A stretch of 64,000 bases of DNA from Maribacter arenosus (GTDB taxonomy: Bacteria > Bacteroidota > Bacteroidia > Flavobacteriales > Flavobacteriaceae), in the NCBI RefSeq assembly GCF_014610845.1, contig NZ_JABTCG010000002.1:558001-622000 (forward strand), given 5' to 3'. Both the position numbers and the translations under genes were made by a program. The notes under the pieces were generated by a model. That model saw only the letters and a list, made by a program, of their open reading frames with translations, did not search any database and was not told the DNA's origin. Below, piece by piece: positions 1 to 64,000 of the stretch; position 1 is the stretch's first letter; the number at the start of each line of letters is the position of its first letter.

Positions 1-539
1 TATATGTATCGTTCTGTACCATGTTGGGTGAATTTCCCTTACAGACGGCCAAACGCAAGGTAGAGCAACATCTCGAAGCAAGTGGATTGAACTATACCGT
101 TTTACTCCCCACCTGTTTTATGGAAGTATGGCTTGGTCCGGCCTTGGGTTTTGATACTGCCAACGGCAAAGTCACCATCTATGGGGACGGGAAGAACCGG
201 GTTTCCTGGATATCGTTAAAAGACGTTGCGTCATTTGCCGTAGCCGCCTTGGATAACCCCAAGGCCATGAACAAACGTATTGACCTAGGGGGGCCAGAGG
301 CCTTGAGTCCCCTCGAAGTCGTGAAAATTTTCGAGACACTCCAAGGAAGGAAATTTGAACTCGAATTTGTTCCCGAAGCAGCCCTGAAAGCACAAAGGGA
401 TGCGGCTGAAGACCCCTTAAGTGCATCCTTCGCCTCCCTTATGTTGAATGTAGCGAAAGGCAGTGAAATCAATATGGAACCCGCTAATGCCCTATTTCAA
501 CTACCCTTGATCTCTGTGAGTGATTTCGCAAAAGGGTAA
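1..539 (+). CDS. NmrA-like NAD(P)-binding protein, 5'-truncated
   Basis: The frame is already open at base 3 and runs to the TAA at 537-539, so about 178 C-terminal codons are visible; the ATG at 21 is internal and the true start lies left of the window. The content fits the C-terminal half of NmrA-type atypical short-chain dehydrogenases: a VEQHLEASGLNYTVLLP segment typical of the helix and strand following the active site, a GDGKNRVSWI segment leading to a D-V-A motif, and an L-G-G-P-E element resembling the substrate lobe. These proteins act as NAD(P)-binding redox sensors or reductases. The Rossmann GxxGxxG motif should lie in the missing part. Substrate unknown. Confidence 0.75.
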   Translation, partial: YVSFCTMLGEFPLQTAKRKVEQHLEASGLNYTVLLPTCFMEVWLGPALGFDTANGKVTIYGDGKNRVSWISLKDVASFAVAALDNPKAMNKRIDLGGPEALSPLEVVKIFETLQGRKFELEFVPEAALKAQRDAAEDPLSASFASLMLNVAKGSEINMEPANALFQLPLISVSDFAKG

Positions 540-582
540 TCCTATTTTTGATTGATAGGCGAAAACAACAGCACACAGTGAG

Positions 583-1229
583 TTTGGAGTATTAAGTAAG
601 AAGTTTGAAGTCTGACATCTGAACTCTTATCTCTGATCTCTGATCTCTGGTTTAAGGTTTCTGGTTTCTGGTTTCTGGTTTCTGGTTGATGTAAGTCAAA
701 AGTTGGAACGTTGGAACGTTGGAAAGTTGAAGGTTGGAGTTTGATGTATTTAGTACAAAGTATAGAGTATTAAGTACGTAGTTTGAAGTCTGACATCTGA
801 ACTCTTATCTCTGACCTCTGATCTCTGATTTCTGGTTTCTGGTTTCTGGTTTCTGGTTTCTGGTTGATGTAAGTCAAAAGTTGGAACGTTGGAACGTTGG
901 AAAGTTGAAGGTTGGAGTTTGGAGTTTGATGTATTTAGTACAAAGTATAGAGAATTAAGTACGTAGTTTGAAGTCTGACATCTGAAGTCTGACATCAGAC
1001 ATCTGGTTTAGGGTTTCTTGTTTCTGGTTGATGTAAGTCAAATGTCGAAAGTTGGAACGTTGGAAAGTTGGAAAGTTGAAGGTTGGAGTTTGGAGTTTGG
1101 AGTTTGGAGTTTGGAGTTTGATGTATTTAGTACAAAGTATAGGGTATTAAGTACGAAGTTTGAAGTCTGACATCTGAACTCTTATCTCTGATCTCTGAAA
1201 TCTGATTTCTGGTTTCTAGATTCTGGTCA
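583..1229. repeat. Heptad-phased higher-order tandem array
   Basis: This non-coding array has three full units starting at 604, 782 and 967 and a partial fourth at 1159. The unit lengths are 178, 185 and 192 nt, differing by exactly 7. Each unit parses without gaps into 7-nt words such as TCTGATC, TCTGGTT, TTTGGAG and TATTAAG, broken only by three consecutive 8-nt words of the form GTTGGAAC/A. The units therefore contain 25, 26 and 27 words. Neighbouring words are similar but not identical. No spacers of CRISPR type, no cas genes and no plausible protein are present. Function unknown. Confidence 0.9.
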
Positions 1230-1298
1230 CTAATCCCATTGAGATCGCTTAGTGCCTTGCGGAGACGACCTATAGAAACATTAGGATGGCAATAAGTT
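1223..1298. repeat. Long direct repeat, copy 1
   Basis: About 76 bp that recur at 1553-1628 with roughly 90% identity, 330 bp apart. The copy begins where the heptad array ends. Read on the reverse strand, both copies encode the related peptide HPNVSIGRLRKALSDL, which suggests they are pieces of a former coding sequence or of a dispersed element. I do not recognise the peptide. Confidence 0.75.
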
Positions 1299-1435
1299 CC
1301 ATGGAGTCGTCCCTTATCCGCAGCATAGGGTTTGAAAGCTCCGATAACAGGAGGTGCGGTACGCAACGACGCGGAGTTTCAGACACGGTTTTTCTTTTGG
1401 GAAAAGAAAAAATGCCTCGGATAAGGCGCCTTTTC

Positions 1436-1455
1436 CCTGCCTGCCGGCAGGCAGG
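1436..1455. repeat. Perfect 20-bp palindrome CCTGCCTGCCGGCAGGCAGG
   Basis: A fully self-complementary GC-rich 20-mer lying in the 1299-1552 interval between the two long direct repeats. The surrounding DNA also carries a TTCTTTTGGGAAAAGAA inverted repeat at about 1391-1407. Both forward and reverse open frames cross the palindrome (for example 1286-1525 and 1270-1563), but their codon content looks random, so I treat the interval as a non-coding dispersed repeat rather than a gene. Confidence 0.7.
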
Positions 1456-1552
1456 TTTTTTTCGGTTTCTTTGGGCGAGCAAAGAAATCGAAGATTCACG
1501 AACTCTTTTTCTAAAACAAAAATAGCGTGAGCTAAATGAAAAATCACTCGCT

Positions 1553-1628
1553 TTGGTTACCAATACCCATAAGATCGCTTAGTGCCTTGCGAAGACGACC
1601 TATAGAAACATTAGGATGGCGATAAGTT
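1553..1628. repeat. Long direct repeat, copy 2
   Basis: Second copy of the 1223-1298 repeat. On the reverse strand an open frame runs through it from about 1660 (K-S-R-R-N-E-F-D-E-L-P) into HPNVSIGRLRKALSDL and stops shortly after. This looks like the tail of a decayed gene. It is out of frame with the ion-channel gene that ends at 1681. Confidence 0.75.
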
Positions 1629-1680
1629 AACTGCGGGAGCTCATCGAATTCATTTCTTCGACTTTTTACCAAAGTTCGAT

Positions 1681-2418
1681 TTACTTTTTTGATTGATTCT
1701 TAAGATCGAAATTTTCCTGTTCTATCTCTCTTGCTTTTGATAAAGCCGAAGCCGCCAATCCTGCAGGAACAGTAACAATTCCTACGCCTATGATCAATAC
1801 CACAAATGTAAAAATCTTCCCTCCTGCGGTTATTGGATATACATCCCCATAACCCACCGTTGTTAGGGTGACTATGGACCACCAAAGACTATGGAAAATA
1901 GATGAGAATAATTCAGGTTGCGCCTCATTTTCAAAAAAGTAAATCCCACATGATGTGAGGTAGATAAGAATTAAAGTGATAATGAAAAAAAGTACAATTT
2001 CTTCTTTGATGATTTTAACCGCTAAATGAATGCGCTGGAGTGCTCTGTTGTACCTTACAAGTTTTAGGGCCCTGAAAATCCTAAAAACCCTAAAGGCCCT
2101 TAAACCCCTCAGATCTACAGCCGCTTGGAGATAAAAAGGGAATATTGCCAATAAATCTATAATCCCATAAAAACTGAAAATATACTTAAATGGATGTTTT
2201 GAAACATATATTCTCAAAACGTATTCTATTGTAAATACAATTACGCAAACTACTTCAAATGCATTCAGAAAATTTATGGTCCTTTCAGAATTATTTGGTA
2301 AAGTTTCTAATGAAAAAGCTATCAGTGAAAGTAAAATTAAAACTTGTATAAAATAATCGAAAATTCTTCCTTCTAATGTGGTGTTATCCTCAATTATTGA
2401 CCATATTTTTTGTTTCAT
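1681..2418 (-). CDS. Voltage-gated potassium channel (ion transport protein)
   Basis: This 245-aa inner-membrane protein has the six-helix layout of Kv-type channels. The S4-like helix at about residues 101-122 has arginines or lysine every third position (R104, R107, R110, R113, R116, K119, R122). The pore loop carries the K+ selectivity filter TTVGYGD at 186-192. A short Glu/Lys-rich cytoplasmic tail follows S6 and no cyclic-nucleotide or RCK domain is present, so gating is probably by voltage alone. It likely mediates K+ flux and helps set membrane potential. The gene stands alone between two repeat-rich spacers. Its start is supported by a TACATTTG element 38 nt upstream. Confidence 0.88.
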   Translation of the reverse strand: MKQKIWSIIEDNTTLEGRIFDYFIQVLILLSLIAFSLETLPNNSERTINFLNAFEVVCVIVFTIEYVLRIYVSKHPFKYIFSFYGIIDLLAIFPFYLQAAVDLRGLRAFRVFRIFRALKLVRYNRALQRIHLAVKIIKEEIVLFFIITLILIYLTSCGIYFFENEAQPELFSSIFHSLWWSIVTLTTVGYGDVYPITAGGKIFTFVVLIIGVGIVTVPAGLAASALSKAREIEQENFDLKNQSKK

Positions 2419-2455
2419 TTGCTTTATATTAAACAGAGGTTTATCCGCTAATATA

Positions 2456-2463
2456 CAAATGTA
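2456..2463 (-). promoter_or_regulatory. Putative -7 element of the ion-channel gene
   Basis: The reverse strand reads TACATTTG, a full match to the Bacteroidetes -7 consensus TAnnTTTG, 38 nt upstream of the channel ATG at 2418. A TTG lies 15 nt further upstream (2479-2481 on the plus strand as CAA), slightly closer than the usual 17-23 nt spacing. Confidence 0.45.
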
Positions 2464-2484
2464 ATTGCATCTATTTCACAATCA

Positions 2485-2544
2485 GCCCTTCGACCCTACC
2501 TTCATTAAAGTTACGGTAGACACGTGCGCACAGGGTGATTTTCC
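2485..2544. repeat. Composite repeat head, copy 1 (60 bp)
   Basis: A 60-bp segment starting GCCCTTCGACCCTACCTTCA recurs at 2704-2763 with scattered differences. In both places it is followed immediately, at the same 60-nt offset, by a heptad-phased tract. The two together form a composite element present twice within 219 bp. Confidence 0.75.
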
Positions 2545-2642
2545 GAGTCTGAACTCTGACATCTGACATCTGGTTTAGGGTTTCTTGTTTCTGGTTTCTT
2601 GTTCAAAGTCGAAAGTCAAAAGTCGAAAGTCGAAAGTTTGTT
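2545..2642. repeat. Heptad-phased tract (14 words)
   Basis: Fourteen consecutive 7-nt words without a phase break, moving from xxxTCTG-type words (ACATCTG) through GTTTCTT/GTTTCTG to GTCGAAA-type words. It uses the same word vocabulary as the array at 583-1229. Non-coding. Confidence 0.8.
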
Positions 2643-2703
2643 ATTGCAAGACTTGGTCAACAAGTGTTTGCAGTAGACAATTCTGAATTTCGTCAAGTAT
2701 CTT

Positions 2704-2763
2704 GCCCTTCGACCCTACCTTCACTAAAATTACGCTAGACAAGTGTGCTTTGGGTGACGTCAA
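2704..2763. repeat. Composite repeat head, copy 2 (60 bp)
   Basis: Second copy of the 2485-2544 segment, again followed directly by a heptad tract. The 61 bp between the first heptad tract and this copy (2643-2703) hold nothing I recognise. Confidence 0.75.
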
Positions 2764-2833
2764 AATTCTGACCTCTAACTTCTGAACCCTGACATCTGAT
2801 ATCTGAAATCCATCAACCAACAACTATCAACTA
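2764..2833. repeat. Heptad-phased tract (10 words) reaching the pepP stop codon
   Basis: Ten consecutive heptads, starting with AATTCTG and ACCTCTA and ending with TCAACTA. The last word contains the stop codon of the pepP gene (2831-2833 on the reverse strand). The element therefore abuts, and may have supplied, the end of that gene. Confidence 0.75.
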
Positions 2834-4123
2834 TTTACTCATAAGATCCTCGATCTCCTCGATCTCTATCGGGATGTTCTTCATCAAATTAAAAGGCTCC
2901 CCTTTTTTCTGGATGACCACATCATCTTCCAACCGGATGCCCATACCCTCTTCGGGAATGTAAATACCCGGCTCCACGGTAAAGACCATATTCGCCTTCA
3001 TGGGTGTTTTTAAGGCCCCGTAATCATGGGTGTCCAACCCGATATGGTGACTGGTACCATGCATAAAGTATTTTTTATAGGCCGGCCAATCCTTGTTCTC
3101 GTTTTTTACGTCGGCCTTGTCCAATAAGCCCAAGCCCAACAGTTCCGAAGTCATCATCTTGCCCACTTCCTTATGGTATTCGGCCCAATCGGTACCGGGG
3201 ACCAACAATTTTGTCGCTTCGTTCTTCACCCGCAATACCGATTGGTATACTTGCTTTTGGCGGTCGGTGAACCGCCCGCTCACGGGAATGGTTCGGGTAA
3301 GGTCGCTGGAGTAGTTGGCGTATTCGGCCGCCACATCCATCAACAGCAGTTCCCCTTTTTTACATTGTTGGTTGTTCTCGATATAATGCAGCACATTGGC
3401 ATTGGCCCCCGAGGCGATGATCGGGGTATAGGCAAACCCTTTGGAGCGATTACGGATAAATTCGTGCAAGAGTTCGGCCTCGATCTCATATTCCCAAACA
3501 CCGGGTTTTACAAAACCCAACAGCCTTCGGAATCCCTTTTCGGTGATATTACAGGCGTGTTGCATCACATCGATTTCCTCCGGTTCCTTTACCCCACGAA
3601 GGTCGTGCAAAATGGGATTGCTCTTGGCTACCTTATGGGCGGGGAATTTTACCTTGCAATCGCGAATAAACCGGTCTTCCCGGGTTTGGGTGACCACCGA
3701 CTGGCGGTAATGCTCGTTCGTATTGAAATAAATGGTTTCGGCCTCGGTCATCAGGCCAAAAAACACCTTGTCGAACTCCTGCAACCAATACACGGTTTCA
3801 ATTCCGGAGATTTCCGTGGCCTTTTCCTTCGTCAGTTTTTCGCCTTCCCATACGGCGATATGGTCGTTGGTCTCCCGAACAAAAAGGATTTCTTTGTGCT
3901 TCTTTTCCACAGCATCCGGGAACAGCAGTAAAATGGTCTCCTCTTGGTCGGCCCCACTCAGGTAAAAGAGATCCCGATGTTGCTCAAAGGGCATGGTACT
4001 ATCGGCACTTATGGGATATACATCGTTGGAATTGAAGACCGCAATGCTGGATGAGATCATCCGGTCCATGAATTTCTTACGGTTTTTTATAAAAAGTTTA
4101 CTGCTGATGGGTTCGTATTTCAT
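2831..4123 (-). CDS. pepP: Xaa-Pro aminopeptidase (aminopeptidase P, M24B)
   Basis: This 430-aa cytosolic metallopeptidase removes the N-terminal residue from peptides with proline in second position. The N-terminal aminopeptidase-P domain (about 1-165) precedes a pita-bread M24 catalytic domain. The five metal ligands are visible: D263 in MDVAAEY, D274 in SSDLTRT, H359 in HGTSHHIGLD, E384 in VEPGIY and E399 in RLEDD. H366 matches the family's conserved proton-shuttling histidine. Length and ends match bacterial PepP. The gene is monocistronic and divergent from the Asp-box gene at 4290. Its stop codon lies in a heptad repeat tract. Confidence 0.93.
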   Translation of the reverse strand: MKYEPISSKLFIKNRKKFMDRMISSSIAVFNSNDVYPISADSTMPFEQHRDLFYLSGADQEETILLLFPDAVEKKHKEILFVRETNDHIAVWEGEKLTKEKATEISGIETVYWLQEFDKVFFGLMTEAETIYFNTNEHYRQSVVTQTREDRFIRDCKVKFPAHKVAKSNPILHDLRGVKEPEEIDVMQHACNITEKGFRRLLGFVKPGVWEYEIEAELLHEFIRNRSKGFAYTPIIASGANANVLHYIENNQQCKKGELLLMDVAAEYANYSSDLTRTIPVSGRFTDRQKQVYQSVLRVKNEATKLLVPGTDWAEYHKEVGKMMTSELLGLGLLDKADVKNENKDWPAYKKYFMHGTSHHIGLDTHDYGALKTPMKANMVFTVEPGIYIPEEGMGIRLEDDVVIQKKGEPFNLMKNIPIEIEEIEDLMSK

Positions 4124-4289
4124 GTGGAAAGGTTTTAGACCATAAATTTAATAATTACGATAGGGAAAGTGCCGGTTTATAAAATTAATTATCTTAGTCC
4201 AACCAAAAAATTGCCCCTTTTATCCCCAAGCATTGAACGCCGCCTACATTTTATTCAATTCCGGGATGTATTCCGTTTAGTTTATCCAT

Positions 4290-7200
4290 ATGAAATCAAT
4301 TTTACGCTTCGTTTGCCTTTTCCTTTTACTTTCCAACCTCAACCATGCACAGACCGATGCCGAGGTATTCAACAATTTGAAATTCCGCTTTATCGGGCCC
4401 GAAGGCAACCGTACCATCGCTATTGCGGGCGTCCCCGGGGACCCCATGGTCAACTATATTGGCGCTGCCTCAGGAGGCCTATGGAAAACCGACGATGGGG
4501 GTGTCAGTTGGAATTCGATTTTCGATGCCCAAGAAGTATCCTCCGTGGGTTCGGTGGCCATCACCCCTACCAATCCCGATATCGTTTGGGTGGGTACGGG
4601 GGAGACCTTTGTGATCCGCCCTGCCCATGCCATGGGAGACGGGATCTATAAATCGGAGGATGCCGGAAAGACTTGGAAGAACATGGGCCTTGAAAAGACC
4701 GGGCGTATCGGCCGGGTCATCGTTCACCCGACGAATCCCGATATCGTCTATGCCGCCGCCTTAGGCCATACCTACGCACCCCAACAAGACCGAGGGGTAT
4801 ACAAAACCACCGACGGGGGTAAAAGTTGGAAACGGATCCTCTTTATCGATGAAAACACCGGGGCGGCCGACATTGCCCTGGACCCTAAAAATCCCGATCG
4901 CCTTTTAGCGGGACTTTGGTCGATACATATCAATACTTGGGGCTTGAACAGCGGGGGACCTGGGGGTGGCATCTACCGCTCTTTGGATGGGGGCGATACA
5001 TGGGAGGCCCTTTCGAAAAAAGGATTGCCCGGCGGCAAGGACAATCCCGTGGGGAAAACCGGGGTTTCCATTTCACATTCCAACCCTGAAGTGGTCTACG
5101 CCCTTTTTGAAATCGATAGTCCGGCCCTCTACCGTTCCGAGGATTTTGGGGATACCTGGACACTACAGACCCGCAATCACGATATTAACGAACGGGCCCC
5201 CTACTATACCCGTATGGCGGTTTCTACCGATGATCCCGACGAGGTGTATTTTGCCAATGTGAAGTTCAGCACCTCCAAAGATGGGGGTAAAACGATCAAA
5301 GGCGGCTATAAAGCGGGAGGCGACAACCATGATATATGGGTCGACCCTACCAATGCGGATAGGATCATGGTGGCCCATGATGGGGGGGCGAGCATTAGTC
5401 TTAACCATGGCGAAACCTTTCAACGCATAGTGCTCCCCATTGCCCAAATGTACCATGTGGCCGTCGATGACCAAGTGCCCTATAATGTCTATGGCAACCG
5501 ACAGGATGGGTATTCCTATAAGGGGCCGAGCAATAGCCTGCAAGGTTATATACCGATTGGTCTTTGGAAAGGGGTCGGGGGTTGTGAAAGTGGCTTTGCC
5601 CAACCCGATCCGTTTGATAATGATATCGTATGGTCGGGCTGCTATGATGGTGGACTCGAACGCTACAATGCCAAAACGGGACATGCCCGAGACGTTCGGG
5701 TTTGGCCCGAAGCGGGGTACGGTTGGGCCCCGGCCGATCTAAAATACCGCTGGCATTGGAATTTTCCACTGGCCTTTTCGCCCCATGTAAAACATCGGGT
5801 GTATGTGGGGAGTCAATTTGTACATAAAAGCGATGATAATGGGCAAAGTTGGCAGGTGATCAGTCCCGACCTTACCCTGAACGACAAATCGCACCAACAG
5901 AGTTCCGGAGGCATTGCCGTGGATAACCTGATGACCTTTGACGGCTCCACCTTGTTCGCTATTGTGGAATCGCCCTTGGAAGCCGGACTTCTATGGACGG
6001 GAAGCAATGACGGACAGGTACAGCTGACCCGGGACGGAGGGGCAACTTGGACCAACGTGACCGAAAATATTCCGGATCTCCCGAAATGGGGGACCATATC
6101 CAACATAGAAACCTCTCGGTATAAAAAAGGAACCGCCTATATCAGTGTGGATTTGCACCAGATGGGCAGCTTTGATCCCTATATTTATAAGACCAGTGAT
6201 TACGGGCAAAATTGGACGTTGATCAGTGGTGGTATCCCGAAATCCGTACACAGTTTCGTACATGTGGTCAAGGAAGATCCCAAGCGGGAAGGCATGCTCT
6301 ATGCCGGAGTGGACAATGGGATCTACATCAGCCACGACGATGGGGCACATTGGATGCGCCTTCGCAACAACCTGCCGCCCGCGCCCGTGTATTGGCTCGA
6401 AATTCAGGAACGTTTTGATGATCTGGTCGTGGGTACCTATGGAAGGGGGTATTACATTCTGGATGATATTTCACCCTTGCGGGAATTCGATCTGGATGCC
6501 AAGGATAAAAAAGCCCATTTGTTCAGTGTACGACCCACCTACCGTTTTCATGACAAACAAAGCATAAAGACCGATGGGCCCAGCAACAATTCAGGACGAA
6601 ATCCGGCCTATGGGGCTGGAATCAACTATTATTTGAAAGATAGCACCGATCAAAAGGTAGAAATACAGATCATGGATGCCAACAATACCATCATCAGGAC
6701 CTTAAAAGGGGAAAATGATAAGGGCATACACCGGACCCAATGGGATCTGCGGTACGAACCTACCTATAAACCCCGATTACAGTCCACCCCTCCCGGAAGG
6801 CCTTGGGTACAGCTCAATGGGGAAGGTTGGCGCCCCTTGGTCACCTGGGATTTGGATCTTTGGCGTGGGCAATTCGGGCCGCGGGCCGTTCCCGACACCT
6901 ATAAAGTGAAGCTTCGTATAGGGGAGGAAGAATATGTGCGTGAGGTGGAGGTATTAAAGGACCCTACCTCAGAAGGCTCGTTGGAAGATATCAAGGAGCA
7001 GGTGGCTTTTTCGTTGGAATTGCGGGATGCCATGAACCTGGCCGTGACCATGATCAATGATATTGAAGGCATACGGTCAGAGCTGAATGACATTATTCCC
7101 AGCCTGAAGCAGGAAAACGATATACAACATGCGACAGCATTGCGGGCCATGGCCCAGAACATAGCCGGGGCCTTGTATGACATCCATTTGACCGGGGCAC

Positions 7201-7451
7201 GGGAAGATGCCTTTAGGGCACCCATGAAACTGTATGGCCGACTTAGTGCCTTGGCCAGTGATATCGGGGCCAATGGGGTGGATTTTAAACCGACGGACCA
7301 ACAACGGGAGGTGCAGGCCATTTTCAATACCCGTTTGGAAAACGTTAATGAGCGCTTTGAAAAATTCATGAAGGTGGAAGTGAAACGGTTGAACGCCCAA
7401 TTGAAAAAGAGCAAGTTGCAGATCCAGACGGATAAAAAAATCAAATCGTAA
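4290..7451 (+). CDS. Secreted Asp-box/VPS10-sortilin-like repeat protein
   Basis: This 1053-aa exported protein has a signal peptide at residues 1-20 ending in HAQ. The first two thirds contain about ten Asp-box motifs (S/T-x-D-x-G-x-T-W), for example TDDGGVSW, SEDAGKTW, TTDGGKSW and SDDNGQSW, which mark the hairpin turns of sortilin/BNR-type beta-propellers. The last third has a beta-sandwich-like segment and a helical Glu/Lys-rich tail. Bacteroidetes paralogues are annotated as VPS10-domain or BNR-repeat glycosyl hydrolases, but the repeats alone do not show catalysis. No type IX secretion C-terminal signal is evident, so it is probably periplasmic or surface-attached. Confidence 0.82.
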   Translation: MKSILRFVCLFLLLSNLNHAQTDAEVFNNLKFRFIGPEGNRTIAIAGVPGDPMVNYIGAASGGLWKTDDGGVSWNSIFDAQEVSSVGSVAITPTNPDIVWVGTGETFVIRPAHAMGDGIYKSEDAGKTWKNMGLEKTGRIGRVIVHPTNPDIVYAAALGHTYAPQQDRGVYKTTDGGKSWKRILFIDENTGAADIALDPKNPDRLLAGLWSIHINTWGLNSGGPGGGIYRSLDGGDTWEALSKKGLPGGKDNPVGKTGVSISHSNPEVVYALFEIDSPALYRSEDFGDTWTLQTRNHDINERAPYYTRMAVSTDDPDEVYFANVKFSTSKDGGKTIKGGYKAGGDNHDIWVDPTNADRIMVAHDGGASISLNHGETFQRIVLPIAQMYHVAVDDQVPYNVYGNRQDGYSYKGPSNSLQGYIPIGLWKGVGGCESGFAQPDPFDNDIVWSGCYDGGLERYNAKTGHARDVRVWPEAGYGWAPADLKYRWHWNFPLAFSPHVKHRVYVGSQFVHKSDDNGQSWQVISPDLTLNDKSHQQSSGGIAVDNLMTFDGSTLFAIVESPLEAGLLWTGSNDGQVQLTRDGGATWTNVTENIPDLPKWGTISNIETSRYKKGTAYISVDLHQMGSFDPYIYKTSDYGQNWTLISGGIPKSVHSFVHVVKEDPKREGMLYAGVDNGIYISHDDGAHWMRLRNNLPPAPVYWLEIQERFDDLVVGTYGRGYYILDDISPLREFDLDAKDKKAHLFSVRPTYRFHDKQSIKTDGPSNNSGRNPAYGAGINYYLKDSTDQKVEIQIMDANNTIIRTLKGENDKGIHRTQWDLRYEPTYKPRLQSTPPGRPWVQLNGEGWRPLVTWDLDLWRGQFGPRAVPDTYKVKLRIGEEEYVREVEVLKDPTSEGSLEDIKEQVAFSLELRDAMNLAVTMINDIEGIRSELNDIIPSLKQENDIQHATALRAMAQNIAGALYDIHLTGAREDAFRAPMKLYGRLSALASDIGANGVDFKPTDQQREVQAIFNTRLENVNERFEKFMKVEVKRLNAQLKKSKLQIQTDKKIKS

Positions 7452-7479
7452 TTAGGGAAAAAGTTTTAGTATAAAAAAA

Positions 7480-8046
7480 CTATTTGATTACGGCATATTC
7501 CTGAAGTTCGGCAGCGTTCATGCGAACGATATCGATATCCATAGGGATAGGCGTTAAGGGGGCATCCATAGAATCCCTAGGGGAGTTCACGATGGCATCG
7601 ACGACCTCCATGCCCTTGATGACCTTGCCGAAAATGGTATAATCCCCATCCAGGCGATGCACCCCCTCTTTATGCTGTACAATATAAAATTGGCAACGGG
7701 CGGAGAGCTTGTCCGGGTTATTATCCCTTCCGGCACCTACGGCCCCATAGTCGTGTACCAAGTCGTCGTTGAACTCCGGTTTCAATAAATATTCGGGGTC
7801 GGTAAACCCTTCCGGGGTATCGGGACACCCGCCTTGGGCCACAAAATCGGGGATGACCCTATTGAAGGTCAACGAATCCCAATAGCCTTCCTTGGCCAAT
7901 TGTAAAAAGCTTTGTTTATGGTTCGGGGTTTCCTCATACAACCAAATCAAGATTTCGCCTTGGGGCGTTTTTATCTGGGCGACTTCATAGTTCTGCCTTG
8001 CACATGTTGACAGTACGAACAAGAGGGGAAACAACAATTTAGACAT
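7480..8046 (-). CDS. Cyclophilin-type peptidyl-prolyl cis-trans isomerase
   Basis: This 188-aa protein catalyses proline isomerisation during folding of exported proteins. A hydrophobic leader ends in VLSTC, so Cys15 may be lipidated, although Thr at -1 is unusual for a lipobox and a simple signal peptide is also possible. The cyclophilin fold follows, with F-N-R-V-I-P-D-F (the catalytic arginine motif), A-Q-G-G, a Q-F-Y-I-V segment and FGKVIKGMEVVDAI near the end. Size fits short periplasmic cyclophilins. It converges with the upstream Asp-box gene and has no operon partner. Confidence 0.88.
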   Translation of the reverse strand: MSKLLFPLLFVLSTCARQNYEVAQIKTPQGEILIWLYEETPNHKQSFLQLAKEGYWDSLTFNRVIPDFVAQGGCPDTPEGFTDPEYLLKPEFNDDLVHDYGAVGAGRDNNPDKLSARCQFYIVQHKEGVHRLDGDYTIFGKVIKGMEVVDAIVNSPRDSMDAPLTPIPMDIDIVRMNAAELQEYAVIK

Positions 8047-8122
8047 AAGCCAAGATCTTTGTGCTAAGATAAAGAAAAGAGGGGTGTTTGGGTAGCCTTC
8101 CCAGTGCGGAATGACAAAAAAA

Positions 8123-8146
8123 AGGGGCTAAATTGATTTAGCCCCT
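8123..8146 (-). terminator. Rho-independent terminator of the 8178-8465 gene
   Basis: A 10-bp perfect stem (AGGGGCTAAA pairing with TTTAGCCCCT) with a TTGA/TCAA tetraloop. The plus strand has a long A-run just left of the stem, giving a U-tract for reverse-strand transcription, 31 nt past the stop codon at 8178. Confidence 0.85.
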
Positions 8147-8177
8147 CTCCCTGATTTAAGTTGGTTATCGTGTATTA

Positions 8178-8465
8178 TTATGCCATGGCCTTTTTGATCG
8201 CCCCAATAATGGCCATTAAAACACCGCCTCCGACACCACCGCCGGCAACACTGCTCAAAATTCCTGCGATGTCCATGGCCCCGGCATCAGCGCCAGCGCT
8301 TAGGCCCAACATGCCGAGTAGTTGTCCTCCTAGTCCACCTCCCAATATTCCTACGATGGAGTTGCCCAGTGTTCCTAAGGACATGTTCTTTAATAATTTC
8401 CCGGCCACATTGCCCCCTAGGGCGCCTGAAACCAGTTGAATGATTAACGGTAAATACTCTTCCAT
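8178..8465 (-). CDS. Small glycine-rich hydrophobic protein
   Basis: This 95-aa protein has no family I can name with certainty. It is rich in Gly, Leu, Ile and Ala, with glycine-zipper spacing (GGGLGGQLLGMLG, AGGGVGGGVLMA) and a short acidic N-terminus and basic C-terminus (KKAMA). This composition suggests self-association within or along a membrane. A strong dedicated terminator lies 31 nt downstream and an AT-rich region with a TAAATTTA-like -7 element lies just upstream. Those flanks indicate a real, independently transcribed gene. Confidence 0.7.
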   Translation of the reverse strand: MEEYLPLIIQLVSGALGGNVAGKLLKNMSLGTLGNSIVGILGGGLGGQLLGMLGLSAGADAGAMDIAGILSSVAGGGVGGGVLMAIIGAIKKAMA

Positions 8466-8610
8466 TTGTTAAGGTTTAGTTGATTATTATCTCTAAATTT
8501 AACTCATTTTTTTATAATTTATTATTTTTTAGGTGTTTAAAATATCATTTTAATGGTTATTCCCTCTAATATGTATTGATTTGATAATCATGGAAAATAC
8601 GCTGAAAACC

Positions 8611-8641
8611 TTGTGATTGGCCAAACCAAGCGCTAATTTTA
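8611..8641 (+). promoter_or_regulatory. Putative promoter of the ThuA gene
   Basis: TTG at 8611-8613, a 20-nt spacer, and TAATTTTA at 8634-8641 (one mismatch to TAnnTTTG), 22 nt before the ATG at 8664. Confidence 0.4.
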
Positions 8642-8663
8642 ACCCTCTTAAAAGTATAGCCCA

Positions 8664-9647
8664 ATGCGTATAAAATCCATCCTCCTGATCTTTTCGGTTT
8701 TTTTGTCATATATCGCCATGGCCCAAAAAGATGCCAGCACTTCAAACACTAAATTAAAGGCCTTGATCATTGACGGACAGAACAACCACGACCAATGGCC
8801 CAAGATCACCTTTATGCTCAAAAAGTATCTGGAAGAAACCGGAATGTTCGCGGCCGATGTAAAACGCACCGCCTATACCTGGAAAGGCGAGGCCTATCTT
8901 ACCGATTTTTCGGTTGAGAGGGTTGATAACACCCAAATCGTGGAGCAACCCAAATCGGACCCAAATTATGCCCCTGATTTTTCAAACTATGATGTGGTCA
9001 TTTGCAATTTCGGATGGAATGCCGCGCCATGGCCTAATGAAACCCAAAAATCCTTTGAAGCCTATATGGAAAATGGAGGTGGCCTGGTCGTTTTTCATGC
9101 CGCGGACAATTCCTTTCCCGAATGGCCGGCCTATAACCAGATGATCGGTTTGGGCGGATGGGGAGATCGAAACGAAAAAGACGGCCCTTATGTCTATTAT
9201 ACTGATACGGATGAGCTGATACGGGATATGACCCCCGGACATGCAGGTGCCCACGGCCCTCAGCATGAATATCAAATCCAATTGCGAAATACCGAGCATC
9301 CGATAACCAAGGGAATGCCCGAAAAATGGATGCACACCAAAGACGAATTATATCAAGAATTACGTGGCCCTGCGGAAAACATGGAGGTTTTGGCAACTAC
9401 CTATGCCGCCGAGGAACAGGATGGTTCTGGCCGCCACGAACCGGCGATGATGGTGTTGCAGTATGGCCAGGGACGTATTTTCCATTCCATCTTGGGGCAT
9501 GCCGATTATTCCGTGCAATGTGTTGGTTTTATCACCACCATGCTCAGAGGGGCTGAATGGGCCGCCACAGGAGGGGTTACCATTCCCATCCCCCATGATT
9601 TTCCTACTGCAGAACAATCGAACAGTCGTAATTTTACCATAGAATAA
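8664..9647 (+). CDS. ThuA-domain protein, exported
   Basis: This 327-aa protein has a signal peptide at 1-20 ending in AMAQ, followed by a ThuA-like domain, a class I glutamine-amidotransferase-like fold without the catalytic Cys. Family marks are the first strand L-I-I-D-G-Q-N-N-H-D, the Y-D-V-V-I-C-N-F-G-W element, the GGGLVVFHAADNSF turn and a His-rich C-terminal segment (ILGHADYSVQ). ThuA proteins are linked to sugar utilisation in Rhizobium and are abundant in Bacteroidetes as probable periplasmic carbohydrate-related enzymes. The exact reaction is not known. The next gene starts 3 nt after the stop, so the two are probably co-transcribed. Confidence 0.85.
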   Translation: MRIKSILLIFSVFLSYIAMAQKDASTSNTKLKALIIDGQNNHDQWPKITFMLKKYLEETGMFAADVKRTAYTWKGEAYLTDFSVERVDNTQIVEQPKSDPNYAPDFSNYDVVICNFGWNAAPWPNETQKSFEAYMENGGGLVVFHAADNSFPEWPAYNQMIGLGGWGDRNEKDGPYVYYTDTDELIRDMTPGHAGAHGPQHEYQIQLRNTEHPITKGMPEKWMHTKDELYQELRGPAENMEVLATTYAAEEQDGSGRHEPAMMVLQYGQGRIFHSILGHADYSVQCVGFITTMLRGAEWAATGGVTIPIPHDFPTAEQSNSRNFTIE

Positions 9648-9650
9648 ACC

Positions 9651-10058
9651 ATGCAACTAACCCTTAGTATTCCCGCCCTGCTCTTCCCTGCGATTTCCTT
9701 ATCGATGTTGGCCTATAACGCCCGATATTTGGCAATAGCCGCCCTGATTCGACAATTGCACCAAAAATTCCAAGAAACCGCCTCCCCGGCAGTAGGACTC
9801 CAAGTGAAGAAATTACGCCAACGCTTATCGATCATCAAGAACATGCAGGCCGTAGCCATTTTAAGCTTTTTGTTCAGTGTCATCACCATGTTCCTTATTT
9901 ATATAGAGCTTGAATTTTGGGCCAACCTGGTTTTCGGCATTAGTCTTTTGGCCTTGATGATTTCATTGATCCTCTCGTTGATCGAAGTGCAGTTATCGAC
10001 CAAAGCGCTATCAATTCAATTGGAGGATATAACCGCTGAAGCCCAAAAAAAGCCATAG
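9651..10058 (+). CDS. DUF2721 family membrane protein
   Basis: This 135-aa protein matches the DUF2721 layout: an N-terminal hydrophobic stretch with PALLFPAISLSMLAYNAR, a charged amphipathic segment (about 28-65), two further membrane helices (about 70-90 and 95-115) and a short cytoplasmic tail. No catalytic residues are evident and the family's function is unknown. It follows the ThuA gene by 3 nt, implying one transcript, although a functional link is not obvious. Confidence 0.78.
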   Translation: MQLTLSIPALLFPAISLSMLAYNARYLAIAALIRQLHQKFQETASPAVGLQVKKLRQRLSIIKNMQAVAILSFLFSVITMFLIYIELEFWANLVFGISLLALMISLILSLIEVQLSTKALSIQLEDITAEAQKKP

Positions 10059-10106
10059 TCTGGCATTGGGCTAGCTTTAGAAAAGTCAAAAACCGCGGGT
10101 TGGCCA

Positions 10107-10124
10107 AAACCGACCGATCAGTTT
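10107..10124. promoter_or_regulatory. TetR-operator-like palindrome
   Basis: AAACCGACCGATCAGTTT pairs at 7 of 9 positions around its centre. It also shares 17 of 20 bases with the palindrome at 32675-32694 when extended to 10108-10127. No gene start lies close downstream, so any role is uncertain. Confidence 0.35.
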
Positions 10125-10233
10125 GTTTTGACCGTTCTGTTCTCCCATCCAAACTAGGATGGAATCGATTTTGGGGCGTAAAATGTCGGCTAAAGTCCTT
10201 CTAAAGTGGGGTAATAACGGGTTTTGAATAAAA

Positions 10234-10253
10234 AACAGACCCATCGGTTTGTT
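10234..10253. promoter_or_regulatory. TetR-operator-like palindrome, inverted relative to the first
   Basis: AACAGACCCATCGGTTTGTT pairs at 8 of 10 positions and resembles the ideal palindrome AACAGACCGATCGGTCTGTT. It is the third member of the set that includes 10107-10124 and 32675-32694. Confidence 0.35.
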
Positions 10254-10462
10254 TGATACGACTTCGCGAGGCACGAAGCGATCTCTTTGGTATTGATAAA
10301 GAAGGCGTTTGATTTTCATCCCAGTGGATTCCGTACCCTCTACGGAATGACAAAAGGCAATGTATTCATCTTTGGGAGTACGAAAGCTGTCTTGTCGAAA
10401 TAACTCGTTGGGCTGGCAATCCATGTGATTCTGTTAAGAAGATCATGTGCGAAAATGTCTGG

Positions 10463-10520
10463 TCGAGCGCAGTCGAGACCTCCTTATTTGATTAAGTTAA
10501 TAGTTCTCGACTGCGCTCGA
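10463..10520. repeat. 16-bp perfect inverted repeat
   Basis: TCGAGCGCAGTCGAGA at 10463-10478 is the exact reverse complement of 10505-10520, with a 26-nt AT-rich spacer. The sequence type is common as a dispersed repeat in Bacteroidetes. It could act as a terminator for either strand, but no U-tract follows. Confidence 0.7.
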
Positions 10521-10616
10521 ACGGACATCGATATCCTTTTAAATAATCACATGGTTCGTCTTCGCGAGGTACGAAGCGATCTCATTGGTATTGGTATTTG
10601 TAATTAGGTACAAGGC

Positions 10617-11600
10617 CTAGAAAGGCGAACCTACATGAAAAAGGGCCTCACCTTGGTTGACCACCGCCTGGTGGTTGATACTAAAGACAAAGCCGTCAAA
10701 AGGGGCCTTGATTTTTTTGCTCCGCTTGGCATAGGTGTCCGTAATAAGTCCCATTTCCTGTCCTTTTCGCACTTCGCTCCCGTTCGTAATTTCAGGAATG
10801 AACATTCCCGCCGTGGGGGCACGAAGCCATTTACGATTCGCCAAGAAAACCGATGCCATACGCTCAACGTACATCGGTTCTATCTTTGAGATCATCGTGA
10901 AATGTTTCAACACATTCAAAATACCCTGCATACCCTCCATGATCGAATACTCATCGAACCTCATGCTTTCCCCGGCCTCAAAAACAATAGCGGGTTTGCC
11001 CAAACGAAATGCGGCATTGCGAAACGACCCTTTGATCAAGCGGGATGGAAACGAAAACGGGGCGTTAAACACCTCGGCCAATTCCCTGCTGTCCGCATCT
11101 TCCTGGGTAAAACGTATTTGGGGGAAATTATGCCGTTGGGCACCCCCAGTATGCAAATCGATGGCAAAATCCATTTGATGCATGATCTCGGAAACGTAGT
11201 GATATGCTATACGACTTGCCATAGAGCCCGATTTTGTGCCTGGAAAACTTCGGTTAACATCCTTTCCATCGGGTACATCACGGGAAAAGTGGATAAATCC
11301 GAATATATTCAATATGGGCACGGCAATAATCGCCCCCTTTGTGATCTTGAATCGATTATCCTGTAACATACGGCGTACGATCTCAATCCCATTGATCTCA
11401 TCGCCATGCAAACCGGCCTGTATCAATACGGTAGGTCCGGGTTGTTTTGAATTGAACACATAGACCGGGATATCGATAAGGGTCCCTGTCGGAAGCCTGT
11501 CTATCTTGATCTTTACCAATTTTTCCTCACCGGGAATAACGGTTTCCCCGCCTATCTCTATGTTTTTATTTTCTTTTTCTCGAAACATTTCTTTCAACAT
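10617..11600 (-). CDS. Succinylglutamate desuccinylase/aspartoacylase-family zinc hydrolase
   Basis: This 327-aa M14-like carboxypeptidase-fold amidohydrolase has zinc ligands H65 and E68 (GLHGDEING) and H150 (DLHTGG). Substrate-binding residues lie in DVNRSFPG (R117), and a catalytic-type glutamate sits in FEAGE (about 208-211). The C-terminal part (about 250-327) is a beta-barrel with biotinyl/lipoyl-like turns. It overlaps the upstream rimK-like gene by 35 nt, so translation is probably coupled. That pairing suggests removal of acyl or glutamyl groups, opposing or trimming the ligase product. The substrate is inferred only from context. An alternative start at residue 5 would shorten the overlap. 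Confidence 0.82.
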   Translation of the reverse strand: MLKEMFREKENKNIEIGGETVIPGEEKLVKIKIDRLPTGTLIDIPVYVFNSKQPGPTVLIQAGLHGDEINGIEIVRRMLQDNRFKITKGAIIAVPILNIFGFIHFSRDVPDGKDVNRSFPGTKSGSMASRIAYHYVSEIMHQMDFAIDLHTGGAQRHNFPQIRFTQEDADSRELAEVFNAPFSFPSRLIKGSFRNAAFRLGKPAIVFEAGESMRFDEYSIMEGMQGILNVLKHFTMISKIEPMYVERMASVFLANRKWLRAPTAGMFIPEITNGSEVRKGQEMGLITDTYAKRSKKIKAPFDGFVFSINHQAVVNQGEALFHVGSPF

Positions 11601-12456
11601 ACAAAATTATCTCCTTTGCGATATTCACTCCAGTTATCGCTTCGATCCCTTGTAACCCTGGTGAAGCATTGACCTCAATGAGCAAAGGCCCTTTTTTGGA
11701 ACGGATGATATCTACCCCGGCAACTCCCAAACCAAGATGTTTGGTCGCTTTCAAAGCCATATGCTGCTCTTTCGCCGTGGGGGTAATCGCCTCGGTAAGT
11801 CCGCCCCGATGTACGTTGGAGCGGAACTCCTCCACATCGCTACATCGCTTCATACTGCAAATCACCTTGTTGCCCACGACAAAAATACGGATGTCCTCGC
11901 CATTCGATTCCTCTATATATTTTTGGATTAGGATACTGGTATCCATCTTATAAAACGTATCGATGATCGATTTGGCCGATTTTTTGCTTTCCGCCAAAAT
12001 CACCCCCAATCCCTGGGTGCCTTCCTGAAGCTTGATGATTACAGGAGGGCCTCCCAAAAGTTCGATCTGTTCGGCAATATCATCGGGATTGATGGAAAAA
12101 AGGGTCTCTGGAATGGGAATGTGTTTGCGCGATAGAATCTGGAGTGTCCGCACCTTATTCCTGGCCCGAATTATACTCAAGGAACGGGCAGTACTGAAGA
12201 CCCCGTTCATTTCGAACTGTTTTACGATAGCCGCACCATGTCTAGTGACTTTGGCCCCTATTCTAGGGATAATGGCATCGAAGACATCGGTGATGTTCTC
12301 ATTTAAATAATACACTTTCGGCTTGCCCGACCCCAACTTGACCGAACATTTGGTATGGTCTATCAGTTCGATATAGTGTCCAAGGTTTTCTGCCTCTTCC
12401 GCGATACGCTTTGTGGAATATACATTCATACTTACGGAAAGCAGTCCAATATCCAT
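11566..12456 (-). CDS. rimK: RimK-like ATP-grasp ligase
   Basis: This 296-aa cytosolic ATP-grasp enzyme of the RimK family adds glutamates to the C-terminus of ribosomal protein S6 or makes related peptide bonds. An N-terminal preATP-grasp domain (about 1-95, with AIIPRIGAKVTRHG) precedes the ATP-grasp core. Seen are the lid lysine region VIIKLQEGTQGLGV (about 142-155), QKYIEESNGEDIRIFVVG, and the magnesium-binding end LLIEVNASPGLQGIE. In several bacteria rimK is next to a desuccinylase-like gene, as here, with a 35-nt overlap. Whether S6 is the true target cannot be told from sequence. Confidence 0.87.
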   Translation of the reverse strand: MDIGLLSVSMNVYSTKRIAEEAENLGHYIELIDHTKCSVKLGSGKPKVYYLNENITDVFDAIIPRIGAKVTRHGAAIVKQFEMNGVFSTARSLSIIRARNKVRTLQILSRKHIPIPETLFSINPDDIAEQIELLGGPPVIIKLQEGTQGLGVILAESKKSAKSIIDTFYKMDTSILIQKYIEESNGEDIRIFVVGNKVICSMKRCSDVEEFRSNVHRGGLTEAITPTAKEQHMALKATKHLGLGVAGVDIIRSKKGPLLIEVNASPGLQGIEAITGVNIAKEIILYVERNVSRKRK

Positions 12457-12459
12457 GTC

Positions 12460-12545
12460 CTAATTTTTACCACGGGTAAGATCGTTGAAAAAAAAGAAAA
12501 TGCCTAATAAAATATAATACCCAAAAAAAATGAGGACGGTATCAT
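12460..12545 (-). other. Possible small membrane peptide ORF broken in a homopolymer
   Basis: An ATG at 12545 opens a frame that stops after 13 codons. If the run of eight A at 12523-12530 had one more base, the frame would encode a 28-aa peptide (short polar N-terminus, YYILLGIFFFF membrane stretch, N-D-L-T-R-G-K-N tail). It would then stop just before the rimK start. This may be a sequencing indel, a decayed gene, or chance. Otherwise the 12546-12783 stretch shows no gene or repeat. Confidence 0.2.
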
Positions 12546-12783
12546 GAAGGGATGTGATTTATTACTGCTAAAGTTACACCGCTATAACTTGAGGATTTTG
12601 AAGATAACTTCTATCCCTTTTCATCGACTTACAAACCATTTGGCCTCCCTTTACCTACAAATTCCCTCCATCGCCTTGTTTAAGCAATCCCCTTTGATGG
12701 GGCTATTTGGGCGAAAAACGTTAAACAGATCGTTTTTTGTCCTTAAAATGAGTCTAAATAAGGAAACTTAAGTTCTTCAAAGT

Positions 12784-12815
12784 TTGTTCATATTTTGCCA
12801 TTACAGTAAATTTGC
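12784..12815 (+). promoter_or_regulatory. Promoter of sdhCAB
   Basis: TTTG at 12784-12787, a 20-nt spacer and TAAATTTG at 12808-12815 match the Bacteroidetes -33/-7 consensus (TTG, then TAnnTTTG) exactly. The sdhC ATG follows 18 nt later at 12834, allowing a short leader. Confidence 0.7.
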
Positions 12816-12833
12816 ACCCAAAATCAACTACCA

Positions 12834-13511
12834 ATGAGCGGGTTCTTTAATTCTTCAATAGGTAGGAAGTATGCCATGGCGCTTTCTGCTTTTTTCCTGA
12901 TTATTTTTTTAATCATTCATTTATCGGTAAATCTTACTTCCGTTTTCAGTAAAGACGTTTTCAATGAATTTTCCCATTTTATGGGCACCAATCCTTTGAT
13001 TCAGTTTGCGATGCAGCCGGTACTGATATTCGGTGTAGTTTTCCATTTTGTGATGGGTTTTATCCTGGAACTGAAAAACAGAAGTGCCCGGGCAGTGAAA
13101 TATGTCAAGAACACTGGGTCGGCCAATTCAACTTGGATGAGCCGGAATATGCTTTTAAGTGGTGGGGTGGTCTTGGCGTTTCTTGTATTACACTTTATTG
13201 ATTTCTGGATTCCTGAAATGAACGTGAAGTACCTTCAAGGCGATATGAGCGGTTTATTATCCGATGGGGAAGGCTATCGCTATTATGAGGAATTGGTTCA
13301 TAAGTTTGAAAGCCCATTGCGCGTTGGCGCTTATGTCATCGCCTTTGTGTTATTGGCGCTGCATTTATTACACGGATTCACCTCTGCGTTCCAATCCATT
13401 GGGGCGACCATGGGAAGAAGAAAAACAGTTCAAAATATTGGCAAGGCCTATTCAATACTTATTCCATTAGGATTTATTGTAGTTGCTCTTTTCCATCATT
13501 TTAACCATTAA
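12834..13511 (+). CDS. sdhC: Succinate dehydrogenase cytochrome b subunit
   Basis: This 225-aa integral membrane anchor belongs to the type-B (single-polypeptide, probably di-heme) succinate:quinone oxidoreductase family, with about five membrane helices. Histidines placed to bind haem occur in helices such as LIIHLSVN, FHFVMGF, LVLHFIDFW and ALHLLHGF. It passes electrons from SdhB to menaquinone and fixes the complex to the inner membrane. It is the first gene of sdhCAB, 12 nt before sdhA. The consensus promoter and the downstream terminator at 16306-16336 define the operon. Confidence 0.93.
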   Translation: MSGFFNSSIGRKYAMALSAFFLIIFLIIHLSVNLTSVFSKDVFNEFSHFMGTNPLIQFAMQPVLIFGVVFHFVMGFILELKNRSARAVKYVKNTGSANSTWMSRNMLLSGGVVLAFLVLHFIDFWIPEMNVKYLQGDMSGLLSDGEGYRYYEELVHKFESPLRVGAYVIAFVLLALHLLHGFTSAFQSIGATMGRRKTVQNIGKAYSILIPLGFIVVALFHHFNH

Positions 13512-13523
13512 TACCATTTATTT

Positions 13524-15524
13524 ATGTCTGTATTAGACTCAAAAGTGCCGAAAGGACCAATTAAGGACAAGTGGACCACTTATAAGGACAAAATAGATCT
13601 TGTAAACCCTGCCAACAAACGATTGATCGATATTATCGTCGTGGGCACCGGTTTGGCGGGCGGTTCAGCTGCTGCCTCCTTGGCAGAGCTGGGGTATAAC
13701 GTAAAGGCCTTTTGTTTTCAAGATTCGCCCCGTAGAGCGCACTCTATTGCGGCACAAGGGGGTATCAATGCGGCCAAAAATTATCAAGGTGATGGGGATT
13801 CTACATATCGCTTATTCTATGATACCGTAAAAGGAGGGGATTATCGCTCCCGGGAAGCCAATGTATACCGGTTGGCGGAAGTATCTGTAAATATTATAGA
13901 CCAATGTGTGGCCCAAGGCGTGCCTTTTGCCCGTGATTATGGCGGACTGCTAGACAACCGTTCTTTTGGGGGCGTATTGGTATCCAGAACGTTTTATGCC
14001 AAAGGCCAAACCGGGCAACAATTGCTATTGGGTGCCTACTCTGCCATGAATCGTCAGATCGGACGTGGGAAGATCAAAATGTACAATCGTCATGAGATGC
14101 TCGATGTTGTCATCGTCGATGGCAAAGCAAGGGGAATCATCGCCCGTAACCTGGTTACCGGTGAAATTGAACGCCATTCGGCCCATGCCGTGGTTTTAGG
14201 AACCGGTGGGTATGGGAATGCATTTTACCTGTCTACCTATGCCATGGGAAGTAACGTAACGGCTGCTTGGAAAGCCCATAAAAGAGGCGCTTTTTTTGCC
14301 AACCCTTGTTTCACCCAGATCCACCCCACCTGTATTCCGGTTTCAGGGGACCATCAATCCAAATTGACATTAATGTCAGAATCCTTACGTAATGATGGTA
14401 GAATATGGGTTCCTGCAAAAATAGAAGATGCCAAAGCAATTCAAGCCGGTAAATTAAAGCCCACTGAAATTGCAGAGGAAAACAGGGATTATTTCTTGGA
14501 ACGCCGATATCCGGCTTTCGGTAACCTAGTGCCCCGCGATGTGGCTTCAAGGGCCGCTAAGGAGCGATGCGACGCCGGCCATGGTGTAAACGCCACTGGG
14601 GAAGCCGTGTATTTGGATTTTGCCGCAGCCATACAACGGTACGGTAAGGAACAGGCCCATGTAAAAGGATTGGATGAAAATGATGCCGCCCTTGTTACCC
14701 AATTGGGGAAAGCGATGATCAAAAGTAAATACGGCAACCTTTTCCAGATGTACGAGAAGATTGTTGATCAAAACCCTTATGAGACTCCTATGATGATCTA
14801 TCCAGCGGTACATTATACCATGGGTGGTATTTGGGTCGATTATAATTTGATGACCACGGTTCCCGGTTTATATGCCATAGGGGAAGCCAACTTTTCCGAT
14901 CATGGCGCGAACCGATTAGGGGCATCCGCACTAATGCAAGGATTGGCCGATGGGTATTTCGTATTGCCCTATACCATCGGGGATTATTTATCCGATGATA
15001 TTAGAACAGGCGCTATTCCAACAGACTCCCCTGAATTCGATGCAGCGGAGAACCATGTTAAGGAACGTTTGGACAAATTGATCAATAACAACGGGAAATA
15101 CTCCGTTGATCATTTCCACAAGCGGTTGGGGAAAATCATGTGGAACAAATGTGGTATGTCGCGTAACGCCAAAGACCTTAAAGAAGCCATTACGGAAATA
15201 GCGACGCTTAGAAAGGAATTCTGGCAAGATGTTAAGATCCCTGGACGGGCCGATGAATATAATGAGGAATTGGCCAAGGCAGGACGTGTAGCCGATTTCT
15301 TGGAATTGGGTGAATTGTTTGCCAAGGATGCCTTACATCGCGAAGAATCCTGCGGTGGGCATTTTAGGGAAGAATACCAAACCGCGGAGGGCGAAGCCCA
15401 ACGAAGGAAAGAGTTCCAATATGTTGCTGCTTGGGAATATAAAGGGGAGCCATCGGATGCTGCCCTCCATAAAGAAGAGTTGCAGTATAGTGATATAGAA
15501 GTTAAAGAAAGAAGTTATAAATAG
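13524..15524 (+). CDS. sdhA: Succinate dehydrogenase flavoprotein subunit
   Basis: This 666-aa catalytic subunit oxidises succinate to fumarate in the TCA cycle. The FAD-binding dinucleotide fold GTGLAGG starts at 41, and H73 in [11 protein letters not shown] is the expected covalent flavin attachment site. The capping and substrate domain includes the HPT and [10 protein letters not shown] elements ([12 protein letters not shown]). The C-terminal helical domain ends in [17 protein letters not shown]. Length is typical for Bacteroidetes type-B enzymes, which are longer than E. coli SdhA. The next gene, sdhB, begins 7 nt after the stop. Confidence 0.96.
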
Positions 15525-15531
15525 GAAACCT

Positions 15532-16281
15532 ATGAAATTAACCTTAAAAATATGGCGTCAAAAAGATGCAAAAGCGAAAGGCAAGATGGTAGCCTATCAA
15601 CTTGACGATGTTTCTCCGGATATGTCTTTTCTTGAAATGCTGGATGTATTAAACCAGGATCTGATCGATAAGGATGAGGAACCTATTGCTTTTGATCATG
15701 ATTGCCGAGAAGGAATTTGCGGTATGTGTTCCATGTTTATCAATGGGCGGGCACATGGCCCTGATAGGGAGATTACCGTTTGTCAATTACATATGCGCAG
15801 TTTTAAGGACGGGGATACCATTACCATTGAACCATGGAGGGCCAAGGCCTTCCCTATTATCAAGGATTTGATCGTAGATCGGTCTTCTTTTGATAGGATC
15901 CAACAAGCTGGCGGATTTATATCGGTCAATACCTCAGGGAACACCCAGGATGCCAACAACATACCCATTTCCAAATATGCCGCAGATACGGCAATGGATG
16001 CTGCTACCTGTATCGGTTGCGGGGCCTGTGTGGCGTCTTGTAAGAATTCTTCGGCCATGCTTTTCGTAGGGGCCAAGGTTTCTCAATATGCCCTATTACC
16101 CCAAGGACGGGTAGAAGCCGTAGACCGGGTTAAAAATATGGTGGCGCAAATGGATTTGGAAGGTTTTGGTAACTGTACCAATACCGGGGCCTGTGAGGTG
16201 GAATGTCCTAAAGGAATTTCCTTGGAGAACATTGCCCGTATGAACAGGGAACTGGTAAAAGCGAACCTTATCAAATTCTAA
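15532..16281 (+). CDS. sdhB: Succinate dehydrogenase iron-sulfur subunit
   Basis: This 249-aa subunit carries electrons from SdhA to SdhC. The N-terminal plant-type [2Fe-2S] domain has C58, C63, C66 and C84 (CREGICGMC and ITVC). The C-terminal bacterial ferredoxin domain has C160, C163, C166 and C170 ([11 protein letters not shown]) for the [4Fe-4S] cluster. The later motif [15 protein letters not shown] supplies [3Fe-4S] ligands. It is the last gene of sdhCAB, and a strong terminator begins 24 nt after the stop. Confidence 0.95.
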
Positions 16282-16305
16282 AAGGGATACTGACGAATTT
16301 TAGAC

Positions 16306-16336
16306 AATCCCATCCGGTTTCGGATGGGATTTTTTA
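16306..16336 (+). terminator. Rho-independent terminator after sdhB
   Basis: An 11-bp perfect stem (AATCCCATCCG with CGGATGGGATT) and GTTT loop at 16306-16331, followed by a T-run. It ends only 10 nt before the vsr start. Confidence 0.9.
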
Positions 16337-16345
16337 TCTTTATGA

Positions 16346-16813
16346 ATGGCCAAATCCTATGCTGAAAATCGTATAAAAGTGCCTCGTTTTAATGAGGAAT
16401 CAGGATTTTATACCACTCCGGAACGTTCGAAGATCATGGGAAAGATCCGTGGTAAGAATACGAAACCCGAATTGGCCTTTCGCAAAGCCCTTTGGGCGGC
16501 CGGATACCGCTATAGGATCGATTCCAGGAAATTGACAGGAAGACCCGACGTCGTCTTGAATAAGTATAAAACCGTTGTATTCATAGACGGGGAATTTTGG
16601 CACGGTTATAATTGGAGAGAACGAAAGCCGAAAGTAAAAACCAATAGGGACTTCTGGATCGCCAAAATTGAACGGAACATGCAGCGGGACGAGGAGGTTA
16701 ATACAGAACTCAAAGGCTTGGGCTATGCGGTATTCCGTTTTTGGGAAAAAGAAATAAAAAAGGATTTGGAAGGGTGCCTGCAAAAAGTGCTTTCCCATTT
16801 AGGGCAGCAGTAG
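16346..16813 (+). CDS. vsr: Very-short-patch-repair-type endonuclease
   Basis: This 155-aa protein matches the Vsr fold, which nicks DNA 5' of T:G mismatches left by deamination of 5-methylcytosine. Seen are the entry helix TTPERSKIMGKIRGKNTKPE, the catalytic-Asp region G-R-P-D-V-V, the FWHG histidine, D-F-W-x-x-K-I-E-R-N, and a final G-Y-A-V-F-R-F-W-E. The cysteines that bind zinc in E. coli Vsr are replaced (Glu before FWH, Trp after, Lys after FWE), pointing to a zinc-free subfamily. No cytosine methyltransferase lies nearby. The start falls 10 nt after the sdh terminator, so expression may depend on read-through. Confidence 0.85.
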   Translation: MAKSYAENRIKVPRFNEESGFYTTPERSKIMGKIRGKNTKPELAFRKALWAAGYRYRIDSRKLTGRPDVVLNKYKTVVFIDGEFWHGYNWRERKPKVKTNRDFWIAKIERNMQRDEEVNTELKGLGYAVFRFWEKEIKKDLEGCLQKVLSHLGQQ

Positions 16814-16861
16814 CAAAATACCGAACTGGTTTTATTATTTTTATGGAGACAGATATCCTAT

Positions 16862-18016
16862 ATGCCCAACTATCCACATAAAATCAATTCCAAACTCCCC
16901 AAGGTGAAAACCACGATTTTCACTACCGTGGGTAAAATGGCTAAAAAGTATGACGCCATTAACCTCAGCCAAGGTTTCCCGAATTTCGACCCTGATCCTA
17001 AGTTATTGGATTTGGTTTCCAAGGCCATGCATGAGGGTCACAACCAATATGCCCACATGGCCGGGTTGCCCAAATTAAGGGAAGTCATTGCGGCCAAGAT
17101 TGCCGCATTACATCATCGGGCATATGATCCGGAAACTGAAATAACGGTAACGGTCGGTGCTACGGAAGCGATTTTTACCGCCATCACGGCCTTTGTGACC
17201 AAAGGGGATGAAGTTATCGTCATAAAACCGGCATATGACTGTTATGAGCCTGCCATCGAAGTTAACGGGGGTATTGCCATCTATGTGCAACTGAATGCCG
17301 AATTTAAGGTAGATTGGTCCGTTTTTAGGGAAAAGCTTACCCCAAAGACCAAAATGGTGATTATCAATACGCCCCATAATCCCAGTGGCACTATACTTTC
17401 CAAAACCGATATGCTGGAGCTACAACAAAGCTTGGCCGATACGAACATCATCGTTGTCAGTGATGAGGTCTATGAACATATCGTTTTTGATGGCCATACC
17501 CATGAAAGTGCCTCTCGATTTGATGATTTGGCCTCCCGCAGTTTTGTATGCTCCTCGTTTGGTAAAACATTCCATGTTACCGGTTGGAAGGTGGGTTATT
17601 GCGCAGCTCCCTCCGAATTGATGCATGAATTTCGAAAAACGCATCAATTCAATGTATTCAGTGTCGACCATCCGGTGCAACATGCCTTGGCCACCTATCT
17701 TGCAGAACCTCAGCATTATTTGGGACTGAACGAATTTTATCAAGAAAAAAGGGATTATTTTCTCAAAGCCCTCAAAGGTTCACGCTTTACCATAGTACCC
17801 TCCCAAGGCACTTATTTTCAGTTGCTGGGATATGCACATATTACGGACGAACGCGATGTTGATTTTGCCAAAAGATTGATTGTAGAGCATCAACTGGCTT
17901 GTATTCCCATTTCGGTTTTCAATGTTGCGGATTTAGACAATAAGGTATTGCGTTTTTGTTTTGCCAAAACGCGGGACACCCTTGAAAAGGCCACTGAGAT
18001 TTTATGCAACCTCTAA
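16862..18016 (+). CDS. Methionine aminotransferase-like class I/II aminotransferase
   Basis: This 384-aa PLP-dependent fold-type I enzyme is closest in pattern to YbdL/kynurenine-oxoglutarate transaminases that act on methionine and aromatic amino acids. Markers are NLSQGFPNFDPDP near the start, GATEAIF (phosphate-binding turn, about 99-105), NTPHNPSG (169-176), SDEVYEH (200-206), and the Schiff-base lysine K235 in SSFGKTFHVTGWKVGY. The length is standard. It probably completes methionine salvage by transaminating 2-keto-4-methylthiobutyrate, which is inference from family. The gene ends overlapping by 4 nt the convergent serine hydrolase gene. Confidence 0.88.
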   Translation: MPNYPHKINSKLPKVKTTIFTTVGKMAKKYDAINLSQGFPNFDPDPKLLDLVSKAMHEGHNQYAHMAGLPKLREVIAAKIAALHHRAYDPETEITVTVGATEAIFTAITAFVTKGDEVIVIKPAYDCYEPAIEVNGGIAIYVQLNAEFKVDWSVFREKLTPKTKMVIINTPHNPSGTILSKTDMLELQQSLADTNIIVVSDEVYEHIVFDGHTHESASRFDDLASRSFVCSSFGKTFHVTGWKVGYCAAPSELMHEFRKTHQFNVFSVDHPVQHALATYLAEPQHYLGLNEFYQEKRDYFLKALKGSRFTIVPSQGTYFQLLGYAHITDERDVDFAKRLIVEHQLACIPISVFNVADLDNKVLRFCFAKTRDTLEKATEILCNL

Positions 18017-19167
18017 GGCAAGGAAGCATTCACCAAGGTCATCATTTCCCCGATTTTACCGGGTTCTAACCAACGGGTAACCACAACCAACCCATTTTCT
18101 CGGTCAATGACGATGAAATTTCCACCAAAGCCGGCAGCATAATATATATTTTCTGAAAGACCCTCCCAATGTCGGTCCCCTTTTTTGTTCAGCCACCACA
18201 TATACCCATAATTCACATTCGGCTTTGAAGGTGCAATGGCCTTTTTAATCCATGATTCGCTGATCAGCTGTTCTGATTTCCATTTTCCCTTATTCAAAAA
18301 CAAAAGTCCAAAACGGGCCATATCCTCGGTATTGATAAAAAGTCCGGCCCCTGAATGCCCTCCGCCCGTCACCGACTTCATTTGAAGTCCGTCGATTTCT
18401 GTCCATGCGTGCCCGTACCCGTGCCAGCGCCATGTGGTCGATGCCCCGATCTTATCCATGATGTTTTCCTTAAGGACCCAAGGCAATGGTTTTCGCCATA
18501 CATGGGTAAGGGCGTATGCCAAAACATTTACCCGAACATCATTATATTCCATGACGGTCCCCGGTTCATTCAAAGCACGAAATTTCCAATCGTCAAGTCC
18601 GCCTTCCATAGGTGGTCTATCGGCCCAATCCTTTCCTCCCCAAAGTTCACCGGACCAGTCCGAGTTCTGTTGTAATAAATGTTCCCAAGTGATTTTTCCA
18701 TTATGGTCCCCCCCAAAAGTACCATCCCACACATATTGCCCCACCTTATCGTTTGTATTGGCAATCAGGCCTTTATCCAAAGCCAAACCTGCAACGGTCG
18801 AAAGAAAGCTCTTGGTGACGCTAAAGGTCATATCAACACGTTTTGTGTCTCCCCATTTGGCAATCAGATAGCCGTTTTTAAGGATCATTCCGGCCGGTCC
18901 ACCCCGCTTCTTGGTCGGGCCTAGGATTTCGTGAAAAGGTTCCCTTTCAAACCCTTGTAAAATGGCAATCCGCAGATCCCTAGAGCCCGAATATTCGTTG
19001 TTCTTTGCAAATTCAAGCGCTTCCAGGAGTTTGTCCGCATTGATCTTAAAATCTTTGGAGGGTTTTTCCAGCCACTCGGCATTGCTCTCCGGAAAGTAAA
19101 AGTTATCCTGGGCAACTAAGGATGAGGTACATAATAGGATTACATAAAGGAACTTAATGGTGCGCAT
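18013..19167 (-). CDS. Beta-lactamase-family serine hydrolase, exported
   Basis: This 384-aa protein has a signal peptide (1-20, ending SSLVAQ) and a class C beta-lactamase/penicillin-binding fold. The nucleophile motif SxxK is S116-V-T-K119, and the second motif is the YND in EYNDVRVN. A G-G-G-H-S-G-A-G-L segment and a late G-F-G-G-N-F (in place of KTG) complete the pattern. Such proteins in Bacteroidetes act as periplasmic esterases or peptidases rather than true beta-lactamases. The substrate is unknown. Its 3' end overlaps the aminotransferase gene by 4 nt on the opposite strand. Confidence 0.85.
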   Translation of the reverse strand: MRTIKFLYVILLCTSSLVAQDNFYFPESNAEWLEKPSKDFKINADKLLEALEFAKNNEYSGSRDLRIAILQGFEREPFHEILGPTKKRGGPAGMILKNGYLIAKWGDTKRVDMTFSVTKSFLSTVAGLALDKGLIANTNDKVGQYVWDGTFGGDHNGKITWEHLLQQNSDWSGELWGGKDWADRPPMEGGLDDWKFRALNEPGTVMEYNDVRVNVLAYALTHVWRKPLPWVLKENIMDKIGASTTWRWHGYGHAWTEIDGLQMKSVTGGGHSGAGLFINTEDMARFGLLFLNKGKWKSEQLISESWIKKAIAPSKPNVNYGYMWWLNKKGDRHWEGLSENIYYAAGFGGNFIVIDRENGLVVVTRWLEPGKIGEMMTLVNASLP

Positions 19168-19311
19168 AAGAAATGGTTTTAATCTTCTTTGAAGTTAATC
19201 AAATCAAATCGTATTCACCAATCCGATGGTTTGTCTTTTTCGATAAAATAAGGGTGCATTTTATGTAAAAAGATGCATTTGGGTTTTTGATAGGCCCTGA
19301 AAATAAAAAAA

Positions 19312-19336
19312 AGAGCCACGTTGTGGGCGTGGCTCT
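19312..19336 (-). terminator. Rho-independent terminator of the 19361-19468 small ORF
   Basis: A perfect 9-bp stem (AGAGCCACG with CGTGGCTCT), 7-nt loop and an A-run to its left on the plus strand. It ends transcription on the reverse strand 24 nt past the small ORF stop. The annotated serine hydrolase gene starts further left, so this hairpin has no other owner. Confidence 0.85.
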
Positions 19337-19360
19337 AATTCATATCATTTTTAAAAATGA

Positions 19361-19468
19361 TTATAGCATAAACAACTTTTTGATCAATAAAACTACTCCG
19401 TGATAAAAATCATTTTTATACACTAAGATTTCATCTTTCATTGGGGCATGGTTCATTTGGGCATCCAT
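19361..19468 (-). CDS. Putative small protein (35 aa)
   Basis: The ATG at 19466-19468 (reverse) opens a 35-codon frame ending in TAA at 19361-19363. The peptide begins MDAQMNHAPMKDEILVY, followed by K-N-D-F-Y-H-G and a hydrophobic V-V-L-L-I-K-K-L-F-M-L end. It resembles no family I know. The case for it rests on position: an orphan, correctly oriented terminator lies 24 nt downstream, and an AT-rich leader lies upstream. No clear TAnnTTTG element was found. The terminator could instead belong to a small RNA. Confidence 0.5.
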   Translation of the reverse strand: MDAQMNHAPMKDEILVYKNDFYHGVVLLIKKLFML

Positions 19469-19795
19469 AATAAATAGGTTTGTAGATAGGGTTTGGGGTT
19501 AATTTTTTAATACACTATAAATATAGTTTAAAACGATGTTGTTCCCTTAATTATTGTTGTGAACGATGATTAATATGTTGTGAAAAAAATGAAAGGTAAT
19601 TTTCATCGATGAAAAACCTGTTGTTAGCTCCCATATTTCCATTTCAAAAAGGCCACAATAGGCCATCTCCAAGCATCAAGGTCGTTCCATTTGTCACCCT
19701 TTTTAAAGCTTCGTGGACAGTATGTACTGTTTTACGAACACAAGATCTTGTGTATTGAATAATCAATGAAAATCTACCTATACTAAAATAAGGTA
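19469..19795. other. AT-rich spacer with no recognised feature
   Basis: This stretch between the small ORF and the PBP1A terminator shows no gene, no repeat related to those elsewhere in the window and no clear promoter match. It should contain the promoter of the small ORF or RNA. Confidence 0.5.
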
Positions 19796-19834
19796 TTAAA
19801 AATGCCCTAAACTTTCGCTAAAAAGTAAGGGCAT
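19796..19834 (-). terminator. Terminator of the ricT-gldH-PBP1A operon
   Basis: A 7-bp outer stem (ATGCCCT with AGGGCAT at 19802-19834) and an inner ACTTT/AAAGT stem form the hairpin. On the reverse strand it is followed by a U-tract (GCATTTTTAA). It lies 35 nt beyond the PBP1A stop codon. Confidence 0.75.
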
Positions 19835-19868
19835 AATCCGCTAGTACGCTTTTAAATCTATACGCCGT

Positions 19869-22226
19869 TTAGAAATCCAAATCGTCAAGATCGTCATCCA
19901 AATCCTTATCCTTTTCCGGATCTACTGCAGGTTTTGTGCAATCTAAATTGATCGACATGTTTTCAGGTTTGGGAAATTCGCCATCGGATACACCCAATTC
20001 CTCATTGGCATAGTTCTTTTTCATGTATAGTGCCCATATGGGTAGGGCCATCGATGCCCCTTGGCCATAGGTGATCGTCTTGAAATGTATGGCTCGGTCA
20101 TCCCCACCGACCCATACCCCGGTGACCAAATTTGGGACCATGCCCATAAACCAACCATCACTTTGATTCTGGGTCGTTCCCGTCTTACCGGCAATAGGGT
20201 TCTTGAATTCATATGGATATCCTGTGATTATCTCTTTGTATTCCGGTCTCCATTTATCATATCCCGTAGTTCTTAGGCGGGTTCCTGAACCCCCTTGGGT
20301 TACACCTTCCATTAAGTTGACCATGGCATAGGAGACTTCTTTGCTCAACACATCCTTGGTCTCAGGAACGTATTCAAATAATACCGTACCGTTCTTATCC
20401 TCGATCCGGGTAACCATTACAGGCTTTACGTATACCCCTTGATTTACGAAGGTTCCATAAGCCCCCACCATTTCATATACATTGATGTCATGTGTTCCCA
20501 AAGCAATCGAAGGTACTTCTGGAATCTCTCCAGTAATTCCCAAGTTCTTCACAATAGAAACAACAGATTTAGGGCCGACCCTATCGATCAATTGGGCCGT
20601 TACACTATTTTTGGAATTAGCCAAGGCCCTTTTCAATGTATACATCTCCCCTGAAAATTTGCCTTCGGAATTTTTGGGACACCAAGGTTCAGGATTTCCG
20701 TGTTTCTCTGCCTCTATACAATATTGTGTGTCTGGCAATTCATAACATGGTGATAATCGTAACTGATCAATGGCCGCTGCATAGACAAACGGCTTAAAGG
20801 TCGATCCTGCCTGTCGTGCTCCTTGATATACATTGTCGTATTGAAAATGTCGATAATCAACACCGCCTACCCACGCCTTTACATGGCCCGTTTGGGGCTC
20901 CATCGACATCATGGCCGTTCTTAGGAACATCTTATAATACCGGATCGAATCAATTGGGGTCATCACGGTATCTTTCTCATGGGCATCGCTTTTCCAGTCA
21001 AAAACCGTCATCTCGGTCTTTTTGTTAAAGGAAGCACGAATGTCCTTTTCCGATTTGCCCTGTCTTTTCATTTCGCGCCAACGATCTGAATTCTTCATGG
21101 CGCGCTCCATAATGCCGTCTATTTCACTTTTTTCCAAATCCAGAAACGGTGCCGTACTATTACGGTCTGGGGTGTTTTGGTGAAAAAACTCCGCCTGTAA
21201 CCGTTCCATGTGCTCTTGAACCGCTTCTTCGGCATTGGCCTGCATACGGGAATCAATGGTGGTATAAATCCGTAATCCGTCGAGGTACAGGCTCCATGTA
21301 TCACGTTCCCCTTCAATGGCCGGTTTCGGATTCTCCTTGATCCATTTATTCATAAAACCCTGTAGGTACATCCTAAAGTAGGTCGCAAGTCCTTCCCGAT
21401 GATTCTCGGGATTGTAATTGAGGTTGATCTTCATAGGCTGAAGGGAATCCTTTTCCACATCGCTTATATAATCGTACTTTGCCAATTGCGACAAAACAAG
21501 ATTTCTCTTGTTCCATGTTAATTCTTCCCGTCGTAAAGGATTGTATAAGGAAGAGTTTTGCAACATACCGACCAACATGGCCGACTCTTCAATCTTCAGA
21601 TCAATGGGTTCCTTGCCAAAATAAATGCGGGATGCGGAACGAATACCATCTGCATTGTTTCCAAAATCATAGATATTAAGGTACATTTTAATGATCTCTT
21701 CTTTAGTGTACCTTCTTTCCAATTGGGTAGCGATCACCCATTCCTTGATCTTCTGCTTAATTGTTTCGACTAAATTTCTGGACCTTGGTCCTACATAAAT
21801 CTGACGTGCCAATTGCTGTGATAGGGTACTTGCCCCGCCTCTTTTTCCTAAAAAGAAAAGTGCCCGCGCAAATCCAATAGCATCAATACCGGAATGATCG
21901 TAAAAACGAATATCCTCACTGGCCACCAAAGCATTGACTAAATTTTGGGGCAAATCTTCATAATCTACCGGAGTACGATTGTCATCCAAGTAAAACTTTC
22001 CTAAAGTTGAACCATCGGAAGAAATGATTTGCGATGCCAAATTGGTCTGAGGATTTTCTAAATGTTGGAATTCGGGCATTTCTCCTAAATAGCCCCAAGC
22101 CGCCAATTGAAATATCAACACAATGGAAATAACCCCGCCAAAAAAAAGGATCCAGAACCATTTAATATATTTGTAAAAGCCCTTATTGGTGTTTTTCTTC
22201 TTGGCCTTTGCCATATTTTTACTCAT
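19869..22226 (-). CDS. Penicillin-binding protein 1A (bifunctional transglycosylase/transpeptidase)
   Basis: This 785-aa class A PBP builds peptidoglycan. A basic N-terminus and one membrane anchor (about 20-45) precede the GT51 glycosyltransferase domain, with catalytic-type motifs EDIRFYDHSGID and GGASTLSQQLARQ. The transpeptidase domain has the acyl-serine motif STFK in ARQAGSTFKPF, an SKNS motif, and the KTG motif in IAGKTGTTQNQSDGWF. A low-complexity Asp/Lys tail ends the protein. It overlaps gldH by 8 nt and follows ricT, an order common in Flavobacteriia, and is closed by a terminator at 19796-19834. Confidence 0.94.
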   Translation of the reverse strand: MSKNMAKAKKKNTNKGFYKYIKWFWILFFGGVISIVLIFQLAAWGYLGEMPEFQHLENPQTNLASQIISSDGSTLGKFYLDDNRTPVDYEDLPQNLVNALVASEDIRFYDHSGIDAIGFARALFFLGKRGGASTLSQQLARQIYVGPRSRNLVETIKQKIKEWVIATQLERRYTKEEIIKMYLNIYDFGNNADGIRSASRIYFGKEPIDLKIEESAMLVGMLQNSSLYNPLRREELTWNKRNLVLSQLAKYDYISDVEKDSLQPMKINLNYNPENHREGLATYFRMYLQGFMNKWIKENPKPAIEGERDTWSLYLDGLRIYTTIDSRMQANAEEAVQEHMERLQAEFFHQNTPDRNSTAPFLDLEKSEIDGIMERAMKNSDRWREMKRQGKSEKDIRASFNKKTEMTVFDWKSDAHEKDTVMTPIDSIRYYKMFLRTAMMSMEPQTGHVKAWVGGVDYRHFQYDNVYQGARQAGSTFKPFVYAAAIDQLRLSPCYELPDTQYCIEAEKHGNPEPWCPKNSEGKFSGEMYTLKRALANSKNSVTAQLIDRVGPKSVVSIVKNLGITGEIPEVPSIALGTHDINVYEMVGAYGTFVNQGVYVKPVMVTRIEDKNGTVLFEYVPETKDVLSKEVSYAMVNLMEGVTQGGSGTRLRTTGYDKWRPEYKEIITGYPYEFKNPIAGKTGTTQNQSDGWFMGMVPNLVTGVWVGGDDRAIHFKTITYGQGASMALPIWALYMKKNYANEELGVSDGEFPKPENMSINLDCTKPAVDPEKDKDLDDDLDDLDF

Positions 22227-22704
22227 TACTTTTTACAATTTCAAATCCGACATCGGTAATGCCCTCCAAATTTACATCACCTTCTACATTGCCATTTTTA
22301 CGCATTGCATGGGACAAGCGTAAAGTATATACGCCAGAAGAAGGAAAAACGATGTTTTCCTTATACCATAATTTATTTTCCTTAATACTACCATGCCCCT
22401 TGCCCAGCCAGGTACCATCGGGTTGGGCCATCAGATATTCCAAGGTATCGGTAACCGTGTCCCCATTGGGATCTTCCAGGGCCGCTATCAGAAAAAGGTT
22501 GCTGTACGGAAAGGTGTTGTCATTACGGATATTGATGAACATTTGGTGCGATTGAAGGGTGTCTAATCCCGAGAAATTGAATTCAACTATACTATCCCTG
22601 TTCCAAGACCCATGGGTTGTCGCCTTAAAATCCGATTTCACGATGGAATCATCACAGGAAACCATAAAAACAACCCCTACCAAGGCTATCCAAATCCTAA
22701 GCAT
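22219..22704 (-). CDS. gldH: Gliding motility lipoprotein GldH
   Basis: This is a 161-aa lipoprotein required for gliding in Flavobacterium, where Gld proteins form the motor and type IX secretion apparatus. I chose the start at 22704 because it gives a clean signal peptide (MLRIWIALVGVVFMVSC, lipidated Cys17). The longer frame from 22779 adds 25 residues that would precede that signal. The body matches GldH: SHQMFINIRNDNTFPYSNLFL, D-P-N-G-D-T-V-T-D-T-L and VYTLRLSHAMR segments forming a beta-sandwich. It overlaps ricT by 8 nt upstream and PBP1A by 8 nt downstream, so all three are translationally linked. Confidence 0.9.
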   Translation of the reverse strand: MLRIWIALVGVVFMVSCDDSIVKSDFKATTHGSWNRDSIVEFNFSGLDTLQSHQMFINIRNDNTFPYSNLFLIAALEDPNGDTVTDTLEYLMAQPDGTWLGKGHGSIKENKLWYKENIVFPSSGVYTLRLSHAMRKNGNVEGDVNLEGITDVGFEIVKSNE

Positions 22705-23860
22705 TCTTTTGACGTCTTTTGTTGTTATTCCTCCTTTTCTTATTCTTGTTCCTGTTATTGGACCTTTTTGGCCTATCAAAACGGGTCAGGCTATCCTGAC
22801 CAACCGTATTTTCAAAAACCACCTTATCCTCAACAATATTGTCAACGGCATATTCCTCTAAACTGGCAACTTTTTCTTTCTTCCTGTTCTTGGCCATGAT
22901 CTCAACGACCTGGTCCCTTGATAATATATGCCAATTGGATGGGTCCTCTTTATAAGAGAACCATAGTTTGGCTTTGAAAATATCGGATTTCTGGCAAAAT
23001 GCCATTCCCTTCTCCGTAAATAATTTGGTGTCCTGGGGAGGAAAGTCTTTCAGCGCCTCCAAATATAGATCGAGCTCATAGTTAAGACAACACTTTAGCT
23101 TGCCACATTGACCGGCCAATTTCTGAGGATTCAGTGATAGTTGTTGATAACGGGCGGCGGCCGTGCTTACAGACCTAAAATCGGTCAACCATGTCGAACA
23201 GCATAATTCCCGCCCACAAGAACCAATGCCTCCCAGTCGTTGTGCTTCTTGGCGGTAACCTATTTGTCGCATCTCGATACGAATTCCAAAGGCCTTGGCC
23301 ATATCCTTTATCAATTGACGAAAATCAACACGTTCTTCGGCCGTATAATAAAAAGTAGCCTTTGAAGCGTCGCCTTGAAATTCAACATCGGAGATTTTCA
23401 TCTGCAATTTTAAGATGATGGCAATCTCTCGGGATCGTTTTTTGATTTCTTCCTCCCGATCCCTTGCCTTCTGCCAAATGTCAATGTCTTTTTGGCTGGC
23501 TTTTCGGTATATTTTAGGGATATCCTCGGCATCGGGTTTAACCTTTTTCTTCTTCATTTGAACCCGAACGAGTTCCCCTGTTAAGGTGACCATACCTATA
23601 TCGTGACCCGATGGTGCTTGGGTGGCCACTATGTCGCCTATTGAAAGCGAAATATTCTCAGAATTTCTAAAAAATTCCTTTCTGCTATTTTTAAATCGGA
23701 CCTCAACAATGTCAAACGGTTTTTCACCATTCGGAAGCGACATATTGGAAAGCCAATCGAATACCGTTAATTTATTACAACCATCGGTGCCACAAGTCCC
23801 ATTGTTCTTGCACCCTTTTGGTTGTCCGTCCTTACCGGTTGAACAACTGTTACAACCCAT
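22697..23860 (-). CDS. ricT: PSP1-domain protein RicT (YaaT-like)
   Basis: This 387-aa protein belongs to the PSP1/RicT family, which in Bacillus forms an iron-sulfur-containing complex with RicA and RicF that affects RNA processing. The N-terminus is Cys-rich (MGCNSCSTGKDGQPKGC and further Cys to about residue 28), as usual in Bacteroidetes. The PSP1 core follows, with a conserved C-rich region G-S-C-G-R-E-L-C-C-S-T-W and A-G-Q-C-G-K-L-K-C-C-L-N-Y-E. The tail is basic (KKRRNNNKRRQK), which may bind RNA. It heads the ricT-gldH-PBP1A operon. A TATCTTTA element upstream at about 23930 may be its -7 box. Confidence 0.88.
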   Translation of the reverse strand: MGCNSCSTGKDGQPKGCKNNGTCGTDGCNKLTVFDWLSNMSLPNGEKPFDIVEVRFKNSRKEFFRNSENISLSIGDIVATQAPSGHDIGMVTLTGELVRVQMKKKKVKPDAEDIPKIYRKASQKDIDIWQKARDREEEIKKRSREIAIILKLQMKISDVEFQGDASKATFYYTAEERVDFRQLIKDMAKAFGIRIEMRQIGYRQEAQRLGGIGSCGRELCCSTWLTDFRSVSTAAARYQQLSLNPQKLAGQCGKLKCCLNYELDLYLEALKDFPPQDTKLFTEKGMAFCQKSDIFKAKLWFSYKEDPSNWHILSRDQVVEIMAKNRKKEKVASLEEYAVDNIVEDKVVFENTVGQDSLTRFDRPKRSNNRNKNKKRRNNNKRRQKNA

Positions 23861-23999
23861 ATTTTGTATCTTGATTTGGGAAAACCCTTCAATCTCCCCA
23901 AAAAAGGTTCATATTAATCTTAATCGTAAAGATAGTATAATTTGTTGCAGATGTAAAGCGGGGAAATACAATTGAATAATTACGCTTCTTTAAACCCTG

Positions 24000-25031
24000 C
24001 TATTTTTTGAACTTCAATACCTCGGAGCGCCCTTTTTTGAAGATTTTATTGCTATATACTTTGCCTTTTCGAAGTCTTTTTTGCTCTTTATAGGGCAACG
24101 CATGGATCTTCTTGCATTCATCTGAACAACAATGGTTCATTTTCGCTCCGCATTCGTCGCATTGGATAAACAACAGATGGCATGCCTCATTGGCACAGTT
24201 TACATGAACATCGCAAGATTTACCACATTGGTGGCATTGTGCGATCACATCCTCGGAAATACGTTCCCCTCTTCTGTGATCGAAAACAAAGTTCTTTCCA
24301 ATAAACTTATTCTCAAGGTTTTGGTCTTTTGCCTGCCTTGCATACTCAATAATTCCACCCTCTAACTGAAATACATGCTTAAAACCCTTGTGTTTATAAT
24401 AGGCACTGGCCTTTTCACAGCGGATTCCTCCTGTGCAATACATGACCAGGTTTTTATCTTCCTTGAATTCCTCCAGATCCTTTTCGATGATATCCAAGGA
24501 ATCGCGAAAGGTGTCCACATCCGGGGTAATGGCATTTTTAAAATGCCCTATCTCGCTTTCGTAGTGATTCCGCATATCGACCAAAAGGGTATTGGGATCC
24601 TCGATCAATTCATTGAATCTTTTTGCATCCACGTGAACGCCCTTATTAGTCACGTCGAAGGTTGCATCATTCAAACCATCGGCCAATATTTTATTCCTGA
24701 CTTTTACCTTTAATTTCAAGAAGGACTTATTGTCTTGTTCAATGGCAATATTCAATCGCACATCTTTCAAAAAAGAGATACTGTCTAAATGCGCCTTGAA
24801 GGCTTCGAAATTATCCGCCGGAACCGATAATTGGGCATTTATACCCTCATGGGCCACATAAATACGCCCAAGAACATCGAGCTCGTTCCAGTTCAAGAAC
24901 AGATGGTTCCTGAAAATTGATGGATTTCCTATATGTGCATATTGGTAAAAGGAAATGGTCAGGCGTTCCTTTCCGGCCTGTTCAATAAGGGTTTCCCTTT
25001 CCTTTGCACTTAAAGTATTGTACAGTTGCAT
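24000..25031 (-). CDS. trhO: tRNA uridine-34 hydroxylase TrhO (rhodanese family)
   Basis: This 343-aa protein makes 5-hydroxyuridine at the tRNA wobble position in the oxygen-dependent route. An N-terminal acylphosphatase-like domain (about 25-125) is followed by a rhodanese domain whose active loop is CTGGIRCEKA (C199 and C205). A C-terminal Cys-rich region (CHQCGKSC and CDECG, CCSDEC) looks like a zinc or metal site. It lies 54 nt downstream of the ferredoxin gene and has its own TATCTTTG -7 box at 25070-25077. It can therefore be made with or independently of trhP, which serves the same modification. Confidence 0.92.
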   Translation of the reverse strand: MQLYNTLSAKERETLIEQAGKERLTISFYQYAHIGNPSIFRNHLFLNWNELDVLGRIYVAHEGINAQLSVPADNFEAFKAHLDSISFLKDVRLNIAIEQDNKSFLKLKVKVRNKILADGLNDATFDVTNKGVHVDAKRFNELIEDPNTLLVDMRNHYESEIGHFKNAITPDVDTFRDSLDIIEKDLEEFKEDKNLVMYCTGGIRCEKASAYYKHKGFKHVFQLEGGIIEYARQAKDQNLENKFIGKNFVFDHRRGERISEDVIAQCHQCGKSCDVHVNCANEACHLLFIQCDECGAKMNHCCSDECKKIHALPYKEQKRLRKGKVYSNKIFKKGRSEVLKFKK

Positions 25032-25069
25032 GCTATACCAATCGTTAAGTTAAAGAATAGTTTAGGCCG

Positions 25070-25077
25070 CAAAGATA
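25070..25077 (-). promoter_or_regulatory. Putative -7 element of trhO
   Basis: The reverse strand reads TATCTTTG, a full TAnnTTTG match, 39 nt before the trhO ATG at 25031 and inside the short gap after the ferredoxin gene. No TTG is seen at the -33 position. Confidence 0.5.
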
Positions 25078-25086
25078 GTATAATCG

Positions 25087-25317
25087 TTACACTATTTTCG
25101 TGCTTATGATTTTAACGGGACAAGCCAATTGCGCCTGCTTGCAGGGTTCATAAATGGCATTGTCATGTGATTTGATGGTAAAAAACCCTTTTTTTTCCAT
25201 TGATTTCAACAGAACGCATTTTCCATCCTTCTTGGACATTTGAAATTGTTCAGGGGCCAATTCCACACAATAGTTGCACCCAATGCATTTTTTTCGCTGC
25301 AAGGTAACGACAACCAT
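25087..25317 (-). CDS. Single-cluster [4Fe-4S]-type ferredoxin
   Basis: This 76-aa soluble electron carrier has three cysteines in CIGCNYC (residues about 11-17) and a fourth in ACPVKII near the C-terminus, enough for one cubane cluster. A second cluster motif is missing, as in monocluster ferredoxins. The start codon overlaps the trhP stop codon by one base (TAATG), so the two are translationally coupled. Its placement between two tRNA-hydroxylation genes suggests it supplies electrons or supports an iron-sulfur centre for TrhP. That role is inference from context. Confidence 0.85.
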   Translation of the reverse strand: MVVVTLQRKKCIGCNYCVELAPEQFQMSKKDGKCVLLKSMEKKGFFTIKSHDNAIYEPCKQAQLACPVKIISTKIV

Positions 25318-26558
25318 TATTCCTTTACGATTTTATACAATTTGTCCGAAGGCCGAACCTTAAATCCCGTTGGAAAAGTACAATTATTCCCTTTTTCGGC
25401 TATTCTTGTTTGTAGGTCGTCTACCATAACCTCTTGCAATTCCAGTTCTTTCACACCGGTGGTTGGCCCGGTGATCAATAAGGTATCACCGACCTTTATA
25501 TCAAAAGCCTCGATCTTGAATTCCGCGATACCAGGCCTGGGGTAATAATGCACCCCTTTACCCACATACAATTTCTTTTGGGTGGCCTGTGTGCCCGGGC
25601 CATCGCTCCATTCCCCTAGTTTCTGACCGAGATAGTAGCCCCCCCAAAAGCCTCGATTATACACTTTTTCCAATGCCTTCATCCAAGTATCTACTTTTTC
25701 CTGGGTGAATGTCCCCTGGTCATGGGCATCGATAGCCTCTCTATAGGTTTTTGTAACCGTCGCCACATATTCAGGCGCCCTACCTCGGCCTTCTATCTTC
25801 AATATCTTAACGCCAGCATCGATTATCTGGTCTAGAAAATCCAAGGTGCACAAATCCTTGGGCGACATCATGTATTCATTATCAATCTCGATCTCAAAAC
25901 CACTTTCTTGATCGATAACCGTATATTTTTTTCGGCAATTCTGCTTACAAGCCCCCCTATTCGCCGATGAGTTATGGGAATGCAAACTTAGATAGCATTT
26001 TCCCGAAACCGCCATACATAATGCCCCATGCCCGAAAACCTCAACCTCGACCAAATTGCCCGAAGGTCCTTTTACGCCTTCCTTTTGTATTTGTGCACAG
26101 ATATTCTTGATCTGTCGCAAACTCAATTCACGGCTTAGAACAACGGTATCGGCAAAAAGCGAATAAAACTTGACGGCCTCAATATTGGTTATGTTTATTT
26201 GGGTCGAAATATGAACCTCCATCCCTATTTGTCTGGCATAGGCGATAACCGCCTGATCCATGGCAATAACTGCGGTGATATCCGCTTTTTTGGCGGCATC
26301 CAAAACCGTTTTTATTACAGACAGGTCATGATCGTAGATGATGGTATTCAACGTTAGATACGTTCTGATCTTCTTTTTGCTACAACGGCGCGTAATCATG
26401 GGCAGATCTTCCAGGGTGAAATTGATGGTCGCCCGTGCCCGCATGTTCAATTGCTCAACACCAAAATAGACCGAATCCGCCCCGTTATCGATAGCCGCTT
26501 GTAGGGATTCGAAATTCCCAGCGGGGGCCATTAGTTCTATCTTTCCATTTCTTGTCAT
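25317..26558 (-). CDS. trhP: U32 peptidase-like tRNA hydroxylation protein TrhP
   Basis: This 413-aa member of the U32 family makes 5-hydroxyuridine-34 in tRNA by the prephenate-dependent route (E. coli YegQ). I chose the start at 26558 (MTRNGKIELMAPAG) because the upstream frame to 26609 would cross a TATCTTTG -7 box at 26588-26595, and family members begin near the ELMAPAG strand. The conserved FGHGALCMAVSGKCYLS block and the later R-G-A-C-K-Q-N-C-R-K-K-Y supply four cysteines expected for a metal or iron-sulfur site. It shares a TAATG junction with the ferredoxin gene. Confidence 0.9.
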   Translation of the reverse strand: MTRNGKIELMAPAGNFESLQAAIDNGADSVYFGVEQLNMRARATINFTLEDLPMITRRCSKKKIRTYLTLNTIIYDHDLSVIKTVLDAAKKADITAVIAMDQAVIAYARQIGMEVHISTQINITNIEAVKFYSLFADTVVLSRELSLRQIKNICAQIQKEGVKGPSGNLVEVEVFGHGALCMAVSGKCYLSLHSHNSSANRGACKQNCRKKYTVIDQESGFEIEIDNEYMMSPKDLCTLDFLDQIIDAGVKILKIEGRGRAPEYVATVTKTYREAIDAHDQGTFTQEKVDTWMKALEKVYNRGFWGGYYLGQKLGEWSDGPGTQATQKKLYVGKGVHYYPRPGIAEFKIEAFDIKVGDTLLITGPTTGVKELELQEVMVDDLQTRIAEKGNNCTFPTGFKVRPSDKLYKIVKE

Positions 26559-26587
26559 AACTTCAAATCCCTGTATTTTTTGGACTG

Positions 26588-26595
26588 CAAAGATA
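26588..26595 (-). promoter_or_regulatory. -7 element of trhP
   Basis: The reverse strand reads TATCTTTG, a full TAnnTTTG match, 30 nt before the chosen ATG at 26558. It argues against the longer N-terminal extension of trhP. Confidence 0.55.
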
Positions 26596-26768
26596 CATTT
26601 TATAGGCAAATAATCATCCTATCCCTTTAAAATCAGGGTCCTAGTTGGCAAGCAACTAACGGCAGAAGGCTACTAAAATCGCCTAAACCTTACCCCCCGC
26701 AAAATATTAGGGTCTGCTCTCCCCTGCATTTTGAGCGTCTTCGTTTAATTACATTTTTGGAAATAAAA

Positions 26769-26794
26769 AAGAGCCTTGAGATTTCAAGACTCTT
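26769..26794 (-). terminator. Terminator of the 26822-26914 small ORF
   Basis: An 11-bp stem with a 4-nt loop. On the reverse strand the single irregular pair is a U-G wobble, so the stem is complete, and it is followed by a U-tract. On the plus strand the same position is a C-A mismatch. This asymmetry indicates selection for reverse-strand transcripts. Confidence 0.8.
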
Positions 26795-26821
26795 TATTGG
26801 CCACCCCATTTTTTTTCTTTT

Positions 26822-26914
26822 TCATAACATTCTTACAAATGCAAAAAAGGAAATGACCACCACTGCCCACTGTCCGAAGACAAATGGTTCGTATATTGAG
26901 TTAGTATATACCAT
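26822..26914 (-). CDS. Putative small membrane protein (30 aa)
   Basis: The ATG at 26912-26914 (reverse) opens a 30-codon frame ending with TGA at 26822-26824. The peptide begins [14 protein letters not shown] and continues into one hydrophobic helix, [16 protein letters not shown], a good single-pass membrane segment. A terminator functional on this strand lies 28 nt downstream, and no other reverse gene could own it. The gene sits between the divergent trhP and recA genes. No homologue is known to me. A non-coding RNA is the main alternative. Confidence 0.55.
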
Positions 26915-27051
26915 TTTTAGTAAGATGTGCATTTTTTAAAAAGGTTGCGTTGGTTATCCTACCCATTTGCCCTATCAGTGCACAAAATAATTTGGAGGCA
27001 TGGTATTTTGAAAAAAGAAATGGTAAATTAGCGTTCCTAATTTTATATGAG

Positions 27052-28056
27052 ATGAGTTCTGAAAAAGAAGCAAAATTAAAAGCATTAAAACTAACCTTGG
27101 ATAAACTGGATAAGACCTATGGCAAAGGCGCCGTTATGAAGATGGGGGATAGTGTCGTTGAGGATGTTGAAGTAATACCTTCGGGGTCTTTGGGTCTTGA
27201 TATCGCACTTGGTGTCGGCGGCTACCCGAGAGGTAGGGTCATTGAAATTTACGGTCCAGAATCATCCGGTAAAACCACCTTAACATTGCATGCCATTGCT
27301 GAAGCACAAAAAAATGGCGGTATCGCCGCCTTTATCGACGCGGAACATGCCTTTGACCGTTTTTATGCCGAAAAATTGGGGATTGATATTGACAATTTGA
27401 TTATTTCACAACCGGATAATGGGGAACAAGCATTGGAAATCGCGGATAATCTTATCCGTTCCGGGGCCATTGATATTGTGGTCATCGATTCAGTTGCCGC
27501 ATTGACCCCTAAAAGTGAGATTGAAGGGGAAATGGGGGATTCAAAAATGGGATTGCATGCCCGATTAATGTCACAGGCGCTCCGAAAGTTGACCGGCTCG
27601 ATAAGCAAAACCCATTGTACCGTGATTTTCATTAACCAATTAAGGGAGAAAATCGGGGTTATGTTCGGTAATCCGGAAACCACTACCGGAGGTAACGCCC
27701 TAAAGTTCTACGCTTCGGTACGATTGGATATTCGCCGTTCTACACAGATCAAGGATACTGATGGTGCCGTTCAAGGTAACAAAACACGGGTGAAGGTGGT
27801 CAAAAACAAGGTGGCCCCTCCTTTTAGACTGGCGGAATTCGATATTATGTACGGTGAGGGCATCTCCAAAATAGGAGAGATCATTGATCTGGGAGTGCAA
27901 TATGAAATTATAAAGAAAAGTGGTTCTTGGTTCAGCTATGGAGATACCAAACTTGGGCAAGGTAGGGATGCTGTAAAGGCGCTATTAAACGACAATCCCG
28001 AATTGTACGAGGAATTGGAGGCTAAAATCCGAGAGGCTATAACAGCCGTTAAATAA
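27052..28056 (+). CDS. recA: Recombinase RecA
   Basis: This 334-aa recombinase is the DNA strand-exchange ATPase that also triggers LexA-type self-cleavage. I chose the ATG at 27052 ([20 protein letters not shown]). The frame stays open upstream to 26950, but those 34 residues do not resemble RecA and would exceed the usual length. Walker A is GPESSGKT at 68-75, Walker B is in [11 protein letters not shown], the L2 region includes [15 protein letters not shown], and the usual C-terminal domain follows. A strong terminator follows at 28088. No clear SOS box or TAnnTTTG promoter was found. Confidence 0.96.
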
Positions 28057-28087
28057 GTCCTTTGATTTTTTACCGGTAAGAATGATG

Positions 28088-28110
28088 AGGCGCCTTTTGG
28101 CGCCTTTTTT
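28088..28110 (+). terminator. Rho-independent terminator after recA
   Basis: A 7-bp GC-rich stem (AGGCGCC with GGCGCCT), TTTT loop and a T-run, 31 nt past the recA stop. Confidence 0.9.
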
Positions 28111-28222
28111 GTCGATTGGGGCTGAATATTTACGTTCAAAACGACTTTTCTTGTACCTTAACTGTAGTAAACGCAACCATTACCCTATAATTTCATCTTA
28201 GAAATAAATAAATCATTAGTTT

Positions 28223-28642
28223 ATGAAAAGGAGATTTATAGCACTTTGGGTGCTTGTGGTAGCACTGACCATTAATTCCTGTGATTTGGGGGATGACGGC
28301 CCGAACTTTCGTTTTGTAGCCTTACAGATCGAAAGTGTAGAAATGCCTGAATCATTTGACCTCGATGCAACCTATCAAATTAATGTTACCTATACCTTAC
28401 CTGATGGGTGTACTTACTTTGAAGGGTTTGATGTAACCAAGGAGGATGTTACCACTAGGGAAGTTGTTGCCATAGGCTCACAAAGAACCGATCAAGAAGT
28501 GTGTACAGAAGCTATCCGGACAATAGAAGATTCATTTGATTTTGTTGTGATTTATTCCGAACCTTATTTATTTCGATTCTATCAAGGGGAAGATGCAAAC
28601 GGAGACCCGCAATTTTTAGAGGTTGTAGTTCCGGTGAACTAG
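28223..28642 (+). CDS. Small hypothetical lipoprotein
   Basis: This 139-aa protein has a lipoprotein signal (MKRRFIALWVLVVALTINSC, Cys20 lipidated) followed by a D-L-G-D-D-G linker that may favour export to the outer membrane. The mature part is acidic and looks like a single all-beta domain with three cysteines (C in P-D-G-C-T-Y-F and E-V-C-T-E). No family is recognised. It is the first gene of a set with the ECF sigma factor 26 nt downstream and the anti-sigma-like barrel protein. It may be a surface component or sensor of that system, which is inferred from position only. Confidence 0.72.
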   Translation: MKRRFIALWVLVVALTINSCDLGDDGPNFRFVALQIESVEMPESFDLDATYQINVTYTLPDGCTYFEGFDVTKEDVTTREVVAIGSQRTDQEVCTEAIRTIEDSFDFVVIYSEPYLFRFYQGEDANGDPQFLEVVVPVN

Positions 28643-28668
28643 ACCATTATAAAAACCTAACCGATATT

Positions 28669-29235
28669 TTGAGTCTAGAAGAGCTCATAAACAAATGTAA
28701 AAAAGGGGATAGGAAGGCACATGAGCAGTTATATAGGCAATACGCCAATATACTGTTCGGTATCTGTCTTAAATATTCACGCAATAAAGCGGAAGCCGAG
28801 GATAGCCTTCATGACAGTTTCATGACCATATTCGAAAAGATAGGCCAATATAAATCGAAGGGCTCTTTTGAAGGCTGGATCAAACGCATTACGGTAAACA
28901 CCGTATTACAGAAATACCGGAAAGTAGAATATTTAAAAGTAGTTTCCGAAAATATAGAGGAAGAGGTAGACGTAGACACCGGATATGCCGATATTGAACT
29001 TCAGACCCTACTGAAGTATATACAGGAATTACCAAATAAATACCGATTGACCTTTAATCTCTATGTGTTGGATGGATATTCGCACAAAGAAATAAGTACC
29101 ATGCTCGGCACATCGCCGGGCACATCAAAATCAAACCTTGCCAGGGCAAGAATGATCTTAAAAGAAAAAATTGAAAATAAAACGACCAAGGCCATTATCA
29201 GCATATTGATACTGGCTTTGGGAGGACCTATGTGA
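28669..29235 (+). CDS. ECF-type RNA polymerase sigma factor
   Basis: This 188-aa sigma-70 family member directs transcription of an envelope-response regulon. Region 2 spans about 24-95 (A-E-D-S-L-H-D-S-F-M and FEGWIKRITVN) and region 4 spans about 120-170 with the helix-turn-helix GYSHKEISTMLGTSPGTSKS. The start appears to be TTG at 28669, since no in-frame ATG exists between the preceding stop and this point; ATT one codon earlier is less likely. A hydrophobic tail (A-I-I-S-I-L-I-L-A-L-G-G) is unusual for sigma factors. The probable anti-sigma partner is the next gene. Confidence 0.9.
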   Translation: MSLEELINKCKKGDRKAHEQLYRQYANILFGICLKYSRNKAEAEDSLHDSFMTIFEKIGQYKSKGSFEGWIKRITVNTVLQKYRKVEYLKVVSENIEEEVDVDTGYADIELQTLLKYIQELPNKYRLTFNLYVLDGYSHKEISTMLGTSPGTSKSNLARARMILKEKIENKTTKAIISILILALGGPM

Positions 29236-29295
29236 AACCGTAGCGGTTGACCACAACAGGTTTAATAACATGAACATTGCTTAACACATAGCAAA

Positions 29296-30816
29296 ATGAG
29301 TAAAAAAAACTTGGACAAATTATTCCAAGAGAAATTCTCGAACTTTTCAGACGTCCCTACCGAAAAAGTCTGGAAATCAATAGAGACCTCTTTGAATAAA
29401 AAGAAGAAAAGCCGTAAAGTTATCCCCTTTTGGTGGAAACTGGGCGGAATAGCCGCCGTATTGGCAATTGGTTTATTCCTAACCAATCCGTTTAAGGATC
29501 ATAGCACTGATCCCAATACGATCATCACTGACGTGGATCAGGTAAAGGAGGACCCCCAAAGGCAAATCAAGGAAATTGAGCAATCCCCTATCCCAAAAAC
29601 ACCGGAAATCGTAGAGCAAACTCCATCGGATCATGTTAAAAATGAAGAGACCAATGGGGTCGATGCCAAAACAAAGCCATTCAACACACCCCCTGCGACA
29701 GCGACTACCCCTAAAACCCAAGGAGAAGTGGCCAATCGCAAAAACCAAGGACCTTTACTAACACAGCAGCCTGAAATTGCCCAAATCGCAGTCCAGGACG
29801 AGGGTGAAACGGACAAAATCGATGAAGGTGAAAATGTCCTTACCAAAGAGCATGAATCCGTTGTGGTCGCTGGTGAACAGGTCGTAGCAAACGATACTGA
29901 TGCCCATAACCCGTCGGCGGGCCAAAAAAGCGATGAAAACACCCCGGATAACAATGACCTAAACGCTACAGACGATGCCATCGTAGCGGATAAGGATAAT
30001 GGGACAGAGGAAAAAACCAAAGGGTATAAAAAATTGCTATTTGAAGCTTTGGAAACACAGGAAGATGTGATTTCCGAAGCGAAAGAAAGCAAATGGTCTG
30101 CCGGCCCGAGCATTGCACCTGTCTATTTCAATGCGATTGGAAGTGGTTCACCCGTTCATTCGATATTCGTTCCCAATTCAAAATCCGGTGATGTCAACCT
30201 GAGTTATGGTCTGGCCGTTTCTTACGAGATAAGCAAAAAACTTTCCATTAAAACGGGCCTTCATAAAGTGGATTATGGCTACAATACCAATGATGTGGAG
30301 TTTTCCTCTACCCTGGAGAGTTTCGGGAACGGACAAATTGAAAATATTGACTATAGCAATGCCTCTAGGAATATCATAGTGGATAGTAAAACCAACAGTA
30401 TAAGTACATTAAGCAGCAAGACCGCCTCGGATGCAGCTGCCCAAAATCCTTCTTTATCAGGGGTGATGGCCCAGCAAATTGGATATTTAGAGGTTCCGTT
30501 GGAACTTAAATATGCCCTAGTCGATACTAAATTCGGGGTCGATCTTATTGGTGGTTTTAGTTCATTGTTCCTGGTAGATAACGCTGTTTCGTTAACATCC
30601 GGTGAATTAACGACCGAAATGGGTGAGGCCAATAATTTGAATACCATGAATTTCAGTACCAATATAGGATTAGGTGTGAATTATAAGTTTACTTCGAAAA
30701 TAGAATTGAATATAGAACCCATATTCAAATATCAACTAAATACCTTTTCAGATACTGCCGGTGATTTCCGACCTTTTACCATTGGTGTGTATAGCGGATT
30801 GAATTTTAAATTTTAA
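29296..30816 (+). CDS. Anti-sigma-like/outer-membrane beta-barrel fusion protein
   Basis: This 506-aa protein appears to have three parts. A charged cytoplasmic N-terminus (1-44, with V-P-T-E-K-V-W-K-S-I-E) resembles anti-sigma domains. One membrane helix lies at about 45-64, and a disordered Pro/Glu/Asp/Thr-rich linker at about 70-260 is long enough to cross the periplasm. The C-terminal domain from about 266 to the final aromatic-ended strand LNFKF is rich in beta strands, like PorT-type outer-membrane barrels. It follows the sigma gene by 60 nt and is probably its regulator. A signal might pass directly from outer to inner membrane, which is a hypothesis. Confidence 0.75.
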   Translation: MSKKNLDKLFQEKFSNFSDVPTEKVWKSIETSLNKKKKSRKVIPFWWKLGGIAAVLAIGLFLTNPFKDHSTDPNTIITDVDQVKEDPQRQIKEIEQSPIPKTPEIVEQTPSDHVKNEETNGVDAKTKPFNTPPATATTPKTQGEVANRKNQGPLLTQQPEIAQIAVQDEGETDKIDEGENVLTKEHESVVVAGEQVVANDTDAHNPSAGQKSDENTPDNNDLNATDDAIVADKDNGTEEKTKGYKKLLFEALETQEDVISEAKESKWSAGPSIAPVYFNAIGSGSPVHSIFVPNSKSGDVNLSYGLAVSYEISKKLSIKTGLHKVDYGYNTNDVEFSSTLESFGNGQIENIDYSNASRNIIVDSKTNSISTLSSKTASDAAAQNPSLSGVMAQQIGYLEVPLELKYALVDTKFGVDLIGGFSSLFLVDNAVSLTSGELTTEMGEANNLNTMNFSTNIGLGVNYKFTSKIELNIEPIFKYQLNTFSDTAGDFRPFTIGVYSGLNFKF

Positions 30817-30855
30817 AGGTTGTTCAACCCCGTGGTTTAAGATGACCCAAACTTC

Positions 30856-31626
30856 TTAAACCTTGGTGGTATTTAGGGATTTATCCTCTCGGTTTTTTAC
30901 CAATTCCCGTAGAATTACATTGCGAACCTCTTCTCGTAAGGTCGTTTTGTCCTCATTCTCCAATATTGAAGTCTCAAAAAAGGAATGTACCTTGACCCGA
31001 ATCAATCCAGGGCCTCCGCTCAAAAAAGTAAAGGAAAAGCGTTTTTTATTGTCATAAAATGTCATGGGTACCACAGGAATATTGTGGGCAATTGCCATCT
31101 TAAAGGCTCCATCCTTAAACTCATCCAATAAAATGTGTTCTTCAGGAACCCCTCCCTCGGGAAAAATGCAGATACTCAATCCTTGATCCAATCTTCGTTG
31201 GGCCCTGCGATACACACCTGTTCTACTGCGACTATCTTCCCTATCTACCATGATGCATACACGTTTGTAGAAAAACCCGAAAAGGGGGATCTTCACCAAT
31301 TCCTTTTTGCCGACAAAAACGAAAGGATTTTTACTGATCCTCAGCATCAACATAATATCCAACATACTCGTATGGTTGGCAACCAACATATAGCTTTTGC
31401 CCCGAACCAGTTTCTGCTCCCAATATATTTTTTGTGGGCAACCCATGCCCAATAATATGGGTCTTGCCCATAAGTTACGGGCCAACCAGAAAAACTGGGG
31501 ATATGTTTTTTCCGATATCGTGGTAATCACCAAAAATGGCAAAAAGAGAAGTATGGGCAGTAAGACCAATATATAAAACCAAATGCGGTATAAAGTGAAT
31601 CCAATATTTTGTACTATACGATGCAT
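30856..31626 (-). CDS. plsC: 1-acyl-sn-glycerol-3-phosphate acyltransferase
   Basis: This 256-aa membrane enzyme makes phosphatidic acid by acylating lysophosphatidic acid. An N-terminal hydrophobic segment (about 8-35) is followed by the PlsC domain with the catalytic HxxxxD motif in N-H-T-S-M-L-D, an FVGKKELVKIPLFG segment, and the acceptor-binding FPEGG motif followed by N-I-P-V-V-P-M-T-F. The gene is divergent from trpS. Its stop codon lies in a 9-bp inverted repeat (30834-30862) shared with the end of the barrel gene, which may form a weak bidirectional terminator. Confidence 0.9.
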   Translation of the reverse strand: MHRIVQNIGFTLYRIWFYILVLLPILLFLPFLVITTISEKTYPQFFWLARNLWARPILLGMGCPQKIYWEQKLVRGKSYMLVANHTSMLDIMLMLRISKNPFVFVGKKELVKIPLFGFFYKRVCIMVDREDSRSRTGVYRRAQRRLDQGLSICIFPEGGVPEEHILLDEFKDGAFKMAIAHNIPVVPMTFYDNKKRFSFTFLSGGPGLIRVKVHSFFETSILENEDKTTLREEVRNVILRELVKNREDKSLNTTKV

Positions 31627-31642
31627 TGATCAAAAATAACAA

Positions 31643-31677
31643 TTTGAACCAGTTATTTATGATTTGTTTTACCTTTG
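31643..31677 (+). promoter_or_regulatory. Putative promoter of trpS
   Basis: TTTG at 31643-31646, a 23-nt spacer and TACCTTTG at 31670-31677, a full -7 match at the upper limit of spacing. The ATG follows 20 nt later. Confidence 0.55.
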
Positions 31678-31697
31678 TGCTTCTTTAAAACAATGCA

Positions 31698-32666
31698 ATG
31701 GCAAGAATACTTACTGGCATACAAAGTACAGGTGTACCACACCTGGGGAATATCCTAGGTGCTATCATCCCAGCCGTAAAAATGGCACAGGATCCCAAAA
31801 ACGAATCTTTCCTATTTATTGCGGATATGCATTCCCTGACCCAAATTAAAAATGGTGATGAATTAAGGAACAATACGTATGCAACCGCAGCTACTTGGCT
31901 CGCTTTTGGATTGGATATCGAAAAAACCGTTTTTTACAGACAGAGCGACGTTGCCCAAGTTACCGAATTGGCCTGGTATCTTAGTTGCTTTTTTCCGTAT
32001 CAACGGCTAACCCTTGCCCATTCATTTAAGGACAAGGCTGATCGCCTCGCCGATGTGAATGCCGGCTTGTTCAATTATCCTATGCTTATGGCCGCAGATA
32101 TCTTAATGTACGATGCGAATATCGTACCTGTGGGTAAGGATCAATTACAGCATATTGAAATGACTAGGGATGTTGCGTCACGTTTTCATGCCCAATTTGG
32201 TGATACTTTTGTTATGCCAGAAGGCAAAATACATGAGGACACTATGTACGTTCCAGGTACGGATGGACAAAAAATGAGTAAAAGCAAGGGCAACCTTATC
32301 AATATCTTTCAACCCGACAAGGCATTGCGCAAACAGATTATGGGCATCAAGACAGATAGTACCCCCATGGAAGATCCCAAAGACCCGGATACCGACAATG
32401 TATTCGCCCTTTATAAGATTTTAGCCTCCAAAGAGCAAATCGTTGAAATGAGGTCTAATTATAAAGGTGGAAATTACGGCTATGGACACGCAAAACAAGC
32501 TTTGTATGAAGTAATCCTTGAAAAATTTGGGCCTGCCCGTGAAAAGTTCGATTACTATATGAGCCATTTGGATGAGATTGACCAGGCCCTTGAAATCGGT
32601 GCTGGGAAAGCCAAAAAAGTGGCCGATGTTGTCCTGAACAGGGTAAGGGGTAAAGTCGGATATTGA
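31698..32666 (+). CDS. trpS: Tryptophan-tRNA ligase
   Basis: This 322-aa class I aminoacyl-tRNA synthetase charges tRNA-Trp. The HIGH-type signature is P-H-L-G-N at 14-18 within TGIQSTGVPHLGNILGA, and the KMSKS loop is at 192-196 in D-G-Q-K-M-S-K-S-K-G-N. Between them lie the tryptophan-binding segments (N-Y-P-M-L-M-A-A-D-I-L-M-Y and V-G-K-D-Q-L-Q-H-I-E). Length and order are standard. It is monocistronic with a consensus-type promoter. No leader peptide or T-box-like element was seen. Confidence 0.96.
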   Translation: MARILTGIQSTGVPHLGNILGAIIPAVKMAQDPKNESFLFIADMHSLTQIKNGDELRNNTYATAATWLAFGLDIEKTVFYRQSDVAQVTELAWYLSCFFPYQRLTLAHSFKDKADRLADVNAGLFNYPMLMAADILMYDANIVPVGKDQLQHIEMTRDVASRFHAQFGDTFVMPEGKIHEDTMYVPGTDGQKMSKSKGNLINIFQPDKALRKQIMGIKTDSTPMEDPKDPDTDNVFALYKILASKEQIVEMRSNYKGGNYGYGHAKQALYEVILEKFGPAREKFDYYMSHLDEIDQALEIGAGKAKKVADVVLNRVRGKVGY

Positions 32667-32674
32667 TTCCTAGA

Positions 32675-32694
32675 AACAAACCGATCAGTCTGTT
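32675..32694. promoter_or_regulatory. TetR-operator-like palindrome after trpS
   Basis: AACAAACCGATCAGTCTGTT pairs at 8 of 10 positions, close to the ideal AACAGACCGATCGGTCTGTT. It is related to sites at 10107-10127 and 10234-10253. It lies between the convergent trpS and dprA genes, where an operator is unexpected. Confidence 0.35.
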
Positions 32695-32888
32695 ATAGCC
32701 ACTTATATTAGAAATCCATTGAATAGCGACTTCGGTTTTTAGTCCGCACTTCATCGATGAAATGCCTTTTTAACGAACTTTCCAAAGGTCGAAATTAAAA
32801 ATACAAACTACTTGGTCTGTAAAAAATAAATTGTAGTCCCATTCTCTAGATAGAAAATTCCATTCGAATGACTCCCTATATATACTTC

Positions 32889-33992
32889 TTAAACCACTTC
32901 GAACAGTTTTCCGGGCAAAGGGCGAACAATCCCTTTCATTTCCATATTTAAAAGGGTGGAAGAAACCTTAAAAATGGGAAGTTGGCAATCTAACGCAATA
33001 GTATCCAATAGTTGTTTTCCCTCTTTCTGCAAATACGTATAGATCGTTTTCTCAATGTTATCCAATTCAACGAACAATTGTTGCTGTATCACCTTGGTTT
33101 CCTTTTGATCCAATTCCCAATCCAATAAATAAATCAAATCGGCGGCCGATGTGATCATATGGGCCTTTTGTTGTTTTATAAGATTATTACAGCCCGAGCT
33201 GTATTTATCCTGCGCCCTACCCGGGACTGCAAATACTTCCCGGTCATAACTATTCGCGATATCGGCCGTTACCAAGCTGCCCCCTTTTTCTGCAGATTCA
33301 ACAACAACGGTAGCCTCGCTCATACCTGCGATTATTCGGTTGCGCTTTAGGAAATTCTCCCTATCCGGATTACTTGAACTCCAAAATTCAGTCATAAAAC
33401 CTCCATTTTTTTGAACCTCATAGACGTACATCGCGTGTACCTTCGGATACATCTGGTTTAATCCATGGGCCAAACAACCTATGGTCTGTAATCCATGTTT
33501 TAAGGCGGTTTTTTGGGCGCAGATATCAACCCCATAGGCAAATCCGCTTACGATGATGGGGTCTAGAGGAGCCAAGTCCTCAATCAACTGTTCACAGAAA
33601 GCCATCCCGTAACTTGTAATATTCCTTGTACCTACAATACTTATAATCTTCCGTTCTTCTAGATCTATATTACCCTTTTTGAATAAGATCAATGGGCTAT
33701 CGATACAGTGCTTTAAATATCTAGGGTATTCATTATCGGTAAAATAGGTGTAAGCGATTTCATGATCTAAAATATACTGCACTTCCTTCTCGGCAGCTTC
33801 AAGATGTTCGGCATCATGAAGGCCCTTTATTGTAAGAGTACCTATACCATCGATCTTTAGCAAGTTCTTCAAGGTATCGGAGAAAACGGCAGTTGGACTA
33901 CCGCAGTGCGATATGAGTTTTTTGGCAGTGACATCGCCAATATTCGGAATGTTCTGCAATCTTAATACCGCAATTAATTCATCTGTAGTCAT
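32889..33992 (-). CDS. dprA: DNA processing protein DprA
   Basis: This 367-aa protein loads RecA onto incoming single-stranded DNA during natural transformation. An N-terminal helix-hairpin-helix/SAM-like region (about 1-70: I-P-N-I-G-D-V-T-A-K-K and G-I-G-T-L-T-I-K-G) precedes the extended Rossmann core. Core marks are ISIVGTRNITSYG, V-S-G-F-A-Y-G-V-D and G-G-S-L-V-T-A-D-I-A-N-S-Y-D-R. A C-terminal winged-helix domain (about 305-367) ends with I-V-R-P-L-P-G-K-L-F. This suggests DNA uptake ability, but no other competence genes are in the window. Confidence 0.94.
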   Translation of the reverse strand: MTTDELIAVLRLQNIPNIGDVTAKKLISHCGSPTAVFSDTLKNLLKIDGIGTLTIKGLHDAEHLEAAEKEVQYILDHEIAYTYFTDNEYPRYLKHCIDSPLILFKKGNIDLEERKIISIVGTRNITSYGMAFCEQLIEDLAPLDPIIVSGFAYGVDICAQKTALKHGLQTIGCLAHGLNQMYPKVHAMYVYEVQKNGGFMTEFWSSSNPDRENFLKRNRIIAGMSEATVVVESAEKGGSLVTADIANSYDREVFAVPGRAQDKYSSGCNNLIKQQKAHMITSAADLIYLLDWELDQKETKVIQQQLFVELDNIEKTIYTYLQKEGKQLLDTIALDCQLPIFKVSSTLLNMEMKGIVRPLPGKLFEVV

Positions 33993-34096
33993 TTATCTTG
34001 CGTGCTTAGTTATCCACAAATTACCAAAAATAATATGTTAATAAAAAGTGGTGTTGAAGCTATTGAACCACTATAATTTTTATAATATTTGTTACG

Positions 34097-35047
34097 ATGG
34101 TCTTAGAACGCTATATCTCCGATTTACTTTATCGATATAACTGTGTGGTCGTGCCCGGTTTTGGTGGCTTTTTGTCCCAATATAAATCCTCCGTACATAA
34201 TATACAGAGCCATTCGTTTTCCCCTCCTTCAAAATCCTTGTCATTCAACAAACAATTATCCTCCAATGACGGCCTTTTAGTGTCTTATATGGCCGAGGTG
34301 GAAAAGTGCACCTATGAGGAAATGCTAGAAAAGGTAACGACCGTGGTGGACACATGGAAGCATACCTTAAATCAGGGGAATCGTTTAACATTGGAGAACC
34401 TTGGTGACCTAAAATCTAATAAGGATGGGAGAATTTTATTCCAACCGTCCTATCAACTCAACCATTTGACGTCTTCCTTTGGATTGTCATCCTTTGTTTC
34501 AACCCCTATTGCTAGGGAAGTCTTGAAAAAAGAGGTACTTGCCATGGAGGAAAAAGTTCCTTTTATCATTACCCCAGAACGTAGAAAGGAAAATTCCCTA
34601 CGCCCTTATTTAAAATATGCCGCTATATTTCTCTTAGCCCTATCAACGGGGTTGACAGGATATAGATTATATAACGAAGGGTTAAACCAACGACAACTGG
34701 TCGTTGAAAAGGCCCAGGAAAAGGTTGCTAAAAGCATTCAGGAAGCCACCTTTTTTGATACTGCCCCTTTAGAGTTACCTACATTAACCCTAAAAGTTGT
34801 TTCTGAAAAACCGCAATTGGGAATACACCACATAGTTGCGGGAGCTTTCCGGTACAAGGCAAATGCGGATAAAAAAATCCGACTTTTGAAAAGACGTGGA
34901 TTTGATGCCCGTTATCTTGGGACCAATAATCATGGTTTGCATATGGTCACCTACAGCAGCCATAGCGATGTTGATGAGGCCCTGCAAAACCTTAGATCGA
35001 TCAAAAATACGCAATCCCAAGATGCGTGGTTATTATCCATTCGATAG
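34097..35047 (+). CDS. HU-CCDC81 and SPOR domain protein
   Basis: This 316-aa protein has the Bacteroidetes layout of two N-terminal CCDC81-like HU domains (about 1-60 and 61-135), a membrane helix (about 172-190), a short linker and a C-terminal SPOR domain (about 238-316). The HU part shows L-L-Y-R-Y-N-C-V-V-V-P-G-F-G-G-F and RLTLENLGDLKSNKDG. SPOR domains bind denuded peptidoglycan at division sites, so the protein may link nucleoid or filament components inside to septal wall outside. That bridging role is inference. It is the only gene in its transcript, divergent from dprA. Confidence 0.85.
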   Translation: MVLERYISDLLYRYNCVVVPGFGGFLSQYKSSVHNIQSHSFSPPSKSLSFNKQLSSNDGLLVSYMAEVEKCTYEEMLEKVTTVVDTWKHTLNQGNRLTLENLGDLKSNKDGRILFQPSYQLNHLTSSFGLSSFVSTPIAREVLKKEVLAMEEKVPFIITPERRKENSLRPYLKYAAIFLLALSTGLTGYRLYNEGLNQRQLVVEKAQEKVAKSIQEATFFDTAPLELPTLTLKVVSEKPQLGIHHIVAGAFRYKANADKKIRLLKRRGFDARYLGTNNHGLHMVTYSSHSDVDEALQNLRSIKNTQSQDAWLLSIR

Positions 35048-35080
35048 TACTATTTTTCCGTACATCCTCTGTTAAATAGG

Positions 35081-35088
35081 TATCTTTG
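35081..35088 (+). promoter_or_regulatory. Putative -7 element of the thioesterase gene
   Basis: TATCTTTG is a full TAnnTTTG match, 14 nt before the ATG at 35103. No TTG is present at the -33 distance. Confidence 0.45.
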
Positions 35089-35102
35089 CATAAAAATTTA
35101 TT

Positions 35103-35624
35103 ATGCAGGCCAAAAATCCCAGCGATTCACGTACGATAATGACCGATTTGGTACTCCCCAGTGAGACCAACCCACTGAACAATCTGTTCGGAGGTGAGCT
35201 TTTGGCCCGTATGGACAGGGCGGCTAGTATTGCGGCACGTCGTCATAGCCGAAAAATTACCGTGACGGCTTCTGTAAACCATGTGGCCTTTAATCAAGCC
35301 GTCCCCTTGGGTAGCGTCGTCACTGTGGAAGCTGCCGTTTCAAGAGCTTTTAAGACTTCGATGGAGGTTTACATCGATGTTTGGATGGAGGACCGGTATA
35401 ATGGAAAACGTTCAAAGGCGAATGAGGCCATTTATACCTTCGTAGCCGTAGATGAGACCGGCAAACCCATTGAGGTTCCTCCGTTAGAACCGGTTACCGA
35501 CTTGGAAAAAGAACGGTTCGCGGCCGCATTGCGTCGGAAACAACTGAGCTTGGTGTTGGCAAAGAAAATGAAACCCAGTGAAGCCACGGAACTCAGGGCC
35601 TTGTTTATGGAGAGTGGGAAATAA
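35103..35624 (+). CDS. Acyl-CoA thioesterase (hotdog fold)
   Basis: This 173-aa cytosolic thioesterase hydrolyses acyl-CoA to free fatty acid and CoA. The 4HBT hotdog domain is visible: D-L-V-L-P-S-E-T-N-P-L-N-N-L-F-G-G at about 15-31, with the conserved N-x-x-G-x-x-F-G-G-like turn, the long hotdog helix L-L-A-R-M-D-R-A-A-S-I-A-A, and strands VTASVNHVAF and VTVEAAV. The C-terminal helical tail is typical of the YciA/ACOT group. Chain-length preference cannot be read from sequence. Confidence 0.9.
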   Translation: MQAKNPSDSRTIMTDLVLPSETNPLNNLFGGELLARMDRAASIAARRHSRKITVTASVNHVAFNQAVPLGSVVTVEAAVSRAFKTSMEVYIDVWMEDRYNGKRSKANEAIYTFVAVDETGKPIEVPPLEPVTDLEKERFAAALRRKQLSLVLAKKMKPSEATELRALFMESGK

Positions 35625-35660
35625 GGTTAAAAAGCTGCCTTCGTTTATCTAAGGGTTACA

Positions 35661-36509
35661 TTAAAAATCAAAGGTGTCGGGGTCGGGCCCGAATCTTTTA
35701 GATTTTTCGAGTCCGTCTAAATAAGCCATATCCGCTTTTGACAATTCAAAATCAAAAATATCGGCATTGGCAATAATCCGCTCTTTCTTGACCGACTTGG
35801 GTATGGTCACCACCCCTTTTTGAAGATTCCATCGTAACACGACCTGGGCGGGGGATTTACCATACTTTTCCCCCATCTTCTTAATACTATCCAGATTGAA
35901 GATATGGCCCTGCATCAGAGGTGACCAAGCTTCATATTGTATTTGATGGGCATTGCAGTAATCGATGAGATCTTGTTGCACTAAATAGGGGTGAAACTCC
36001 ATTTGATTGACCATAGGTACAATTTCCGCGGACAACAATAAATCCTCCAAATGGTGTTTCAAAAAATTACTGACCCCAATAGCCCTTATTTTCTTTTGGC
36101 GGTACAGGTGCTCTAAGGCACGCCATGTATCCTTGAACTTGCCTTTCACCGGCCAATGGATCAAGTACAAATCCAGATACGCCAAATCCAAGCGCTCCAG
36201 ACTCTCATTAAAAGCTTTGAGGGTGCTTTCATACCCCTGGTCAGCATTCCAGACCTTACTGACTACAAAAATGTCCTCCCTATTGATTTCGCTTTGCTTG
36301 ATTCCCTCCCCGACCCCTTTTTCGTTATTATAAATAGCCGCCGTATCAATATGCCTATAACCTGCTTCAATCGCCCATTTTACAGCATTGATGACTTCTT
36401 GCCCATCTTCGGACAAATAAACGCCCAAGCCAAAATAGGGCATTTTTATACCGTTATGCAGTTCAAAAGTTCCTTTGAGATCTGTGATTCTTTTAAGCCT
36501 AGTAGTCAT
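35661..36509 (-). CDS. Aldo/keto reductase
   Basis: This 282-aa NADPH-dependent (beta/alpha)8 oxidoreductase is of the AKR5-like group that includes 2,5-diketo-gluconate reductases. The catalytic tetrad is D55 (HIDTAAIY), Y60, K85 (VVSKVW) and H118 (YLIHWP). Further marks are GVSNF and the coenzyme loop IPKSVKKERI. The substrate is probably small aldehydes or ketones. It begins 9 nt downstream of the EnvC-like gene and is the last member of the reverse-strand cluster starting at the flippase. Confidence 0.92.
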   Translation of the reverse strand: MTTRLKRITDLKGTFELHNGIKMPYFGLGVYLSEDGQEVINAVKWAIEAGYRHIDTAAIYNNEKGVGEGIKQSEINREDIFVVSKVWNADQGYESTLKAFNESLERLDLAYLDLYLIHWPVKGKFKDTWRALEHLYRQKKIRAIGVSNFLKHHLEDLLLSAEIVPMVNQMEFHPYLVQQDLIDYCNAHQIQYEAWSPLMQGHIFNLDSIKKMGEKYGKSPAQVVLRWNLQKGVVTIPKSVKKERIIANADIFDFELSKADMAYLDGLEKSKRFGPDPDTFDF

Positions 36510-36518
36510 ATAAAGAAA

Positions 36519-37760
36519 TTATAGTTGATACACCCATTCTTCGGGATTCAAGCGGGATGTATCTTGATAAAGATAGAATTTTAGTCGTGTTTGGCCATTA
36601 GACCGATTGGTATATATTTTGCCCAGTTCTGCCTTGATGCCGACCTTGTCCCCTTTTTTTACATAGAGGTCCGATAAGTTGTAATACGTACTGATAAAGT
36701 TGCCGTGTTTTATTTGCACCCCTTTATTACCCCCAGGGACCGAAAGTATCGCGATTACCTCACCCTCAAAAATGGCCCTGGCCTTTGCGCCTTCGTCCGT
36801 AGTTATGATTACACCATTGCTTTGATGCTTAATACCGGGATAGACAGGATCTTTATAGATTCCGAAACCTTGACTTTTTATCCCTTTTTCGACGGGCCAA
36901 ATGAGTTTTCCCTTGTTCGCTGAAAAATTATTCGCAACTAAGGTCGCTTCGGGGGTTAATACAAATTTATTCGATGAAACACTGCCTGTCTTGCCGGTCC
37001 CTGCCTCCTTATTGGAAGCGGCAATGGCGCTGCGAATCAACCTCTCGATCTGTTGGTCTATTTTACGGGCTTCCCTTTTTTTCTGATCTATAGCCCTGGC
37101 ATATTTACTTTCATTCTTTCGAATACTACCCAATAGCTCCTTTTGGCTATTCATTTCCTTCATTAATTGGGCTTTGGCCCTGTTGTTCGTTGCTACCAAT
37201 TGGTCTTTTTCCTTACGTTGGTTGGTAAGGTCCACATTCAATTGGGTTAGCTCATCGGTCTTACTTATGATCTTTTCGCCTTGTTCCTTGCGGTACTGCG
37301 TATATTGTTTCATGTACTGCATGCGCTTAAAGGCTTGGTAAAAATTCTCGGAAGACAACAGGAACATCAATCTACTTTGCTGCGATTTATTCTGATACGA
37401 CTTTTGTATCATCGTGGCATATTCCTCCTTCAATACATTAAGATCCTCCCGTAATTTTGAGATATTCCGGATATTGGCATTTATCTGCCTGTTCAATAAG
37501 TTCGATTGTTGGTTGGTGACCCGAATCAATTGTTGGCGTACATTGATTTTTTTATCCAATGCCTCCATTTGGTCCAAAACATTGCCCTTCTCCTTTTTTT
37601 CCGCAAACAATAGACGGTTTATTTCGCTTATTTCTTTTTGAAGTTGTTCCCTTTTCGCTTCCAATGCCTTCTGTTCATTAGTTTGTGCGTAGGAGGTCTG
37701 TATCGATAGTAACGTCGATAACATAAGGAAGCAAACGAAGATAATACGTCTACAGGGCAT
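36519..37760 (-). CDS. EnvC-like murein hydrolase activator (coiled coil plus LytM)
   Basis: This 413-aa periplasmic protein has a signal peptide at 1-26, long coiled coils (about 27-250, many K-R-E-Q-L-Q-K-E heptads) and a C-terminal M23/LytM domain (about 290-413). The metal motifs are degenerate: H-Q-S-N replaces HxxxD, and I-K-H-G-N-F-I-S-T-Y-Y-N-L-S lacks the second HxH histidine. It therefore probably activates amidases instead of cutting wall itself, as E. coli EnvC does. It overlaps the DUF4292 gene by 11 nt, indicating coupled translation and a shared envelope role. Confidence 0.88.
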   Translation of the reverse strand: MPCRRIIFVCFLMLSTLLSIQTSYAQTNEQKALEAKREQLQKEISEINRLLFAEKKEKGNVLDQMEALDKKINVRQQLIRVTNQQSNLLNRQINANIRNISKLREDLNVLKEEYATMIQKSYQNKSQQSRLMFLLSSENFYQAFKRMQYMKQYTQYRKEQGEKIISKTDELTQLNVDLTNQRKEKDQLVATNNRAKAQLMKEMNSQKELLGSIRKNESKYARAIDQKKREARKIDQQIERLIRSAIAASNKEAGTGKTGSVSSNKFVLTPEATLVANNFSANKGKLIWPVEKGIKSQGFGIYKDPVYPGIKHQSNGVIITTDEGAKARAIFEGEVIAILSVPGGNKGVQIKHGNFISTYYNLSDLYVKKGDKVGIKAELGKIYTNRSNGQTRLKFYLYQDTSRLNPEEWVYQL

Positions 37761-38535
37761 CGGTTTTTATTTCTATCTTTTTAAAACCTTTCGGTATTTT
37801 ATATGGAAAGTTCAAGGACCGGTTGAACTCGATACTCCGATAATCCAAATCGATGATGTTTTTGGAGTCACCTTCGATGGCCGTGATTATTATTTCATTG
37901 GGCAATACCCTATTATTGATTTTCTGATAATTCTGATAGGTAATATCCAATACCCTTTGTTTTAAGGGTTGGGACAATTGCTGGGAAGCTATCTTAAAAT
38001 TTTCTGGTTCGATCCTATAAAGTGTCTTGAATAATGCCAATTGTTGTTTGGGCTTTAATATATAATCGGATGTTGTATGGGAAATATCATACTTTTCGGT
38101 TTTTAAATCAAAAAGGGCCTGGCCCAAAAGTAAATTTTGCATTTTTCCAAAATCCAGTTCCGTACCCAATAAATTACTCAGATAGGAGAAATCCCCGTCA
38201 AAATATTCATTCTGAAGTTTGTTGTAAAATGAGACCCTGTTCGGTGTAATATAGGCCTTGACCACCCCTAATGGAGCACTGATCCAAATGGCCTTGTCTT
38301 TTTGCATTCGTAAACTAACGGTAACACTTTTCGTGGACTCCCCATCAAAATAACCGATTTTCATTCTACCACTCAAGGTGTTGAAGCGGATTTGATTTTG
38401 ATAATGTGTTCGGATAACAGCCTTTGCCGACAAGTTTTCCTTGACCGCATCATCGGTGACGATTTTCTTGGATTTACATGAAAATATCAATAGTATCAAA
38501 ACACTGAATCGTGCCCATCTTATTACGGTAGCCAT
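37750..38535 (-). CDS. DUF4292 lipoprotein
   Basis: This 261-aa lipoprotein has a signal ending in LILLIFSC, with Cys20 lipidated and K-S-K-K after it. The rest is a LolA/LolB-like half-barrel of strands (ISAPLGVVKAYITPNRVSFY and I-I-I-T-A-I-E-G-D-S-K-N), typical of DUF4292. By fold analogy it may carry lipid or lipoprotein cargo, but no function is established. The gene sits between the TPR gene (3 nt upstream) and the EnvC-like gene (11-nt overlap), an arrangement I recognise from other Flavobacteriia. Confidence 0.85.
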   Translation of the reverse strand: MATVIRWARFSVLILLIFSCKSKKIVTDDAVKENLSAKAVIRTHYQNQIRFNTLSGRMKIGYFDGESTKSVTVSLRMQKDKAIWISAPLGVVKAYITPNRVSFYNKLQNEYFDGDFSYLSNLLGTELDFGKMQNLLLGQALFDLKTEKYDISHTTSDYILKPKQQLALFKTLYRIEPENFKIASQQLSQPLKQRVLDITYQNYQKINNRVLPNEIIITAIEGDSKNIIDLDYRSIEFNRSLNFPYKIPKGFKKIEIKTDAL

Positions 38536-38538
38536 AGT

Positions 38539-39465
38539 CTAAAACCCGGGTTTTATCATACGAAGATACATATTTGCCTTCGAAGAATTATTCAAGGCCG
38601 TATGCGCATCGACCAATTCCTGATATATTTTGTTCACGAGTGGGATATCATCCAACATATAATCCAAAGCAGCTTCCAATACCTCTATGGCCGCCTTATG
38701 GTTGCCCAATTTGTTCAATGCATATCCGTTTTGATAATAAAAATAAGGCTGGGACGGAAAATCCTCCATAGCTTCCTCACTAAGCTCGGCCAATTTGGTA
38801 TATTCATTTTTTATCATTAAATCGGCCAATTGCCCCTTGAGTTCTTCAATTGGATTGGTTCTTTTTTCTTCATCGATAACCAATTCCTCCTTTTCTTCCT
38901 GAACCTCATATTTGCTTATTGAATCCTTGATCTTGGCTGTTAGATCCTTAGTGAACGTAGAGTTTTTGGTGCTGGATAGAATAGTCAACGCCTTTTCATA
39001 ATTCTTTTGTTTAAAATAGATCAGCGCCAAGTTTTCCCTAAGCTTGTCATTTTCAAGGGGTATGTTGATATCCATCTGATCCAAGGAACTACCTTGCATT
39101 TGAATGGCGGTCACCAAGGTATCGAGGTACCATAAATTTTCGGGTTCTGACAACAGGGCGGAAATGGCATAATCCTGCGCCATGGCATATTGCTTGTCTA
39201 CCAAATAAACCTTGGCCAATTCGTGGTCTACCACAGAATTGGTCGCATCAATCAATTTACATTCCAAAAGCAGGTTGATGGCCTTGTCATAATTCTCGAT
39301 TCCCTTCTGTTTCAAGGCTTCAAAAAAATGCTCCTGAAACGCATCGGAATAGTCCTCCAAAAAGACCTCAGCACTTTCATCTATATCCATTTCCCGGACC
39401 TGTGCCCCTCCCGAAAAAGGAAAGGCCAGTAAAGATAAAAGCACTATAGCATACATTAGTTTCAT
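38539..39465 (-). CDS. Exported tetratricopeptide repeat protein
   Basis: This 308-aa protein has a signal peptide (about 1-21, ending SGGAQ) followed by about six TPR-like helix pairs. Recognisable repeats include NYDKAINLLLECKLID, QYAMAQDYAISALLSEPENL, NYEKALTILSS and NHKAAIEVLEAALDYM. These act as periplasmic protein-binding scaffolds. It is separated from dut by 151 nt, where TTG at 39536-39538 (as CAA), a 22-nt spacer and TAATTTTA at 39506-39513 could form its own promoter. It is followed within 3 nt by DUF4292. Confidence 0.85.
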   Translation of the reverse strand: MKLMYAIVLLSLLAFPFSGGAQVREMDIDESAEVFLEDYSDAFQEHFFEALKQKGIENYDKAINLLLECKLIDATNSVVDHELAKVYLVDKQYAMAQDYAISALLSEPENLWYLDTLVTAIQMQGSSLDQMDINIPLENDKLRENLALIYFKQKNYEKALTILSSTKNSTFTKDLTAKIKDSISKYEVQEEKEELVIDEEKRTNPIEELKGQLADLMIKNEYTKLAELSEEAMEDFPSQPYFYYQNGYALNKLGNHKAAIEVLEAALDYMLDDIPLVNKIYQELVDAHTALNNSSKANMYLRMIKPGF

Positions 39466-39616
39466 TATTGGATCTTGAGAAAAACCATTATACTGAATAA
39501 CGGGTTAAAATTATCAATAAGTATTCCAGAGATTTCAACTTTTTTGTTAAAACACCCTTAAAGCCTTTTTGATGCCGGCAAATTGGGAAAATTAACAAAA
39601 CAATTTGGCGATATTC

Positions 39617-40051
39617 TTACTTTGTTCCGGTACTTCCAAAGCCTCCTGTGCCCCTACTGGTATCGGATAATACGTCGACCTCATTCCATTCCGCACGTTC
39701 ATGCTTTGCAATGACCAGTTGGGCTATGCGTTCCCCATTTTTAATGGTAAAAGGTTCGTTGGACACATTGACCAAAATAACCCCAATCTCGCCGCGATAG
39801 TCCGCATCTACCGTTCCAGGGGCATTGAGTACTGTAATTCCCTTTTTGGCGGCTAAGCCACTCCTAGGGCGCACCTGGGCTTCATAACCGATGGGCAACT
39901 CAATGAAAAGTCCGGTCTTAACAATAGTTCGCTCCAAGGGTTGTAGAATAATGGACTCCGGATTATTGGCCCTTAAATCCATGCCAGCCGAAGCCTTGGT
40001 TTCATAATGGGGCAAGGCATGGGTCGATTTATTAATGATTTTTATCTTCAT
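39617..40051 (-). CDS. dut: dUTP diphosphatase
   Basis: This 144-aa trimeric enzyme hydrolyses dUTP to dUMP, keeping uracil out of DNA and feeding thymidylate synthesis. All five motifs are visible: [38 protein letters not shown], and the C-terminal [10 protein letters not shown]. It overlaps the flippase gene by 4 nt, so the two share a transcript despite unrelated roles. Confidence 0.96.
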
Positions 40052-41508
40052 TTTTTCAAGAATATTTTTCTAAGGTTATCATTTTCAAGTTTATAAACCA
40101 TTCCTAAAAATAAAAGCAATAATGGAATGCCAAAGAACAGATTACGGTTAAAAACATAAAATGACAAGAAGGAGAATAGTATAGAGATTGCTAGGTAAAA
40201 GGAAATTTTCCTAAAGTTATAGGGGATGGGATAATACATTCTACCAAAAAACAAAGATAGAAGCATCATGCTCCCATAAGCGGAAAGCGTTGCCACAGCT
40301 GAAGCCATATACCCAAAATAGGGAATAAATACAAAGTTTATAATGATTGTGATAATCGCCCCGATCATGGAAATATAAGCGCCGATTTTGGTCCTATCGG
40401 TAATCTTATACCACACCGAAAGGTTATGGTAAATGCCCAAGAAAAAACTGGCAAGAATGATTATGGGAACAATATCCATTGCTTCCCAATATTTCGGATC
40501 CCTTACGAACAATTCTTTGAGAACATCGGCAAAAACGACAACACCCAGTAAAATTATACTCCCTAAAACTACAAAATAGTTGGTTATTTGGGCATATTCC
40601 CTTTGAGGATTGGCCGTATTTGAGTGACTGAAAAAGAATGGCTCTATACCCATGCGAAACGCCGTCGCGAACAATGTCATGAACAATGCCAATTTATAAC
40701 AGGCTGAATACATGCCCACTTGGCTATCGGCCACATCGGCCGGCAATAGCTTTTCCAATAAGATCCTATCGAAAACTTCATTTATAGTAAAAGCAACGCC
40801 GGCCACTAGCACAGGGAGGGCATATTTTACCATTTTCTTCCATATTATTTTATCGAATACATACTTGGTCTTAACATACAATTTAAGCATTAACAGAAGC
40901 GTTAGTGCGCTTGCAATCAGGTTTGCAATGAATATATAGGATATTTCAAAATCAGGTTTGTAGATACTTCCCCATAGCCCGCCCGGGTTAGAAGTGGCGG
41001 CCTTTGGCAAAAAGTACAGGAAAAATACATTCAAGCCAAGATTAACAACAACGTTCAATATTTTCACTACAGCGTAACGCATAGGTTTTTCAGTTGCACG
41101 TAACCATGCAAACGGAATAATGACCAACGCGTCTAACGTCAATATCAAAATTGCAAATTTCAGGTAATATGGATTGATGCCCGATGCCTGGGCAATCCCT
41201 TTTTGAAGCAATAGGGCAAAGACCATAAACAATAGGGTCGTACCCGCAATAGACAATAAGGAAGTGGCAATCACCCTTTCGCGCTTATCAGAGCCATTGT
41301 AGAAGCGGAAAAATGCCGTTTCCATCCCATAGGCCAAAAACACATTGAAGATAGCAAACCAGGCATAAATGACAGAAAGTTGACCATAATCCGCGGTTTC
41401 CAATATATCAGTATGGAAGGGCAATAACAGAAAGGAAAGCATCCTCGGCAAAACAGTTGCCAAACCATAGATAGCGGTCTGCTTAAAAAGTTTCTTAAAG
41501 AGGTTCAA
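40048..41508 (-). CDS. Polysaccharide (oligosaccharide) flippase family protein
   Basis: This 486-aa inner-membrane protein of the MATE/Wzx-like superfamily has about 14 transmembrane helices. The N-terminal helix pair [17 protein letters not shown] is typical of Wzx-type flippases that move lipid-linked sugars across the membrane. It heads the reverse-strand cluster with dut, TPR, DUF4292, EnvC and aldo/keto reductase genes. A likely promoter lies at 41527-41557. The exported glycan cannot be inferred. Confidence 0.88.
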
Positions 41509-41526
41509 TCAAGGATAATTAGGGTT

Positions 41527-41557
41527 TAAAAATAGGTATTTATACCAAGGCGACAAA
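41527..41557 (-). promoter_or_regulatory. Putative promoter of the flippase-dut cluster
   Basis: On the reverse strand TTTG (41554-41557), a 19-nt spacer and TATTTTTA (41527-41534, one mismatch to TAnnTTTG) stand 19 nt before the ATG at 41508. Confidence 0.45.
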
Positions 41558-41582
41558 GCAGATTTGATTTATGACAATATGG

Positions 41583-41610
41583 CCAAAAAAAACCCCACAT
41601 AATGTGAGGT
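41583..41610 (-). terminator. Terminator of the ATP synthase operon
   Basis: On the reverse strand ACCTCAC pairs with GTGGGGT (one U-G wobble) around an ATTAT loop and is followed by an eight-base U-tract. It lies about 75 nt past the atpG stop. Confidence 0.8.
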
Positions 41611-41684
41611 CTGTATATTAATACGATTGTGGTGCTTTTGATTACCAAAGATGATATTTGGATTGCACCCCATATGTTATGTTA

Positions 41685-42545
41685 TTAATTGTTCAATGCT
41701 TCCGCTCCACCAACGATCTCTAGGATTTCATTGGTAATCGCTGCTTGTCTTGCTTGGTTATACGTCAATTTGAGTTGATCTCTCAACTCGGTTGCATTAT
41801 CAGTTGCTTTGTGCATTGCCGTCATACGGGCACCATGCTCACTGGCAAACGAATCGCGCACTGCTTTGTACAACTGTGTTTTAAGGGATTTTGGAATCAA
41901 TTGTTCTACAATATCCGCTTTGGAAGGTTCAAAGATATAATCGGAACTTGAACCTTGGGTTTCTGTAGCTGGGACTATGGGTAAAAACTGCTCTGACATG
42001 ACTATTTGGGTCGCAGCATTCTTGAACTTGTTATATACCAATTCAATCCTGTCATAGGATCCATTCTTAAACAACTCCATCATTTCCTCGGCAATAAATG
42101 CGACATTCTCAAAAGTCAAATGATCAAAGACATCGCTATGGTTAGCCACAATTCTTCCCTTTTTGCCTAAAATATCGTTGGCTTTCTTTCCAATGGCCAT
42201 ATAATCGACCTGCTTTCCTTGGAAAGTTTCAGTGGCCAAAGTTGTACTCTGCTTAATGATATTGGTATTAAAAGCGCCACATAATCCACGGTTCGAAGTA
42301 ATTGCAACTACCAATACTTTCTTAATCGGACGATTATCGGCATAGGCACTACCGGTATCCGCATCCAAACTACCACTTAAGCTTTGTAATAGCTCAGTAA
42401 GCTTGTTCGCATAGGGTCTCATCGCGGTAATGGCGTCCTGTGCCTTCTTTAACTTTGCGGCAGATACCATTTTCATGGCACTGGTTATCTGCATCGTTGA
42501 AGAAACCGATGATATCCTGTTTCGTATTTCCTTTAAGTTGGCCAT
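41685..42545 (-). CDS. atpG: F1 ATP synthase gamma subunit
   Basis: This 286-aa central-stalk subunit couples rotor turning to catalysis. The N-terminal helix N-L-K-E-I-R-N-R-I-S-S-V and the C-terminal helix (about 215-286) form the coiled-coil shaft, including the conserved S-E-H-G-A-R-M-T-A-M and N-x-A-R-Q-A-A-I-T-N-E-I-L-E-I segments. A Rossmann-like middle domain contains NRGLCGAFN. It is the last atp gene here. It is separated from atpA by 409 nt holding a four-helix-bundle gene and heptad repeats, an unusual interruption. Confidence 0.95.
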   Translation of the reverse strand: MANLKEIRNRISSVSSTMQITSAMKMVSAAKLKKAQDAITAMRPYANKLTELLQSLSGSLDADTGSAYADNRPIKKVLVVAITSNRGLCGAFNTNIIKQSTTLATETFQGKQVDYMAIGKKANDILGKKGRIVANHSDVFDHLTFENVAFIAEEMMELFKNGSYDRIELVYNKFKNAATQIVMSEQFLPIVPATETQGSSSDYIFEPSKADIVEQLIPKSLKTQLYKAVRDSFASEHGARMTAMHKATDNATELRDQLKLTYNQARQAAITNEILEIVGGAEALNN

Positions 42546-42552
42546 TTTTTTT

Positions 42553-42594
42553 AATTATGAATTCAGAATTCTTAATTAAGAATTTTTGATTATT
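42553..42594. repeat. Heptad-phased tract, left flank of the four-helix-bundle gene
   Basis: Six in-phase heptads (AATTATG, AATTCAG, AATTCTT, AATTAAG and two more) fill the atpG side of the insertion and run into the last codons of the inserted gene. The 15-mer GAATTCAGAATTCTT at 42559-42573 is repeated exactly at 42937-42951. Confidence 0.75.
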
Positions 42595-42917
42595 GTAACT
42601 AACATTTTAATTAACTCTTCGCATTTGAACTTTAATTGACTTGGAATCTCTATTATCGTTTCTTCTATAATATCCAACCAATATGCTGTTTCATCTGCTT
42701 CCTTAAGTGCAATTCCCAATTTATTTTTGAAATCCTTAATACTTACTCCTCTCTGGGATTCCCTCACATTAGCGCCAATACTTGTTCCACATTTTATCAA
42801 TTGATGGGCAATCTCAAACTCCTTCTTTTCTCTAAGAATCCGACAAAAAAGAACTATTTCACATCCAAAATAAAAACTTTTATCTACGATTGGGTTGTTC
42901 TTTTCTTGATATCCCAT
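42576..42917 (-). CDS. Four-helix-bundle protein (S23/23S rRNA intervening-sequence family, Avd-like)
   Basis: This 113-aa all-helical protein matches the four-helix-bundle family first seen in 23S rRNA intervening sequences and structurally similar to Avd of diversity-generating retroelements. Marks are F-Y-F-G-C-E-I-V near the start, H-Q-L-I-K-C-G-T-S-I-G-A-N-V-R-E-S-Q-R-G in the middle, and KLGIALKEADETAYWLDII. The biochemical role of the family is unknown. It is placed between atpA and atpG, where no such gene belongs, and is flanked by 7-nt phased repeats with a 15-bp direct repeat. This suggests recent insertion. It is co-oriented with the operon and may be translated from it. Confidence 0.88.
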   Translation of the reverse strand: MGYQEKNNPIVDKSFYFGCEIVLFCRILREKKEFEIAHQLIKCGTSIGANVRESQRGVSIKDFKNKLGIALKEADETAYWLDIIEETIIEIPSQLKFKCEELIKMLVTIIKNS

Positions 42918-42923
42918 CCTTCT

Positions 42924-42951
42924 TATTCTGAATTCAGAATTCAGAATTCTT
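42924..42951. repeat. Heptad-phased tract, right flank of the four-helix-bundle gene
   Basis: Four in-phase heptads (TATTCTG, AATTCAG twice, AATTCTT) between the inserted gene start and the atpA stop codon at 42955-42957. It contains the second copy (42937-42951) of the 15-bp direct repeat. Confidence 0.75.
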
Positions 42952-42954
42952 CAT

Positions 42955-44535
42955 TTAATTCCTGTACTTTCCTGTCAAATCCTTGCAAACCGAGGTTAAT
43001 GTTTCGATAGCCTCATCGGTTAACTTGCCCGCTTTAAGCAAATCCAATACACCCCTATGCTTGGCATTCATAAATTGAAGGAAATCGTTTTCAAACTCCT
43101 TTACTTTTTCAACGGGGACATCACGTAATAGGTTTTTAGAACCTGCATAAATAATGGCCACCTGATCTTCGACCTTAAAAGGGTCATTTTGTGCCTGTTT
43201 AAGGATTTCAACATTACGTCGTCCTTTTTCTATCACGTTCAATGTTGCCGCATCCAAATCGGAACCGAATTTGGCAAAGGCTTCCAATTCCCTGAACTGT
43301 GCTTGGTCCAATTTTAAGGTACCAGCAACTTTCTTCATTGATTTTACCTGGGCATTTCCCCCAACCCTGGATACCGAGATACCAACGTTAATCGCAGGAC
43401 GAACCCCTTGGTTGAACAAATCTTGCTCCAAGAATATCTGTCCGTCGGTGATGGAAATTACGTTTGTTGGAATATAAGCCGATACATCACCTGCTTGGGT
43501 CTCGATAATGGGGAGTGCAGTAAGTGAACCTCCACCTTTAACCATAGATTTTAATGGGTCGGGTAAATCATTCATGTTTTTTGCAATCTTATCGTCTGCG
43601 ATTACCTTGGCAGAACGTTCCAATAATCTGGAATGTAAGTAGAATACATCCCCAGGGTATGCCTCACGTCCTGGTGGACGTCTTAATAGTAATGATATCT
43701 CACGATACGCTACTGCCTGTTTGGAAAGGTCGTCATATATAATCAAGGCCGGTCTACCAGTATCCCTGAAATATTCTCCAATAGCGGCGCCTGCAAACGG
43801 AGCATATACTTGCATGGGGGCAGGATCCGATGCGTTGGCGGCAACTATTGTTGTATATGCCAATGCGCCCCTGTCTTCCAAGACCTTCGCAATATTCGCC
43901 ACGTTAGAAGCCTTTTGGCCAATCGCAACATAGATACAATAAACAGGTTCCCCTGCATCATAAAATTCCTTTTGGTTCAGGATGGTATCGATACAAACCG
44001 TTGTTTTACCTGTTTGACGATCGCCAATGACCAGTTCCCGTTGTCCACGACCAACTGGGATCATAGCGTCAATAGCCTTTATACCTGTCTGTAAAGGTTC
44101 TGTAACTGGCTGACGGAAAATTACCCCTGGAGCTTTACGCTCTAAAGGCATTTCAAGCAATTTACCCGAAATTGGTCCTTTACCATCGATAGGAGATCCC
44201 AAGGTGTCGACTACTCTACCAACGATGCCTTCACCAACTTTGATCGATGCGATTCGTTGGGTACGTTTTACGACGGCCCCTTCAACGATTTCCTTGGAAT
44301 GGCCCAAAAGTACAACCCCTACATTATCTTCTTCCAGGTTCAAAACGATACCTTCAAGGCCACCCTCGAACTCAACTAATTCACCATATTGTACATTGGA
44401 AAGTCCATATACCCTTGCAATACCATCACCTACTTGCAAAACGGTGCCTACTTCGTCTAAAGTAGCGTTTGCTTCAAATCCTGATAGTTGCTGTTTTAAG
44501 ATTGCTGATACCTCAGCGGCTTTTACTCCTGCCAT
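42955..44535 (-). CDS. atpA: F1 ATP synthase alpha subunit
   Basis: This 526-aa non-catalytic nucleotide-binding subunit of the F1 hexamer has an N-terminal beta-barrel (about 25-95) followed by a RecA-like core with Walker A G-D-R-Q-T-G-K-T at 171-178. The core also includes [19 protein letters not shown] and the [11 protein letters not shown] segment with the arginine finger that completes the catalytic site on beta. A helical C-terminal domain ends the protein. The beta (atpD) and epsilon (atpC) genes are not in this operon and must lie elsewhere. Confidence 0.97.
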
Positions 44536-44580
44536 TTGTTTTAGATATAAAGTTTTAGGCTTCTTGCGCCTTAAAAAATA

Positions 44581-45120
44581 TTATAGACTATTTGTAAATT
44601 CCCTTTTTAGATTGCTCAATTTATTGGCGATACTAGCATCAAATTGTAAATCCCCGACCCTTAAGACAAAACCACCGATGATACCCGCATCGATTTTGTT
44701 CTCAATAGTAACCTTATTGCCGGTTATTTTGGTTACTTGCGCCAATATTTTCTTTTCCAATTCCGCCGTTAATGCCACAGCTGTAGTTACAAAAGCTACA
44801 TCTTGACCTTTTAATTTCTCATTGAGAATGATGTACTTCAGCGCCACCTCGTTCAACATCCCGATTCGTTTGTTGCTTCCGAGAAGACCTATCAAACCTT
44901 CGGTAACTGGGTGCACGCCTTTAAAAATACCTTTTAAGGCTTTCTTTTTGGACTCGGCCTTTATAATCGGGCTCGCCAACATATCCTTTAATTCCCTACT
45001 ATCGGAAATAGTTTTGACCACAGAACGCATATCATTTTCGACAGCAGTTGTTGCCTTGTTTTCAACGGCAATATCCAAAATTGCTTTCGCGTATCGTATG
45101 GCGGCTCTCGTATCGTTCAT
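44581..45120 (-). CDS. atpH: ATP synthase delta subunit
   Basis: This 179-aa peripheral-stalk subunit (OSCP family) ties the F1 head to the b subunits. The N-terminal six-helix domain begins with R-A-A-I-R-Y-A-K-A-I-L-D-I-A. The C-terminal part has the family-typical I-E-N-K-I-D-A-G-I-I-G-G-F-V-L-R-V-G-D segment followed by S-I-A-N-K-L-S-N-L-K. It lies between atpF (6-nt gap) and atpA (45-nt gap) on the same strand. Confidence 0.94.
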   Translation of the reverse strand: MNDTRAAIRYAKAILDIAVENKATTAVENDMRSVVKTISDSRELKDMLASPIIKAESKKKALKGIFKGVHPVTEGLIGLLGSNKRIGMLNEVALKYIILNEKLKGQDVAFVTTAVALTAELEKKILAQVTKITGNKVTIENKIDAGIIGGFVLRVGDLQFDASIANKLSNLKREFTNSL

Positions 45121-45126
45121 TCTCGA

Positions 45127-45627
45127 TTAGTTCAATTTAATATCGCCCAACATATCGTCGACCAATTTCAATTGCTTGTCTTTATTGGCCAATTGCTCTT
45201 TGATGACTTTCTCGGCGATATCAATGGATAGTTCCGCCACTTGGTTCTTTATATCCGCAACTGCGGATTTCTTTTCACTCTCAATGGCAGCTTGTGCCTG
45301 CTTTATCATTTTATCACCTTCGATCTTCGCTTGCTCTTTTGAATCGGAAATCATTTTGTCTTTGATTTCACGGGCTTCCTTTAACATGGCTTCGCGCTCA
45401 GCACGGGCTTCCTTTAACAATTTCTCACTGTCCGCGGTTACATTCTGCATTTCTTTTTTTGCGTTTTCAGCAGCGGCCAAGGCATCCTTAATACCATCTT
45501 CCCGATCGTTCACGGCATTCAAAATAGGTTTCCATGCGAACTTTCGCAGTAATAAAAGCAAAAGAACGAACAAAATAATCTGCCAAAAGAAAAGGCCGAA
45601 TGAAAAGTCATTTACTAATTTTTCCAT
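45127..45627 (-). CDS. atpF: ATP synthase b subunit
   Basis: This 166-aa stator subunit has one N-terminal membrane helix (about 10-30, F-F-W-Q-I-I-L-F-V-L-L-L-L-L-L-R-K-F-A-W-K-P-I) followed by a long Ala/Glu/Lys-rich right-handed coiled coil that reaches up to delta. The K-P-I motif after the helix is characteristic. The gene is preceded by a strong hairpin (45666-45702) lying between it and atpE, which may set its level relative to the c subunit. Confidence 0.95.
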   Translation of the reverse strand: MEKLVNDFSFGLFFWQIILFVLLLLLLRKFAWKPILNAVNDREDGIKDALAAAENAKKEMQNVTADSEKLLKEARAEREAMLKEAREIKDKMISDSKEQAKIEGDKMIKQAQAAIESEKKSAVADIKNQVAELSIDIAEKVIKEQLANKDKQLKLVDDMLGDIKLN

Positions 45628-45665
45628 AATGTTTTGTTATGCTATCCCCTAAATTTTAAAACAAT

Positions 45666-45702
45666 AACAAACAGTTATGACCAACCGTCATAACTGTTTG
45701 TT
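45666..45702 (-). promoter_or_regulatory. 15-bp perfect intercistronic hairpin between atpE and atpF
   Basis: AACAAACAGTTATGA at 45666-45680 pairs completely with 45688-45702 around a 7-nt loop. On the operon strand it starts 14 nt after the atpE stop and is not followed by a proper U-tract, so it probably causes only partial termination or protects the atpE mRNA end. On the opposite strand it is followed by a T-run and could stop antisense transcripts. Confidence 0.75.
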
Positions 45703-45715
45703 TTTCTTGTCTCGT

Positions 45716-45964
<249 letters not shown>

Positions 45965-45976
45965 TCACATTTTCAG

Positions 45977-47110
45977 TTACAAATGAACCAATTCCGCATC
46001 TTCTTCATGCCCATGGTCATGTTCCTCGGATGCAAACCCAAAATACAAGGCAGCCAACATCGTAAAAATATAAGCCTGTAAAAGCGCTACCAATACCTCA
46101 ATAAGCGTTATGGCAAAGGAAAGACCAAACGATAATGGACCTCCTATCCAACTCTTAAAAATAAATATCAGTCCGATCAAGCTCATCAAAACTACATGAC
46201 CGGCCGTCATGTTCGCATACAAACGTATCAAGAGTGCAAATGGCTTAATAAACAATCCTAAAATTTCTATGGGGACCAAAATAATATAGATGATCAATTT
46301 ACCATACCAAGGCATTCCATCACCTAGTGGGTCAAAAATATGCTTCCAATAATCCTTCGTTCCCGTAAAATTCGTAATCAAGAAAACAATAACGGCCAAA
46401 GCCGTGGTTACGGCAATATTACCGGTCACATTAACCCCCAAAGGGGTCAGACCAAACATATTCAGGAACCAGATGAAAAAGAATACGGTCAATAAAAAGG
46501 GCATATATCTTTTATATTTCTTTTCACCAATGTTCGCAATGGCAATATCGTCTCGGATATATAGTACAATTGGCTCAAAGAAGCGGCCAATACCCGTAGG
46601 TACACTGTTATTCTTAACATAGCTTTTCGCAAGGCTGCTGAAAAGCCATAACAACAACAGACCTGTTACCATCATCATAACCACACTTTTTGTAATGGAA
46701 AAATCCAAAGGCTTTACATTGGTAGGGTGGTGCTCCCCATCGTAATTGATGGTCCCCTCGGCATCGGTTTTGTATATTTTACTGTGGTATAATTTATAAT
46801 AATTCCCATCTACCTCAGCTAAAGTCTCGCCATGGTGAAATTTGGATGAAGAAAAGATTTTAAGACCATTGTCCCATAAAATAACCGGTAAAGGTGATCC
46901 GACATATACATGTTCACCTGCATCATTGGTATATGAAAACAATGAAAAATCATGTGAATCCTGTAAGTGGTGGCTAATGTATTCCTTGATTTCGGTCTTG
47001 AGATCCTTTTTTGGTTCATCGGAAGCAGCCTCTTTTACATTCGCAAAAGAACTATTACCCAGAAGAAGCACAGCGGCCAAAAAAATTTTCAATAATAACG
47101 GTTTACGCAT
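45977..47110 (-). CDS. atpB: ATP synthase a subunit
   Basis: This 377-aa stator channel subunit is longer than E. coli AtpB because of an N-terminal signal-like helix (1-23, ending SSFANV) and a periplasmic domain (about 24-140), as usual in Bacteroidetes. The C-terminal core has the essential arginine in L-L-I-R-L-Y-A-N-M and proton half-channel residues in the final helices. The tail is His/Glu/Asp-rich (EEHDHGHEEDAELVHL). A TACATTTG box at 47145-47152 suggests the main atp transcript starts here. Confidence 0.94.
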   Translation of the reverse strand: MRKPLLLKIFLAAVLLLGNSSFANVKEAASDEPKKDLKTEIKEYISHHLQDSHDFSLFSYTNDAGEHVYVGSPLPVILWDNGLKIFSSSKFHHGETLAEVDGNYYKLYHSKIYKTDAEGTINYDGEHHPTNVKPLDFSITKSVVMMMVTGLLLLWLFSSLAKSYVKNNSVPTGIGRFFEPIVLYIRDDIAIANIGEKKYKRYMPFLLTVFFFIWFLNMFGLTPLGVNVTGNIAVTTALAVIVFLITNFTGTKDYWKHIFDPLGDGMPWYGKLIIYIILVPIEILGLFIKPFALLIRLYANMTAGHVVLMSLIGLIFIFKSWIGGPLSFGLSFAITLIEVLVALLQAYIFTMLAALYFGFASEEHDHGHEEDAELVHL

Positions 47111-47144
47111 ATCGCTTAAAAATATCGGTCTCTAAAAATCGGTG

Positions 47145-47152
47145 CAAATGTA
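47145..47152 (-). promoter_or_regulatory. Putative -7 element of atpB
   Basis: The reverse strand reads TACATTTG, a full TAnnTTTG match, 35 nt before the atpB ATG at 47110, in the 118-nt gap after the DUF6168 gene. No TTG is seen at the usual -33 distance. Confidence 0.5.
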
Positions 47153-47228
47153 AGCTATTCTCCTAAAAAGAAAAAAGCATTTTGGAGTTTATTTTGTTGG
47201 ATTTAAGTAAGATAACAGAATGTAATTT

Positions 47229-47621
47229 TCAATATAGTTTTTTAAGCATTTTAGCCGTGAAAACCGTTTCGATTACCAAAGAGATTCCATAGGGTATGAA
47301 AAAAGCGGCAAATTCCAATCTGCTCATTTCACCATCCATTTTATAAGCTGGATAAAACAATAGGAAGAAAAAGATGAATTTCAAAAAACTACCGCCCATA
47401 AAAAGAAAACCGATCTGGTTTTTCAGTTTACCCCTAAAAATATAAAGGGCAATAAAAATTATTGCGGCCAGAATACTATTCACCAGATAAGAAAGCCCAA
47501 TCAAATTGTCATATTGAGGCAGTCCTTCGGCATTAAGAACCGTTATATGGAGCAAAAAGGCGAAACCTAACGATAGGGTCAATACAATAAGAAACTGTAC
47601 AATGGGATTGATCTTTGACAT
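47229..47621 (-). CDS. DUF6168 family membrane protein next to ATP synthase
   Basis: This 130-aa protein has four predicted membrane helices (about 8-28, 40-62, 70-92, 100-122), an aromatic-rich K-F-I-F-F-F-L-L-F-Y-P-A-Y-K turn and a basic C-terminus. It matches the small membrane protein found between the atpZ-like gene and atpB in Flavobacteriia. In other phyla the AtpI protein at this position helps assemble the c-ring, and a similar role is plausible but unproven. Its start codon overlaps the upstream stop as TAATG. Confidence 0.78.
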   Translation of the reverse strand: MSKINPIVQFLIVLTLSLGFAFLLHITVLNAEGLPQYDNLIGLSYLVNSILAAIIFIALYIFRGKLKNQIGFLFMGGSFLKFIFFFLLFYPAYKMDGEMSRLEFAAFFIPYGISLVIETVFTAKMLKKLY

Positions 47622-47851
47622 TAATACTTAATTCTTTTCAGTTGCCGCAAAACTACCCAAATTGAAATTGCCACACCAAAAAGTGTGGCAATTGCCGTAA
47701 ATATTCTTTTATCGGTTTGATAGTGTTCATCGAGCCATATCCCTCCTTTGGCCGCTAAAAAGATGATTGCACCCATCTCAAAAGCGATACCTGAGAGCAA
47801 TGCTATATTTTTAAGATTGTTCTTTTTACTAGGAGGCTTTTGCTGGTCCAT
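47621..47851 (-). CDS. AtpZ/AtpI-family F0 assembly or ion-transport accessory protein
   Basis: This is a 76-aa protein with two membrane helices (about 15-37 and 48-70). Family marks are S-G-I-A-F-E-M-G-A-I-I-F-L-A and G-G-I-W-L-D-E-H-Y-Q-T-D, the conserved G-x-x-L-D turn. I chose the start M-D-Q-Q-K-P-P (47851); an ATG five codons upstream would enlarge the overlap with the bactofilin gene from 23 to 38 nt. Proteins of this type assist c-ring assembly or carry Mg2+/Ca2+. Translation is coupled to both neighbours by overlaps. Confidence 0.83.
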   Translation of the reverse strand: MDQQKPPSKKNNLKNIALLSGIAFEMGAIIFLAAKGGIWLDEHYQTDKRIFTAIATLFGVAISIWVVLRQLKRIKY

Positions 47852-48293
47852 TACTGGTTTTAGCACTGCTGCTTAACGATGATTTAAATTCATTGGTGGT
47901 AATGGCGGGATTGCTGCTTTTAAACGACCCTCCCTTGCCTTTCATGGTACAGGAAGCATTAAACGTAGCTCCAGGTTCCACGGCCAATTTTGTTACCGAA
48001 ACCGTTCCTTCGATCACCGCTGATGCTTTTAAGGATAATAGGTCCGATACTAAAAGTTCGCCATTGAAATTGCCTTCGATATCCGCATTTACACATTCCA
48101 CTTTACCATGGATATAGCCATCCTTGCCAATGACCACCTTTCCTGAGGTCTTAACATTGCCGTCGAGTTTACCATCGATACGGAAATCGGCTTCGGAAAT
48201 GATATCTCCCTTGATTTTTGTGTTTTTTTCGATTCTGTTGGGTTGTCCACCTAGTTCATTCATAGCTCTGGGTTTTTGTTTGTCTGAAAACAT
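47829..48293 (-). CDS. Bactofilin (polymer-forming cytoskeletal protein)
   Basis: This 154-aa protein has the DUF583/bactofilin right-handed beta-helix (about 20-125), seen as repeated short strands such as I-K-G-D-I-I-S-E-A-D-F-R-I-D-G-K-L-D-G and KVVIGKDGYIHGKVE. Disordered Ser/Asn/Lys-rich ends flank it. Bactofilins self-assemble without nucleotides into filaments at the membrane and position wall enzymes or motility parts. It lies 2 nt after the sprE-like gene and overlaps the atpZ-like gene, so it bridges gliding and ATP synthase genes in one transcript. Confidence 0.92.
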   Translation of the reverse strand: MFSDKQKPRAMNELGGQPNRIEKNTKIKGDIISEADFRIDGKLDGNVKTSGKVVIGKDGYIHGKVECVNADIEGNFNGELLVSDLLSLKASAVIEGTVSVTKLAVEPGATFNASCTMKGKGGSFKSSNPAITTNEFKSSLSSSAKTSNGPAKAS

Positions 48294-48295
48294 GT

Positions 48296-50848
48296 TTATG
48301 GTTTTGGGGTTAAAACGTAATTCTTGTAATCCAATAGGTTTTTATGTACTTGTATGGTTTTATAGTTGGAAGATAAAATTACAAAATTCTCCTTGCTAAT
48401 TCTGTAATCCCTATTATTTTTTAGCAGTTCAACATAACCCAAGGCAAAATCCCTTGACTTGAATCCGTGAACAACGACAAATTGATCTTCCAGATTATAG
48501 ATATCCTTTGAAACGATATTTTTATACTTTAAATCCTGAATTGATTTTTCCAAACGTTGCATCAATTGTAATGCTTCTTGGTTACTATGTCTTTTAAACG
48601 GAAAGACCACTTTCCAATTCCCAGTGCCACTAGCAACGGATTCAGGTGAAAATTCCTTGGATTCCAACTTGGGCAATTGTTCGGCGACCATCTGTTCCGC
48701 CTTTTTACCTTCCGGATTGTTCGGGTAGGTCAGGGCCACATAGTTCAACGCTTCCTTATAATCCTCAAAACCCTGTAATCTGCCAATGGCATTGGCCTTC
48801 AGCATTTCAAACTTAGGAACAATGGGGTCGCCCGTATATTTATTTATACTTTCCTCGGTCGCGGTAATTACTTTTAAGAACTCCTGATTTTGAAACATTT
48901 TATAAAGGTGCTCGTACTGGGCGTCGGGACTATTCGAATTGCCCGTAAGTACCGCAGCAGGATTCAACAGTATCTCGGCATATCGCGAATCGGAATGATT
49001 CTGAATGATATTCGCTTTCATATCACTGGCCAACGGACTCCCTTCTTCCTCATAAATCTTGTAGAGATTGTATTTGGAAGGAAGGATCAATCGCTCCTCT
49101 GGGTTCGATTTCAGAACCTCTTCCAATTTTCCGGCTGCCAATAAGTTCTCCTTGAATTTTTCCTTGTAGATCAATCCCAATTGATAGTTGGCGAAATTAC
49201 GTTCAGTACCTAGACTATCAATAATAGCGATATCGGTTGGAATCCTATCCATATAAAAATCCAAGGAAAATTTCTCTTCGTCTGTCGGATCCAACTCTTG
49301 AGGACCTCCGTCTACAATACCAGCATCTTCTTCAGATATCGAAATAGTATTCTTATTCGACCATCGCCAATCGTCTTCCAAAACCCTTTTTCCCCATTTG
49401 TTGGTGAAATCGTTCTTGCCATAACCCAAACTGGTGATGTTATAAAAATAAAACTTGCCTTTGTTTTCTTTTCCTCCCTTGCTTTGCGTAAAGGCCGCGA
49501 AACCCTCGGTAATACGTTCTACCTCTTTCTTTTCGGCCTCTTCTTTGGCTTTTTGCAAGGCTTCGATATGCGCCTCAAAAAAAGCTATTTGTTTATCCTT
49601 TGGTAGGTTAAACAAAGTAATTACACTATCCGAATATTGAACGATGTTCTCGTACTTGATAACATCCTCTAAATTGTCCAGTTTCTTTTTTATGGATCTA
49701 TATTTCTTTGTGTTTTCGGGTAGATTGGTCAAAACACTATCGTAATAGGCCCCTGCGGTTTGGTATTCGTTGAGATCAAAATTGTGTTCCGCCAAGTTCT
49801 CATAATTCAGTGCATTGAGCTTCGTATCGTTCTGGGTAGAACGCAATGATCTGTTGAAATATACCAGGGCCAAGCTATCGGCTTCGTTGGCCAAATGATA
49901 TTCCGCAATTTGGCGATAGACTTTGTCCAAAAAAGGGCGGTTTTCCCTGTCTTCCTCCAATTCGGTCAAATACTCCAATAGTTCTTCGCGATTCTCGCTG
50001 GTCAGTTCAGTATTCTTTATTTTTTGCAAATGTGCATTGATCATATACACACGGGGCGATTTTCTGTTCAGTTCAATGACCCTATCAAAAGCATAGCCCG
50101 CACTGTCTTTGTGCTGCAATTGATTGTATAATTGGCCAATGATATAGTAATACCTTCCTTTTTCAGGGTTCTTCTTCGTATAATACGATGCGATCTTTAA
50201 ATGTTGTATGGCGGTATCGGGTGCATTTAAGTTGATATAGGCTTGTGCCATCATTGCCCGGGCATCGGCATATTCCTGATCCTGTAGTTTTTCCAACTTC
50301 ATCAAGCGTTTCAGGTTCTTTATGGCCAATTCTTCATTCTCTAAACGAATGTTCACTTTTTCCCTCCAAATATTGGCCTCATTCAATTTATCGCTTTCTT
50401 CGTATTTTCTCAATACATAATTAAAGGCTTCCAAAGCGGGGATATAGCGCTGGTCAAAATACCGAGCCTTGCCCAAGAGCAAAAAAGCCTCATCGGTCTG
50501 CGGATTCCGTTCTACCTCTGCGATATCCATGCTATGCCTTTGAATAGCCTTGGTGGCTTTTTCCTCTGCTATTATAAAGTTGGGGTTATTGTCCTCGGAA
50601 TCCAATTTGATATCATCAGTAACCTCAAGACGTTCAATGGGCAGCACTTCCCAATAATCGTCCCTGTATCCGGAATTGAGTTCCTCGCGACCCTGTTCAA
50701 AGGCAATTTCGCCATTGTACAAGGTATTATACTTAGTATTCAGGGCATGCCAATTTCTATTTAGGAATGCGTCTTTTTTAGTGGAACAGGCACTTAGGAT
50801 GATTGCAGCCAAAACGGCCAAAAAGATGATTTTATATCGAAGCTTCAA
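48296..50848 (-). CDS. sprE: SprE/PorW-like TPR lipoprotein (gliding and type IX secretion)
   Basis: This 850-aa lipoprotein has a signal ending in I-I-L-S-A-C with Cys21 lipidated. Many TPR repeats span about 60-460 and again 560-720, with a conserved central block F-Y-F-Y-N-I-T-S-L-G-Y-G-K-N-D-F and W-G-K-R-V-L-E-D-D-W-R-W-S-N. A short C-terminal SPOR-like segment (about 760-850) follows. This layout matches SprE of Flavobacterium and PorW of Porphyromonas, which link the type IX secretion ring to its motor. Assignment is by pattern, and another TPR lipoprotein is possible. It starts the operon leading into bactofilin and atp genes. Confidence 0.78.
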   Translation of the reverse strand: MKLRYKIIFLAVLAAIILSACSTKKDAFLNRNWHALNTKYNTLYNGEIAFEQGREELNSGYRDDYWEVLPIERLEVTDDIKLDSEDNNPNFIIAEEKATKAIQRHSMDIAEVERNPQTDEAFLLLGKARYFDQRYIPALEAFNYVLRKYEESDKLNEANIWREKVNIRLENEELAIKNLKRLMKLEKLQDQEYADARAMMAQAYINLNAPDTAIQHLKIASYYTKKNPEKGRYYYIIGQLYNQLQHKDSAGYAFDRVIELNRKSPRVYMINAHLQKIKNTELTSENREELLEYLTELEEDRENRPFLDKVYRQIAEYHLANEADSLALVYFNRSLRSTQNDTKLNALNYENLAEHNFDLNEYQTAGAYYDSVLTNLPENTKKYRSIKKKLDNLEDVIKYENIVQYSDSVITLFNLPKDKQIAFFEAHIEALQKAKEEAEKKEVERITEGFAAFTQSKGGKENKGKFYFYNITSLGYGKNDFTNKWGKRVLEDDWRWSNKNTISISEEDAGIVDGGPQELDPTDEEKFSLDFYMDRIPTDIAIIDSLGTERNFANYQLGLIYKEKFKENLLAAGKLEEVLKSNPEERLILPSKYNLYKIYEEEGSPLASDMKANIIQNHSDSRYAEILLNPAAVLTGNSNSPDAQYEHLYKMFQNQEFLKVITATEESINKYTGDPIVPKFEMLKANAIGRLQGFEDYKEALNYVALTYPNNPEGKKAEQMVAEQLPKLESKEFSPESVASGTGNWKVVFPFKRHSNQEALQLMQRLEKSIQDLKYKNIVSKDIYNLEDQFVVVHGFKSRDFALGYVELLKNNRDYRISKENFVILSSNYKTIQVHKNLLDYKNYVLTPKP

Positions 50849-51114
50849 AATTCTCGGTATTCGTACATCTAGTTAACTTAAAAACGACCGGATTATTATG
50901 TAGTTGGTCGATAAAATGCAGTTTTTTAACTGTCTTGACAAATGCTTATTACCAAAAGCATGAAGAATAGTTGGTAAGGTTTTATTCTACCTCAAGGGTT
51001 TGTCCCTTATCGTCTTGGGTTGAACTCTTATGAATATCCCGGTCAACAAGACTTACAAGGAAGCCTCTTACGATGGTTCTATACTTCGGCATGCCCCGCA
51101 GATTGTTTAGCAGG

Positions 51115-51822
51115 TCATCCCGCAAAGAAGCTTTCCAATTCCCGGAGGGTTTCCGTTGAGGTCTGTATATCTTTAACGATTTCCCCCTTATTCAAGACCA
51201 CGATGCGCTCACATACTTCGGTTATATGCATAAGATCATGGCTTGAGACCAAAACGGTGATTCCTTGTTTGGCCGCCAAATCCCTTATAATCGCCTTTAA
51301 CCTAATCTGTGTTGTTGGGTCCAAGTTGGCGAAAGGTTCGTCCAAAATGATCACTTCGGGATTACCGATAAATGAAGCCACAATACCCGCCTTTTTCTGG
51401 TTCCCTTTGGAGAGGTCCCGCAAATATTTTCGTTGGCCCAATATCTCCCCATGGAAAAAATCCTCAAAATTGGAAAGTAACGCGTTGACATCGGCCTTAT
51501 TCTGACCTCGTAGCTCCCCGATGAAGTGAAAATACTCTTCCGGGGTTAGATAGCCGATCAGGAAAGACTCATCAATAAAGGATGAGGTGAATGGTTTCCA
51601 TTCTTCACTGGTGTTCACTTGTATGTCGTTATTGACGATATGGCCGGTAGTGGGCTGAATCAAATCCAATAATAAACTGAAATAGGTGGTCTTTCCGGCT
51701 CCATTATTCCCGACCAGACCAAAACTTTGGCCCTTTGGGATTTCCAAATACTCTATATTCAAAACCAATTGGTTTCCATATCTTTTGGTCAAATGCTGTG
51801 TTGTGATCATAATACAATCCAT
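51115..51822 (-). CDS. ABC transporter ATP-binding protein
   Basis: This 235-aa cytoplasmic ATPase has Walker A in GNNGAGKTTYF, a Q-loop near L-D-L-I-Q-P-T, the ABC signature as L-S-K-G-N-Q-K-K (usual form LSGGQ, so divergent), Walker B V-I-I-L-D-E-P and an H-loop in S-S-H-D. It overlaps the DUF5687 permease gene as TAATG, so the two form one exporter. The gap to the next gene on the left (50849-51114) holds nothing recognisable apart from a weak CAGTT/AACTG hairpin near 50920. Confidence 0.92.
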   Translation of the reverse strand: MDCIMITTQHLTKRYGNQLVLNIEYLEIPKGQSFGLVGNNGAGKTTYFSLLLDLIQPTTGHIVNNDIQVNTSEEWKPFTSSFIDESFLIGYLTPEEYFHFIGELRGQNKADVNALLSNFEDFFHGEILGQRKYLRDLSKGNQKKAGIVASFIGNPEVIILDEPFANLDPTTQIRLKAIIRDLAAKQGITVLVSSHDLMHITEVCERIVVLNKGEIVKDIQTSTETLRELESFFAG

Positions 51823-53291
51823 TAACTGTTTTGTTCCCTAAATCCGGCAATCATTTTATATTTTCTTTTTCTATAGGCTTCAGTCACCTTGTCCAAAAGT
51901 GTTTTTCTTAGCGCAAAACCAATAATTCCCATAACGGAAAGGGTTATCAGGGCCGCTTCGAAGGATACGAAAGTTTTTAAGGTAAAATATATTACGCTCG
52001 GAACCACCATAAGGGGCAATAGTACCAGAAATTGTGTGGCACTGGTGCCTTGCATGTTGCCAATCGCACTTTTATTCAGGTCAATCCGTTTTTTATTGAA
52101 AGATCCGAAAAACAGAATTACCGGCACGTTTACCCCTAAATTGTATAGGGCGCAACCCAAGTTGATCGCCAAGATCTTCCATCCAAAGTATACATAAGGG
52201 ATCGAAAGCAAAAACATCACAACGACACTAACTGAAATAAGACCGGCCTTCGATTCGAGGTATTTTCGCAAAGGAATGTTCTGGGACATCATCATGCTAT
52301 AATACTCGCTATCCCATGCGGGAATAAATTGGCCGAAGTTGGAAAGGAAAACACCCGTCATAAAAATGCCTACAAAGAGGAAAATGGTGCTGGTCTCCCC
52401 ATAGGGATCCATACCATAAAAAATCAAGCCGTAGAGAATGAAGGCCAAAGAAATAAAAACCTGCATTTTGGTACGCTTGTTTCGCCAGATCAGTTTTAAA
52501 TCCAGTTGAAGAAAGGGGGCAATATCCCCAAAACGCTTGGTCCAGCCCAATTCGGATGTTGTGGCCTCTATAGTCTTTTTTTTAATCGATGCATCCAGAT
52601 ACAGCCTTTTTCTAAGGAAGGCATAATTGATGAAATACGTGCCTACGGCTAAGCCTAAGGGGATTATTACCAAAATAGGATTTTCAAATAGGCTGTAAAA
52701 CAATTGGCCTACATAGTCCTTTACAGGAAAAACCTTAAAATACTCCAAACCATACAGCACTAAAATAACTACTCCTATAATCAGGAGCACCTTATCGCTC
52801 TTATTGATTATAAAGTTCGTGTAATTTATCGTTAGGACCATGCCAATAATCGCACCCAACCAGCCTAGAACATTAAGGATAGGATACCCTTGTGCCATCA
52901 AAACAATCGAAAATGGTACGGCAAAGAAAAGCGACAGAAAATTATAGCCCGAAAGGCCTGACTTCACCAAAATATAATGTGTAATCTTCCCTTTATTGAT
53001 GGGGTAAAGCAGGAGCGGCTTAATATCCATTACTGGCAACTTTTGCATGAAATATCTAAAGAAAAGTTCTATTAATACCCAATACAACATGTACCCACTA
53101 ACGATCAGCATGGGGTCGGTGTCGGGAAATGCTTTTTTTAGAATGAAATAAAGCGCCACGCCTAAACCCGCGAATGACACCATCATATAGATGGCAAAAA
53201 AGCCCATTAGTAATTTAAGGGCAAGACCTTTTCCAAAGTTGGAAGACCTAAAAAAAGATTTCCATTGAAGGTTTACAAAATGTTTGAACAT
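51822..53291 (-). CDS. DUF5687 family ABC exporter permease
   Basis: This 489-aa membrane protein with about 12 helices is partner of the ATPase gene downstream. It matches the DUF5687 family of Bacteroidetes, with the N-terminal M-F-K-H-F-V-N-L-Q-W-K-S-F-F-R-S and an internal L-L-Y-P-I-N-K-G-K-I motif. The family is regarded as ABC-type permeases of unknown substrate. No periplasmic adaptor or outer-membrane factor is nearby, so export may be limited to the inner membrane. Confidence 0.86.
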   Translation of the reverse strand: MFKHFVNLQWKSFFRSSNFGKGLALKLLMGFFAIYMMVSFAGLGVALYFILKKAFPDTDPMLIVSGYMLYWVLIELFFRYFMQKLPVMDIKPLLLYPINKGKITHYILVKSGLSGYNFLSLFFAVPFSIVLMAQGYPILNVLGWLGAIIGMVLTINYTNFIINKSDKVLLIIGVVILVLYGLEYFKVFPVKDYVGQLFYSLFENPILVIIPLGLAVGTYFINYAFLRKRLYLDASIKKKTIEATTSELGWTKRFGDIAPFLQLDLKLIWRNKRTKMQVFISLAFILYGLIFYGMDPYGETSTIFLFVGIFMTGVFLSNFGQFIPAWDSEYYSMMMSQNIPLRKYLESKAGLISVSVVVMFLLSIPYVYFGWKILAINLGCALYNLGVNVPVILFFGSFNKKRIDLNKSAIGNMQGTSATQFLVLLPLMVVPSVIYFTLKTFVSFEAALITLSVMGIIGFALRKTLLDKVTEAYRKRKYKMIAGFREQNS

Positions 53292-53395
53292 ACAGGTTGG
53301 TCTTTTGTTCTGTGGTGTTAGTATTAGAATGCAGGCTATTGTTACATTTTAGGAACATTTTTTAAAATCCCATTTTATATGGTCACTGCTTTGCT

Positions 53396-53403
53396 TAGTT
53401 TTG
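53396..53403 (+). promoter_or_regulatory. Putative -7 element of the PaaE-like gene
   Basis: TAGTTTTG is a full TAnnTTTG match, 29 nt before the ATG at 53433. The -33 region only has a T-run. Confidence 0.5.
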
Positions 53404-53432
53404 CACTTCAAAAATCAATGAAAGAGTAAGAC

Positions 53433-54485
53433 ATGTCCAATTTTCACGTCCTAACGGTTCAAGGTATTAAATCGCTTACCCCAACTTCTGTTGCGATTAC
53501 CTTTACTATCCCCAAGGAACTAAAACAAACCTTTGCCTTTGATGCTGGGCAATATATCACAATTAAAAAGGAAATAAAGGGAAAGGAAGTACGTAGGGCC
53601 TATTCCATTTGTTCTTCCCCAAAACGCGATTATATCACGGTGGGCGTTAAACGTACCCACAAAGGCGGATTCTCTGATTATGCCAATACCAAATTGAAAA
53701 TAGGTGATCAGCTAGAAGTAATGCCACCCGAAGGTCGTTTTACCTTTAAACCTACCAGTGCCCCCAAAAATGTGGCCGCATTTGCCGCAGGTAGCGGTAT
53801 TACGCCAATTATGAGCATTATTAAAGAGGTTTTGACGAGTAATCCCCATAATAAACTCGTATTGGTTTATGGCAACAAATCGAATACGGAGACCATGTTC
53901 TATAAAGATCTAGTAAAACTCCAGTTAGAATATGCCACTCGTTTTTTTGTCTACTTTACCAATAGTAAAGTGCAAGAAGAAGGTTCGTTATTTGGGCGAA
54001 TCGATACTTCATCGGTAAATTATGCCCTAAAAAACAAACATAAGAATATCCGCTTTGACGCCTATTATCTATGTGGGCCGGAAGAAATGATCCAAGTAGT
54101 GAGCGATACGCTTCAAGAAAATGGGGTTGCCAAGGATATCATCCATTTTGAATTGTTCACGACCACCGAGACCATTGCCAAAGCTACACCAGCGGCTACT
54201 GGGGGTAAAACCCAAGTAACCATTATCCTGGATGAGGAGGAATTTACCTTGACCATGGGTAAGAACGATGTTGTTCTTGATTCCGTCTTAAAAGAAAATA
54301 TTGACGCTCCGTACTCCTGTCAAGGGGGTGTTTGCAGCAGTTGTGTTGCCCGGATCACTGAAGGGAAAGCCGAAATGGTAAAAAACCAGATACTCACCGA
54401 TGGTGAAATTGAAGAGGGATTGATTCTTACCTGCCAGGCTAGGCCCCTTACGCCAACACTTAAAATCGATTATGACGATGTTTAA
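53433..54485 (+). CDS. PaaE-like ferredoxin-NADP(H) oxidoreductase
   Basis: This 350-aa flavoprotein has three domains: an FAD-binding barrel (about 1-105, with R-R-A-Y-S-I-C-S-S), an NAD(P)-binding fold (about 105-235, with A-G-S-G-I-T-P-I-M-S and Y-L-C-G-P-E-E-M-I), and a C-terminal plant-type [2Fe-2S] domain (cysteines in Y-S-C-Q-G-G-V-C-S-S-C and L-T-C-Q-A). This is the domain order of PaaE, the reductase for phenylacetyl-CoA epoxidase. No other paa genes are present, so it may serve another oxygenase. It is the nearest gene upstream of the arsenosugar-type set but separated by 319 nt. Confidence 0.9.
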   Translation: MSNFHVLTVQGIKSLTPTSVAITFTIPKELKQTFAFDAGQYITIKKEIKGKEVRRAYSICSSPKRDYITVGVKRTHKGGFSDYANTKLKIGDQLEVMPPEGRFTFKPTSAPKNVAAFAAGSGITPIMSIIKEVLTSNPHNKLVLVYGNKSNTETMFYKDLVKLQLEYATRFFVYFTNSKVQEEGSLFGRIDTSSVNYALKNKHKNIRFDAYYLCGPEEMIQVVSDTLQENGVAKDIIHFELFTTTETIAKATPAATGGKTQVTIILDEEEFTLTMGKNDVVLDSVLKENIDAPYSCQGGVCSSCVARITEGKAEMVKNQILTDGEIEEGLILTCQARPLTPTLKIDYDDV

Positions 54486-54804
54486 ACCCTTACCCCGACT
54501 AATCCCAGCAAAGGACTAGCCCCAAATGGGGTGCTTAAGTTATCCCTTTTACAAACTCTTTGGTTTGTGAATTCCCTTTTGAATTATAAAAAGCATACAA
54601 GTGTTGCAACTCGTCCTGTTTTGAGTCGGTTTAAACTGCCATTTTGCTTATTCCCGCTTTATAATAATGCCAGGATTAAACTCACCGGTCGGTTATCCTT
54701 TTAATATTTATATATAGATAACCCCTTTTCTTTGTAAAGAATAATGTGCCGTTTCGACCTAATTGAAATAGGATTTATTTAAATTTACGGGTCACTAGGA
54801 TTAC
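54486..54804. other. Leader region of the arsenosugar-type gene set
   Basis: A 319-nt gene-free stretch. It holds a CCCC/GGGG mini-hairpin (about 54519-54530), an ACAAAC/GTTTGT hairpin (about 54550-54570) and an operator-like element at 54678-54695. It is AT-rich near the gene start at 54805. I see no known riboswitch. Confidence 0.5.
54678..54695. promoter_or_regulatory. Putative TetR operator upstream of the glycosyltransferase gene
   Basis: AAACTCACCGGTCGGTTA shares 13 of 18 bases with the palindrome at 57170-57187 in front of the tetR gene, with an ACCGGT core. It lies about 110 nt before the first gene of the set. Confidence 0.4.
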
Positions 54805-55500
54805 ATGAACGCATCTAACGAACATCATACCGCTATTTTGGTTTTTGCACTCTCTTCGAAGGCGGAGAAAAAGCGCAAAAAAATCCAAAATGCAGATCAG
54901 TTGTTCACTGCGTTTTCCGAACATACCTTGAGAATAGCGGTTAGAACCGAACTGCCATATTTTCATTATTCGGAGAAGGAGCAAGAAGGTGATTCCTTTG
55001 GCGAACGATTTACAAACGCCATACAGGACATTTTTAATAGGGGTTATAGGCAGATTATCACCATCGGAAACGATTCCCCCCAATTAAAAGCTTCCCATAT
55101 TCAAAGGGCGGCACTACTTTTGGCCCAAAATAAGTCGGTCATTGGTCCTTCAGCAGATGGTGGCTTTTACCTGATGGGATTGCACCGAAAAAACTTTGAT
55201 CCGGAAAAATTCAAGGATTTGCCATGGCAAACCTCCAAATTGGCATCCCGACTAGAAAGGGATTTTTTGAACACACCATTCGAATTTGTGCCCCTTGAAC
55301 GATTAGTTGATATCGACGACAGTCAGGATCTTACTATTTTATCCAAATACACAAATCAGCTTACTTATTGTATCAAAAGGATTGTTTTGTCCTTGATTGC
55401 GACAACCGTTTCCTATTATAAGACTGAACATCCTTACATTGCTCAGTTTATCTTCAAGGCCCATCAAAATAGGGGGTCGCCGCTGCCTATGGTAGCATAG
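54805..55500 (+). CDS. DUF2064/TIGR04282-type glycosyltransferase (arsenosugar-associated)
   Basis: This 231-aa protein has a GT-A-like nucleotidyl/glycosyl transferase fold: L-V-F-A-L-S-S-K-A-E-K-K near the start, G-D-S-F-G-E-R-F-T-N-A, and I-I-T-I-G-N-D-S-P-Q-L as the metal-binding DxD-like region. It ends with I-G-P-S-A-D-G-G-F-Y-L-M-G-L. This DUF2064 pattern is found next to ArsS in arsenosugar loci, where it is thought to attach the sugar. The usual acidic pair is partly altered (G-N-D-S). It is followed by the AhpD-like gene and ArsS. Confidence 0.8.
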   Translation: MNASNEHHTAILVFALSSKAEKKRKKIQNADQLFTAFSEHTLRIAVRTELPYFHYSEKEQEGDSFGERFTNAIQDIFNRGYRQIITIGNDSPQLKASHIQRAALLLAQNKSVIGPSADGGFYLMGLHRKNFDPEKFKDLPWQTSKLASRLERDFLNTPFEFVPLERLVDIDDSQDLTILSKYTNQLTYCIKRIVLSLIATTVSYYKTEHPYIAQFIFKAHQNRGSPLPMVA

Positions 55501-55631
55501 CATCACTATGCCCTTCCCATTATTTTTTTAACAACCGTAAAATAACGCATCAAATTGGTGATCATCGCCCTTTACATTTCAAATGGAATGGGCATATCAC
55601 CGTGAAATACTAAACAATTTATATACATCAA

Positions 55632-55967
55632 ATGACAAAATCATATTACGACCCGGCAGATCTTCGAAAATTTGGAAATATTACGGAATGGAGTGAGGAA
55701 TTAGGAACGAAATTTTTTGACTATTACGGAAAGGTGTTTGAAGAGGGGGCCTTGTCGGCACGCGAAAAATCCTTGATAGCCCTGGCTGTTGCCCATGTCG
55801 TCAAATGTCCATATTGCATCGATGCCTATACCAAAGACGGTTTGCAAAAAGGAATTACGAAAGAAGAAATGATGGAAGCCGTTCATGCAGGGGCCGCCAT
55901 TGAAAGTGGGGCAACCTTGGTGCATGGCGTACAAATGATGAACAAATACAATAAATTATCAATGTAG
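55632..55967 (+). CDS. AhpD-like carboxymuconolactone decarboxylase-family protein
   Basis: This 111-aa all-helical protein of the CMD/AhpD superfamily has the redox pair C59-P-Y-C62 in VKCPYCIDAYTKDG and a downstream A-V-H-A-G-A-A-I-E-S-G histidine region, as in alkylhydroperoxidase partners. Members of this shape beside ArsS are described as arsenosugar-biosynthesis peroxidase-like proteins. It lies 131 nt after the glycosyltransferase gene and 82 nt before arsS, with a heptad repeat tract in the second gap. Confidence 0.86.
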   Translation: MTKSYYDPADLRKFGNITEWSEELGTKFFDYYGKVFEEGALSAREKSLIALAVAHVVKCPYCIDAYTKDGLQKGITKEEMMEAVHAGAAIESGATLVHGVQMMNKYNKLSM

Positions 55968-55985
55968 AATAGTTGTGTATTGATT

Positions 55986-56048
55986 GTTGACGGTTGTCGG
56001 TTTAGTAACTGACAATTAGAACGATCTACGAACAACGAACAACGAAAA
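55986..56048. repeat. Heptad-phased tract in front of arsS
   Basis: Nine consecutive 7-nt words (GTTGACG, GTTGTCG, GTTTAGT and others, ending in ACGAACA twice and ACGAAAA) run to within one base of the arsS start codon at 56050. The tract occupies the position where a ribosome would bind. Confidence 0.75.
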
Positions 56049-56049
56049 A

Positions 56050-57105
56050 ATGATTACAAAATCACTACATGCAAGGCATAACGAGCTTGCTGAAACAAAT
56101 AATCAATTGAAAATCCTTAACGGAGGTATTTTCGAAGCAGGGGAACTGCCTTATTTTAAGGATAAAATAGCCCTTACGGGCCATTTCCCCTTGACCCCGA
56201 AAAAGTTGGAGATATTTCAGGTCAATGTGGGCTATATGTGTAACCAGGTATGTGAGCATTGCCATGTCGATGCCGGGCCGGATCGCAAGGAGATCATGAC
56301 CCGTGAAACCATGCAATATTGCTTGGAGGTTATTCGCAATACGGGTGCCCATACTTTGGATCTTACCGGTGGTGCGCCCGAAATGAACCCCGACTTTCGA
56401 TGGTTTGTTGAAGAAGCGGCCAAGGCTGGGATACAGGATTTTATCGTACGTTCCAACCTAACTATCATGAGGGCTAATAAAAAATATCATGATTTACCAA
56501 GGTTTTTTAAAAAACACAACATCCATATTGTTTCCTCGATGCCCCATTATACGCGTGGTAAAACGGATAAACAACGTGGATCAGGAGTGTTTGATGCATC
56601 GATAAAAGCTTTACAGGAATTAAATGCCGTAGGTTATGGACTGCCCGAGAGTGATTTGCGATTGGATTTGGTCTATAACCCTTCCGGTGCCTTTTTGCCC
56701 GGAGATCAGGTTGCTATGGAAAAGGATTTCAAAAAAGCCTTGCAAGAGGATTTTAATATCAAGTTTCATCATCTGTTTGCGATAACAAATCTCCCTATTG
56801 CCCGATTTTTGGATTATTTGATCGCTTCTGAAAATTATGAAGACTATATGTATGCATTGGTTGAGGCCTATAACCCTACGGCTGTTGAAAATGTAATGTG
56901 TACCAACACGATTTCGGTCAGTTGGGATGGCTGGCTCTATGATTGTGATTTTAACCAGATGTTGGATTTAAAGGTGGCCAGTAGAATAAAACATATTAAG
57001 GACTATAATGAAGATATCCTTAATGACAGGAACATTATTATCTCCCAACATTGTTATGGCTGTACAGCGGGTGCAGGTAGTAGTTGTCAAGGAACAGTAG
57101 CCTAG
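56050..57105 (+). CDS. arsS: Arsenosugar biosynthesis radical SAM protein ArsS
   Basis: This 351-aa radical SAM enzyme has its [4Fe-4S] motif at C64, C68 and C71 (CNQVCEHC), followed by D-A-G-P and the D-L-T-G-G-A-P-E glycine motif. The C-terminal domain carries further cysteines (W-L-Y-D-C-D-F-N-Q and H-C-Y-G-C-T-A-G-A-G-S-S-C-Q-G), matching the ArsS family. ArsS is thought to transfer the 5'-deoxyadenosyl group to methylated arsenic. Some relatives use selenocysteine at the C-terminal end, while this one has Cys. The usual methyltransferase ArsM is absent from the window. Confidence 0.9.
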   Translation: MITKSLHARHNELAETNNQLKILNGGIFEAGELPYFKDKIALTGHFPLTPKKLEIFQVNVGYMCNQVCEHCHVDAGPDRKEIMTRETMQYCLEVIRNTGAHTLDLTGGAPEMNPDFRWFVEEAAKAGIQDFIVRSNLTIMRANKKYHDLPRFFKKHNIHIVSSMPHYTRGKTDKQRGSGVFDASIKALQELNAVGYGLPESDLRLDLVYNPSGAFLPGDQVAMEKDFKKALQEDFNIKFHHLFAITNLPIARFLDYLIASENYEDYMYALVEAYNPTAVENVMCTNTISVSWDGWLYDCDFNQMLDLKVASRIKHIKDYNEDILNDRNIIISQHCYGCTAGAGSSCQGTVA

Positions 57106-57169
57106 TTTTATTCGAAATCAGCGTTTTGTAGGATTTAGCCTACCCATTTGTCCGTATAATTATACCTTT

Positions 57170-57187
57170 AAACCGACCGGGTGGTTT
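57170..57187. promoter_or_regulatory. Putative TetR operator between arsS and tetR
   Basis: AAACCGACCGGGTGGTTT pairs at 7 of 9 positions and resembles the element before the glycosyltransferase gene (54678-54695). A TACCTTTA near-match to the -7 box overlaps its left edge (57163-57170). Confidence 0.45.
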
Positions 57188-57299
57188 GTGGGTTGTTTAA
57201 AAAGTTATGTAGTACATCGGGATTTCTGCATTTTAACGATTTTTTCCCTTGCCACGTCCTAATTTACTGTGCATAACTTAAGGTTGGAGGTTCTTTGTA

Positions 57300-57315
57300 T
57301 AGACTCAACGGTCTA
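57300..57315. promoter_or_regulatory. Putative TetR autoregulatory operator
   Basis: TAGAC at 57300-57304 and GTCTA at 57311-57315 form 5-bp inverted arms around 6 nt, ending 22 nt before the chosen tetR ATG. This is the usual place for an autorepression site. Its sequence differs from the ACCG-type elements. Confidence 0.45.
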
Positions 57316-57337
57316 TTTAACCATTAAACCCAATCTT

Positions 57338-57955
57338 ATGGATAAGAACCTAAAACGCATGGCAACCATGCAACGAATGCAAGTAACAGGCTTGGAATTG
57401 TTTTACAAAAATGGCTATTACAATACCAGTGTTGATGACATTTTAAAAGAGCTATCGCTTTCTAAAGGCGCGTTCTATTATCATTTTGATTCGAAGGAGG
57501 ATTACTTTATCCAAATTATCGAAAATTTATTGGTGCGCAGAGTATATAGTATGCTCATTGAGCCTATAGAAGGACATGATAATGCCTTATTTTTAATTAC
57601 CAATTGTTTTGAGAATGCATTGGAAACCGCTGTTCATAATGAGATGGATTGTGGATTTGTCTTAAACAACTTCCTGAATGAATTCAATGGTAAGAATGAA
57701 AGAATCATGAAACACTTGAACGACATTCTTAAAATCTGGGAAGTGAACTTGGTATCGGCTATCCAAAAAGGAAAATTCAACGGACATATTGATCGGCATG
57801 TTGATGCTGAGGGCGTAGCACTGTTCTTAATGAGTTCGTACATTGGCGTTCGTACCCTTATGGTAGAAAATTCTCCCAGTGCGCGAAAATACAGATTCAT
57901 GGCACAACTTAAACAATACTTTAAATCGATAGAGGTAAAACAACCGACACTATAG
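57338..57955 (+). CDS. TetR/AcrR family transcriptional regulator
   Basis: This is a 205-aa repressor. I chose the start MDKNLKRMATMQRMQV (57338) because the 23 residues upstream to 57269 do not fit the family, and the palindrome at 57300-57315 would otherwise lie within the gene. The helix-turn-helix is S-V-D-D-I-L-K-E-L-S-L-S-K-G-A-F-Y-Y-H-F followed by D-S-K-E-D-Y-F. The C-terminal ligand and dimer domain holds two cysteines (I-T-N-C-F and M-D-C-G-F). It may control the arsenosugar-type genes just upstream, but the ligand is unknown. Confidence 0.9.
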   Translation: MDKNLKRMATMQRMQVTGLELFYKNGYYNTSVDDILKELSLSKGAFYYHFDSKEDYFIQIIENLLVRRVYSMLIEPIEGHDNALFLITNCFENALETAVHNEMDCGFVLNNFLNEFNGKNERIMKHLNDILKIWEVNLVSAIQKGKFNGHIDRHVDAEGVALFLMSSYIGVRTLMVENSPSARKYRFMAQLKQYFKSIEVKQPTL

Positions 57956-57966
57956 CCCATAAGCGA

Positions 57967-59019
57967 TTAGGCGTTCAATAGAAGAGTAACTTTTTTAAGA
58001 ACTTTATCCGGGTCTATGGTGGCCATTACATTTTCATAGCCTTGGGGCACTTTATTCCCATAGATGGAAGTGGGTATCAAGGGATAAGTTTTTCTGTCGG
58101 ATAAAAAAGCATTGTCTGCATCTTGCCCATAGGGATAAAACCCTGCATACGGATGGGTCACCCCCCAAAGGGTTACCGTGGGTATCCCAAATAGGGCCGC
58201 CAAGTGGGCATTACCACTGTCCATGGAAAGCATTAGGTCCAAATTGGAAATCAATGCTATCTCCTCTTCGAATGAAAGTTTGCCGATAAGGGAAAGACAA
58301 TTATTATATCTAGATTCCCAGATTTCCAATAGTTCTTTTTCTTTTTGACCACCCCCAAGCATACATATTTTATACTGATTGGTTTTATTTAGTTCGCTTA
58401 CTACTTTTTCCATTAAATCCAAGGGGTACATTTTACCGGAATACGCGGCAAAAGGGGCTACACCCACCCATTTCTTCGAATTGCTTCCAATAATTTCCAA
58501 GGTCTTAGCCGTCATTTTTCTTTTCCCTAAGAAGTTCGTATTGGGAAGTGTAAAAGGATATCCTAATTGGGTAAAAACATCCGCATAACGTTGGTGGGTG
58601 CTTTTAAGTTGTGAGAAAACCTTGCCTTTTGGGGCCGTCAATGCCTTTTTCTCTTTTCTTCCTTTATCAATTTGCACAAACGGAGTACCGCCCAAACGGA
58701 AAAACGGTTTGAGGATATTACTACGCAATACGTTGTGCAAATCGGCAACGGCATGAAATTTCAGTGTTCGAAGTTCGCGATAGAGCTTCCAAATTCCATA
58801 AATCCCTTTGTGTTTTTCGGAGACATCGGCAACATGAACCGATACATTTTCCAATCCATCGAAGATTGGTGCAAAAAAGCCTCTGGTCAAAACAGTGACC
58901 CTAAGTTCAGGATAGGCCTCCAGCAGCGATTTCAGGACCGGAACCGTCATGGCAACATCACCCATGGCAGATAATCTGATTACCAATAGGTGTTTGCTCT
59001 TAGTTTTCATAAAAAACAA
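57967..59019 (-). CDS. Glycosyltransferase family 9 (heptosyltransferase-like)
   Basis: This 350-aa GT-B enzyme transfers heptose or a related sugar onto the lipopolysaccharide core. Family marks are S-A-M-G-D-V-A-M-T-V-P-V-L near the start (acceptor site), V-G-V-A-P-F-A-A-Y-S-G-K-M-Y-P-L, M-L-G-G-G-Q-K-E, and the C-terminal nucleotide-binding S-M-D-S-G-N-A-H-L-A-A-L-F-G-I-P-T-V-T-L-W-G. It lies 5 nt after the DUF4254 gene, a pairing I recognise from other Bacteroidetes, so both probably act in lipopolysaccharide assembly. Confidence 0.9.
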   Translation of the reverse strand: MFFMKTKSKHLLVIRLSAMGDVAMTVPVLKSLLEAYPELRVTVLTRGFFAPIFDGLENVSVHVADVSEKHKGIYGIWKLYRELRTLKFHAVADLHNVLRSNILKPFFRLGGTPFVQIDKGRKEKKALTAPKGKVFSQLKSTHQRYADVFTQLGYPFTLPNTNFLGKRKMTAKTLEIIGSNSKKWVGVAPFAAYSGKMYPLDLMEKVVSELNKTNQYKICMLGGGQKEKELLEIWESRYNNCLSLIGKLSFEEEIALISNLDLMLSMDSGNAHLAALFGIPTVTLWGVTHPYAGFYPYGQDADNAFLSDRKTYPLIPTSIYGNKVPQGYENVMATIDPDKVLKKVTLLLNA

Positions 59020-59024
59020 GAAGA

Positions 59025-59627
59025 TTATTTTTGCCCGCGGAGTATCGGGTTGAGCTCGTCATCGTTGTACATTTTCATTTGCTTATAAACCTTCATGTAC
59101 TTGTTCCCGGTTTCAATATCGCTCAATAATTGGTCTATGGCAGTGGATAAATCCTTTCGTTGTTCCAAGAGCACATCCAATTTTTGACGGCACTTTTCAA
59201 TATGGTCTTTTGAGGCATCCCTGCGATCGGCCTCTTCTTGCATATGATAGATCTTTAGCGCCAAAATAGACAATCGGTCAATGGCCCAAGCCGGGCTCTC
59301 TGTATTAATCGTAGCGTTTTCCTTAATTTCAACCGATTGGTATTTTTTAAGGAAATAACTATCGATGTACTCCACCAAATCGGTCCTATCCTGATTGCTC
59401 GCATCGATCTTTCTTTTTAGATCCAGGGCGGCGATCGGATCTATATTCGGGTCTCGAATAATGTCTTCGTAATGCCATTGTACCGTATCGATCCAATTCT
59501 TACGATATAACAAATGGGCTATATCATCTTTTGGATATGGGTTTTCAAAAGGTTGGTCTACGGTATCGATTTTATGGTATTTTAAAATACACTCCTTAAA
59601 AATACGATTGGCAAAAGAACTGAACAT
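59025..59627 (-). CDS. DUF4254 family protein
   Basis: This 200-aa soluble helical protein has the DUF4254 core E-S-P-A-W-A-I-D-R-L-S-I-L-A-L-K-I-Y-H-M and a charged C-terminal coiled coil. No function is established. Its fixed position just upstream of a GT9 heptosyltransferase gene suggests an accessory role in lipopolysaccharide synthesis, which is inference. A TATCTTTA near-match to the -7 box lies 18 nt before the ATG, in the gap to the DUF6427 gene. Confidence 0.85.
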   Translation of the reverse strand: MFSSFANRIFKECILKYHKIDTVDQPFENPYPKDDIAHLLYRKNWIDTVQWHYEDIIRDPNIDPIAALDLKRKIDASNQDRTDLVEYIDSYFLKKYQSVEIKENATINTESPAWAIDRLSILALKIYHMQEEADRRDASKDHIEKCRQKLDVLLEQRKDLSTAIDQLLSDIETGNKYMKVYKQMKMYNDDELNPILRGQK

Positions 59628-59663
59628 CTAACTTTTATTTTTTGTAAAGATACCCTTTATTTC

Positions 59664-60599
59664 CTATAAAATAATGATGGACAAGAAGACGGCAAAGGGA
59701 ATCAAAATTGAGAATATCAATACTATTTCCTTAATATTATCACGCTTGATCGACTCAACATAACTTGTCATCAACACAGAGGCAGGGAAAAAAGTGAGGA
59801 GAATGGGATGGAGGTCCTCTGAAGAAATCAATACATTCAAGATCAACCCAATGATCAAGGAAAATACAATTAGTCGAGTTGTCACTATTTTTCCAATACC
59901 TGAATTACCGAGTTTAATAAAGGCCATAATAGTCAAAATAAACAAAAGCAGCATGTAGATGATAAGTTTGGAACTGCTTGCCCAATTTAAGTAATACCCC
60001 ACATCGAACTGTATAGAAAACTGATAATGGGTAAAAAGGAATTCGAGGTTATCGGTCAATACCAGGTAAGCGGAACTTATCATGAGTACCGCAAAAATAG
60101 CTGCAATAGGGGCTAGCCAATTTTTAAAATTCTTAGGCTCATAGATATATATCGCAATGAAGACCACAAGCAGGAATAGAATGGCCCAATCATAAAAAAG
60201 ACTGGCAAACATAATCCAAATCGATGCGTCGAAAATCTTGATTTTTAATTTTTTCAAGGAACGCATACTAATTAACCTTCTTATGGCCAACAGAACAAAG
60301 AAATTGCTTAGGATGGCCATATTATCGGTCAACGTTTCCGGAAAAACAACCAATAGGAGTGCATAAAATAAAATGGCATATGAATTTGCCAAGGTTATCT
60401 TATTTCTTTTTACAACAAAGTTGACAATAAAAACAGAAAAAAGTAGAAGCCCTAAAATGAAGGTTTGCCCTAATAATTCCTCTGGCTCATAAACCCTATC
60501 GTAAAGCGAAAAATGTACCCCCCAGTAGAACAAAAACAAAAAAGTGAGTACAATTATGTAGTTAATGGGTTTAGTTTTGCCAAAAATGCTTGTAATCAT
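59664..60599 (-). CDS. DUF6427 family polytopic membrane protein
   Basis: This 311-aa protein has about nine membrane helices, many aromatic and Ile/Leu residues, and a conserved start (M-I-T-S-I-F-G-K-T-K-P-I-N-Y). It fits DUF6427, a flavobacterial family of unknown function. It lies upstream of the DUF4254/GT9 pair on the same strand and could belong to the same envelope pathway. It is divergent from the small DUF6341-type gene, whose promoter TTG lies within its first codons. Confidence 0.78.
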   Translation of the reverse strand: MITSIFGKTKPINYIIVLTFLFLFYWGVHFSLYDRVYEPEELLGQTFILGLLLFSVFIVNFVVKRNKITLANSYAILFYALLLVVFPETLTDNMAILSNFFVLLAIRRLISMRSLKKLKIKIFDASIWIMFASLFYDWAILFLLVVFIAIYIYEPKNFKNWLAPIAAIFAVLMISSAYLVLTDNLEFLFTHYQFSIQFDVGYYLNWASSSKLIIYMLLLFILTIMAFIKLGNSGIGKIVTTRLIVFSLIIGLILNVLISSEDLHPILLTFFPASVLMTSYVESIKRDNIKEIVLIFSILIPFAVFLSIIIL

Positions 60600-60619
60600 C
60601 TCGGGTTTTTATATTTTTG
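60590..60619 (+). promoter_or_regulatory. Putative promoter of the 60641-60862 gene
   Basis: TTG at 60590-60592, a 19-nt spacer and TATTTTTG at 60612-60619, both consensus, with the ATG 21 nt downstream. Confidence 0.65.
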
Positions 60620-60640
60620 CTTCGTAAATATACTAATTAG

Positions 60641-60862
60641 ATGAAGGCATTTTTTGAAGGCATACAGGATTTATTCGTAAATGGACTTTTCTGGCCCTAC
60701 GACTTTTTTAGGTTTATGGAAAACTGGTGGGTAGCCAATACGGTGAACTGGATTTTCTTTGCGTTATGTTCCATTGCATTTGTATATTGGATGCTTCAGC
60801 TTAAAAAGTACAATGATAGTGGGGAGGAAGACAAATCGATTACTTCCCATTCGTATTTATAA
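60641..60862 (+). CDS. Small single-pass membrane protein (DUF6341-like)
   Basis: This 73-aa protein has an amphipathic N-terminus (M-K-A-F-F-E-G-I-Q-D-L-F), a Trp-rich stretch (M-E-N-W-W-V-A-N-T-V-N-W) and one membrane helix (about 38-54), then a charged tail. It resembles a small conserved flavobacterial family (DUF6341) of unknown role. The consensus promoter supports expression. Its 3' end overlaps the convergent purD gene by 6 nt. Confidence 0.75.
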   Translation: MKAFFEGIQDLFVNGLFWPYDFFRFMENWWVANTVNWIFFALCSIAFVYWMLQLKKYNDSGEEDKSITSHSYL

Positions 60863-62128
60863 GTCAAACCCGATATCCTTACGAAAGTTCATCATATCAA
60901 AATGTATCTTCTTGATATTTTGATAAGATGTTTGTAAAGCTTCCTTAAAATCATTTCCGTAGGAGGTGATTGCCATAACCCTGCCCCCATTGGTTACTAC
61001 ATTCCCGTTTTTATAGTCCGTACCGGCATGAAACACGATTGAATCCGCAAAGTTTTCATAACCGCTAATGACTTTTCCCTTTTCATAGGCACCAGGATAG
61101 CCTCCTGAAACCAGCATGACTGTTGAGGCCGTGCGGTCATCCAGTTCAAGGTCTATGGCATCCAGTGTTTGATTGGCTACGGCTTGAAAAATGGTGACTA
61201 AATCGGTTTTTATCCTCGGAATCACCACTTCGGTCTCCGGGTCTCCCATTCTCACGTTGTACTCAATTACATAAGGATCATCCCCCACTTTAATCAATCC
61301 GATGAATATAAACCCTTTATAAGGTAGGTTATCTTTTTTAAGGCCCTCTACCGTCGGTTTCACGATGCGCTCATGTATCTTATCCATAAAAACCTTATCT
61401 GCGAAAGGAACCGGTGATATGGCCCCCATACCCCCTGTATTCAAACCGGTGTCCCCTTCACCAATTCGTTTATAGTCCTTGGCCGTAGGCAAAACTTTAT
61501 ACCCCTTGCCGTCGGTAAGCACAAAAACACTCAATTCAATTCCCGCTAAAAACTCCTCGATGACGACCTTGGAACTCGCATCCCCAAATTTACTGCCGAC
61601 CAGCATATTTTTAAGTTCCTCCTTGGCTTCCTGCAGATTATTTAAGATCACGACCCCTTTGCCAGCCGCTAATCCGTCGGCCTTTAGAACATAAGGCGGT
61701 GTAAGTGTGTCTAGAAAAGCGTACCCCTCCTCTAATTTGTCTACAGTAAAACTTTGATAAGCAGCCGTTGGGATATTATGCCTGAACAGGAATTCCTTGG
61801 CAAATTCCTTGCTCCCTTCCAAGGTGGCAGCAGCCTTTTGCGGGCCTATAACCGGAATATGCTTAAGTTCGGGATCATTAAGAAAAAAATCATGGATGCC
61901 ATTCACCAATGGATCTTCGGGACCAACAACCACCATATCCAAGGCGTTGGAAAGTACCGTTTTCTTGATCTCTTTGAAATCATTTACACCAATGGGTATA
62001 TTCGTGCCGATGGTCGCGGTTCCCGCATTTCCAGGAGCAATAAAAAGATTTTTAAGTTTAGGGCTTTGCTTTAATTTCCATGCGATGGCATGTTCACGGC
62101 CTCCAGACCCAAGAATAAGAATATCCAT
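60857..62128 (-). CDS. purD: Phosphoribosylamine-glycine ligase
   Basis: This 423-aa ATP-grasp enzyme joins phosphoribosylamine and glycine in the second step of purine synthesis. The N-terminal domain starts with I-L-G-S-G-G-R-E-H-A-I-A-W-K. Next come F-I-A-P-G-N-A-G-T and the ATP-grasp lysine region VLKADGLAAGKGVVI. The signature R-M-G-D-P-E-T-E-V lies near residue 290, and the C-terminal domain carries V-S-G-G-Y-P-G-A-Y. Length is normal. No purine riboswitch was seen in the 41-nt upstream gap. Confidence 0.96.
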   Translation of the reverse strand: MDILILGSGGREHAIAWKLKQSPKLKNLFIAPGNAGTATIGTNIPIGVNDFKEIKKTVLSNALDMVVVGPEDPLVNGIHDFFLNDPELKHIPVIGPQKAAATLEGSKEFAKEFLFRHNIPTAAYQSFTVDKLEEGYAFLDTLTPPYVLKADGLAAGKGVVILNNLQEAKEELKNMLVGSKFGDASSKVVIEEFLAGIELSVFVLTDGKGYKVLPTAKDYKRIGEGDTGLNTGGMGAISPVPFADKVFMDKIHERIVKPTVEGLKKDNLPYKGFIFIGLIKVGDDPYVIEYNVRMGDPETEVVIPRIKTDLVTIFQAVANQTLDAIDLELDDRTASTVMLVSGGYPGAYEKGKVISGYENFADSIVFHAGTDYKNGNVVTNGGRVMAITSYGNDFKEALQTSYQNIKKIHFDMMNFRKDIGFDL

Positions 62129-62169
62129 AATAAAAGTTTGCGTAAAAATACAGCTTGCCCTGTAATAAT

Positions 62170-63150
62170 CTATGCAATACCTGAAAAATCCCTATGTTCT
62201 TTGTCGTGCAGCTCTTCTGGAGTAAGCGACTTAAAATAATTAAAAACTTTTTTTAGGCCTTCCGCCCTACCTACCTTAGGTTCCCAGCCTAAAATTTCCT
62301 TAGCCCTTGTTATATCCGGTTGCCGTTGCGTGGGGTCATCTTTGGGCAGCGGTTTATAAATGATTTTCTGATCGGTACCGGTCAATCTTATAATTTCCTG
62401 GGCGAATTCCAGTATGGTAGTTTCGTGCGGATTACCAATATTAATAGGATTGGTATAATCGCTCATGAGTAGGCGATAAATCCCTTCAACCTGATCATCG
62501 ATATAGCAAAATGATCGTGTTTGGGAACCATCCCCAAAAACGGTCAGATCCTCACCCCTCAACGCCTGGCCCATGAAAGCAGGCACAACCCTACCATCAT
62601 TTAATCGCATTCTTGATCCGTAAGTGTTAAAAATCCTAACGATACGGGTATCCACATTATGAAAACGATGATAGGCCATGGTAATGGATTCCATAAAACG
62701 TTTTGCCTCGTCATACACGCCACGTGGGCCTATAGGGCTTACGTTGCCAAAATAATCTTCATTTTGGGGATGAACTAAAGGATCCCCGTAGACCTCTGAC
62801 GTTGAGGCGACTAAAATCCGGGCTTTTTTTTCTTTGGCTACCCCTAATAGATTCAAAGTGCCCAAGGAACCGACCTTTAAGGTTTCGATAGGGATTTTCA
62901 AATAGTCGATGGGACTGGCGGGGGAGGCGAAATGCAGGATATAATGCAACTTTCCAGGGATATGTACAAACTTGGTCACATCATGGTGATAGAACTCAAA
63001 CTGCTCTAAAGGAAAAAGATGTTCTATGTTTTTAAGGGTACCGGTAATCAAGTTATCCATGCCGATTACATGAAAACCTTCCTTGATGAACCTATCGCAT
63101 AAATGGGATCCTAAAAATCCTGCGGCACCTGTTATTAATACTTTTTTCAT
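62170..63150 (-). CDS. UDP-glucuronate decarboxylase-like extended SDR
   Basis: This 326-aa NAD-dependent sugar-nucleotide enzyme has the Rossmann motif [10 protein letters not shown] at 7-16 and the catalytic Y146-x3-K150 in G-V-Y-D-E-A-K-R-F with S118 in A-S-T-S-E-V-Y-G. The S-P-I-G-P-R-G-x-Y-D-E-A-K-R block is typical of UDP-xylose synthases, which oxidise and decarboxylate UDP-glucuronate. It ends at the stop codon just before the WecA-like gene, so both probably serve surface polysaccharide synthesis. A related dehydratase function cannot be excluded. Confidence 0.88.
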
Positions 63151-64000
63151 TTACTCTTTCGCTTTTGTGTCTTGATCGACTTTTTTCTTGTTCTTCCGTG
63201 TGTCATTTTTGCTCTCCACTTTAGCCTTAATCTTGTCAACCCTTCGTTTAAGCATTATTTTTTGCTTCAAGGTGGTGATATTGTAGTTGTATTTAAAAAA
63301 AATATAACTCAAAAGTACAACCACTGAGACCAACATAATAACCATACCCAAATTTTTTGCCGTACTACCCAATACAATAAAGAGCATAACAAAAAGCAAA
63401 TTAAAACATCCAATAATAAAGCTTGCTTGTTTATGACTTAGTCCCCAGTAATCGATAAGCACATGATGTGTATGGTTGCGGTCTGGTGAAAACGGCGCTT
63501 TTTTGTTCGCAATTCGTATAGCGAATACTCTTGCTGTATCAAAAAGAGGAACTATTAATATACTTATAGCAATTAATGGAGCATTTTCAAGTAAAAAAGG
63601 TAAATCTGTATAAACATGGGGTTTTAATGCCAAAAATTTTAGAGTTAAAATACTTATAATGAAACCTACAATCAATGATCCAGTGTCCCCCATAAAAATC
63701 TTTTTTTCCGAGGAAAGATTAAAACCCAAAAAGGCAATAAGACTTGCATTCATAGTAATACTTATTAATGCAAAAAAATACTCTTCCGTCAAATAAAAAA
63801 TAGTTGTATAAATTACCAAAATGACAATACCCACAACTGATGCCAACCCGTCTATGCCATCAATTAAGTTATAAGAATTAATGATAGTTAGCATCATGAA
63901 GCCACCAATAATCAAATACAGATAATACGGTATTTCATTGATGTTCAAAAAACCGTTAAGCGAGCCTATAGTGAAACTGGGATTGCTCAAAATAAAGGCA
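63151..64000 (-). CDS. WecA/MraY-family phosphoglycosyltransferase, 5'-truncated
   Basis: The frame is open to the right edge of the window, so the N-terminal part is missing; the TTG at 63990 is internal. About 280 codons are visible, with at least eight membrane helices. Family motifs are N-L-I-D-G-I-D-G-L-A (the Mg-binding D-D-x-x-D-like turn region), F-M-G-D-T-G-S-L and P-D-R-N-H-T-H-H (the C-terminal HxHH-like site). These enzymes put a sugar-1-phosphate on undecaprenyl phosphate to start O-antigen or other glycans. It ends one base before the decarboxylase-like gene. Confidence 0.9.
   Translation of the reverse strand, partial: AFILSNPSFTIGSLNGFLNINEIPYYLYLIIGGFMMLTIINSYNLIDGIDGLASVVGIVILVIYTTIFYLTEEYFFALISITMNASLIAFLGFNLSSEKKIFMGDTGSLIVGFIISILTLKFLALKPHVYTDLPFLLENAPLIAISILIVPLFDTARVFAIRIANKKAPFSPDRNHTHHVLIDYWGLSHKQASFIIGCFNLLFVMLFIVLGSTAKNLGMVIMLVSVVVLLSYIFFKYNYNITTLKQKIMLKRRVDKIKAKVESKNDTRKNKKKVDQDTKAKE

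Follow-up and report, generated by a model that had tools for sequence, protein, structure and literature searches.

The atp operon of Maribacter arenosus is interrupted, between atpA and atpG, by a gene of the S23 family that lies between two arms built from phased 7-nt words. The arms are inverted relative to each other, their word varies with the S23 clade and, as judged from the conflict between S23 and host gene trees, cassettes of this kind have been exchanged between lineages at this very junction. We hold, with moderate confidence, that the element is an S23-heptad cassette: a mobile element resembling an intervening sequence (IVS), residing in mRNA and composed of S23 and its cognate heptad stem. 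It was found in a window of 64,000 nt (the whole stretch of DNA analysed), whose atp operon is flavobacterial and occupies the minus strand:

41685..42545, minus strand: atpG, the operon gene downstream of S23 (open reading frame)
42546..42585, minus strand: right (3') heptad arm of phased 7-nt words, overlapping the S23 stop codon and reaching the atpG start
42576..42917, minus strand: S23 / 23S_rRNA_IVP gene, 113 aa, an open reading frame with PF05635 and TIGR02436 matches and a profile match to 2rld
42918..42954, minus strand: left (5') heptad arm, from the atpA stop to the S23 start codon, with a lag-7 array at 42922-42955 and predicted by MFE folding of the module to pair with the right arm
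42955..44535, minus strand: atpA, the operon gene upstream of S23, 526 aa, 93-95% identity in eight full-length same-genus relatives

The S23 protein scores 66.2 bits against PF05635 (23S_rRNA_IVP; curated cut-off 33.8) and 85.4 bits against TIGR02436 (curated cut-off 24), in agreement with the first-pass annotation of this DNA, which had described an S23-family gene inserted between atpA and atpG. A profile built from this protein together with two orthologues hits the solved structure 2rld with E 5e-28. The flanks were likewise correctly described as phased 7-nt words. These are of the type GAATTCA/T, and both flanks include GAATTCAGAATTCTT exactly, at 42559-42573 and 42937-42951; GAATTCNGAATTC occurs at only two further places in the whole genome. 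S23 is the sole sense open reading frame listed for the module, which thus carries no transposase of its own. A known RNA family was also considered and rejected, since the single Rfam match between 42000 and 43500 (E 0.77, far under its cut-off) is a chance one. The Avd protein of diversity-generating retroelements resembles PF05635 in sequence and structure, according to the available part of PMC10053308. However, a search for RVT_1 returned 0 matches in the M. arenosus genome, which distinguishes the cassette from these retroelements and rules out a reverse transcriptase partner for the window S23. A reverse transcriptase is not needed for the cassette, at least in M. arenosus. At least one RVT_1 match is present in 41 of 149 family genomes; one of them, G135, has 19, many identical in score, and these are possibly group II introns.

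The 15-nt stretch common to both flanks had been presented as a direct repeat. Exact direct copies do exist: between the 100-nt flanks, exact direct matching extends to 15 nt, compared with 7.1 nt on average and never more than 12 nt over 3000 shuffles. The longest inverted match of the same flanks is 12 nt (up to 15 in shuffles). However, GAATTC is its own reverse complement, so that direct and inverted arrangements are indistinguishable at this locus. Inverted alignments are better than direct ones in 13 of 23 loci with a GAATTC word and in 49 of 54 orthologues carrying the non-palindromic word GAGTT. On the evidence of these alignments, the window "direct repeat" is a reflection of the palindrome GAATTC and the arms are inverted. 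This bears on the idea of a transposon-like unit that would be lost when the 15-bp copies recombine, leaving an empty site with a single repeat copy in relatives. Such a unit could account for the exact copies in the window, but it is extremely unlikely, given the inverted geometry at other loci and the state of the junction in the S23-less congeners G006 (L022) and G010 (L021). There, in place of one clean repeat copy, pieces resembling the S23 3' end and the right arm persist, which suggests that S23 was lost through internal deletion. By eye, no target-site duplication was identified when occupied and empty atpA-atpG and fadB-fadA junctions were compared, the heptads masking the ends. Three further congeners (L019, L023 and L026) carry a palindromic unit similar to GTCATTCCTGC...GCAGGAATCC at the place of the cassette; we take these palindromes to be REP-like.

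The M. arenosus genome contains 11 S23 matches, read as 10 genes because two matches are pieces of one. By eye, phased 7-nt words flank each of them on both sides, the word being mostly peculiar to the gene, and all 10 genes have an inverted-arm score above the 95th percentile of sham placements. The first-pass annotation had proposed a search for this protein family between unrelated genes with heptad flanks. Within the bacterial family, 124 S23 loci spread over 51 distinct junctions were collected, and in 104 of them the inverted-arm score is higher than the 95th percentile of the sham placements. The first set (64 loci, 35 from the same genus and 29 from other genera of the family) comprises 36 loci taken from 69 matches, with the two-piece gene L070 left out, plus 29 new loci. 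The second set comprises 60 further places. Both the 29 new loci and these 60 come from the best-scoring of those listed, and intact genes are over-represented as a consequence. Inverted arms exceed the threshold in 55/64 and 49/60 loci of the two sets, direct alignments in 11/64 and 21/60. Over the 64 loci the inverted left-right alignment averages 15.9, against 8.5 over 256 sham placements, and the lag-7 self-match is 0.405 against 0.252. The own right arm is the best among all 64 candidate partners in 27 loci only. Outside the family (same class or phylum), inverted arms exceed the sham 95th percentile in 20 of 24 loci, some of which share one junction and are therefore not independent cases. 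Further host junctions, presumably leuC-leuD, hisH-hisA, sufC-sufD, ffh-folD, hemD-hemE and a fadB-fadA-like pair, were named from the protein ends.

S23 is almost always co-oriented with its neighbours, in line with the earlier view of a unit tolerated in essential operons by sharing their orientation. Under a longest-open-frame rule, it matches the strand of both neighbours in 64/64 loci of the first set and 55/60 of the second (119/124 in total), and in 21 of the 24 loci outside the family. Counted by junction, 46 of 51 are wholly co-oriented against an expectation of 0.34 (p 5e-17) derived from gene pairs of the window, where 39 of 58 neighbours lie on the same strand. In four of the five other family loci the upstream frame lies on the opposite strand. 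The fifth, L373, is the one antisense case, with S23 running counter to the longest frame on either side.

The arm word follows the protein. Among pairs of loci at different junctions, the overlap of heptad 5-mers exceeds 0.3 in 44% of the 32 pairs with 60-80% S23 identity. This falls to 9% of 127 pairs at 50-60%, 1% of 947 at 40-50%, 3% of 391 at 30-40% and 0% of the 237 below. The test could be scored for the 62 of 124 loci with enough heptad-supported 5-mers; some of its "different" junctions are neighbours in one operon, and L171 takes part in several of the best pairs. Such a linkage between S23 clade and word could result from co-inheritance alone.

At the genome level, the count of the heptad pattern correlates with the number of S23 matches, pieces included, across 149 genomes (rho 0.66, or 0.64 with genome size removed). 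Median heptad hits are 0, 4, 19.5 and 40.5 for genomes with 0, 1-2, 3-5 and at least 6 S23 matches, respectively, and four S23-free genomes contain 17-52 hits. The reversed pattern picks up heptads as well and therefore cannot serve as a clean control (rho 0.61 between its counts and S23). Only 2 of 83 pattern hits in M. arenosus lie within 250 nt of S23, so the S23 flanks themselves are not the source of the counts. Period-7 arrays number 19 in 464 kb of M. arenosus and one in 400 kb from G009, a congener free of S23; this contrast is not unbiased since the 464 kb include chosen S23 regions.

These counts bear on the idea that heptads are plain slippage-prone simple repeats which gather in the spacers of some genomes, where S23 merely happens to sit. 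It agrees with the scarcity of pattern hits near S23 and with the location of 17 of the 19 M. arenosus arrays away from it, as well as with a survey, cited in the available part of PMC4679880, in which heptanucleotides are the commonest long-repeat class in most genomes. Nevertheless we regard it as improbable: arms some 330 nt apart share a word, matched in inverted orientation; this word tracks the S23 clade; and, within the loci studied, sham placements yield matched inverted words less often than the S23 positions.

Other repeats were observed in the course of this survey. Long spacers of the window (580-1240 and 2544-2840) are mosaics of GGTTTCT, TCTGAAC, GGAGTTT and GTCGAAA, with no S23 match reported there, and similar heptad clusters occur at L202. 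L016 (G000:C19:373677-373696) is a GAATTC-type heptad array apparently in frame within a leuS-looking coding sequence. A long perfect ACTTAAC heptad array lies at G051:C4:284404-284532, and the S23-free congener G009 (L208, L209) has period-9 arrays resembling collagen-like coding repeats.

The profile of the window protein and its two orthologues retrieved 98 loci from flavobacterial genomes and MAGs, and all of the best 80, obtained through two exact peptide patterns that favour intact genes, are located between atpA and atpG. The first-pass annotation had held that presence at this exact site throughout the family would indicate vertical inheritance. All 80 retrieved relatives do share the site, but the gene is detectable there in only 10 of 110 family genomes (the junctions that were read among 118 with an atpA match). 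Four of these 10 lack a long open frame, and the other 100 genomes have no S23 at this junction; at two of the 100, L239 and L315, there seem to be remnants of a decayed copy. The common site of the 80 loci at first spoke for simple vertical inheritance, which is ruled out by the conflict between S23 and host trees. Mantel correlations over 78 of the 80 loci are 0.08 between S23 and atpG and 0.09 between S23 and atpA, against 0.61 between atpA and atpG. At fadB-fadA, the second junction tested, S23 and host correlate at 0.30-0.34, against 0.74 (25 loci), which suggests that S23 partly follows the host there.

The arm word at atp loci is either GAATT or GAGTT. It is undecided in 3 of the 80, and left and right arms agree in all 77 decided loci. 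On trees of 75 loci (those 3 and 2 that were too short being left out), the word changes once along the S23 tree and 15 times along the atpA+atpG tree, at least 11 of the latter changes being forced by well-supported branches. The AU test (p 5e-72, on a quick LG+G4 tree) rejects the grouping of all hosts of the GAATT type in a single clade. Shuffled labels give about 19.8 changes on the host tree, compared with the actual 15; the types are therefore somewhat clustered by host and part of their history may be vertical. Kordia, Aquimarina, Aequorivita and Leeuwenhoekiella each contain both word types. In eight mixed-type pairs the modules are 61-69% identical and flank identity, in 75-nt bins, is ordinary right up to the junction, while modules of nine same-type pairs are 87-97% identical. 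The window module shares 80% identity with its counterpart in a MAG with more distant atp flanks and 66-68% with its counterparts in three congeners, which makes it a swap relative to these congeners. Conservation between genera is high over the first 75 nt of atpG, making short-tract homologous recombination a possible route. Taken as evidence from tree comparison, these data indicate that cassettes are exchanged between lineages at atpA-atpG, and the small mobile unit envisaged at first is supported to that extent.

Conflicting trees could also arise by vertical inheritance with differential loss, from an ancestor with both cassette types of which each lineage kept one. Such a history would fit the exact site shared by the best 80 of the 98 loci, and the remnants at L239 and L315 do suggest losses. 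It is nonetheless very unlikely. The gaps of 79 of the 80 S23-bearing junctions measure 330-520 nt, too short for two S23 genes, the type changes are forced at least 11 times, and foreign genera resemble each other more closely in S23 or in the module than in the flanks.

The exchanged module is predicted to form a long stem. MFE folding of the complete 409-nt window module pairs the two arms around the S23 gene. Arms are paired over at least 10 bp in 70 of 79 atp modules, compared with 12 of 77 coding windows, and such pairing falls to 40 of 76 modules when the right arm is replaced by one with the other of the two words. The S23 stop codon lies within the first right-arm heptad in 70/79 modules. 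RNA duplex energy was discarded as evidence for the arms because sham stretches are more stable (median -28.8, compared with -25.5 for own and -18.2 for swapped arms).

Folding is also frequent where S23 is absent. Of the S23-less atpA-atpG gaps of at least 30 nt, 64 of 86 fold with z < -2 through differing sequences (heptads, REP-like palindromes or short stems), compared with 3 of 17 for the atpH-atpA gap used as internal control; L327, with a 779-nt gap, was outside the folding set. Period 7 is observed in 27 of 85 S23-less gaps, with none at six control lags. This frequency of hairpins is the main support for a host regulatory element, in which the junction would need an mRNA hairpin, for example to set atpA versus atpG expression. 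Any hairpin would then suffice, and S23 would be an autoregulator in its loop. Purifying selection on S23 would be in keeping with such a role: the five closest pairs give dN/dS values between 0 and 0.15, and weight is placed on these because pairs with L080 or L118 look like codon misalignments (the median over 77 pairs is 0.17, and 0.08 for atpG).

However, S23 occupies atpA-atpG in few genomes (10/110), in four of them without a long open frame, and hairpins are not general at its other junctions. The 29 fadB-fadA junctions (loci from 30 of 58 matching genomes, L422 being left out) include 13 of 3-13 nt, too small for a hairpin, 9 with a 429-604-nt insert and 7 with a 58-135-nt insert. Among the 9 long inserts, 7 pass a crude S23 motif test and 2 just resemble S23. 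The notion that a hairpin always precedes S23, suggested by atpA-atpG, is thus not general. A regulatory role alone would moreover leave cassette exchange and the presence of S23 at 51 junctions unexplained, and we consider it unlikely.

In the mobile IVS-like cassette that we favour, the S23 gene and the two inverted arms of phased 7-nt words that enclose it fill the space from the stop of one operon gene to the start of the next. Arms and gene are inherited together, and the whole is transferred horizontally to the same junction in other lineages. In the polycistronic mRNA the arms could pair, bringing the S23 reading frame into the loop of a long hairpin; this is the layout of rRNA IVS, which is why the cassette is best viewed as an IVS-like element in mRNA. 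An S23 oligomer may bind its own heptad hairpin, as RNA or single-stranded DNA, and this binding may help the cassette or the heptad arrays to spread, while RNase III-like cutting of the stem could render the insert harmless. Since the module encodes neither a transposase nor a reverse transcriptase, entry may occur via short flanking or heptad homology. A more general proposal, which we put forward tentatively and think rather doubtful, is that S23 proteins are sequence-specific heptad binders with one word per clade. S23 and its arms would then form transposase-free cassettes that home to intercistronic junctions and seed the heptad arrays of Bacteroidota, rRNA IVS being a special case.

The cassette shares several features with the rRNA IVS carrying S23p described for helix 45 of the Coxiella 23S rRNA, at least in the available part of PMC4990558. 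These include an S23 reading frame in a host transcript, complementary stem-forming ends (also found in the window module), conserved sites, patchy distribution, horizontal acquisition and decaying reading frames. Unlike rRNA IVS, which lie within an rRNA gene, the window cassette is located between the protein genes atpA and atpG; its arms are phased 7-nt words varying by S23 clade, and many paralogues occur per genome. REP/MITE-type palindromes are also hairpin-forming intergenic units, as are the cassette arms, but they have no gene inside and a fixed palindrome instead of phased 7-mers.

TAACTGA heptamers in Beggiatoaceae, Cyanobacteria and some Bacteroidetes are reported to lie mostly near start codons, some of them within operons (MacGregor 2015, PMC4679880, in part). 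Like them, the cassette arms are 7-nt phased intergenic arrays, as seen from the lag-7 excess. However, in the sections available the TAACTGA repeats consist of one fixed word in direct orientation, whereas the S23 arms are inverted and their words change with locus and clade. These sections propose a repeat-binding protein as the possible mobile element behind the heptamers, and the text of that paper contains neither the term S23 nor the term four helix. In Flavobacterium columnare, a four helix bundle gene between the guanylate kinase and nicotinate-nucleotide adenylyltransferase genes was filed among phage elements, the accessible portion of that report making no comment on repeats beside it (PMC5524665). 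Among the matches listed in our search of open-licence papers, none joins S23/IVP genes with heptad arms.

To our knowledge, no bacterial factor has been proven to generate or exploit 7-nt repeats. The present data quantitatively tie a class of unexplained 7-nt repeats to the S23 protein family. Its members are still termed functionally uncharacterised in the parts available of PMC4990558 and PMC11270868. That gene and repeat travel together raises a direct question, namely whether S23 binds its own word, and the essential operons of a large marine bacterial family appear as places of repeated small-cassette exchange. Some S23 sequences may not be intergenic: at L430 and L433 the S23 domain is apparently in frame within a longer host open reading frame.
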